Assembly: GCA_028281405.1 (NCBI GenBank)
Contig: JANQKA010000100.1
Location: forward strand, 1-39,358
Reading direction: 5' to 3'
Source of the DNA: Hasllibacter sp.
Lineage (GTDB): Bacteria > Pseudomonadota > Alphaproteobacteria > Rhodobacterales > Rhodobacteraceae
Length of the DNA stretch: 39,358 nucleotides
The notes below the pieces were generated by a model, which made no database searches, was not told where the DNA came from, and worked only from the letters and a program-made list of their open reading frames with translations. Numbering within the stretch: position 1 is the stretch's first letter; the number at the start of each line of letters is the position of its first letter. Shown one piece after another: positions 1 to 39,358 of this stretch. The position numbers and the translations under genes are program-made.

Positions 1-70
1 TCAGGCGTGAAAGCCCCGGGCTTAACCTGGGAACTGCGTTTGATACTGGCAGACTAGAGGTTGGAAGAGG
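1..70 (+). rRNA. 16S rRNA internal fragment in sense orientation (about E. coli positions 590-660), gamma/betaproteobacterial-like; probable chimeric contig end
   Basis: Reads GTGAAAGCCCCGGGCTTAACCTGGGAACTGCGTTTGATACTGGCAGACTAGAGG in sense, opposite to the adjacent 16S sequence and different from it at the homologous positions. Confidence 0.85.
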
Positions 71-750
<680 letters not shown>

Positions 751-1194
751 AAGACCGTTGCCGGTCTGACCTTGACGTTCGAACCTCTGCACATCGCCCC
801 GGCCGTCCGGCCGGGGCAGTCATCTGTCTGATGCGTGCTCCGGTCTCCATTGGAAGCCGAAACCTCGCTCAAACAGTGAAGCTGACACCCTCATCATCGC
901 CCGAAGGCTAGAGGGCCGACATACAGGGGAACGATCCGTCGAAGGACCGAACCGCCCGCACATCTCTTCAGAAACCAGCGATCTCAAACAGCAAGGGCAA
1001 CAAGACAGCGGAGCGCACCCGACCAGCGGGGCGCACCATCGCCGTCACCCGATATTTCCATGAACCGCTCCGGCCAGCGTCGCCGCAGACCGATTCGGTG
1101 TCCCCGGGATCGAACCCATCGGACAGACGGTGATTACGATTTCGGTTCGGGCGCCCGCAAGACGATTTCCGGAGGAATTCGAACTTTTTTGGGG

Positions 1195-1256
1195 ATATCG
1201 CCGCGAACCACAATATATTGCGTGTTGGAATCCTGAAATATCCATATACCGCCCCG
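1195..1256 (-). promoter_or_regulatory. AT-rich island upstream of the 16S gene; candidate rrn promoter region
   Basis: Local AT-rich stretch (ATATCGCCGCGAACCACAATATATTGCG...GAAATATCCATATACC) in very GC-rich surroundings, upstream of the minus-strand 16S; no unambiguous -35/-10 pair assigned. Confidence 0.3.
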
Positions 1257-1320
1257 TGTTCACGGCTTTGTTACCAAGAGACGCCGATTCCGCCGCCGCG
1301 CCGGGGTGTTTTTCAGGGTC

Positions 1321-3081
1321 CGAATCACGTCGAATCGGGCCGAATCACCACATGCGAAGTGGAGGCGCCGACCATGTTGACCGTCACGCGAATCGGTGAG
1401 TTCGTGACCTTCGACGCCGGTTTCCGGCGAAACGAATCACCCGGCGCGCCGCGAATCGGGGCTTCGAACCGCGACCGCGGGCACGGGATTCAGGGCGTCC
1501 GTGCAGCCGCCCCGTGCCAGGAGGCGATCCGAATCACAGCGCGGCTTGGTTGACGGGGCGGTTGGCTTACGCCCGAATCGACACTTGCGCGCCAGCCGCT
1601 CCTTCGACGTGCGAACCGCGGCGAAACGAATCACGCGGGGAAGCCGCCGAATCGGGCGAATGTCCCATGGAACGGGGATTCCAAGGTCTTCTCCGCGCAT
1701 TCGCGGGGCGGGCCGCGACGGAACGAATCACCCCGCGTGGCGAATCGGGTGTTCGGGCCGCCTCGCCTCAAAGTCCAATGCCCCCACATCCGGCGGGGCC
1801 CGATGACGACAATCCCTTGGAGCCCGGATGGCCCGGCGAATCAGTCAACCGCCGCCCTGAGCGCATTCTTCCGGCTTCCATCACTGTCGGTGACAAGTCG
1901 GCGGGCGGCCACCCGCGCGGCGACCGGGCCTTCGAGCCGCCACCGCACGAAACGCAAAGCCGCGGGGCACCCGCCATGATCCGGAAGCGCGGCCCGGATG
2001 AACCGGATCTACGGGCGCGTCCCGAGGCGGCGAATCGGTTGGCCGCCACCGAATCGGTCCATGCCTGCCGTGAATTGGCGATCGCTGCGAACGATGACGC
2101 GTTGACGGCGAATCGAATGCCCGGATCGGCCCAATCGAATTGGGAGACCTCGAGGCCCCCGTCAGGGAGGGCGGAATGGGATGGACCAATTCATCCGGAG
2201 GCGGCGGAACAACGAATCGGTTGGCCTCCGCCCGGGAACGGACCGGGTTGGGCCGACCAGCAGGAACCGGCATCCCGGCGAATCGGCCATGCCACGCCCG
2301 AATCGACACATTCGACGCCTTGGACGGCATGACCACCGCAGACGGGTTGTCCCGCGCGCGGCGAAACAGCCGCCCCCCTCCCGCATCGACGGTTCCAGGA
2401 GCTCCTTAACCCTCCACCGGGCGGAGCGCGACGGAGCGAATCTTCCCGCGCTCGGCAAACAATCGATTCGTCCATCGCCCCTCGGCGCGGAAGACTTGCG
2501 GGCTCCCGTCGGCTTCGGAAGGCGGTTCGATGAAACGAATCAGCGGCGAGTCGAATTGTCCGCGAATCGGTGACCACGGCCGAATCGCTCCCCGGCGTCC
2601 GAACCCGCTCGACGCGTCGACCGGCGGGGCGCACAACCAAGCACATTCCGGTGCCGCGAAGCGGGCGATTGGTCAGCGGCCGCTCAAAATGGAGGGATAC
2701 CAAGCGTTCCCGCCGCCCCGCCGGGCGACCCCGAATGCAATGGACGTCCGGCACGGCGGGAACCGGCGAATCGGCGGCACCATTCGAATACTCCCGACCC
2801 TCCGTCCCCTCCGATGGCGGGTCCGGCGGGTCCGCGCGCGCAACCCGCGAAGCCCGCGAATCGGTCGGCCCGCCGCGAATCCTATGATTCGGCCCGCCGA
2901 GGTCGGAACCGGAGGCTTCCCTTGCCTCCACGCTTCAAGCGGTCTCCGGAACGCCGCGGGCGGCAATCAACCGCCCGCGGCGCGGCGAATTGGACCCTTG
3001 GACGCGTCCCCTCCGAATGAAGCGCGTCCAAATTCCGATTCTTCAATCCTGGAGTGGGAGCGCGCGGATTGGCGCGAATCA
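1321..3081. repeat. Dispersed array of CGAATC(G/A) motifs (GANTC sites), mostly in one orientation, in a non-coding tract between msrQ and the rrn operon
   Basis: 25 hand-counted CGAATCR copies on the + strand, starting at 1321,1331,1341,1389,1433,1452,1530,1574,1627,1648,1724,1741,1837,2031,2050,2109,2213,2279,2299,2536,2563,2581,2767,2857,3075; opposite-orientation YGAKTCG at 1091,2464,2547,2885. Confidence 0.9.
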
Positions 3082-3146
3082 CCCCGCGCGACGGGAATCG
3101 GGTGAATCCATTGGCCGTGGTCCGCGAAATCCATCCGTGTCCGGAC

Positions 3147-3812
3147 TCACCCCCGGCGGGCCATCCCCGGGATGGACAACTTGCCCCAAAACACCCTGAG
3201 GCCAACCAAGGCAGCTATGACCGCCAAGTACACGACCGGTTCCAACTGCCACCCCTTCCTCACCATGACGAAGTGCGCGCCACCCAGGATCGCCACGAGG
3301 TAGGTGAATTTGTGCAGCCGCTGCCACCGGGCCGCCCCCAAACGACGAACCGCCTTGTCGCCGGAGGTCCACATCAACGGGATCAGAACCAAGAAGGCGA
3401 CCATGCCGATGGTGATGTAGGGACGTTTCACAATGTCCGTCCAGATCTCACCCCAGCGGAGCTGAATGTCGAGCACCAGCCATGTCAGAAGATGCGCCAC
3501 CACATAAAAAAACGCGAGATGACCCAGCGGGCGCCGCAAGCGGATCAGGTTCACGCCCACCCAGCGGCGCAACGGAGTCACGGTCAGAACCGCGATCAGA
3601 ATCCAAACCGCCCAAAGCCCGATCTGATGTTCGATCTTTTTCGCCGGGTCCGCGCCCAAGCCGCCGGTGATGCCCCTCCAGTAGATCCAAAGAATCGGAA
3701 TGGCCCCCAAAGGGTACAGCGACCACTTCGGCACCCGGCGCACCGCGGCGTTCACGCGGTCCGCGAGGCTCACGGGAGGAACTCCCGACATTCCGCCGCG
3801 ACCTTCGGACAC
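3147..3812 (-). CDS. msrQ: Protein-methionine-sulfoxide reductase heme-binding subunit MsrQ (YedZ family)
   Basis: Multi-TM ferric-reductase-like protein with HxxG/H motifs (HLAFFYVVAHLLTWL, RWQRLHKFTYLVAILGGAHF), directly downstream of msrP. Confidence 0.9.
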   Translation of the reverse strand: MSEGRGGMSGVPPVSLADRVNAAVRRVPKWSLYPLGAIPILWIYWRGITGGLGADPAKKIEHQIGLWAVWILIAVLTVTPLRRWVGVNLIRLRRPLGHLAFFYVVAHLLTWLVLDIQLRWGEIWTDIVKRPYITIGMVAFLVLIPLMWTSGDKAVRRLGAARWQRLHKFTYLVAILGGAHFVMVRKGWQLEPVVYLAVIAALVGLRVFWGKLSIPGMARRG

Positions 3813-3897
3813 GACGGGCAGCCGCGTTCGAACCTCCTGTCCGATTGCTCCCGGCGGGCCGCGCGGCCCGCCGGGAGCGGAATAGCGACCCGGCGCA

Positions 3898-4818
3898 TCA
3901 GAATTCCCTGGTCAGATCCATGCCGGCGTAGAGGGACGCCACCTCGTCCCCGTAGCCGTTGAACATCAGCGTCGGATGGCGTCGCGCGAATACGCCGTCG
4001 CCGATCCGACGTTCGGACGCCTGGCTCCAGCGCGGGTGGTCGACCAAGGGATTCACGTTGGAGTAGAACCCATACTCGCGCGGATTCTGCATGTTCCAGG
4101 AGTTGGGCGGCCGCTTCGAGGTCAGTTCGACCTTCACCACGGACTTGATCGACTTGAAGCCGTACTTCCACGGCACCACCAAGCGGATCGGGGCCCCGTT
4201 CTGGTTGCGCAGTTCCTCCCCGTAGATGCCGACCGACATCAGCGTCAGCGGGTGCATCGCCTCGTCCATGCGCAGCGCCTCGCGGTACGGCCAATCCAGA
4301 TAGCCGCGCGAGATGCCCTCCATCACGTCAGGCAATACCGCGGTCTCGAACGCCACATACTTGGCCGACGGTTGAACTCCCGCCATGTCCAGAAGCTGAT
4401 TCAGCTCAAATCCCACCCACGGAATCACCATGGCCCAGGCCTCGACGCAGCGGAACCGGTAAATCCGCTCTTCGAGATCCACGCGCCGGAGGATGTCCTC
4501 CAACCCGTAGGTGCCGGGTCTGTCCACGAGGCCCGCGATCTCCACCGACCACGGCACGGTCACCATGTCCTGCGCGTTGCGCGGCGGATCATCCTTGCCG
4601 ACGCCGAATTCATAGAAATTGCAGTAGGACGAGATGTCCTCGAGGGAAGTCGTCGCCAGCCCCGCCCCGTGGCTGGTCTTGGCGATGTCGCCAAGGGCGC
4701 GGGCCGAAGCCGGGCCGGCCATCACGCCGGCGGCGGCGCCAGCGATGATCTGGCGCCGATTGAGGAACGCCGCCTTCGGCGTTACATCGGAGTGCTTGAG
4801 TTCGGTCTTGAATGGCAT
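3898..4818 (-). CDS. msrP: Protein-methionine-sulfoxide reductase catalytic subunit MsrP (YedY, molybdopterin; Tat signal)
   Basis: N-terminal Tat-like LNRRQIIAGAAAG; YRFRCVEAWAMVIPWVGF and PIRLVVPWKYGFKSIKSV motifs typical of YedY. Confidence 0.93.
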   Translation of the reverse strand: MPFKTELKHSDVTPKAAFLNRRQIIAGAAAGVMAGPASARALGDIAKTSHGAGLATTSLEDISSYCNFYEFGVGKDDPPRNAQDMVTVPWSVEIAGLVDRPGTYGLEDILRRVDLEERIYRFRCVEAWAMVIPWVGFELNQLLDMAGVQPSAKYVAFETAVLPDVMEGISRGYLDWPYREALRMDEAMHPLTLMSVGIYGEELRNQNGAPIRLVVPWKYGFKSIKSVVKVELTSKRPPNSWNMQNPREYGFYSNVNPLVDHPRWSQASERRIGDGVFARRHPTLMFNGYGDEVASLYAGMDLTREF

Positions 4819-4993
4819 CGGGCCTATCCTCCGTTACCTGTGCCGACGAACATAAAACCTCGGTCCTACGCTGACAAGGAGTTTCGCCGTTTTCGTGCAG
4901 CGTGCCGATTCCAGCCGCGGGCCATGCCACATCGCGAAGGCCGCCGCCCAACCAGGCGATGTCCTCCGCGCCCCGAAAGCCGAAGGAGACCCC

Positions 4994-5851
4994 ATGAAAA
5001 TTCCCGCCGCGACTTGCTCCGCCATCCTGGCTTCGCTCTCGATTTCGGCCTGCGGCGGCGGCGATGGCGGAACGGCTCCACCGGCCGGAGGGCCAAGCTA
5101 CGAAACCCTCACCAGCACGGCTCCGCTCACGAGCCGCCTCGGCGGAGCCGCGCTGAGGTGGAACATGACGACGGGAGTCCGCGAAATCGTCACCACGCTG
5201 GGTACCGTTTTCCACGAAACCGGCAGGACATTCTCGACCGACGCGACATATTTTTTCACCGATCCCGACGGATTCGACGCATCCGGAACCCTGGAGGATG
5301 GCAACGGCTCGGTCGCGTCCACCGACGCGCTCACCGGCGGGCGCGACTACGCGGCCTCGTACACGCACACTTTCACGCACCAAGGCGAAGGGTACATGTC
5401 CGTGGGCGTCTCCGGAATCATCACCGAATCGGAAGATGTCCCGATGACGGGCCGTGCCATCTACAGGGGCGAAGCGATCGGCGGTTTCGGGGACGCGGGC
5501 GGCGTGAACTCATTCAATCGGGGAACCAGCGAGGTCACGGCGGACTTCGCGGCCGGTACGGTGGATGTGACCATGACCGGTTTCCGCACGGAGTCCGGGG
5601 CTTCGAACCGGGCCTCCCGGATCGACACCATCCAGGTGACCGGCATGACGATTCAGGAAAACCGCTTTTCCGGAGGCGACCTGCGGCTCACGCTGAACGG
5701 CGCGTCCGTGGACCCGGTCCCGAATCCCAGGCCGCACCAAGCCCAAGGCGTGTTCTACGGCCATGACGGCACGGCCCCGGACGAGGTCGGCGGCGCGGTG
5801 CTCCTGCGCGGCGACGGCTCCTTCCTGGCCGGTGGCTTCATCGCCGACTGA
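4994..5851 (+). CDS. Putative lipoprotein with transferrin-binding-protein-like beta-barrel character
   Basis: Start at 4994 preceded by AAGGAGA; lipobox SISAC followed by GGGDGG; C-terminal GVFYGHDGTAPDEVGGAVLLRGDGSFLAGGFIAD resembles TbpB-type beta-barrel lipoproteins. Confidence 0.7.
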   Translation: MKIPAATCSAILASLSISACGGGDGGTAPPAGGPSYETLTSTAPLTSRLGGAALRWNMTTGVREIVTTLGTVFHETGRTFSTDATYFFTDPDGFDASGTLEDGNGSVASTDALTGGRDYAASYTHTFTHQGEGYMSVGVSGIITESEDVPMTGRAIYRGEAIGGFGDAGGVNSFNRGTSEVTADFAAGTVDVTMTGFRTESGASNRASRIDTIQVTGMTIQENRFSGGDLRLTLNGASVDPVPNPRPHQAQGVFYGHDGTAPDEVGGAVLLRGDGSFLAGGFIAD

Positions 5852-5925
5852 ACGCCCCGCCGGGCCGGCGCCGTTGGATCGGAGGCGGCGCCGCCGAAAT
5901 CATCCGATCGGCCGGAGGGCCGGCG

Positions 5926-8535
5926 CTACGCCGCCAGTTCCGCCGAATATCCGTCCGAAGCCGGCTCCCGGCCGCCCACGATCAAACCGTCCTTTCCGGC
6001 GGTCACCGGAATCGACTCTCCGTCGAGCACGTCCCCCGCGAGGATCATTTCGGCCAATCGATTCTGCAGCGCCCTTTGGATGACCCGCTTGAGGGGACGC
6101 GCGCCGAATACCGGATCGTAGCCCTCGCCGGCGAGCCAGGACGTGGCGGAATCGTCGACTTCGAGCGAAATGCCTCGCCCCGCCAGCCGCCCGCGGAGGA
6201 GGGAGAGCTGGATTTCCACGATTCCGTCCATGTCGGACCTCGACAGGCGGTCGAAGATGATCGTCTCGTCGAGGCGGTTCAGGAACTCAGGCCGGAAGTG
6301 ACTCCGGACCGCCTCCATGACATCCCGCCGCGCCTCCGCGTCGTCGGCCCCCTCCGGCAGCCGCGACAGCGACTGCGAACCGAGGTTGGAGGTCAACACG
6401 ATGAGCGTCTGCTTGAAATCCACCGTCCGGCCCTGTCCATCTGTCAGCACCCCGTCGTCGAGGACCTGCAGCAGCACGTTGAACACGTCCGGATGCGCCT
6501 TCTCGACCTCGTCGAACAGTACGACCTGATAGGGACGGCGCCGCACGGCCTCGGTCAGCGCCCCGCCCTCGTCGTATCCCACGTAGCCCGGCGGCGCCCC
6601 GATCAACCGGGCGACCGAGTGCTTTTCCATGAATTCCGACATGTCGACCCGCGCCATCGCGCCGTCGTCGTCGAAGAGGTATTCGGCCAGGGCCTTCGTC
6701 AGTTCCGTCTTGCCGACGCCCGTCGGCCCGAGGAAAAGGAAGGATCCCAATGGGCGGTTCTCGTCCTGCAGCCCCGCCCGGGCCCGCCTCACGGCGTTCG
6801 ACACGGCCCGCACGGCCTCGTCCTGGCCGATCACCCGGCGACCGAGCTCCTCCTCCATCCTGAGAAGCTTCTCGCGTTCGCCCTCCAGCATTTTCGACGT
6901 CGGAATGCCGGTCCATCTCTCGACGACCTGCGCGATCTGTTCCGATCCCACGGCCTCCCCGACCATCAGGTCGCTGTCCGCCTGGTCGGCCTCGGCGATC
7001 CCGCGCTCGAGATCGGGAATCACGCCGTAGGACAGCTCGCCGGCCCTGCCGAGATCGCCGACGCGCTTCGCGGCCTCGAGTTCGACCCGCGCCGCGTCCA
7101 GCCGGGCCTTCAACCCGCGGGAGGACTCGAGCTTGTCCCGCTCGGACTGCCACTTCTCGGTCAGTTCGGCGGACTGCCCCTGCAGATCGGACAGTTCCTT
7201 TTCCAACTTGCCCAACCGATCCTTCGAAGCGGCGTCGTCCTCTTTCTTGAGGGCCTCCGCCTCGATCTGAAGCTGCAGGATGTGCCGGTCGAGTTGGTCC
7301 AATTCCTCCGGCTTGGAATCCACCTCCATGCGCAGGCGCGACGCCGCCTCGTCCATGAGGTCGATCGCCTTGTCCGGCAGGAAACGGTCCGTGATGTAAC
7401 GGTTCGACAACTGCGACGCCGCGACCAGGGCGCCGTCCGATATCCGGACCCCGTGGTGCATCTCGTACTTTTCCTTGAGGCCCCGCAGGATGGACACGGT
7501 GTCCTCCACCGTGGGCTCGTCCACAAGCACGGGTTGGAACCGCCGGGCGAGGGCGGCGTCTTTTTCGACGTGCTTGCGGTACTCGTCCAGCGTCGTCGCT
7601 CCCACGCAGTGCAGTTCGCCGCGCGCCAGCGCGGGCTTGATGAGATTCGCCGCGTCCATCGCCCCGTCGGTCTTTCCCGCGCCGACCAGCGTGTGCATCT
7701 CGTCGATGAACAGGATGATCTCGCCCGCCGCCGCCTCGATTTCCTTGAGGATGGCCTTCAGCCGCTCCTCGAATTCCCCGCGGTATTTCGCGCCCGCGAT
7801 CAACGCGCCCATGTCCAGGGCCATCAGCTTCTTGTCGCGGAGGGACTCCGGCACGTCGCCGTTCACGATCCGCAACGCCAATCCCTCGGCGATCGCGGTC
7901 TTTCCGACACCCGGATCCCCGATCAGCACCGGGTTGTTCTTCGTCCGCCGGCTCAACACCTGCATCGCGCGGCGGATTTCCTCGTCGCGTCCAATGATCG
8001 GATCGATCTTGCCCACTTCGGCCGCCTCGGTCAGGTCGCGCGCGTACTTCTTGAGCGCGTCGTAGCCATCCTCGGCGTTCTCGGTGTCGGCCGTCCGTCC
8101 CTTGCGGACGGAGTCGATGGCGGCCACGAGGTTCTTCGTGGTGACCGCCCCGGCCTCCAGCGCCGCGCTGGCGCCCGATTTCACCGAGGCCAGGGCGGCG
8201 AGAACGCGATCCTCCGGGATGAACGCGTCCCCCGCGTCCTTCGCCAACTTCCCGGCCTCGTCCAACACGCGGACCGCGACCGGGTCGAAGTAGACCCGCC
8301 CCGCGTCGCCCGTGACCTTCGGCGATTTGGCCAACGCGGCCTCCGCGGCCTCAGCCACCCGCGCCGGCGCTCCGCCCGCCCGCTTGATGAGATCCGCGGC
8401 GGATCCCCGCTCGTCGTCGAGCAGCGCCTTCAGCAGGTGTTCGGGCAGCACCCTTTGGTGGTTCTCCCGCACGGCGATGGTCTGGGCGGCCTGAAGGAAG
8501 CCGCGGGACCGTTCGGTGAATTTTTCCATGTTCAT
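5926..8535 (-). CDS. clpB: ATP-dependent chaperone ClpB
   Basis: Clp N domain ([18 protein letters not shown]), two Walker A motifs ([31 protein letters not shown]), middle domain; start set at MNMEKF. Confidence 0.97.
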
Positions 8536-8736
8536 GACTTTTCCTCGCTCAAGCGCCCATTTCCGGCGCGCCCAGGAACAGGCGCGCGCCGCGTCGGGCC
8601 TCGATGCGGATGTGGTGTTCCGATTCCGGCATTCCAAGGGGCGGATGAAAAAAAATCGCGTCCGGGCGGCCGGCGTGGGCGGTTGTCCTTGCGCGGCGCG
8701 GGGAGGTCCGTCACAACGCCGCCGAAGGAGATCGCC

Positions 8737-9462
8737 ATGACACGGCCCGATGACCGCCTGATCGTCGCCTTGGATGTGCCGGACGCCTTGTCGGGCGAAC
8801 GACTCGCCGCGCGGATCGGCGACGCCGTCTCATTCTACAAGATAGGCTTGGGGATGCTCACGGGAGGCGGACTGGCGCTGGCCACGGAACTCATGGACAA
8901 GCACGGCAAGCGGGTGTTCCTCGACATGAAGCTCTTCGATATCTCCAACACCGTCGAGGCCGCGGTGCGCGGCCTGGTCCGATTCGGAATGGACCTCCTG
9001 ACGGTGCACGGAGACCCGCACGTGGTGCGCGCCGCGATGGAGGGCGCATCCGGCTCGAACACGAAGATTCTCGCGGTGACCGTGCTCACATCGCTCGACC
9101 GCGGAGACCTCGACGAGGCCATGACGCGGGAGGGCGATCTGGCCGGGATCGCGGTGGAGCGGGCCGCCCGGGCCTTGGCGGCGGGCGCGGACGGGGTGAT
9201 CTCCTCGCCCCGCGAGTCCGCCGCGATCCGCGCCCTGCCGGAAGCGGCGGGCAAATTGATCGTCACGCCCGGCGTGCGCCCCGAAGGGAGCGCCGCGGGC
9301 GACCAGAAGCGCGCGGCGACCCCGTCGGAAGCGTTGTCCGGCGGGGCCGACCACATCGTGGTGGGGCGCCCGATCAACGCCGCGGACGACCCGCGCGCCG
9401 CCGCCGAAGCCATACTCGCGGAAATCCGGAACCCGCCCGCTCCGACCCGGCGGTTCGGGTGA
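8737..9462 (+). CDS. pyrF: Orotidine 5'-phosphate decarboxylase
   Basis: LIVALDVPD..., [13 protein letters not shown] (DxKxxD motif), [17 protein letters not shown]. Confidence 0.96.
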
Positions 9463-9474
9463 TTCCGCGGCCCG

Positions 9475-9747
9475 TCAGTTCTCGTTGATGTCGGTGTCCC
9501 AGATTTTCGACTGGCCTTTTCGAACGCCGAAAATTCGGCGCGCCGCCAGCCACCCGGCCAACGACAGGAGGGTGAACATCAGGAGGGCCAGCGACGGAGA
9601 CCCGACCGGAACCCCGGCGAGGAACACGAGTCCCGTCGCCGCCGCCCCGACCGCGAATCCGAAAAACACGTAACCCGGAGCGAACACCTCCAGTATCGCC
9701 AGCGCGATCGCCGCCGACATCCAGACCCACCATTCCTGCCAAATCAC
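9475..9747 (-). CDS. NfeD-like membrane protein
   Basis: Short TM protein (WVWMSAAIALAILEVFAPGYVFFGFAVGAAATGL); 4-bp ATGA overlap with upstream SPFH gene. Confidence 0.85.
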   Translation of the reverse strand: MIWQEWWVWMSAAIALAILEVFAPGYVFFGFAVGAAATGLVFLAGVPVGSPSLALLMFTLLSLAGWLAARRIFGVRKGQSKIWDTDINEN

Positions 9748-10625
9748 GGCTGTCCACCCCTCAACATGCCGAAGGCGTCCCGGAACGCGTCAATGGCCGC
9801 GGCGGGAACGATGACCATCTGCTTGCCTTCGCCTTGGCCCACGGCCATCAGCGCCTCGACCTGCTTGAGCGCGACTTGGTACCGCGCGGCCTCGATTCCG
9901 TTTTCGGCGATGGCCTTGGCAACGACCCCGGTCGCGTAGGCTTCCGCGTCCGCCTCGATGCGGCGGGCCTTCGCCGTCTGCTCGGCGGCGTAGAGTTCGG
10001 CGTCCGCGGCCAGTTCGACCGCCCTCCGCGCTCCTTCGGCCTTGGTCACCTCGGCGCGGCGCGCCCGCTCGGCGTTCAACTGCTGCAGCATCGCCTCTCG
10101 CGTCGCGTCGTCGAGATTCACGTCGAGGATCTCGGCCCGGGTCACTTCGATTCCCCAATCGTCGACCGCGCTTTCGACCTGATCCTTGATCCGCTCGATC
10201 AGCGACGAACGGTTGGACTGCACCTCGTCGAGTTCCATCCGGCCGATCTCCGAGCGCACGATGCCCGCGACCGTCGTCGCGATGGCGGCGTCCACGTCGC
10301 GTATCCGGTACACGGTCTTTTCCGGCTCGAGGATCCGGTAAAACACGCTCGTCTCGACCTCCACCAGAACATTGTCGGAGGTGATGGCGTCCTGTTGCGC
10401 GTTGGGCAGCTGACGCTCCAAAATCGAAATCCTGTGCGCCAAGCGGTCCAGGAACGGAACCGTGAAATTGATGCCGGGGCCAAGGACGGATCTCAGTCGT
10501 CCGAACCGCTCGATGACGAATTTCTCGGACTGCGGAACGATCCTCACCCCCAGAACGATGCAGATGAGGATGAACGCCGCCGACAGCAGAAACGTCACGT
10601 CCATCCATTGAAGGGTGAAATCCAT
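9744..10625 (-). CDS. SPFH/Band 7 (stomatin/QmcA-like) membrane protein
   Basis: VRIVPQSEKFVIERFGRLRSVLGPGINFTVPFLDRLAHRISILERQ, ALKQVEALMAVGQ; paired with NfeD. Confidence 0.93.
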   Translation of the reverse strand: MDFTLQWMDVTFLLSAAFILICIVLGVRIVPQSEKFVIERFGRLRSVLGPGINFTVPFLDRLAHRISILERQLPNAQQDAITSDNVLVEVETSVFYRILEPEKTVYRIRDVDAAIATTVAGIVRSEIGRMELDEVQSNRSSLIERIKDQVESAVDDWGIEVTRAEILDVNLDDATREAMLQQLNAERARRAEVTKAEGARRAVELAADAELYAAEQTAKARRIEADAEAYATGVVAKAIAENGIEAARYQVALKQVEALMAVGQGEGKQMVIVPAAAIDAFRDAFGMLRGGQP

Positions 10626-10958
10626 GCCCCGACTCCCGGTTTTCCGAATCCGCGATCCGGCGACTCATAACACCCGCCCGCCCGGCCGCAAGGCGCGGCA
10701 CCGGTCCGGTCCGGTGGTCCCGGGTCCGCTCCCGCCACGGGCCGGCCGGCCTGCGCGCGGTGAACGGCCCCACGGGCGGCGCCTCCCGGCGCGCGAATCC
10801 CGTTCGGCCAAAGAAATCCGTCCGAACGCCGCCGCGGCGGCGCCCGGGCGGAATGACCGCCGCCGCGCCGGCGATCCCGGCCGCCGGCGCGGCCGATTGC
10901 CCCGCGTGGAACCCGCGGGAACTTTCCCCGCCGCCCGACCCGCGATTATTCTGACGTC

Positions 10959-12212
10959 ATGCCAGCCCTGTGCCGCGACTGCTTCCACACCTTCGGGTCC
11001 GGAACCCGCTGCCCCGCGTGCCGCGGCCCGCGCGTCGTCGCCCATCCCGAACTCTTCGACCTCACGGTCGCGCACATGGACTGCGACGCATTCTACGCCA
11101 GCGTCGAAAAGCGTGACGATCCGTCCCTGCGCGACAAGCCGGTCATCGTCGGCGGCGGACGGCGCGGCGTGGTTTCCACCGCCTGCTACATCGCCCGCGT
11201 CAAGGGCGTGAAATCGGCCATGCCGATGTTCAAGGCGGTGAAGCTCTGCCCCGAGGCCGTCATCGTCAAACCGAGAATGGAAAAATACGTCGAGGTTTCC
11301 AAACAGATCCGCGCCATGATGGACGAACTCACCCCGATCGTCGAACCGCTGTCGCTCGACGAGGCCTTCATGGACCTCGCGGGCACCCGGCGGCTGCACG
11401 GCGCGCCACCCGCCGTCATGGTGGCCCGTTTGACGGAGCGCATGTGGAACGAGTTGGGCATCACCGGCTCGATCGGCCTCTCCCATAACAAATTCCTCGC
11501 GAAGATCGCCTCCGACCTCGAAAAGCCCCGCGGATATTCGGTGATCGGCAAAGCCGAAACGGAGGACTTCCTCCGCGACAAGCCCGTCCGCCTGATATGG
11601 GGCGTGGGAAGGGTCAACGAGGCCGCCTTCGAACGGGCGGGAATCCACACGATGGGCGACATCCTGCGCTGGGATCCCCTCGTCCTGCGGGAGAGGTTCG
11701 GGCATTTCGGAGAACGCCTCTGGCATCTCGCCAAGGGCGACGACGCCCGCCGCGTCACCCCGAACGGTCCGGTCAAGTCTATCTCCAACGAAATCACCTT
11801 CGACTTTGACCTCTCCGATCCGGAGTTGATCGACGGCCACATCTGGCGCCTCAGTGAAAAAGTCGCGGACCGCGCGAAAGCCCAGGAGCGCGCGGGCCGC
11901 GTCGTGACACTCAAGCTCAAGCGGACGGACCACAGCCTGATCAACCGGAGGCGGTCGCTCCGCGATCCGACGCAAATGGCCGACAGCATCTACCGAGCCG
12001 CGCGGGCCCTCTTCGATCAGGCGTCCGACGGAGGATCCTACCGGCTTCTCGGAGTCGGCCTCGGGGACATCGGCCCCGCCGACCGGGCCGACGCGGCGCC
12101 GGACCTGCTCGACCCGGAGGCCGCCGCCCGCGTCGGCGCGGAACGCGCCGCCGACGCGATCCGGGCGCGGTTCGGGCGGAAGGCCATCGTGAAGGGAAGA
12201 TCCCTGAGGTGA
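10959..12212 (+). CDS. dinB: DNA polymerase IV (Y-family) with N-terminal Cys-rich (zinc-ribbon-like) extension
   Basis: MDCDAFYASVEKRDDPSLRDKPVIVGG, SLDEAFMDL, SIGLSHNKFLAKIASDLEKP; N-terminus CRDCFHTFGSGTRCPAC. Confidence 0.95.
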   Translation: MPALCRDCFHTFGSGTRCPACRGPRVVAHPELFDLTVAHMDCDAFYASVEKRDDPSLRDKPVIVGGGRRGVVSTACYIARVKGVKSAMPMFKAVKLCPEAVIVKPRMEKYVEVSKQIRAMMDELTPIVEPLSLDEAFMDLAGTRRLHGAPPAVMVARLTERMWNELGITGSIGLSHNKFLAKIASDLEKPRGYSVIGKAETEDFLRDKPVRLIWGVGRVNEAAFERAGIHTMGDILRWDPLVLRERFGHFGERLWHLAKGDDARRVTPNGPVKSISNEITFDFDLSDPELIDGHIWRLSEKVADRAKAQERAGRVVTLKLKRTDHSLINRRRSLRDPTQMADSIYRAARALFDQASDGGSYRLLGVGLGDIGPADRADAAPDLLDPEAAARVGAERAADAIRARFGRKAIVKGRSLR

Positions 12213-13073
12213 TCATCCCGGAGCGGACGGCGGAACCGGCCGTCCGATCTCGGCCAGCCGCGCAACGACGCGGGACAACCTCCTCCGCACTCCGTCGAAT
12301 CCGTCATGAGGCCTGATTTCCGCCTCGTCCATGTAGATCGCGCGCGCGATTTCCACCTGGACCGCGTGAACCCCGCGCGCCGGGCACCCATAGCGCCCGG
12401 TCGTGTAGCCGCCCGCGAACGGCCTGTTGCGCGCCACGCGGAATCCGGCCTCGGAGAAGGCGGCCTCCATCCGGTCGACGATATCCGCGGCCGCCGCCGC
12501 GCCGAATCGGTCGCCGAGAACGACGTCGGGTCGCGGGTCGCCGGCGCGGACGGATATGTCCAAGGCTTCGAGCGGCATCGAATGCAGATCGACCAGGATG
12601 GCGCGGCCGAACATCCGCTCGCTCTCCCCGACCAGGCGCGCCAGCGCGTCGTGATAGGGACGCCAGTGATCGCGCAGGCGCCGATTCGCCTCGTCCATGG
12701 AAATCTTGCCGCGCTGGATCGCGCGCCCCCCGGCCACCACGCGCGGCACCACTCCGAGCCCGGCGTCGACCCGCGGCGTCGTCCTTCCACCCCGGACGCC
12801 CGCCACCACCGCCGGGTCGAGTTCGTCGGCGGCCCGGTTCAGATCGATGTACGCCCTCGGCGTTTCCGCCGCCAGCAGCGGTATGCCGTGCCCGGGAGCG
12901 CCGGCGAACAGCCTGTCCACGAAGGCGTCCTCGGACGAACGCAGCGCGCGCGCGTCGAGCGCCGACCCGCGCGCGAACGCCTCGGGATAGGCGCGTCCGG
13001 AATGGGGCGCCGCGAATATCACGCAGGTGTCGCGCGCCGCCGGAGGCGTCAACCGGTAGGGATTCGCCGTCAT
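12213..13073 (-). CDS. N-formylglutamate amidohydrolase family protein
   Basis: VIFAAPHSGRAYPEAF, AYIDLNRAADELDP, ILVDLHSMP, HAVQVEIARAIYMDE. Confidence 0.9.
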   Translation of the reverse strand: MTANPYRLTPPAARDTCVIFAAPHSGRAYPEAFARGSALDARALRSSEDAFVDRLFAGAPGHGIPLLAAETPRAYIDLNRAADELDPAVVAGVRGGRTTPRVDAGLGVVPRVVAGGRAIQRGKISMDEANRRLRDHWRPYHDALARLVGESERMFGRAILVDLHSMPLEALDISVRAGDPRPDVVLGDRFGAAAAADIVDRMEAAFSEAGFRVARNRPFAGGYTTGRYGCPARGVHAVQVEIARAIYMDEAEIRPHDGFDGVRRRLSRVVARLAEIGRPVPPSAPG

Positions 13074-13204
13074 CTCTCCTCCGATGCCGCGCGCCGCCCC
13101 GGAATGGCGGCGAATTTTGTTTGCGCCCGCCTTCCGGGCGGATTATACGGCCCGCGCCGGGGCGGCTTCGGGCCGCTCCCCGCCACGCGGGGAAAGTTCG
13201 GCGA

Positions 13205-13279
<75 letters not shown>

Positions 13280-13333
13280 TTGGATTTGACGGGGCGCGCG
13301 GATCGGCGCGTCCCGCGACGAAGGAGACGGGCC

Positions 13334-13459
13334 ATGAAGGTCAGGAATTCGCTGCGGTCGCTGAAGGCCCGCCACCGGGACTGCCGAGTCGTGCGGCGCA
13401 AGGGGCGCGTCTACGTCATCAACAAGACCCAGCGCAGGTTCAAAGCCCGCCAAGGGTGA
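13334..13459 (+). CDS. rpmJ: Ribosomal protein bL36 (41 aa, form without the four-Cys zinc site)
   Basis: [48 protein letters not shown] Shine-Dalgarno sequence; too short for the supplied ORF track. Confidence 0.96.
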
Positions 13460-13487
13460 TTTGGAGCCGCCAAGGCCCCGGGCGCGA

Positions 13488-14684
13488 TCAGGATCCGTAG
13501 TCCCGGAGATCATCGATGACCTTGCCGTCGTTGGGCAGGCCGCCGGGAGCGACCACTTCGACGCGGCCCTTCAGTTTCAGGACATCGCCGACGCGTTTGC
13601 CGAAAGCCGCGGTGTCGACCCCTTCGCCCTCGACCATCACGGTCATCGCGTCGGCCTCGCCGTCCCGCGTGACGACGACGCGCGCCTTGGCCACGCCGGG
13701 TTGCCCCGCCACGAGATCCGCGACCTGTTCGGGGCGCACGAACATGCCCTTGATCTTGGTGGTCTGGTCGGCGCGTCCCATCCATCCCCCGATCCGCATG
13801 TTGGTTCGTCCGCAGGGCGAGGCGCCCGGCAGCACCGTGGAGAGATCGCCGGTGGCGAAACGAATCAGCGGGTAGTCCGGATTCAGCGTGGTCACCACCA
13901 CCTCGCCGACCTCGCCATCGGGAACCGGGACGCCCGTGCCGGGACGCACGATCTCCACCAGCACGCCGTCGTCGACGATCATGCCCTCCCGCGCGTCGCT
14001 CTCGTAGGCGACGACACCCAGATCCGCGGTGGCGTAGCACTGAAGGCATTCGATGCCGCGGTCGTCGTACCACTGCCGAAGCGACGGAAACAACGCCCCG
14101 CCGCTCACGGCGGCCTTCCTGAACCCCAGTTCGACCCCCATCTCGTCGGCCTTCTCGATGATCACCTTCAGGTAGTCGGGCGTTCCCCCGTAGGCCGTGC
14201 ATCCGATGTCGTGGGCGGCGCGGACCTGCAATTCGGTTTGGCCCGTGCCCGCGGGCACCACCGCCGCGCCCACGGCCCGCGCCCCGGATTCGAGGATCAT
14301 GCCGGCCGGCGTGAGATGGTAGCTGAAGCAATTCTGCACGATATCGCCCGGCCCGACGCCCAGCGCCGTCAGGAAACGCCCCGCGCGCCACCAATCCACG
14401 GAGGCGAGTCCCGGCTCGTAAATCGGTCCGGGCGATTGGAACACGTGATCGAAGGTCGACGCCGGGGAGGCCAAGCCGCCGAAGGGCGGAGCCTTCCGCT
14501 GCGCCTCGACCAGATCGGCCTTCCTCAGAACCGGCAATTCGGCGAGCGCGCCGATGGAGGTGACGGCGTCGGAGTCCACCCCCGCCAGTCCACCAAGCAC
14601 CTGAGCCCTGCGGACCTGCGCGGGCAAATCCCGGGCGACCGCGCGCCTCCGCTCCTCGTCCGGCTGAAATTCCACGGCGTCCAT
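13488..14684 (-). CDS. Phenylacetate-CoA ligase family (PaaK-like) AMP-forming enzyme
   Basis: QCYATADLGVVAYESDA, GEVGEVVVTTLNPDYPLIRFATGDLS, GRADQTTKIKGMFVRPEQV. Confidence 0.88.
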   Translation of the reverse strand: MDAVEFQPDEERRRAVARDLPAQVRRAQVLGGLAGVDSDAVTSIGALAELPVLRKADLVEAQRKAPPFGGLASPASTFDHVFQSPGPIYEPGLASVDWWRAGRFLTALGVGPGDIVQNCFSYHLTPAGMILESGARAVGAAVVPAGTGQTELQVRAAHDIGCTAYGGTPDYLKVIIEKADEMGVELGFRKAAVSGGALFPSLRQWYDDRGIECLQCYATADLGVVAYESDAREGMIVDDGVLVEIVRPGTGVPVPDGEVGEVVVTTLNPDYPLIRFATGDLSTVLPGASPCGRTNMRIGGWMGRADQTTKIKGMFVRPEQVADLVAGQPGVAKARVVVTRDGEADAMTVMVEGEGVDTAAFGKRVGDVLKLKGRVEVVAPGGLPNDGKVIDDLRDYGS

Positions 14685-14827
14685 GTCGTTCCTCCGTTGT
14701 CACGAACCGTTCGCTCCGCCCGCGGGCGACCTCCCCCCATTACGGGAACAGGCTCCGCCGCGCAATCGCCCCGGATTTCCCGCGGTTCCGGACCCGCCCC
14801 GCGCCGGCCCGCCGGCGGAACACGGGG

Positions 14828-15670
14828 TCAGCTAAGCCAACGCTTTCGGCGGCGGTAGGACCGGACGTCACGGTAGGACTTCCTGCCCTCCTCGGACATG
14901 CCGAGATAGAATTCCTTCACGTCGGGATTCTCGCGCAATCCCTCCGCGGGGCCGTCCATCACCACGCGCCCCGATTCCAGGATGTATCCATGGTGCGCGT
15001 ATTTCAGGGCCACGTTGGTGTTCTGCTCGGCGAGGAGGAAACTGACGCCCTCCTGCTCGTTCAGATCCTTCACGATGTCGAAAATCTCCTCCACCAATTG
15101 CGGGGCGAGGCCCATCGACGGCTCGTCGAGCAGCACGGTCTCCGGCCTGCTCATCAGCGCCCGGCCGATGGCGCACATCTGCTGCTCTCCGCCCGATGTG
15201 TAGCCCGCCTGGCTTCTCCGCCGATCCTTGAGGCGCGGAAAATAGGCGTAGACCATTTCAAGATCGTCGTGGACGGCCTTCGATCCGGAACGAGTGTAGG
15301 CTCCGGTCAACAGGTTCTCCTCCACGGTCAGGTGCTCGAAGCAATGGCGGCCCTCCATCACCTGGATCACGCCCTTCCTGACCAGCGCCGCCGGATTCAG
15401 GTCGGCGACCCTCTCCCCGCGGTACAGGATGGATCCCTTCGTCACCTCCCCGCGTTCCGAATGCAGCAGGTTCGAGACCGCCTTCAGCGTCGTGGTCTTG
15501 CCGGCGCCGTTGCCGCCCAGCAGGGCGGTGATCCCGCCCTCCCTCACGGAAAGCGACACGCCCTTCAGCACGAGAATCACGTGATTGTAGATCACCTCGA
15601 TGTTGTTGACCTCCAGAAGGAGGCCGTCCGCGCCCGCCCGTTCCCCGGCGCTTCCGTCGCTTTGAGCCAT
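14828..15670 (-). CDS. livF: Branched-chain amino acid-type ABC transporter ATP-binding protein LivF
   Basis: LLGGNGAGKTTTLKAVSNLL, SGGEQQMCAIGRALMSRPETVLLDEPSMGLAP; start set at MAQSDG. Confidence 0.93.
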   Translation of the reverse strand: MAQSDGSAGERAGADGLLLEVNNIEVIYNHVILVLKGVSLSVREGGITALLGGNGAGKTTTLKAVSNLLHSERGEVTKGSILYRGERVADLNPAALVRKGVIQVMEGRHCFEHLTVEENLLTGAYTRSGSKAVHDDLEMVYAYFPRLKDRRRSQAGYTSGGEQQMCAIGRALMSRPETVLLDEPSMGLAPQLVEEIFDIVKDLNEQEGVSFLLAEQNTNVALKYAHHGYILESGRVVMDGPAEGLRENPDVKEFYLGMSEEGRKSYRDVRSYRRRKRWLS

Positions 15671-15746
15671 GTCTCTCCCTTTCGGCGCGGGTCCGCGGCG
15701 GATCCCGTTCGGAGAGGTGGCCCGGCCCGGGGGCCGGGCCACTCCC

Positions 15747-17030
15747 TCAGTTGCAGCGCTTCGAGATGTTGTTTTCCCGCGCGAACGCCGAGGCGTCGGC
15801 CTCGATCAGCGGCTGGATCACCCCGCTCTCGGACTTGATGTAGTCGGTCACGAGGGACCAGCTGCCCGAGGACGCGTTCCACTGCTGAACCGCGGCCCTT
15901 CCGGATCCGCCGTGATTTTCACAGGAAACCGAAAAGGGAGGCGCGAAGCCGGGCAGCCCCAGGGACGCCATGAGCCTGTCGGTGATCTCCAGCGCCTCCA
16001 TCCCGTCGCGCATCTGCGCCGCGGTGATGTCAGACACGCCGTGGATTTCCTGGGCTTTTTTCGCGGCCTCGGCCGCGAGCATCGCGGCGTAGAGGCCGCG
16101 GTTGTAGAGAACCTTGCCGTGCTGGTCGCCCGCTCCGGCCGAAAGTCCCTTCGAATAGACGTATCTCTCCAGATCCTCGTAGATCGGAAAGTCGCGTCCC
16201 GGGGCGGTCAGGGCGAGCGCCTTGTAGCCGGTCGCCTTGCCGCCCACCGGTTCCACGTCGTTCTCGGAACCCGACCACCAGATGCCGATGAAATTCTCCA
16301 TCGGATACCGGATGTTGGCGGCTTCCTGAATGGCGACCTGATTCATCACTCCCCAGCCCCACATCAGCACGTAGTCGGGGCGCTCGCGGCGGATCTGCAG
16401 CCACTGGGACTTCTGCTCCTGCCCCGGATGATCGACCGGCAGCAGGGTCAATTCGAACCCGTATTTGCCGGACAGCTCCTCCAGGGTCCGGATCGGCTCC
16501 TTTCCGTACGCGGAGTTGTGGTACACCAACGCGATCTTCTTGCCGCCGATGTTTCCCCCGTTCAGGTCGAGGATGTGCTTCACCGCGATCGAGGCGCCGT
16601 CCCAATAGTTGGCCGGATAGTTGAACACCCACTCGAAGGTGGTGCCGTCGGCGGCCGAGGTCCGTCCGTAGCCCATGGAGTGGATCGGGATGCCGTCGGC
16701 CGAGGCCTTGGGAATCAATTGGTAGGTGATCCCCGTGGAGAGCGGCTGGTAGACCAGGGCGTTCTGGCCCTTGGTGGCTTCGTAGCACTCCACGCCCTTC
16801 TCGGTGTTGTAGCCCGTCTCGCAGGGCAGGACGCGGGCGCGGATCCCGCCGATGCCGCCGTCGCGCTCGTTCAGCAGCGTGAAGTAGTCCGCGTACCCGT
16901 CGGCCACGGGAATGCCGTTCGGCGCGTAGGGGCCGGTGCGGTAATCGAGCGACGGAAACACGAGGTCCGCCGCCGCGGGTCCGGCCGCGAACGCCGCGGC
17001 CACCGCCAGAGCGGTCAGTTGGGTCTTCAT
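15747..17030 (-). CDS. livK: ABC transporter substrate-binding protein (LivK/Leu-Ile-Val-binding family)
   Basis: Signal peptide MKTQLTALAVAAAFAAGPAAA; type I periplasmic binding protein composition; in liv operon. Confidence 0.88.
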   Translation of the reverse strand: MKTQLTALAVAAAFAAGPAAADLVFPSLDYRTGPYAPNGIPVADGYADYFTLLNERDGGIGGIRARVLPCETGYNTEKGVECYEATKGQNALVYQPLSTGITYQLIPKASADGIPIHSMGYGRTSAADGTTFEWVFNYPANYWDGASIAVKHILDLNGGNIGGKKIALVYHNSAYGKEPIRTLEELSGKYGFELTLLPVDHPGQEQKSQWLQIRRERPDYVLMWGWGVMNQVAIQEAANIRYPMENFIGIWWSGSENDVEPVGGKATGYKALALTAPGRDFPIYEDLERYVYSKGLSAGAGDQHGKVLYNRGLYAAMLAAEAAKKAQEIHGVSDITAAQMRDGMEALEITDRLMASLGLPGFAPPFSVSCENHGGSGRAAVQQWNASSGSWSLVTDYIKSESGVIQPLIEADASAFARENNISKRCN

Positions 17031-17076
17031 CGGTAATTCCTCCTTCGATTTGTCCGATGATGGTGCGGCCCGTCCC

Positions 17077-18153
17077 TCAGTAGGGGAAGGGCCATGTTCT
17101 GAGCTTCTCCTTGGTCAGGCGCCAAAGCTGGGCCAGACCGTGCGGCTCGAAAATCAGGAAGGCGCAGATCAAGGCGCCGACGATCATGAATTCGATGTGC
17201 GCCGCGAGATCGGTGGGCCATCCCAGCGTCCCGGTCAGCACGTTCTTGAGAAAAACCGGCAGCAACACGAGGAACGCCGCCCCGGCGAAACTGCCGAGGA
17301 TCGATCCGAGGCCGCCGATTATGATCATGAACAGCACGAGGAACGACTTCTGGATGCCGAACACCTCGCCCACCTCGACTGCGCCGAGGTAGACCGCGAA
17401 GAACAGCGCCCCGGAGATGCCGACGAAGAAGGACGAGACCGCGAAGGCCGTCAATTTCGCGCCCAGCGGATTCACCCCGATGATCTCGGCCGCGATGTCC
17501 ATGTCACGGATCGCCATCCACTTCCGGCCAAGCGAGCCCCGGGTCATGTTCCGGGCAAGCCACGCGCAGATCACCACGAAGACGAGGCAGAACAGGTAGG
17601 TGGCCCAGGCCGAGGTCGTCGGCCCCGTCACCTCCACTCCGAACACCGTCCTTGTCGGCGCGTTTATCTGGCCCGACGCGGAGTAATTGTAGAACCATCC
17701 GACCCGGTTGAAGAGCCACACGAGGAAGAACTGCGCCGCCAAGGTCGCCACGGCGAGATAGAATCCCTTGATGCGCAGGGACGGCAGGCCGAACAGCACC
17801 CCGACGGCGGCGGTGATCCCGCCCGCCAGAATGACGTGGAAGACGATGTTGACGTCCGGAAAGCCCGTCATCAGCTTGTAGCAGGCGTAAGCCCCGACCG
17901 CCATGAATCCGCCCGTGCCGAGCGACACCTGCCCGCAGTATCCGGTCAGGATGTTGAGGCCCAGGGTCGCGATGGCGTAGATCAGGAACGGCAGCAGGAC
18001 GGCGTTGGCCCAGTAATCGTTGATGACGAACGGCACGACGAGGAACGCGACCGCGAGCGTCGCGAAATACGCCCAACGGTCGAACCTGATCGGGAAGGTC
18101 CGGCCGTCCTCCCGGTAGTTCGTCTTGAAGTCGCCGGCCTCGCGGTAGATCAT
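17077..18153 (-). CDS. livM: Branched-chain amino acid-type ABC transporter permease LivM
   Basis: Multi-TM, GYCGQVSLGTGGFMAVGAYACY, IIIGGLGSILGSFAGAAF. Confidence 0.93.
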   Translation of the reverse strand: MIYREAGDFKTNYREDGRTFPIRFDRWAYFATLAVAFLVVPFVINDYWANAVLLPFLIYAIATLGLNILTGYCGQVSLGTGGFMAVGAYACYKLMTGFPDVNIVFHVILAGGITAAVGVLFGLPSLRIKGFYLAVATLAAQFFLVWLFNRVGWFYNYSASGQINAPTRTVFGVEVTGPTTSAWATYLFCLVFVVICAWLARNMTRGSLGRKWMAIRDMDIAAEIIGVNPLGAKLTAFAVSSFFVGISGALFFAVYLGAVEVGEVFGIQKSFLVLFMIIIGGLGSILGSFAGAAFLVLLPVFLKNVLTGTLGWPTDLAAHIEFMIVGALICAFLIFEPHGLAQLWRLTKEKLRTWPFPY

Positions 18154-18192
18154 GGCAGCTTCTCCTGGTTGTTCGCCGCGGCTCGCGTCATG

Positions 18193-19179
18193 TCATACCC
18201 TTTCGATTATCTTCTCGCCGAACAGCCCCTGCGGACGGAAGACGAGGAACACCAGGGCCAGCACGAACGCGAACCAGTTCTCCGTCGCGCCGCCCAGCGC
18301 CGGCCCCGCGAGGAATTCGAACAGTTTCTCCCCCACGCCGATGATCAACCCGCCAACGATCGCGCCGGGTATCGACGTGAATCCCCCCAGCATCAGGACC
18401 GGGAGGGCCTTCAGCGCGATCAGCGACAGCGAGAATTGGACGCCGGATTTGGCCCCCCACATGACGCCGGCGACCAGCGCCACGAAGCCCGCGATGGACC
18501 ACACCAGCACCCAGATCGAGTTTAGGGAAATTCCGACCGACAGCGCCGCCTGATGGTCGTCCGCCACCGCGCGCAGGGCCCGGCCCTGCTTGGTGTATTG
18601 CGAGAACAGCACCAAAACCGTGACAAGGACCGCGGCGATGACCGTCGCAACGATGTCGAGGTTGTCGATGAAGAACCCGTAGCCGAAGGCGTTGAACGTG
18701 GTTTCGTCGATCCATCCGTTGATGCCCTGCGGCAGGCCCACGTCCAATTTCTTGATATCGGCGCCCCACATGAGGTCGCCGAATCCCTCCAGGAAATACG
18801 CCAGGCCGATCGTCGCCATGAAGAGGATGATCGGCTCCTGGTTGACGAGGTGCTTCAGGATCAGTTCGTTCACGGCCCAGGCGAACGCCACCATGATCGC
18901 CATCGTGAACAGGATCGCGAGGACCGCCGGGAGATGCCAGCCGAAGTGGTGCGCCTCCGTGCCCAGCACCGCGTTGATCAAATGGGCGAACGGCACCTGC
19001 CCGTCCATAAGTCCAACCAGCGTCAGCGCGGCGAACAGGGCCATCACGCCCTGAGCGTAGTTGAAGATGCCCGAGGCCTTGAAGATCAGCACGAACCCGA
19101 GGGCGACCAGCGAGTACATCACTCCGGCCATGAAGCCGTTCAGGGCGACCTCGACCGCGAACAGGAATTGTTCAAACAC
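18193..19179 (-). CDS. livH: Branched-chain amino acid-type ABC transporter permease LivH
   Basis: NGFMAGVMYSLVALGFVLIFKASGIFNYAQGVMALFAA; QYTKQGRALRAVADDHQAALSVGI. Confidence 0.94.
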   Translation of the reverse strand: MFEQFLFAVEVALNGFMAGVMYSLVALGFVLIFKASGIFNYAQGVMALFAALTLVGLMDGQVPFAHLINAVLGTEAHHFGWHLPAVLAILFTMAIMVAFAWAVNELILKHLVNQEPIILFMATIGLAYFLEGFGDLMWGADIKKLDVGLPQGINGWIDETTFNAFGYGFFIDNLDIVATVIAAVLVTVLVLFSQYTKQGRALRAVADDHQAALSVGISLNSIWVLVWSIAGFVALVAGVMWGAKSGVQFSLSLIALKALPVLMLGGFTSIPGAIVGGLIIGVGEKLFEFLAGPALGGATENWFAFVLALVFLVFRPQGLFGEKIIERV

Positions 19180-19265
19180 GCGCTCCTCCTTCGGCTGGGC
19201 CGCGGACCGGGCCGCCGCGGCGCGGAAGGCCTCCGCGGCCGGTCGGGGACGGGGCGGCGCGCGGG

Positions 19266-20093
19266 TCAGTCATGTCCGACTCCGAGATAGGCGTCGATGA
19301 CATCCTGATTGTTCCGGACCTCGTCGGGCGTCCCATCGCCGATCTTGCGCCCATAATCCATCACCACGACCCTGTCGGACAGGTCCATGACCACGCCCAT
19401 GTCATGCTCGATCAGGGCGATCGTGGTGCCGAACTCATCGTTCACGTCGAGGATGAAGCGGCTCATGTCCTCCTTCTCCTCCACGTTCATTCCGGCCATG
19501 GGTTCGTCCAATAGCAGAAGTTCGGGCTCGGCGGCCAGCGCCCGGGCCAGTTCGACCCGCTTCTTCAGGCCGTAGGGCAGCCGTCCCACCGGAACCTTCC
19601 GGATGTGCTGGATGTTGAGGAAATCGATGATCTCCTCGACCTTCCCGCGGTTTTCGATTTCCTCCCTCTCGGCGGACCCGATCCAAAGGGCTTGCGCCGC
19701 CATCGACGACTTCATGCGCGTCAGCCGCCCGGTCATGACATTGTCCAGGACCGTCATCCCGTGAAAAAGCGCGATGTTCTGGAAAGTCCGCGCGATGCCC
19801 TGCCGCGCCACCTGGTAGGGTTTCATGGGCGCGCGCTCCCGGCCCCGGAAGATCACAACGCCCTCCTGCGGGTGATAGAAGCCCGATATCACGTTCAACA
19901 GGGACGACTTTCCGGCTCCATTCGGCCCGATGATCGCCCGGATCTCGCCTTCGCGGATGTCGAAGGAGATATCCCTGATCGCCACCACGCCGCCGAACCG
20001 CAGAACAATGTTCCGCATCTCCATCAGCGGGACTACGGCCTCCGTGCCGTCCTCCGCGGCGTATTCCCCGGTTTTGTCGTCGAGCATTTCCAT
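19266..20093 (-). CDS. livG: Branched-chain amino acid-type ABC transporter ATP-binding protein LivG
   Basis: IIGPNGAGKSSLLNVISGFYHPQEG, ARTFQNIALFHGMTVLDNVMTG, LLLDEPMAGMNVEEKEDM. Confidence 0.94.
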   Translation of the reverse strand: MEMLDDKTGEYAAEDGTEAVVPLMEMRNIVLRFGGVVAIRDISFDIREGEIRAIIGPNGAGKSSLLNVISGFYHPQEGVVIFRGRERAPMKPYQVARQGIARTFQNIALFHGMTVLDNVMTGRLTRMKSSMAAQALWIGSAEREEIENRGKVEEIIDFLNIQHIRKVPVGRLPYGLKKRVELARALAAEPELLLLDEPMAGMNVEEKEDMSRFILDVNDEFGTTIALIEHDMGVVMDLSDRVVVMDYGRKIGDGTPDEVRNNQDVIDAYLGVGHD

Positions 20094-20099
20094 CCAGCC

Positions 20100-22079
20100 T
20101 CACTCAGCCGCCATCGCCGCCGCCGCAACCGTTCCGATGGGCGCCACCTCGGCGTCCCGGATCACCAGCGTGGCGGCGATCCTGCCCTTGCGCCCGTCCT
20201 CGTAGGTCACCTCGGTCTCGGTGCGAACCTCGTCGGCGCCATCGTAGAGCGCGGAGACGAGGTCGTCGAATTTCTCCCCGATGACCTTGCGCCGAACTTT
20301 CTGGGTGCGGGTCAGTTCGCCGTCGTCGGCGTCGAGCTGCTTGTGCAGCACGAGGAACCGGTGGATCTGGCATCCCGACAACATCTCGTCCGCCGCGACC
20401 GACCTGTTCACCTCGTCGACATGCTCCTTGACCATGTCGAGCACCTTCGGGTGCTGCGACAATTCCTGGTAGGAGCCGTAGGCGATGTTGTTGCGCTCCG
20501 CCCAACTGCCCACGGCGGCCAGATCGATGTTCAGGAAGGCCACGCACCTGTCCCGGCCCGCTCCGAACACCACCGCCTCCAGGATGTTGGGATAGAATTT
20601 GAGCTTGTTCTCGACGTATTTCGGCGCGAACATTCCGCCGGTCGAAAGTTTGCCAACGTCCTTGGCGCGGTCGATGATCCTGAGATGGCCGGTGGCCTCC
20701 TCGATGAATCCGGCGTCGCCCGTTGCGACCCACCCGTCCGGATCCTTGGTCGACGCCGTGCTTTCGGGGTTCCTGTAGTACTCGCGGAACGTGCCCGGGG
20801 AGCGGTAGTGAACCTCGCCGTCTTCGCCGACCTTGATCTCCACGCCGGGCGACGGGACGCCCACGGTGTCGGACCGCACCTCCCGGTCGGGCTGCTGGGT
20901 GATGAACACCGACGCCTCGGTCTGGCCGTAGAGCTGCTTGAGATTGATTCCGAGCGAGCGGTAGAATTCGAAAATTTCCGGCCCGATCGCCTCGCCGGCG
21001 GTGTATCCCACGCGCACGTTGGACATGCCGAGCGCGTTCTTCAACGGCCCGTATACCAGGAATTCCCCGAGCGCGTATTTGAGGCGGTCCGCCAACCCCA
21101 CCCGCCCGCCGTCGAGAATCCGCCCGCCGACCCGGCGCGCGTGCTCCATGAAATGGCCGAACATCCACCGCTTCGCCGCTCCGGCGTCCTCCATGCGGAT
21201 CATCACGTTCGTCAGCTGCCCCTCGAACATCCGCGGCGGCGCGAAATAGTAGGTGGGCCCGATCTCGCGCAGATCGGAGGACATGGTGTCGTGGCTTTCG
21301 GGACAATTCACGCAAAACCCCGTCCAGTGCGCCTGCCCGATGGAGAAAATGAAGTCGCCCACCCAGGCCATCGGAAGGTAGGCCAGCACCTCGTCGGACG
21401 GCTTCAGCCCGTCGAACGCCGACGAAACCCTTGAGGATTCGATGATGTTCCCGTTGGTGAGGACGACGCCCTTGGGGAATCCCGTGGTGCCCGACGTGTA
21501 GAGCATGATGCAGGTGTCGTCCCGGCCGAGCGCCTCCCTGCGCCTGACCATCTCGCCTCCGAGCCTTTCCCTCGCCGCCCTCCCGCTTTCGATGATTCCG
21601 CCGAAGGACGAAATGGAGGAGTGGTCGTATCCGCGCAGGCCCCGGGCGTCGAGGTAGATCACATGTTTCAGCTGGGCCAAACGGTCCCGCACCTCGATCA
21701 CCTTGTCCACCTGCTCCTGATCGTTGGCGATCACGTATTTGGCGCCGCAATGCTCCAGCACGTAGGCCGCCTCCTCGGCGACCGCTTCCTGGTAGAGCGG
21801 CACGGGAACGGCTCCCGTCGATTGGATGGCGATCATGGACATGTACAGCTGAGGGCGGTTGGGGCCGAGGATCGCTACGTGGTCGCCCGGCGCGACCCCC
21901 AATTCGATCAGGCCGACGGCGAGATCGTCGACGAGCGACTTGGCCTCGTCCCAAGTCCAAGTCCGCCAGATGCCGAATTCCTTCTCCCGGAACGCCGCCT
22001 TGCCTCCCATTTCCCGGGCGTTCCGCGCCAACAGGGCCGGAAGCGAATCGAGAGTGCCCGTCGATAACGCTTCAACCAC
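20100..22079 (-). CDS. AMP-binding long-chain acyl-CoA synthetase-like protein
   Basis: CIMLYTSGTTGFPKGVVLTNGNI, QLYGQTEASVF, GWVATGDAGFIEEATGHLRIIDRAKDV. Confidence 0.93.
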   Translation of the reverse strand: MVEALSTGTLDSLPALLARNAREMGGKAAFREKEFGIWRTWTWDEAKSLVDDLAVGLIELGVAPGDHVAILGPNRPQLYMSMIAIQSTGAVPVPLYQEAVAEEAAYVLEHCGAKYVIANDQEQVDKVIEVRDRLAQLKHVIYLDARGLRGYDHSSISSFGGIIESGRAARERLGGEMVRRREALGRDDTCIMLYTSGTTGFPKGVVLTNGNIIESSRVSSAFDGLKPSDEVLAYLPMAWVGDFIFSIGQAHWTGFCVNCPESHDTMSSDLREIGPTYYFAPPRMFEGQLTNVMIRMEDAGAAKRWMFGHFMEHARRVGGRILDGGRVGLADRLKYALGEFLVYGPLKNALGMSNVRVGYTAGEAIGPEIFEFYRSLGINLKQLYGQTEASVFITQQPDREVRSDTVGVPSPGVEIKVGEDGEVHYRSPGTFREYYRNPESTASTKDPDGWVATGDAGFIEEATGHLRIIDRAKDVGKLSTGGMFAPKYVENKLKFYPNILEAVVFGAGRDRCVAFLNIDLAAVGSWAERNNIAYGSYQELSQHPKVLDMVKEHVDEVNRSVAADEMLSGCQIHRFLVLHKQLDADDGELTRTQKVRRKVIGEKFDDLVSALYDGADEVRTETEVTYEDGRKGRIAATLVIRDAEVAPIGTVAAAAMAAE

Positions 22080-22281
22080 CGTTGGATCCTCCTTGCCGCC
22101 TCCGGGCGGGAAATCGCCCGTTCAAACGATCCGGGCTCACGCACGTATCCCACCGGCGGGGCCGACAGTCAAACCGATTGTGGGGAGGAAGTATTCGAAG
22201 CCCGCGCCCGGAATCGGCCTGGGCCCGCCGAACGCCGCCGCGGGGCGCCCGAGCGGTCCCCGCCGGGCCGCGGGACCGCGC

Positions 22282-23445
22282 CTACTCCCACCTCCCTTCG
22301 AACCCCTCCGGCACCAGGATGGCGTCGCGGTTCAAATCTTCTATCCGCGTTTTGCCGCAAAGCGCCATGGAGACGTCGAGTTCGCGTTGGATCAAATTCA
22401 ACGCCTTCGTAACGCCCGCCTCGCCCATCGCGCCGAGTCCGTAGATGTAGCCGCGTCCAATCATCGCCCCGTCCGCGCCCATCGCCAGCGACTTGAGCAC
22501 ATCCTGACCGGATCGGATGCCGCCATCGATGTGGAGTTCCACCGCGTCCCCGACCGCCCGGCGGATGGCGGGGAGCGCGCGGATGGAGGACAGGGCCCCG
22601 TCGAGCTGGCGCCCCCCGTGATTCGAAACGACCAGCGCGTCCACGCCGACCTCCGCGGCCCTGCTGGCGTCCTCGGGATCGAGAATTCCCTTGAGGATCA
22701 TCTTGCCGCCCCATTCCTCCTTGATCTCCCCGACCCTGTTCCAATCGAGGCGCGGGTCGAAGCTGTTCGTGGCCCAGGCGGTCAGGGATCCCGTATCGGT
22801 CACCCCGTCGATGTGCCCCACGATATTGCCGAAGGTCCGGCGCCGGGTCGCCGCCATGCCGGCCATCCAGCGCCACTTGGTCATGAGGTTGGCGATGTTC
22901 CGAAGCGTCGGGCGGAACGGAACGTTCAGTCCGTTCTTGATGTCCTTGTGACGTTGGCCAAGGATTTGCAGGTCGAGCGTCAGCACCAGGACCGAACAGC
23001 CCGCGTCCCTGACGCGCCGGAGCAGGCGGCTCGTGAATTCGCGGTCCCGCATCACGTAGAGTTGGAACCAGAACGGTTTGGTGGTGTGCTCGGCCACATC
23101 CTCGACCGAGCAGACCGACATGGTCGACAGCGTGTAGGGGACGCCGAATTTCTCCGCCGCGCGCGCCGCCTTGATCTCCCCGTCGGCGTTCTGCATCCCC
23201 GTGAGGCCGACCGAAGACAGCCCGACGGGCATGGCGACCTTTTCGCCAACCATCGCGCCCGCGGTGGAGCGGTTCTCCATGTCGACCGCCACACGCTGGC
23301 GCAGCCGGATCCGCGCGAAATCCGACGTGTTTTCCCGGAAGGTCTGCTCCGTCCACGATCCGCTTTCGGTGTAGTCGTAAAACATGCGCGGGACGCGCGC
23401 CTCGTAGAGAACGCGAAGGTCTTCGAGATTCGTGATCGTGGGCAT
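22282..23445 (-). CDS. FMN-dependent alpha-hydroxy-acid dehydrogenase (LldD-like)
   Basis: MPVGLSSVGLTGM, FWFQLYVMRDREF, ALVVSNHGGRQLDGALSS, DGGIRSGQDVLKSLAMGADGAMIGRGYIYGL. Confidence 0.93.
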   Translation of the reverse strand: MPTITNLEDLRVLYEARVPRMFYDYTESGSWTEQTFRENTSDFARIRLRQRVAVDMENRSTAGAMVGEKVAMPVGLSSVGLTGMQNADGEIKAARAAEKFGVPYTLSTMSVCSVEDVAEHTTKPFWFQLYVMRDREFTSRLLRRVRDAGCSVLVLTLDLQILGQRHKDIKNGLNVPFRPTLRNIANLMTKWRWMAGMAATRRRTFGNIVGHIDGVTDTGSLTAWATNSFDPRLDWNRVGEIKEEWGGKMILKGILDPEDASRAAEVGVDALVVSNHGGRQLDGALSSIRALPAIRRAVGDAVELHIDGGIRSGQDVLKSLAMGADGAMIGRGYIYGLGAMGEAGVTKALNLIQRELDVSMALCGKTRIEDLNRDAILVPEGFEGRWE

Positions 23446-23778
23446 CGTGTTCCTCCGCGGCCTCCAAAGCCTCATCAGTGTAGCACGGAATCGGGGCGGG
23501 CGCAAGCCAATTCGCCTTCCCTAGCCGTTCCCGGGGAATTCCCCGGGGCGGCCGGGAACCGGACACTCCGGGGTGGATTCGGACCCCCGCGCTTCAAGAC
23601 CTCCCGGTCTCCGCGCCGAACCAATCGCGGCGGGCGCCAGCATCGCTCCGCCCCGCTCCCCGCCGATAGATCCGCGGCGCTCCCCGCGGCGATTCCACCG
23701 GCGTTCCCGCTGGAACGGGGCCGTCGCCCCGGAATCGTGGACGGAGGACCCGGCGGGGCCGCGCGCGACGACCATGAC

Positions 23779-24570
23779 TCACGCCCGGTGCGCGCCCTCG
23801 GCCAAAGCCGCCACGAAGGAAAGCACCTCGTCCGTCGACTTGCCCTCGGCGATCTCGCTCACGATGGCCGACCCGACGACGGCTCCATCGGCCACGGCCG
23901 CGATTTCCTCCGCCGCCTCCGGCGTGCGTATCCCGAATCCCACGACCACCGGCAGGTCGGTCGCCGCCTTGATCCGGGCCACTTCCGGAGCGACATCCCC
24001 CGCCCGCGCGGCCCCGGCCCCGGTGATTCCGGTGATCGAGACGTAGTAAACGAATCCGGAGGTGTTGCTGAGCACCGCCGGAAGCCGCTTGCCGTCCGTG
24101 GTCGGAGTCGCCAGCCGTATGAAATCAAGCCCGGCGGCGCGCGCGGGGACGCAGAGTTCGTCATCCTCCTCCGGAGGCAGGTCGACCACGATCAACCCGT
24201 CGATCCCGGACTCCAGGGCGTCGTCCAGAAACCGCGCCACCCCGCGCGAATAAATTGGATTGTAGTAACCCATCAGCACGATCGGCGTCGTGGAGTCTCT
24301 TTCCCGGAAGCTTCGCGCCATCCGCAGCGTCATCTCCAAGGTTTGCCCGGCCTCCAGCGCCCGCTGGCCGGCGAGCTGAATGGTCGGACCATCGGCCATC
24401 GGATCTGTGAACGGCATCCCCAGTTCGACCAAGTCGACGCCCGCTCCCGGCAATCCCTTCATCAACGTCAGCGACGCCTCGTAGTCGGGGTCGCCAGCCA
24501 TCACGTAGGCCACGAAAGCCTTGCGCCCGTCCTTCGAAAGCCGCGCGAAGGTGTCGTCGATGCGGTTCAT
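23779..24570 (-). CDS. trpA: Tryptophan synthase alpha subunit
   Basis: [64 protein letters not shown]. Confidence 0.96.
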
Positions 24571-24874
24571 CCGCGCCTCCGGTTAAACATGGGCTCCTCC
24601 TGCCCCAGCGCCCCGGCGTTTGCAACGCTCCACGCGGACCGGCGGGCCGGGAGGGTGGTTCGGCGCTTGCCGCGCGCGTCGTCCGACCGTGTTTCCTGGC
24701 CCGCGATCGGGCGGCATATTCCAACCCCCGGCGGGCGTGGCCACCCGCGCGGACACCGTACCCTCGGACTGGCGGCCGCGCGGCGAAACCGTCCACACCG
24801 CGGCGGCCGGGCGGGACTTGCCACCGCGCGCCCGAGGGCATAGGCGGACCCGCGTTCCTCCGAAGGAAAGGACC

Positions 24875-25972
24875 ATGGGCTTCAAAACAGGCATCGTCGG
24901 GCTGCCCAACGTGGGCAAGTCGACGCTCTTCAACGCCCTGACCAAGACCGCCGCGGCGCAGGCGGCGAATTTTCCGTTCTGCACGATCGAGCCCAATGTG
25001 GGCGAGGTCGCCGTACCGGACCTCCGTCTCGACAAATTGGCGGAGGTCGCCGCCTCCCGGCGGATCATTCCGACGCGAATGACCTTCGTCGACATCGCCG
25101 GCCTCGTGAAGGGCGCGTCGAAGGGCGAGGGCCTCGGCAACCAGTTCCTCGCCAACATCCGCGAGTGCGACGCCATCGCCCACGTCCTGCGCTGCTTCGA
25201 GGACGGCGAGGTGACGCATGTGGACGGGCGCGTGGACCCGATCTCGGACGCGGAGACCATCGAGACCGAATTGATGCTCGCAGACATCGAATCGGCGGAG
25301 AAGCGCCTTCAAAACCTCCAGCGGAAGATCAAGGGGGGCGACAAGGAGGCGGTTCAACAGGAACGTCTCCTGAAGGCCGCCCTCGCCGCGTTGGAGCGGG
25401 GCGAGGCCGCCCGGACCGTCGACGTGGCGGAAGACGATCTGAAGGCTTGGCGCATGCTCCAATTGCTGACGTCGAAGCCGATCCTCTATGTTTGCAACGT
25501 GGACGAGGACAGCGCGGCGAAGGGCAACGCCCACTCGGACCGAGTGGCGAAAATGGCCTCGGCGCGGGGGGCGGCGTCGGTGGTGATCTCGGCGGCCATC
25601 GAAGAGGAGATCGCGCAGCTTCCGGCGGACGAAGCGGGCATGTTCCTGGAAGGGATGGGCCTCGACTCGCCCGGCCTCGACAGGCTGGTCCGCGCCGGCT
25701 ACTCGCTCCTCGGCCTTCTCACATACTTCACCGCCGGACCGAAGGAGGCGCGCGCCTGGACCATCCCCGAAGGCACGCCCGCGCCGCGGGCGGCGGGAGT
25801 CATCCATGGGGATTTCGAAAAGGGGTTCATCCGAGCCGAGACCATCTCCTATGAGGATTTCGTCTCCCTGGGCGGCGAGCAGGCCGCGAAGGACGCGGGC
25901 AAATTGCGCGTCGAGGGCAAGTCCTACGTGGTGAAGGACGGCGATGTCGTCCACTTCCTGTTCAACACTTGA
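24875..25972 (+). CDS. ychF: Redox-regulated ATPase/GTPase YchF (Obg family)
   Basis: [50 protein letters not shown]-terminal TGS domain. Confidence 0.97.
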
Positions 25973-26337
25973 CTGGAAGGCTCCACCTGGTGGGACGTCC
26001 GCCACCGCGGGTCGCGGCTTCCACCATCTCGACCGCCGCCGCGCGTTAAACGAGATTGGCCCGCCGCGGGCGGGGTCTCCGCCGGGTTCGCGGAGCTCCC
26101 CGGCCCCGTCCGCCGTTTCCCCACTTGGGTGGCCTCTCCATGGGGCGGATCGCCACACGACTCCGCCGACCGCCGGGCCGCCGCTACGGCGCGGTCGAAT
26201 CGATCGCCCGATCACCCGCCGCTCCGCGCCGCGCCGGAAACGAATCACCCCGCATCCCGCGGGACCGAGCGAAAGGTCCCTGGACGCGATGGAATTCGTG
26301 TTGTCATCCGCACCCGGACTCCTGTATCCCACTCCTC

Positions 26338-26427
26338 GGAGACGTGGCCGAGTGGTCGAAGGCGCTCCCCTGCTAAGGGAGTAGGCGGGAAACCGTCTCG
26401 AGGGTTCGAATCCCTTCGTCTCCGCCA
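26338..26427 (+). tRNA. tRNA-Ser(GCT)
   Basis: GGAGACGTGGCCGAGTGGTCGAAGGCGCTCCCCTGCTAAGGGAGTAGGCGGGAAACCGTCTCGAGGGTTCGAATCCCTTCGTCTCCGCCA; long variable arm, anticodon GCT. Confidence 0.96.
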
Positions 26428-26653
26428 GAAATCCCAATTCCGGTCGATGCCGGACGGCTCCTCGGCCGCGCCGGTTCCGGCGTTCACCGGGGCTTGGCCG
26501 CCGCCGAACGCGTCGGTCGGCGCGCGTCCGGGAAGGCGCGGGATCTCCCGCCGGCCCGCGGGGCCGGCCGATTCGAAATTTATTTCATCCGGGGTCTTGT
26601 CAGGCGGGGGGCGGGCTCCCATTTGATGAACATAAATCGAACGGGAGAGACCG

Positions 26654-28066
26654 ATGTCAGTGGAAAGAATCGACGACTTGCTTCACGGCAACGTCGTGTT
26701 CGACACGAGCGAGCCGCTGGACCGCACGATGTGGCGTGTCGTGAACAGCCGCCCGTTTCAGCGGATGCGGAGGATCGATCAACTCGGGTTTTCCCGCTTG
26801 GTTTTCGCCGGCGCCTCCCATAGCCGCCGCGACCACAGCATCGGGGTGTTCCATACCGCGCGGGACATGATGGACGCCATCCCGGGCGACGCCAAAGAAG
26901 GGAGGTGGGACGACGCGGCTCAGACCGCCCTCGCCGCCGCCTTGGTGCACGATGTCGGCCACGGCCCGTTCAGCCACGCATTCGAGGCCGTCGGCAGGGA
27001 GCTCGGCCTCACGCTGGCGGACCACGAAGCGATGAGTGATCTGGTGATCCGGCGGAGCGAGATCGCCGATATTCTGGACGGCCTTCGCCCGGGCTTCGCG
27101 GAGGAAGTCGCAAAGCTGATCAGGGGAGATGGAGGGCCGACGATTCATGGATCCGTCGTCTCCAGTCAGGTCGACGCCGACCGCCTGGACTATCTTCATC
27201 GCGACTCATTCATGACCGGAAGCATAGGTTTCTCGGTCGACTACGGCCGGCTTCGCGCCAATCTGGATGTCGGCCTTGTGCCGGTCGGAGTCGCGGAACA
27301 GGGTGTCGAACTCACGCCAACGCTCGTGATCGGCCACGAGGCTCTTCCCGCGGCGGAATCATACATCCTCGGACTATTCAACATGTACAAGGTCGTCTAC
27401 TTCCACAGAACGACGCGGGGCATCGAAAAGCTGTTCACGGAACTGATGGTCCGCGTGGTCCGACTCGTCCGGGATGGAAGCAGGGACAAGGTGGGCCTGC
27501 CCGACAATCATCCGCTGATTCGTTTCGCCGAATCGCCCGGCACCCTCGAGACCGCCCTGAATTTGGACGACACCGTCGTCTGGGGAGCCCTTTCACAACT
27601 GCGCGAGTCCAGGGATCCGCTCGTCCGCTCCTTCGCGGCGCGCATCCAGGACAGGTCGCTCTTCAAGTGCGTGGACATCCGGGCGATGGTCCAACACGGG
27701 ATCGACCCCGAAAACCACGGTCATCCGGATCAGGTTGAGATGATAGATGAATGTTGCGATCGGATCGTCAAGGAGTTACAGGAGTCGAAAGAACGGAAGC
27801 GGGGGATCTACGGCGTCCCGGTCGTCCTGACCGACGAGGCCCAAAGATCCCCCTACAAGACGAGCAAAGGACCGTATGAACTGATGGAGCGAATCAACGT
27901 GCGCACCCCCGGAGGGAACATCCTCGACCTGAAGAGCTGCTCCGACGTAGTGGCCGGCCTCCGGCAGTTCAAGTTGACCCGGGCCTACGACCGGAACCTC
28001 CCGGAGTTGGAGGCGAGGATTCACGCATTCATCAACAGGGAGATCGAGACATGTCGTCGATTCTGA
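26654..28066 (+). CDS. HD-domain phosphohydrolase (COG1078/dNTPase-like)
   Basis: H...HD...D pattern: SRRDHSIGVFHTARDMM, AALVHDVGHGPFSHAFE, SQVDADRLDYLHRDSFMTG. Confidence 0.88.
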   Translation: MSVERIDDLLHGNVVFDTSEPLDRTMWRVVNSRPFQRMRRIDQLGFSRLVFAGASHSRRDHSIGVFHTARDMMDAIPGDAKEGRWDDAAQTALAAALVHDVGHGPFSHAFEAVGRELGLTLADHEAMSDLVIRRSEIADILDGLRPGFAEEVAKLIRGDGGPTIHGSVVSSQVDADRLDYLHRDSFMTGSIGFSVDYGRLRANLDVGLVPVGVAEQGVELTPTLVIGHEALPAAESYILGLFNMYKVVYFHRTTRGIEKLFTELMVRVVRLVRDGSRDKVGLPDNHPLIRFAESPGTLETALNLDDTVVWGALSQLRESRDPLVRSFAARIQDRSLFKCVDIRAMVQHGIDPENHGHPDQVEMIDECCDRIVKELQESKERKRGIYGVPVVLTDEAQRSPYKTSKGPYELMERINVRTPGGNILDLKSCSDVVAGLRQFKLTRAYDRNLPELEARIHAFINREIETCRRF

Positions 28067-28647
28067 GAAACACCGAACTCGCCGTGGCCATCGTCCGGGA
28101 CGCCGGGGGGGAAATCGTCGGGGGGCACCGGATGCAGGCCGCCGCCTACCTTCTCGAGGCCGCGGGCCTCGGCGACGGATTCCACTTCCATTACACGAAC
28201 ACCTGCCCTTACTGCGAGCCCCTCGACGATCTCGCTCACCGCGCTCTCCTCAGGAAAGAACTGAGCGTGGAGAAGTGCGTGGCGGACTGGGGAGGCACCT
28301 ACTGGATCTACCGGGTCGATGGCCTACCCGGCGACGACGTTCCCCCCGCGCGGGTCGAACTCGCAACATTGGCGGCCAAATCCGACGCCATCGCCTTGGC
28401 GGTCGCCTCGTCGGCGATTTTCGTCAAATTGAACGACACATACGACGACACTTGGGCGGAAATGCTGAACCGGAGACCTCACATGCTCGAAGGCGAGCGG
28501 ATGGAAAACGCCAAGGGTTTGCTGAGAAAACTCGCGCGGCTCCCGGTTCCGGTTCCGCTCCCAGACCTGCTCGGGGAACGGGACGCGGGGTCCGATGTTC
28601 AGGTTCTCAACGAAAGCGGAGAAAACACCCTGGCCCTGGCCTCGTAG
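28051..28647 (+). CDS. YwgA/SocA-like small protein, translationally coupled to the HD gene
   Basis: ATG overlaps the 3' end of the HD gene by 16 bp; AVAIVRDAGGEIVGGHRMQAAAYLLEAAGL...WGGTYWIY pattern resembles YwgA-type proteins. Confidence 0.6.
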   Translation: MSSILRNTELAVAIVRDAGGEIVGGHRMQAAAYLLEAAGLGDGFHFHYTNTCPYCEPLDDLAHRALLRKELSVEKCVADWGGTYWIYRVDGLPGDDVPPARVELATLAAKSDAIALAVASSAIFVKLNDTYDDTWAEMLNRRPHMLEGERMENAKGLLRKLARLPVPVPLPDLLGERDAGSDVQVLNESGENTLALAS

Positions 28648-29340
28648 GAGCATCCGGCGCGGCGAAAAGTTTCTGAAGTCGGGACGCGCGGGCGCGGTAA
28701 CCTCGGCATGAGCAATTCCTCCCGCATACCCCATGGCGAAGCGGGTGAATTGTGTCCACTTCCACGACACATTCACTCCGCCGCCAATAGGTCTTTCCAA
28801 ACGGGCAGTTTGACGCCGAAATGCCGTCCTTCCCATAAGATTTCCTCCCCGGGGCAAAGTCAACCGACGAAGAAGGCCGTTCAACACCAATCGCGACGAA
28901 ACCGGATACCCGTGGATTGCATTGTTCCGGCCATTTCACGGATGAATCGGATTTCCACACCGACCCGGAACCGTAAACGCGAGGGCCAGCGTCTCCAATT
29001 CACGAGCGGTCGGCGGCGCGATCCGAATTCGTTGCAATTCAATCCGGACGAAGCCGAGCGTGAGGCGCGACAAGAAGAATCGTCATGTCAAACGTAATGG
29101 AAGAAAACCGGGAGGAGGCTCCCTATCGGGAGACTCGGAAAAATCCCGCCCATCCATATCCGCCCGCTTCCCCAAGCGACCCCGCGGGCCAATCCACGTC
29201 AGACCAGCGGTGTCCGTCCGGATCGGACGAAATCATGTGGATTTCCAACCCCCGCCACCTTGATCACTCCGGACCGGAGGCACCGCGCGCTCTACATCGC
29301 CCCGAATGGCGCCAATCAACGCCGGCCCGTGGAGGACATC

Positions 29341-29628
29341 ATGATCGGAGACAGACTTAGGCTGGCGCGCAAGCGGGCGGGCCTGACCATACAGGAACTG
29401 GCGGAGCGGCTGACTCCGAACGTTCCGGAACCGACGCTGCGAAACTACGAGGAAAATCTGGCTCGGGCGTCTCAGGACACTCAACTCGATCTCTGCAAGG
29501 CGCTCGACGTAACCCTTGAGTACTTGCATGGCGGACGTGTCGCGGCGCTTAGGAACATGGAATGGAGGCAGGATCCCGCCGCGACGGAGCAGGAACGCGC
29601 CGAGGCGGAAGTACTCGTATTCGAATGA
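29341..29628 (+). pseudogene. XRE-family HTH domain; N-terminal half of an XRE-ImmA/IrrE protein cut off by an in-frame TGA
   Basis: MIGDRLRLARKRAGLTIQELAERLTPNVPEPTLRNYEENLARASQ; TGA at 29626-29628 in the same frame as the downstream ImmA/IrrE-like ORF. Confidence 0.75.
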
Positions 29629-30453
29629 CTCTCACACTATATTTTGGTGGAGAACATTCTCGGGATATCACGCTCCCATGACCACTTCGACGGCTTGCGA
29701 GCAGATCGTTTGACTGACGGGGAAGCCGTCGAGGATCTGGCGAACAAGGTGCGCGGCGCGTGGAACCTCGGAGGGGATCCCATTTCGAACATGACCGCGG
29801 TTCTGGAGTCCGTGGGCGTCAAATTCCTTGAGGGAGATCTTCCGGACCGCATTGTCGGTCTGACCTGTCAAGCGGAAATCACCGACGCGACTTCGTCCCC
29901 CGTGGTCCTGAGATCCGGTGAAATTGGAGTCGAGGCCAAGCGGGCCCACCTCGCCCGCGATCTCGCCATCCGGATATTCGGAGAGACCGGTCCCATTTCG
30001 TCAGAGAAGGAACAGGCGGTGGACGGATTTGCTGAAGCGTTCCTGATCCCGCGCGGACACCTGATAAACGAAGTCGGCGCGAAGCGCGGCGGCATGACCA
30101 ATGCCGAACTTCTGCATCTCAAACATCTTTACGGCGTTCCCGCGTCAATGATGTTGTCACGTCTCGGGCGGTTGAAAATTCTTCCAAGATCGGCGATTGA
30201 TCACGCATTCAGAGCCTTTGCGCGCTCTTGGCGAACCAAAGAACCCGACCCGTCCAATTCCGGCGAAGGGCGCGGCGCCCGGGAGCGTCCTCAACGCTTC
30301 GAACGTTTGGTTCGGCGCGGACTCGGAGAGCGGGAATTCCATCCGCTGCGGGCCTCCAACATGCTTGGGATTTCCATCGACGACGTCAGGCGGGGAAATC
30401 GGGGGTTAGCCGGTACATGGCCAAAGTTGTATTCACGGACGCCACCCCACTGA
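29629..30453 (+). pseudogene. ImmA/IrrE-like (DUF955/COG2856) C-terminal half, same frame as the XRE ORF; HExxH motif degenerate
   Basis: LSHYILVENILGIS...AVEDLANKVRGAWNLGGDPISNMTAVLESVGVKFLE...AKRAHLARDLAIRIF...QAVDGFAEAFLIPRGHL...LKHLYGVPASMMLSRL. Confidence 0.75.
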
Positions 30454-30640
30454 TCGACTTGCGGCTGGGTGGGCTTCTCCATGTTTTGGCGTGGCTGCCT
30501 CATGATTTCATCCCGCCGAAATCGATTCGCGTACAGGAACTGATCAATTTCACGTCCCAGGAATTGCGAACGCTTGATGATGGTGGTTTTAAACGTGCCT
30601 ACTCCCGGAAGACGAGGAAAGCCGAGCGAACACCATCCGG
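30417..30640 (+). pseudogene. Probable remnant of a PIN-domain (VapC/DUF3368-like) toxin, 3'-truncated
   Basis: MAKVVFTDATPLIDLRLGGLLHVLAWLPHDFIPPKS matches a PIN N-terminus; the rest does not; overlaps the ImmA/IrrE 3' end. The end coordinate is approximate. Confidence 0.5.
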
Positions 30641-30663
30641 AGAACTGAACGACCCGCCGCCGC

Positions 30664-33063
30664 TCAACGCCGCTCGACTCCCATCCGGGAACCATCGGGA
30701 TCGAACACGGGACCAAGCGTGACCGCCGCGTCGAACAGGCGGCGCGCGACATCGACCTTCACGCGGGCTCCGTCTCCAAGCGCGGAATTCACAAGGCCCA
30801 GCGCGACGGGCTTGCCCACGCGGTGCCCAAAGGAACAGGAACTGGTCCGCCCGACGACCCGACCGTCGATGAGGATCGGCTCGTGTCCGAGCGGCACGGC
30901 CATCCCGTCGTCGTACGTCAGCGAAACCACGAGCCGTTCAACCCCGGACGCGCGGCGTTCGGACAACGCCTCCGCGCCGATGAACCCGCCGGATTTCCTT
31001 GTCGCGAAATCAAGCCCCGTCTCGACGGGCGTCACGTCCCCGTCAAGTTCATGCCCCATGGCGAGAAAGCCCTTCTCGATGCGCATCGAGGTTTGCGCGA
31101 ACAGTCCCGCGGGCCGGGCGCCCGCGGCGGCGAGCGCGCGGTGAATCGCCGAAGCGTCCCCGGAAAGGCAAGTTATCTCCCATCCGGCCTCGCCCACATA
31201 GGACAAGCGCGCGGCGCGAACGTGTTTGTTCGCGATGCGGGCCGTCCCCACCCTGAAATACCCCAAGCCGTTCAGTTCCGGCGCGCCGCATTCCGTCGCG
31301 ACGCGCGAGGACTCCGGCCCCATCAAACAAAGCACCGCGTATTTCTCCGTGCTGTCGGACAGGGCGACATCAAATCCCGCGGAGTGGCGCCGGAGCCGGG
31401 ACAAATCCCGCGCGACCGCGCTGGTTCCGACGAAGAGCCTGTAGTGATTCGCGGCGATTCGTTGCGCGGTCAAATCGCTTTCGAAGGTGCCGCGCTCGTT
31501 CAACATCGCCGTATAGATCACGGACCCGGGCGCGCGGTTAACATGACCCGAGCAGACCCGTAACAGAAATGCTTCGGCGTCCGGTCCCTCGACTTCGATT
31601 TTCCCCAACGGAGAGGCGTCGAACACCGCCGCGGCGCCGTGTGCCGCCCCCACTTCCGCGGCGACGTTTTCAAACCAGTCCGGCCGCCCGAAGGTCATCC
31701 GCGGTTCGGCCACCTTTCCAAAATAAAGTGGACGCTCCCAATCATGAAATTGGCCGAAATGCGCCGCGGCACCGCGGTGTGCGGCGTCCAATGGCCCGAC
31801 GCGCAGCCCGCGCGCGCTGGCCAACTGCTTGCCGGGGTACGCGATCTCGTAATGTGTTCCGAGTATTTCGGGAACCCTGTCCATCAGATGCTCAAGCGAG
31901 TCGAACACCGGAGCGAAACGCTTGGCGTCCGCTTCGGAGAGATCGTAGGCCGCGTGACCGCGCGCGATGCAATGGGCGAGGTTCATCCCTGCGCCGCCCC
32001 CCGAGGCGACGCCGACCGAATTCATGCCGCATCCCAGAAACAGACCGCGGGTCCCGGCGGTTTCGCCCAGCATGAAGGTTCCATCGGGCGTGAACGCCTC
32101 CGGGCCGTTCAGAAGCATTTTGACTTCGGCGTGCTCAAGCGCCGGAATGCGGTGCAGCGCGTTCATCATCATCGGTTCGAAATGATCCCAGTCCTCGGGG
32201 AGTAGTCCGAATTCGAAGGTTTCGCCGAGGACGCCGGGGCCGATCGGCTTTCCAATCGGCTCGAAGCATCCAACCAGCAATCCGCCCCCGTCGTCCCGGA
32301 TATACAGGCGGCCATCGTGATCGCTGAGCGTGGGAATGTTGCCCTTCACGCCTTCGATCGGCTTGGTCAGCAGATAGAAATGCTCGCACGCGAGCACAGG
32401 CACCCGCTCCCCCGCCATCGCGCCGGCCTCGCGGGACCAAAGGCCGGCGCACAGCGCCACGGCGTCGCACATTACCGTGCCCTTCGCGGTCTCGACTCCC
32501 GCGATCCTCCCGTTTTTCTTCAAAATGCCCGTGACTCCCGTTCCCTCGAAAAATTTCACACCCAACCCCTTGGCCGCCTTGACGAGCGCCGAGCAAACAT
32601 CGGAAGGCGAGACCCGCCCATCATCGGGCGACCAAACCGCTCCGAGAACATCACCGGCGTTCATCAGAGGCCACCTTTCCTTGGCTTCGTCCGCGCCGAT
32701 CGAATGCGCCTCGATCCCATAGGCGTGGGCCAGCGCCTCCTGCCGCCTGATGTGCGTCAACCTGTCGGGATTGGTCGCGATGGAAAGCGACCCTTTTTGA
32801 ATCCAACCCACCGATTGCCCGGTCTCCTCCTCGAGCCGGGAATAAAGATCGACGGAATACCGGATCATCCGCGTGAGGTTCCGCGAGTGCCGCAGCGCCC
32901 GGACCTGCGCCGCCGAATGCCATGTGGTGCCGCTGGTCAGTTTGTTGCGCTCCAGCAATATCGCGTCGCCCACCCCCAACTTCGCCAAATGGTAGAGTGT
33001 CGAGCACCCCATGATTCCGCCGCCGATGACGACCACGGACGCGTGCGCTGGAAGGCCGCCCAT
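30664..33063 (-). CDS. FAD-dependent dimethylglycine/sarcosine dehydrogenase-like protein with GcvT-type C-terminus (paralog 2)
   Basis: VVVIGGGIMGCSTLYHLAKLGVGDAILLERNKLTSGTTWHSAAQ; C-terminal aminomethyltransferase-like region; start set at MGGLPAH. Confidence 0.92.
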   Translation of the reverse strand: MGGLPAHASVVVIGGGIMGCSTLYHLAKLGVGDAILLERNKLTSGTTWHSAAQVRALRHSRNLTRMIRYSVDLYSRLEEETGQSVGWIQKGSLSIATNPDRLTHIRRQEALAHAYGIEAHSIGADEAKERWPLMNAGDVLGAVWSPDDGRVSPSDVCSALVKAAKGLGVKFFEGTGVTGILKKNGRIAGVETAKGTVMCDAVALCAGLWSREAGAMAGERVPVLACEHFYLLTKPIEGVKGNIPTLSDHDGRLYIRDDGGGLLVGCFEPIGKPIGPGVLGETFEFGLLPEDWDHFEPMMMNALHRIPALEHAEVKMLLNGPEAFTPDGTFMLGETAGTRGLFLGCGMNSVGVASGGGAGMNLAHCIARGHAAYDLSEADAKRFAPVFDSLEHLMDRVPEILGTHYEIAYPGKQLASARGLRVGPLDAAHRGAAAHFGQFHDWERPLYFGKVAEPRMTFGRPDWFENVAAEVGAAHGAAAVFDASPLGKIEVEGPDAEAFLLRVCSGHVNRAPGSVIYTAMLNERGTFESDLTAQRIAANHYRLFVGTSAVARDLSRLRRHSAGFDVALSDSTEKYAVLCLMGPESSRVATECGAPELNGLGYFRVGTARIANKHVRAARLSYVGEAGWEITCLSGDASAIHRALAAAGARPAGLFAQTSMRIEKGFLAMGHELDGDVTPVETGLDFATRKSGGFIGAEALSERRASGVERLVVSLTYDDGMAVPLGHEPILIDGRVVGRTSSCSFGHRVGKPVALGLVNSALGDGARVKVDVARRLFDAAVTLGPVFDPDGSRMGVERR

Positions 33064-33068
33064 CAAGC

Positions 33069-35486
33069 TCACCCCAGAAGTTTCGCGTTGTTCGGATCGT
33101 GCACGGGATCGGCGGCGACCCTGGCCCCGTGGGTTTCCTCGAGGATTCGAACCTCCACGTCCGCTCCCACCACCGCGTCGGCGCCATTGATCCACCCGAC
33201 TGCCAGCATCTTGCCGCATCGCCAACCCATTCCTCCGGAAGTGACATGTCCGATGACTCTCCCGTCCTTCAGGATCGGTTCGGTTCCCCAACACGGAGGC
33301 GCGGCGGGATCGACTTCAAGCGTGACGAGGCGTTTTGGGGGCGTCACGCCGCGCTGAGAGTCGACTGCGGCCCGGCCGATGTAGTCCTTCTTTGTAGAGC
33401 AGAACCGCTCGAGCCCGGCCGCGCGCGGGGTGACTTCGGTGGTCAGTTCCGAGCCCCAGCCGCGATACCCCTTTTCGAGTCTGAGCATCCCCATGGCGCG
33501 CGACCCGACGAGGACGAGGCCGTGTTCGCCGCCTTCGACCGTTATCGCGTCGAACAACGCTTTATGGTTCGCCATGGAACAGTGCAATTCCCATCCCAAT
33601 TCTCCCGAAAACGATACCCGGAGAGCCTTGCAGCGAACGCGGTCGATCTCGACCACTTTGGACGTCATGAACGGAAAATCGTCGAACGCTCCGCCGGAAA
33701 GGGAATTCAGCAAGCCGCGGGACTTCGGCCCGGCGACTCCGAGAACGGCGGCGCCGTCGGTGACGTTCTCGATCCTCGCGTCGAACCCGCCGACATGTTC
33801 ATCCATCCAACGTTGATAGAACGCGACCGCCAATGTCGGGCCAACGCAGAAGAAGCCCCCGTCGCCCGCGTTTTCAATCGTCATGTCGCCGACGATTCCT
33901 CCCCGGCCGTTCAGCATCAACGTGAGAACCACCTTTCCGGCCTTCGCCGGGCACTTGGCGCTGCCAATCCTGTCCAGAAAAGCTTCGGCGTCCGGACCCG
34001 ACACGCGGAATTTGCCATGGGACGATATATCGGACAGGCCGCACCCCTCGGCCATCGCCTTGGCCTCATGGCCGACATGCTCCCACCAGTTCGGACGCTG
34101 GAAGCTGGGCTCGTCCTTTGGTTCCACGCCTTCCGGGGCGTACCAGAGGGGGCGCTCCCAACCGTAGGCCTGGCCCATCACGGCCCCCCGGGCCAGTAGA
34201 TCGCAATGGATCGGCGTCGTCTTCAGCGGACGTCCCGTCCGGCGTTCTATCCCCGGATAGATCAATTCATAGCGGATCGGCAGGATTTCATGCGCTCGCT
34301 CGCGGGCGAATTCGCCCGTCGTCCAATCGCCGAACCGGGCCACGTCGATGAAGCTCAGATCGAGTTCGCTTTCCCCGTCGAGTATCCATTGACTCATCGC
34401 CAACCCGATCCCGCCTCCTTGGGCGATGCCGCCCAAAAATCCACAAGCCACGAAAAATCCGGGAACGCCCGGAACCGGTCCCACCATCGGACGGCCGTCG
34501 GGCGAAAAGCTGATCGCTCCGTTGACGCCGCGCTTGATACCCGCGGCCTCCAAACATGGAACGCGGTGGAAAATCGCCGCCAGACCCTCCTCCAAGCGCC
34601 CCCAATCATCCTCGAACAGTTCCTCCCCGAAAGACCACGGCGCCCGGCCACCCAACCGGTCCCACGCGCGGCGGCAATCCAGTTCCCATGGACCAAGCAG
34701 CAGACCCTTGCCTTCCTGACGCAGGTAGTACTGGCTGTCGGTGTCCCTGATCATCGGCAATTCGTGGTCCATCTCCTCGATCTCCCGAATATCTTCCGTC
34801 ACGAGGTATTGATGTTCCATGTTGGTGATCGGCAGACGCGCGCCGACCATTTCCGCCACCTCCCCGGCCCAGAAGCCAGCGCAGTTGACGATGATCTCGC
34901 ACTCGAATACCTCTTCGCCCGCGGTCAGCCGCCAATGCCCCGAAGGCAGGCGGACGATTCCGTCCACCCGGCGGTTGAGCTTGATCGCGCCGCCGCGCAT
35001 GCGGGCTCCCGCCGCCAGCCCCATCGTCACGGAATACGGATCGACATAGCCTTCTTCGGGATCCCAGGCTCCGCCTTCGAGATCGGTCACGTCCAACAAA
35101 GGATGCTTCGCCTTGATCTCGCCCGGGCCGACCAGCTCGTATTCCAGGCCGATCGACCGGAATTTCCCGGCGAGATGCTTGAATTCCTCCATCCTCTCTT
35201 TCGTCTGGGCGAGGAAGAAGCCGCCGACGACATGGCTGCCCACCTCCTGTCCGACTTCATCGGCCAATCCGTCATACAGGCGCAGGGAATAGGCCTGAAG
35301 CGCCGAAAGATTGGCGTGGGCGCTTTGGGTGTGCACGTTTCCCGCCGCGTGCCAAGTCGCCCCGGAGGTCAACTCCCGCCTTTCCAGGAGCAGCGCGTCC
35401 CGGGCTCCCGCCTTGGCCAGGTGGTAAAGGATCGAAACCCCGACAATCCCGCCGCCGACGATGATTATGCGTGAATGCGTGGTGAT
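33069..35486 (-). CDS. FAD-dependent dimethylglycine/sarcosine dehydrogenase-like protein with GcvT-type C-terminus (paralog 1); start proposed at a non-canonical ATC
   Basis: Frame open upstream of the listed ATG: THSRIIIVGGGIVGVSILYHLAKAGARDALLLERRELTSGATWHAAGNV; GGAGG 7 nt before ATC; in-frame TAA upstream. Confidence 0.85.
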   Translation of the reverse strand: MTTHSRIIIVGGGIVGVSILYHLAKAGARDALLLERRELTSGATWHAAGNVHTQSAHANLSALQAYSLRLYDGLADEVGQEVGSHVVGGFFLAQTKERMEEFKHLAGKFRSIGLEYELVGPGEIKAKHPLLDVTDLEGGAWDPEEGYVDPYSVTMGLAAGARMRGGAIKLNRRVDGIVRLPSGHWRLTAGEEVFECEIIVNCAGFWAGEVAEMVGARLPITNMEHQYLVTEDIREIEEMDHELPMIRDTDSQYYLRQEGKGLLLGPWELDCRRAWDRLGGRAPWSFGEELFEDDWGRLEEGLAAIFHRVPCLEAAGIKRGVNGAISFSPDGRPMVGPVPGVPGFFVACGFLGGIAQGGGIGLAMSQWILDGESELDLSFIDVARFGDWTTGEFARERAHEILPIRYELIYPGIERRTGRPLKTTPIHCDLLARGAVMGQAYGWERPLWYAPEGVEPKDEPSFQRPNWWEHVGHEAKAMAEGCGLSDISSHGKFRVSGPDAEAFLDRIGSAKCPAKAGKVVLTLMLNGRGGIVGDMTIENAGDGGFFCVGPTLAVAFYQRWMDEHVGGFDARIENVTDGAAVLGVAGPKSRGLLNSLSGGAFDDFPFMTSKVVEIDRVRCKALRVSFSGELGWELHCSMANHKALFDAITVEGGEHGLVLVGSRAMGMLRLEKGYRGWGSELTTEVTPRAAGLERFCSTKKDYIGRAAVDSQRGVTPPKRLVTLEVDPAAPPCWGTEPILKDGRVIGHVTSGGMGWRCGKMLAVGWINGADAVVGADVEVRILEETHGARVAADPVHDPNNAKLLG

Positions 35487-35537
35487 GACTCCGCCTCCGG
35501 TGTCTTCCGATTATTCCGGCGCGGCGGCCGGGTGGGC

Positions 35538-36293
35538 CTACAGAATCTGGCTCAGGAACTCGCGGGTGCGCGGGTCCGACGCGCTGTCGAAGAAAGTGTC
35601 GGGGGGACCGTGTTCGACGATTACGCCTCGGTCGGTGAAATAAATGTGGTCGGCGACCTCCCGCGCGAAGCCCATTTCATGCGTGACGAGGATGCATGTC
35701 ATTCCCTCCGCGGCGAGCTCCTTGATCGTGACAAGAACCTCCTTGACCGTCTCGGGGTCGAGCGCGGCGGTCACCTCGTCGAACAGCATCACGTCGGGAG
35801 CCATCGCCAGGGACCGGGCAATCGCCACGCGCTGCTGCTGTCCCCCGGACAACTCCCCGGGATAGGCGTCCTCCTTGCCCTCCAACCGAACCTTGCGGAT
35901 CAGGGCGCGGGCGGATTCCTCGGCTTCGGCCCGGGCGCGCTTGAGAACCTTGATCGGCGCCATCATGACGTTCTCCAGCGCGGTCTTGTGCGGAAATAGG
36001 TTGTATTGCTGGAAAACCATCCCCACCATTTTCCGCAATTCCAATTTGTCGAGGTCCGGCGAGTGCACCTCCCGGCCCAGAACCTTGATCGACCCCGACT
36101 GAATGTCGTTCAGGGCGTTGACGCACCGGATCAGGGTCGATTTACCCGACCCAGACGGCCCGATGACGCAGACCACTTCGCCCTTCATCACGTCGAAGGA
36201 CACGCCCTTTATAACTTCGAGTGAGCCAAAGGACTTGTGCACGTCCTTCAGGGACACGATGGGTTGATCGGGGGACCAGGCGGGAGCGTTCAT
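35538..36293 (-). CDS. Polar amino acid ABC transporter ATP-binding protein (GlnQ-like)
   Basis: VSLKDVHKSFGSLEVIKGVSFDV, GPSGSGKSTLIRCVNAL, YPGELSGGQQQRVAIARSLAM, VTHEMGFAREVADHIYF. Confidence 0.95.
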   Translation of the reverse strand: MNAPAWSPDQPIVSLKDVHKSFGSLEVIKGVSFDVMKGEVVCVIGPSGSGKSTLIRCVNALNDIQSGSIKVLGREVHSPDLDKLELRKMVGMVFQQYNLFPHKTALENVMMAPIKVLKRARAEAEESARALIRKVRLEGKEDAYPGELSGGQQQRVAIARSLAMAPDVMLFDEVTAALDPETVKEVLVTIKELAAEGMTCILVTHEMGFAREVADHIYFTDRGVIVEHGPPDTFFDSASDPRTREFLSQIL

Positions 36294-36304
36294 GGCGCAA
36301 TCCT

Positions 36305-37207
36305 TCAGATGTTGACCGCGAAACGCCGCTCGAGGCGCCGGGTCCATTGGGCGATCGGGTAGCTGTAGATGAAGAACCACGACATCAGCCACAGGTACAT
36401 GGGGATCAGGAATTCGCCACGCCCTTCGGCGGCCAGCGCGTCCTGTGTCAGGGTCATCCCGTCGTTGACGCCGAGGATCGAAATCAGCGGGGTGGACATG
36501 GTCAGGATGCAGTACCAGTTCATCCAGGGAGGTATCATCCGCTTGACGCATTGCGGCAGAATGATTTGCCACAGCGTTTGGCCGCGCGTGAACGCAAGGC
36601 TTTCCGCCGATTCCCATTGCCCCGTCGGAATCGAGGCGATGGCTCCACGCACGATTTCGGAAACGTTCGCCATGATTGGAAGCGACAAAGCGAAAGTGGC
36701 CTTCGTCCAGCCGGGAATGTCGTAGCGTTCGCCGGCGATTTCGACCGTGAAGGGAAGCAGAAGCATGAAGTAAAAGAGGAGAACCAGCCAAGGGGAATTG
36801 CGGAACAGTTGCGTGGTGATCCACGAAAGCCGGCGGATCAATCTGTTCGGGGACACCTGCCCCAGCCCCAACCAAAGGCCCATGAACGTGCCGAGGGCCA
36901 TTGCGATGAAGCTGACGGCTATGTTCAATATGAAACCGCCGAATTCCCCCGGAGCACCGAACAGCATCAGCGGCGTCCATTTGACGAGCGTCTGGAGGAC
37001 GGTTTGATCCGGATCCCCCTGCACTTGGGCGTGAGCGGCGTCCAAGAGCGTCCACGCGGCCAGCGCCGCCGCGAGCGCCCAAAGGAATTCCCTCCTGAAG
37101 GAGAACCTGACCACGTCGCCGGCGCTCCACCCGCCTCCGCCCGACGGTGAATAGGGAAGCATGACCGGAAGGTCCGTTCCGCCGCGGGAAGTGGTTGGAA
37201 TTTTCAT
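36305..37207 (-). CDS. Polar amino acid ABC transporter permease
   Basis: TTQLFRNSPWLVLLFYFMLLLPF, ESAESLAFTRGQTLWQIILPQCVKRMIPPWMN; start set at MKIPTTSRGG. Confidence 0.92.
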   Translation of the reverse strand: MKIPTTSRGGTDLPVMLPYSPSGGGGWSAGDVVRFSFRREFLWALAAALAAWTLLDAAHAQVQGDPDQTVLQTLVKWTPLMLFGAPGEFGGFILNIAVSFIAMALGTFMGLWLGLGQVSPNRLIRRLSWITTQLFRNSPWLVLLFYFMLLLPFTVEIAGERYDIPGWTKATFALSLPIMANVSEIVRGAIASIPTGQWESAESLAFTRGQTLWQIILPQCVKRMIPPWMNWYCILTMSTPLISILGVNDGMTLTQDALAAEGRGEFLIPMYLWLMSWFFIYSYPIAQWTRRLERRFAVNI

Positions 37208-37218
37208 CGGAACCTCCC

Positions 37219-37956
37219 TCACCGGCCGAATCCTGGAACCCGGATAGAGCGCTCCCATCGGTTCATGAGCCAGACCAGAATGCCCACCAGAACGATGTAG
37301 ACGACCCAAACGACGTTCATCATCTCTTGAACGTTGTATTCGTCGGACCATATCTGGTTGGCGACGTAAAGCGTTTCCGGCGCGGCGATCGCGTAGGCGA
37401 CCGTCGTCGTCTTGAGGAGATTGATGAGGTTGTTGTTCAGCGCGGGCAGGCTGACGCGGAACGCCAGCGGCAATGTCACGTATCGATAGACCTGCCCCCG
37501 CGTGTATCCGAGCGCCTCGGCCGCCTCCGCCGTGGAGCGCGGCACCGCCTCGACTCCGGCGCGGAAAATCTCCACGTTGAACGCGCCGGCGAAAAAGGAC
37601 AGGGACACCACCGCCCATCCGAAACTGTCGAGAACGCCGCCCCTTGTTCCGAGCAGTCCGGACAGGGCGGCGTCCACAGCGAAATAGAAGAAATACAACT
37701 GGATGAGCGGCGGAGTGTTCCTGAAGAACTGAATGTATCCCTGAACGACGCTCCTGACCCAGACGAAGCGGGACATCTGCAGCCACGCTCCGACGATCCC
37801 GATGACGACGCTCAGGATTATGCAGACGAAGGAAAGGCGGATCGTGGTCCAAATCCCCCACAGAAACCTGCCGCGGTCCCATTCGTCGTAGAAAATCGTC
37901 AATTTGACGCCATGTTCCTTGTGCAGCCAAAGGAACCATTCGGAAAAGGCATCCAT
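37219..37956 (-). CDS. Polar amino acid ABC transporter permease
   Basis: QFFRNTPPLIQLYFFYFAV, TAEAAEALGYTRGQVYRYVTLPLAFRVSLPALNNNLINLLKTTTV. Confidence 0.94.
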   Translation of the reverse strand: MDAFSEWFLWLHKEHGVKLTIFYDEWDRGRFLWGIWTTIRLSFVCIILSVVIGIVGAWLQMSRFVWVRSVVQGYIQFFRNTPPLIQLYFFYFAVDAALSGLLGTRGGVLDSFGWAVVSLSFFAGAFNVEIFRAGVEAVPRSTAEAAEALGYTRGQVYRYVTLPLAFRVSLPALNNNLINLLKTTTVAYAIAAPETLYVANQIWSDEYNVQEMMNVVWVVYIVLVGILVWLMNRWERSIRVPGFGR

Positions 37957-38028
37957 CGCTCCGGGCCTCCGCTCTCTTCGTGACCGGCCGCCGCCGCGCC
38001 GGGCGCGGCGGCGGCCGGGAGCCGCGCC

Positions 38029-38898
38029 TCAGGACGACTCGTCATCGTAGGCGTCGTTGCAAATTTTCTCCCGCGCCCTGCAGGAGTCCCTCATCCGGGC
38101 GAGCCAAGCGGTGGGCGGTATGCCCCACTTCGCCTCGAGGTCCACCAACCAACCGGAGGCGTGCCAGTCCATGATCGCGCTCGAGAGAAGCTTGCCGAGG
38201 CGTCCATCGACTTCGTCGAGGGCGACCGCCGCGCCCCACGGCACATCATCGATGGTCGGCGTCGCGATGGTGTAATCCGCCCACTTGTCCGGTTCGTTGA
38301 CCTTGCGCGGGATGAAGGCGCTGTCGTCGTAGATCCAACCCACGCACCTGCCGTCGATGAGCGCCTTTTCGACTTCGGGAACCCCCTTGAACGCGACGAT
38401 TCGCGCGCCGTTCTTCAGGCCGTGATCCTTGTTGTACCACGCGCCCTGGATTCCGCAGATCTTCTTTCCGGAGAGGCTGTCCCAACCGTCGATCCCCGAA
38501 TCCTTGTGCGCGAGGATCGCGACACCGGAGGAGTAGTAATCCGGTTGCACGATGCCCACGACCTCCCGGCGGTCGGGTTTGTTGGACATGGTCGCGATGA
38601 ACATGTCCACCTTGCCCTGCTGGAGGAACTGCATCCGGTTCGAGGAGACTACCACGACCTTCTCCAGGGCGATCGGCTTGCCGACCTCCTTGGACACGCG
38701 CTTGACGAAGTCGTCGATCATGTCGTGTTCCATTCCGACGAGATTTCCCGCCGCGTCCCGCATGCCCCAAGGGGCGTAGTCGGCTTTCACGCCGACCACG
38801 ATTTTGCCCCGCTTGGCGATGTCGTCGAGCGCGTCCGCTCCCGCGGACGCCGCCGTCAGCGCCAGCGCCGCCGCGCCGGCCAGTAGTTTCTTGAGCAT
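38029..38898 (-). CDS. Polar amino acid ABC transporter substrate-binding protein (SBP_bac_3 family)
   Basis: Signal peptide MLKKLLAGAAALALTAASAGA; IAKRGKIVVGVKADYAPWGMRDAAGNLVGMEHDMI. Confidence 0.93.
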   Translation of the reverse strand: MLKKLLAGAAALALTAASAGADALDDIAKRGKIVVGVKADYAPWGMRDAAGNLVGMEHDMIDDFVKRVSKEVGKPIALEKVVVVSSNRMQFLQQGKVDMFIATMSNKPDRREVVGIVQPDYYSSGVAILAHKDSGIDGWDSLSGKKICGIQGAWYNKDHGLKNGARIVAFKGVPEVEKALIDGRCVGWIYDDSAFIPRKVNEPDKWADYTIATPTIDDVPWGAAVALDEVDGRLGKLLSSAIMDWHASGWLVDLEAKWGIPPTAWLARMRDSCRAREKICNDAYDDESS

Positions 38899-38923
38899 TG
38901 TTTCCTCCCTTTTTTGTGGATGC

Positions 38924-39358
38924 TCATGCAGTATTCGGGTGGTACTCGCCCATTTCGCGGCAATTCGTCTCGATCCGGGCGATTCTTTCCGCCACGTCCG
39001 CCCCGCCGATTCCGACGACAACCCCGATGAGCGCTTCAAGCAGCACGAGAGTCGCCGCGTGGGACGTGAAAAACTGAGGCGTTTCGGTCGGAACCAGGAA
39101 AACCGTGTCGGCGTGCCGGCAGAGCGGCGACGTCAGCTTGTCGGTTACCCCGATCACATGGACTCCCGCGTCATTCAGATATCCGGCCTTGCGGATGCTT
39201 CCCGCCGCGTAGGGAGCCTTGGACAGAACCAAGGCGGCGTCCTCCTTCCCGGCGTCAGTCAGCACGGCCGCGTCCGCTCCGGGTTCGTCGCCAAGCACGC
39301 GCCATGTGTCGAATCCCATGGACGCGACATAGGCCAGGTAGTCCACGAACGGACGGGA
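38924..39358 (-). CDS. SIS-domain transcriptional regulator (RpiR/MurR family), partial; 5' end outside the window
   Basis: LVLSKAPYAAGSIRKAGYLNDAGVHVIGVTDKLTSPLCRHADTVFLVPTETPQFFTSHAATLVLLEALIGVVVG; frame stays open to the window edge (SRPFVDYLAYVASMG). Confidence 0.75.
   Translation of the reverse strand, partial: SRPFVDYLAYVASMGFDTWRVLGDEPGADAAVLTDAGKEDAALVLSKAPYAAGSIRKAGYLNDAGVHVIGVTDKLTSPLCRHADTVFLVPTETPQFFTSHAATLVLLEALIGVVVGIGGADVAERIARIETNCREMGEYHPNTA

Follow-up and report, generated by a model that had tools for sequence, protein, structure and literature searches.

The stretch of DNA analyzed here (the window) is a 39,358-nucleotide contig, C273, of a Hasllibacter genome that is assembled as 872 contigs with a total of 4.89 Mb. 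The window begins in a ribosomal RNA (rrn) operon, and positions 1 to 749 on the minus strand are the 5' part of a 16S rRNA gene at the contig end (Rfam RF00177, 646 bits). Within positions 1 to 70, about 60-70 bases of sense 16S are followed by a different antisense 16S; this fold-back join, at the rRNA end of the contig, is probably a chimera that arose in assembly. The rrn leader (750 to 1130, minus strand) has blocks that are kept in the spacer alignment with L004, L013, L015, L017 and L031, and it is preceded by a probable rrn promoter (1131 to 1160, minus strand) with the −35 element TTGCGG (1160-1155) and the −10 element TAATCA (1136-1131). A consensus scan did not pick up this promoter, which was assigned by reading the alignment of the relatives, where it aligns with TTGCGGG...TAAATA. 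The upstream border of the spacer is msrQ (3147 to 3773, minus strand), which is an open reading frame with a gene call and with tblastn matches beside msrP in relatives. The msrP gene itself (3898 to 4818, minus strand) encodes a protein ~57-67% identical to Rhodobacteraceae MsrP, and these MsrP neighbors place the genome in that family.

The array between msrQ and the rrn promoter

A gene finder based on a codon model calls no gene between the 16S gene and msrQ, which agrees with the first-pass annotation in treating this tract as noncoding, and a protein-coding origin was rejected. The 25 copies of CGAATCR that were reported on the plus strand between 1321 and 3081 are all there in a direct count. 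They form an array that precedes the rrn promoter, as had been claimed, and because the 16S gene and the msrQ-msrP pair are all on the minus strand, nearly all of its sites appear as YGATTCG when they are read the way the 16S gene is transcribed. Three of the four reported copies in the opposite orientation were found by word count, namely plus-strand YGATTCG at 1091-1097 (downstream of the probable rrn promoter), 2464-2470 and 2885-2891. The fourth (2547-2553, plus strand) reads CGAGTCG, which fits YGAKTCG with K = G and not CGAATCR. The strand bias is 25:3 (binomial p = 3e-5).

The counts are far above those expected by chance. Positions 750-3146 contain 25 copies on the plus strand and three on the minus strand versus ~1.8 and ~1.5 in dinucleotide shuffles, and 500 such shuffles of 1091-3081 gave means of 1.7 and 1.4, respectively, with a maximum of 7. 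The density in the tract, 11.7 per kb, is far above the 2.06 per kb measured elsewhere in the noncoding DNA of this genome (Poisson p ~7e-13).

The sites have little else in common. The only preferences in the flanks of the 28 sites beyond the 7-mer are a G after CGAATCG and a C after CGAATCA. A 97-bp period is present in 1336-1820, where four units that start with CGAATCAC (1433 to 1820, minus strand; starts at 1433, 1530, 1627 and 1724) have exact 97-bp spacing and are otherwise strongly diverged; most of the tract beyond has no period. TRF reported no tandem array within the tract, Rfam found no RNA family in it, and a 10.5-bp helical phasing of the sites was looked for and not seen. An origin from a mobile element or from a plasmid or phage was considered and rejected, as blastn against either collection gave no match to the tract and the genome contains it only once.

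The msrP-msrQ-rrn gene order is kept in relatives, and the rrn promoter and leader align. However, msrQ and the 16S gene are 606-916 bp apart in the five relatives that have both ends of the spacer, versus 2397 bp here. The array is missing from these shorter spacers, and YGATTCG occurs neither in the relatives' spacers nor in 12.3 kb of tails from loci that are cut off in the spacer. What the relatives have instead is other GANTC, at 7.37 per kb versus 1.61 per kb in the remaining noncoding DNA of the same loci (4.6-fold), a comparison figure that may be low, the gene caller being crude. For example, the Lentibacter locus (L013) has up to 13 GANTC in 200 bp, mostly TGAATCG, at 7522-7784 between msrQ and the rrn promoter, and clusters occur at this position also in L002, L008, L015, L021, L028 and L036. 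About half of the relatives' loci have such a cluster and the others have none. The position of a GANTC cluster recurs, but the exact word does not. By synteny, the extra spacer DNA in this genome is the array itself, at a position that, judging from the relatives, held GANTC clusters before. The cluster in the relatives suggests that DNA methylation is linked to rRNA transcription; no description of such a link was found in the literature searched.

The word in the genome and in the family

GcrA is described as reading the methyl mark that CcrM sets, and gcrA and ccrM are reported to be retained or lost as a pair (PMC3885167). In Caulobacter, activation by GcrA has been linked to an extended motif, TGATTCG / YGAKTCK, a motif that was not found in Brevundimonas in the same study (PMC7987155). 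The word of the array fits this motif, and the GcrA context recognized by the first-pass annotation is thus supported.

Outside the tract, only scattered single copies had been noticed in the first-pass annotation. The array is real, but CGAATCR is present in 4252 copies genome-wide (2060 + 2192; 869 per Mb) and other clusters exist, so that the array upstream of rrn is a local maximum within a pattern that extends over the genome. The genome-wide density ranks first among 298 family genomes; the next four are G014, G225, G045 and G217 (567, 384, 306 and 301 per Mb), and the median of 42 compared genomes with CcrM is 100 per Mb. Same-strand triples (three sites, 3-33 bp apart) occur 50 times in this genome versus 0 in the control, and 0 times in five of the next-densest genomes.

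The following statistics come from ~463 kb of contigs that were chosen independently of motif clusters, with contigs <3 kb read as N and coding DNA called by a home-made codon model. CGAATCR is present at 2.06 per kb in noncoding DNA versus 0.61 per kb in genes, and the top over-represented noncoding 7-mers are GTGATTC, GGTGATT and TGATTCG. Each site has 0.57 neighbors within 250 bp, whereas 91 control 7-mers have a mean of 0.27 and a maximum of 0.44. Neighbors at this distance share their orientation in a ratio of 170:77, counted with the window left out; for the degenerate word, this coherence of orientation is high yet inside the control range, while CGAATCA alone ranks first. Few of the sites lie within 150 bp before a gene start, i.e., they are not promoter-proximal, and their strand has no net orientation relative to genes. 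The form GGTGATTCG has 54 noncoding copies versus 3 expected (ratio 19) and is at 1.9 of expectation in coding DNA, on 14 copies. There is no conserved context beyond GG-TGATTCG, which argues that the word itself is kept and not a longer repeat.

Some other features of this genome can be mentioned here. Contig C5 (L083, 3060-5580) has a tandem array of ~10 units of ~184 bp with the palindrome TGATTCGCGCGACGCGAATCA plus CGAATCGGT and CCGATTCG; it adjoins a HipB/HipA-like pair that is preceded by repeated GGATAAAA/TTTTATCC words. The tract has only short, chance-level matches to this array, and homology between the two was rejected. The crude coding density of the genome is only ~72%.

The GANTC contexts display a pattern of avoidance and release. 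Observed/expected ratios in noncoding DNA are, for TGATTCG, 0.15 in relatives (whose context counts are small, 2 seen and 14 expected, and whose CcrM is presumed), 1.03 in the CcrM-lacking G014 and G217 combined and 3.42 in this genome; for CGATTCG, they are 0.13, 1.13 and 1.60, respectively. The order is reversed for TGAATCG (2.87, 0.99 and 0.66) and CGAGTCG (2.96, 0.95 and 0.64). Of all 32 GANTC contexts, TGATTCG is the most enriched in the noncoding DNA of this genome, and in relatives it belongs to those that are avoided most strongly. Thus, the GcrA-type word is avoided in relatives in which CcrM is presumed, neutral in genomes without CcrM and enriched here.

CcrM and GcrA

The organism appears to have lost its GANTC-methylating enzyme. 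The C-terminal RAMA domain of CcrM is absent from this genome as well as from G014, G225, G045, G217, G125, G243 and G173 (G173 being only 80% complete), and it is present in every one of the 28 genomes of ordinary density that were tested, as well as in 14 further genomes picked for higher density. The five densest genomes for CGAATCR all lack it, and its absence tracks density over 50 genomes (p = 3e-6), which are phylogenetically non-independent and were selected partly by density. The genome has many N6/N4-methylase genes and none is CcrM: the two most similar score 124 and 107 bits versus a CcrM cut-off of 830, and they are 28-30% identical to CcrM, whereas the CcrMs of the family are ~73% identical to one another. 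In addition, coding DNA avoids GANTC less strongly than it does in relatives (0.65 versus 0.25). At 95.8% completeness, the assembly may lack CcrM by chance; the call made here combines this assembly with the relaxed avoidance, while the other seven genomes were judged by the RAMA domain. CcrM methylation of the array, as proposed in the first-pass annotation, therefore finds no support; of the expected gene pair, gcrA is present and ccrM is absent. Indeed, all eight of these Rhodobacteraceae have kept GcrA with an undetectable CcrM domain, and G014, G225, G045, G217, G125 and G243 differ in this from the published pairing (PMC3885167).

The GcrA of this genome is itself unusual. PF07750 has three matches inside one 919-codon frame (L134, 4966-7671, minus strand), and the protein has 902 amino acids and a second helix-turn-helix, whereas GcrAs of the family have ~180-250 amino acids. 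The layout is HTH1 (~1-49), HTH2 (~110-158), a ~650-amino acid linker and a conserved, sigma-binding C-terminus, and both ends align to solved GcrA. The GcrA described in the literature, of 173 amino acids, has a DNA-binding domain (1-45), a linker and a sigma2-binding part (108-173), and it brings RNA polymerase to methylated promoters (PMC7403470). The linker is of low complexity, first acidic and then Lys/Ala-rich, with an internal ~56-amino acid repeat. The NCBI GcrA model NF050816 gives 134 bits, less than the 280 of its equivalog cut-off; the altered architecture is presumably the reason. HTH1 retains the segment TRNAVIGK.HRLGLSNR, and HTH2 has TRSSVMGKLNRLGLLKR. The same segment is altered in three of the CcrM-lacking relatives (H to Y in G014 and G225; N to S and H to R in G045) and canonical in a fourth, G217.

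Two further ideas about GcrA were rejected. There is no YGATTCG upstream of gcrA, which argues against autoregulation through the word, and a long linker does not go with density across the family, as many genomes whose GcrA matches are split are of ordinary density. Other proteins of this genome (L146, 968-2575; L135, 2381-6483) have also been expanded by long stretches of low complexity or by repeats (e.g., of the RPEAARLE type), and so the long linker may reflect a general trend.

What the array might be

We tentatively favor, with somewhat less than even confidence, the explanation that the tract is a putative binding array for a sequence-specific protein, most likely the enlarged GcrA, working without CcrM methylation. 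The spacers of the relatives would imply an ancestral msrQ-rrn spacer in which methylatable GANTC sites were clustered and had contexts different from YGATTCG. We propose that YGATTCG was avoided everywhere at that stage because its methylated form recruits GcrA, sigma70 and RNA polymerase, and that loss of CcrM ended the avoidance. GcrA would have acquired the second helix-turn-helix and the linker while retaining its sigma-binding end, and YGATTCG, with GGTGATTCG as its best form, would have multiplied in noncoding DNA, partly through tandem duplication and most densely before rrn. Many sites and two DNA-binding domains might then make up for the lost methyl mark through avidity, and the array could hold sigma70-RNA polymerase near the rRNA promoter as a hub or reservoir. 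This suggests an epigenetic switch rebuilt without the epigenetic mark. Several results count against this explanation, namely the position of the sites away from promoters and their indifference to gene direction across the genome, the missing helical phasing and the lack of a site upstream of gcrA.

The main rival is that the sites are decayed repeats without function, GANTC being tolerated after the loss of CcrM and the tract being the remnant of a ~97-bp tandem array in a repeat-rich genome of low coding density, where stretches that carried such words by accident were duplicated. The four exactly spaced units agree with this, as do minisatellites elsewhere that bear the word (C237, 21 bp; C362, 18 bp; C634, 21 bp; C5, ~184 bp), same-strand neighbors that are compatible with a tandem origin, intergenic DNA that averages 336 bp versus 176 bp in relatives and CcrM-lacking relatives that are denser in the word yet have no clusters. 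However, most of the tract outside ~1336-1820 is aperiodic. The strongest counter-arguments are that the flanks of the sites are unrelated both inside the tract and across contigs, so that duplication alone would need the erasure of everything except the word, and that a word avoided by relatives is enriched above neutrality, as plain release gives ~1 and not the ratios of 3.4 for TGATTCG and 19 for GGTGATTCG. We consider decayed repeats a rather unlikely explanation.

The sites might also serve another protein or process, such as a nucleoid-organizing or segregation factor, an orientation signal for DNA translocation or recombination, or an uptake word. Strand-coherent runs in long noncoding stretches, independent of gene starts, would suit such a role, as would the 68 copies of GGTGATTCG in the 463 kb sampled. 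DNA-uptake words usually occur at about one per kb and also inside genes, whereas in coding DNA TGATTCG is at 0.86 and CGATTCG at 0.54 of expectation, and so the joint coding and noncoding enrichment of an uptake sequence is not seen here. The specific avoidance of the word in relatives with CcrM points instead to the GcrA/CcrM pair, and we regard this second alternative as unlikely. A CcrM-methylated GcrA array, modified either by a CcrM that the assembly lacks or by some different methylase, is very improbable: gcrA is present, 4.2% of the genome is missing and N6/N4-methylase genes are many, but the RAMA domain is lacking, the best methylases are distant from CcrM and coding GANTC avoidance is relaxed as in other CcrM-lacking genomes.

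Returning to the GcrA array, its fullest version would be that, after the loss of CcrM, GcrA became independent of methylation, with two heads and a disordered linker of great length, that the arrays gather sigma70-RNA polymerase by the rRNA promoter in an avidity-based hub, and that the GANTC cluster upstream of rrn in the family is an undescribed control element. This whole chain is doubtful, and it is seen only once, since G014, G225, G217 and G045 have GcrAs of ordinary size and no clusters.

How does the array compare with known systems? Ribosomal RNA promoters can have upstream activator arrays, such as the FIS sites of Escherichia coli rrn. Like these, the array consists of repeated, here putative, protein sites upstream of an rrn promoter; unlike them, it has ~27 sites over ~1.8 kb that start ~200 bp upstream of the likely transcription start, it is unphased and it would bind a different protein. 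GANTC is enriched in the intergenic DNA of Alphaproteobacteria (PMC3973325) and rises near the origin of replication (PMC9836097). This genome likewise has a GANTC-containing word in excess in noncoding DNA, but the excess concerns one extended context that relatives avoid, and it is clustered and on a single strand. Finally, the GcrA/CcrM module of Caulobacter and other Alphaproteobacteria shares with this genome a GcrA with a canonical sigma-binding end and the word TGATTCG / YGAKTCK (PMC7987155). Here, however, CcrM was not found, dense arrays lie away from gene starts and GcrA has 902 amino acids and two helix-turn-helix domains versus 173 amino acids (PMC7403470). The GcrA word has been freed from avoidance in the CcrM-lacking genomes examined and has multiplied into arrays beside a rebuilt GcrA in one of them, and such genomes with GcrA and without CcrM allow a direct test of methylation-free GcrA and of why bacteria with CcrM avoid YGATTCG.
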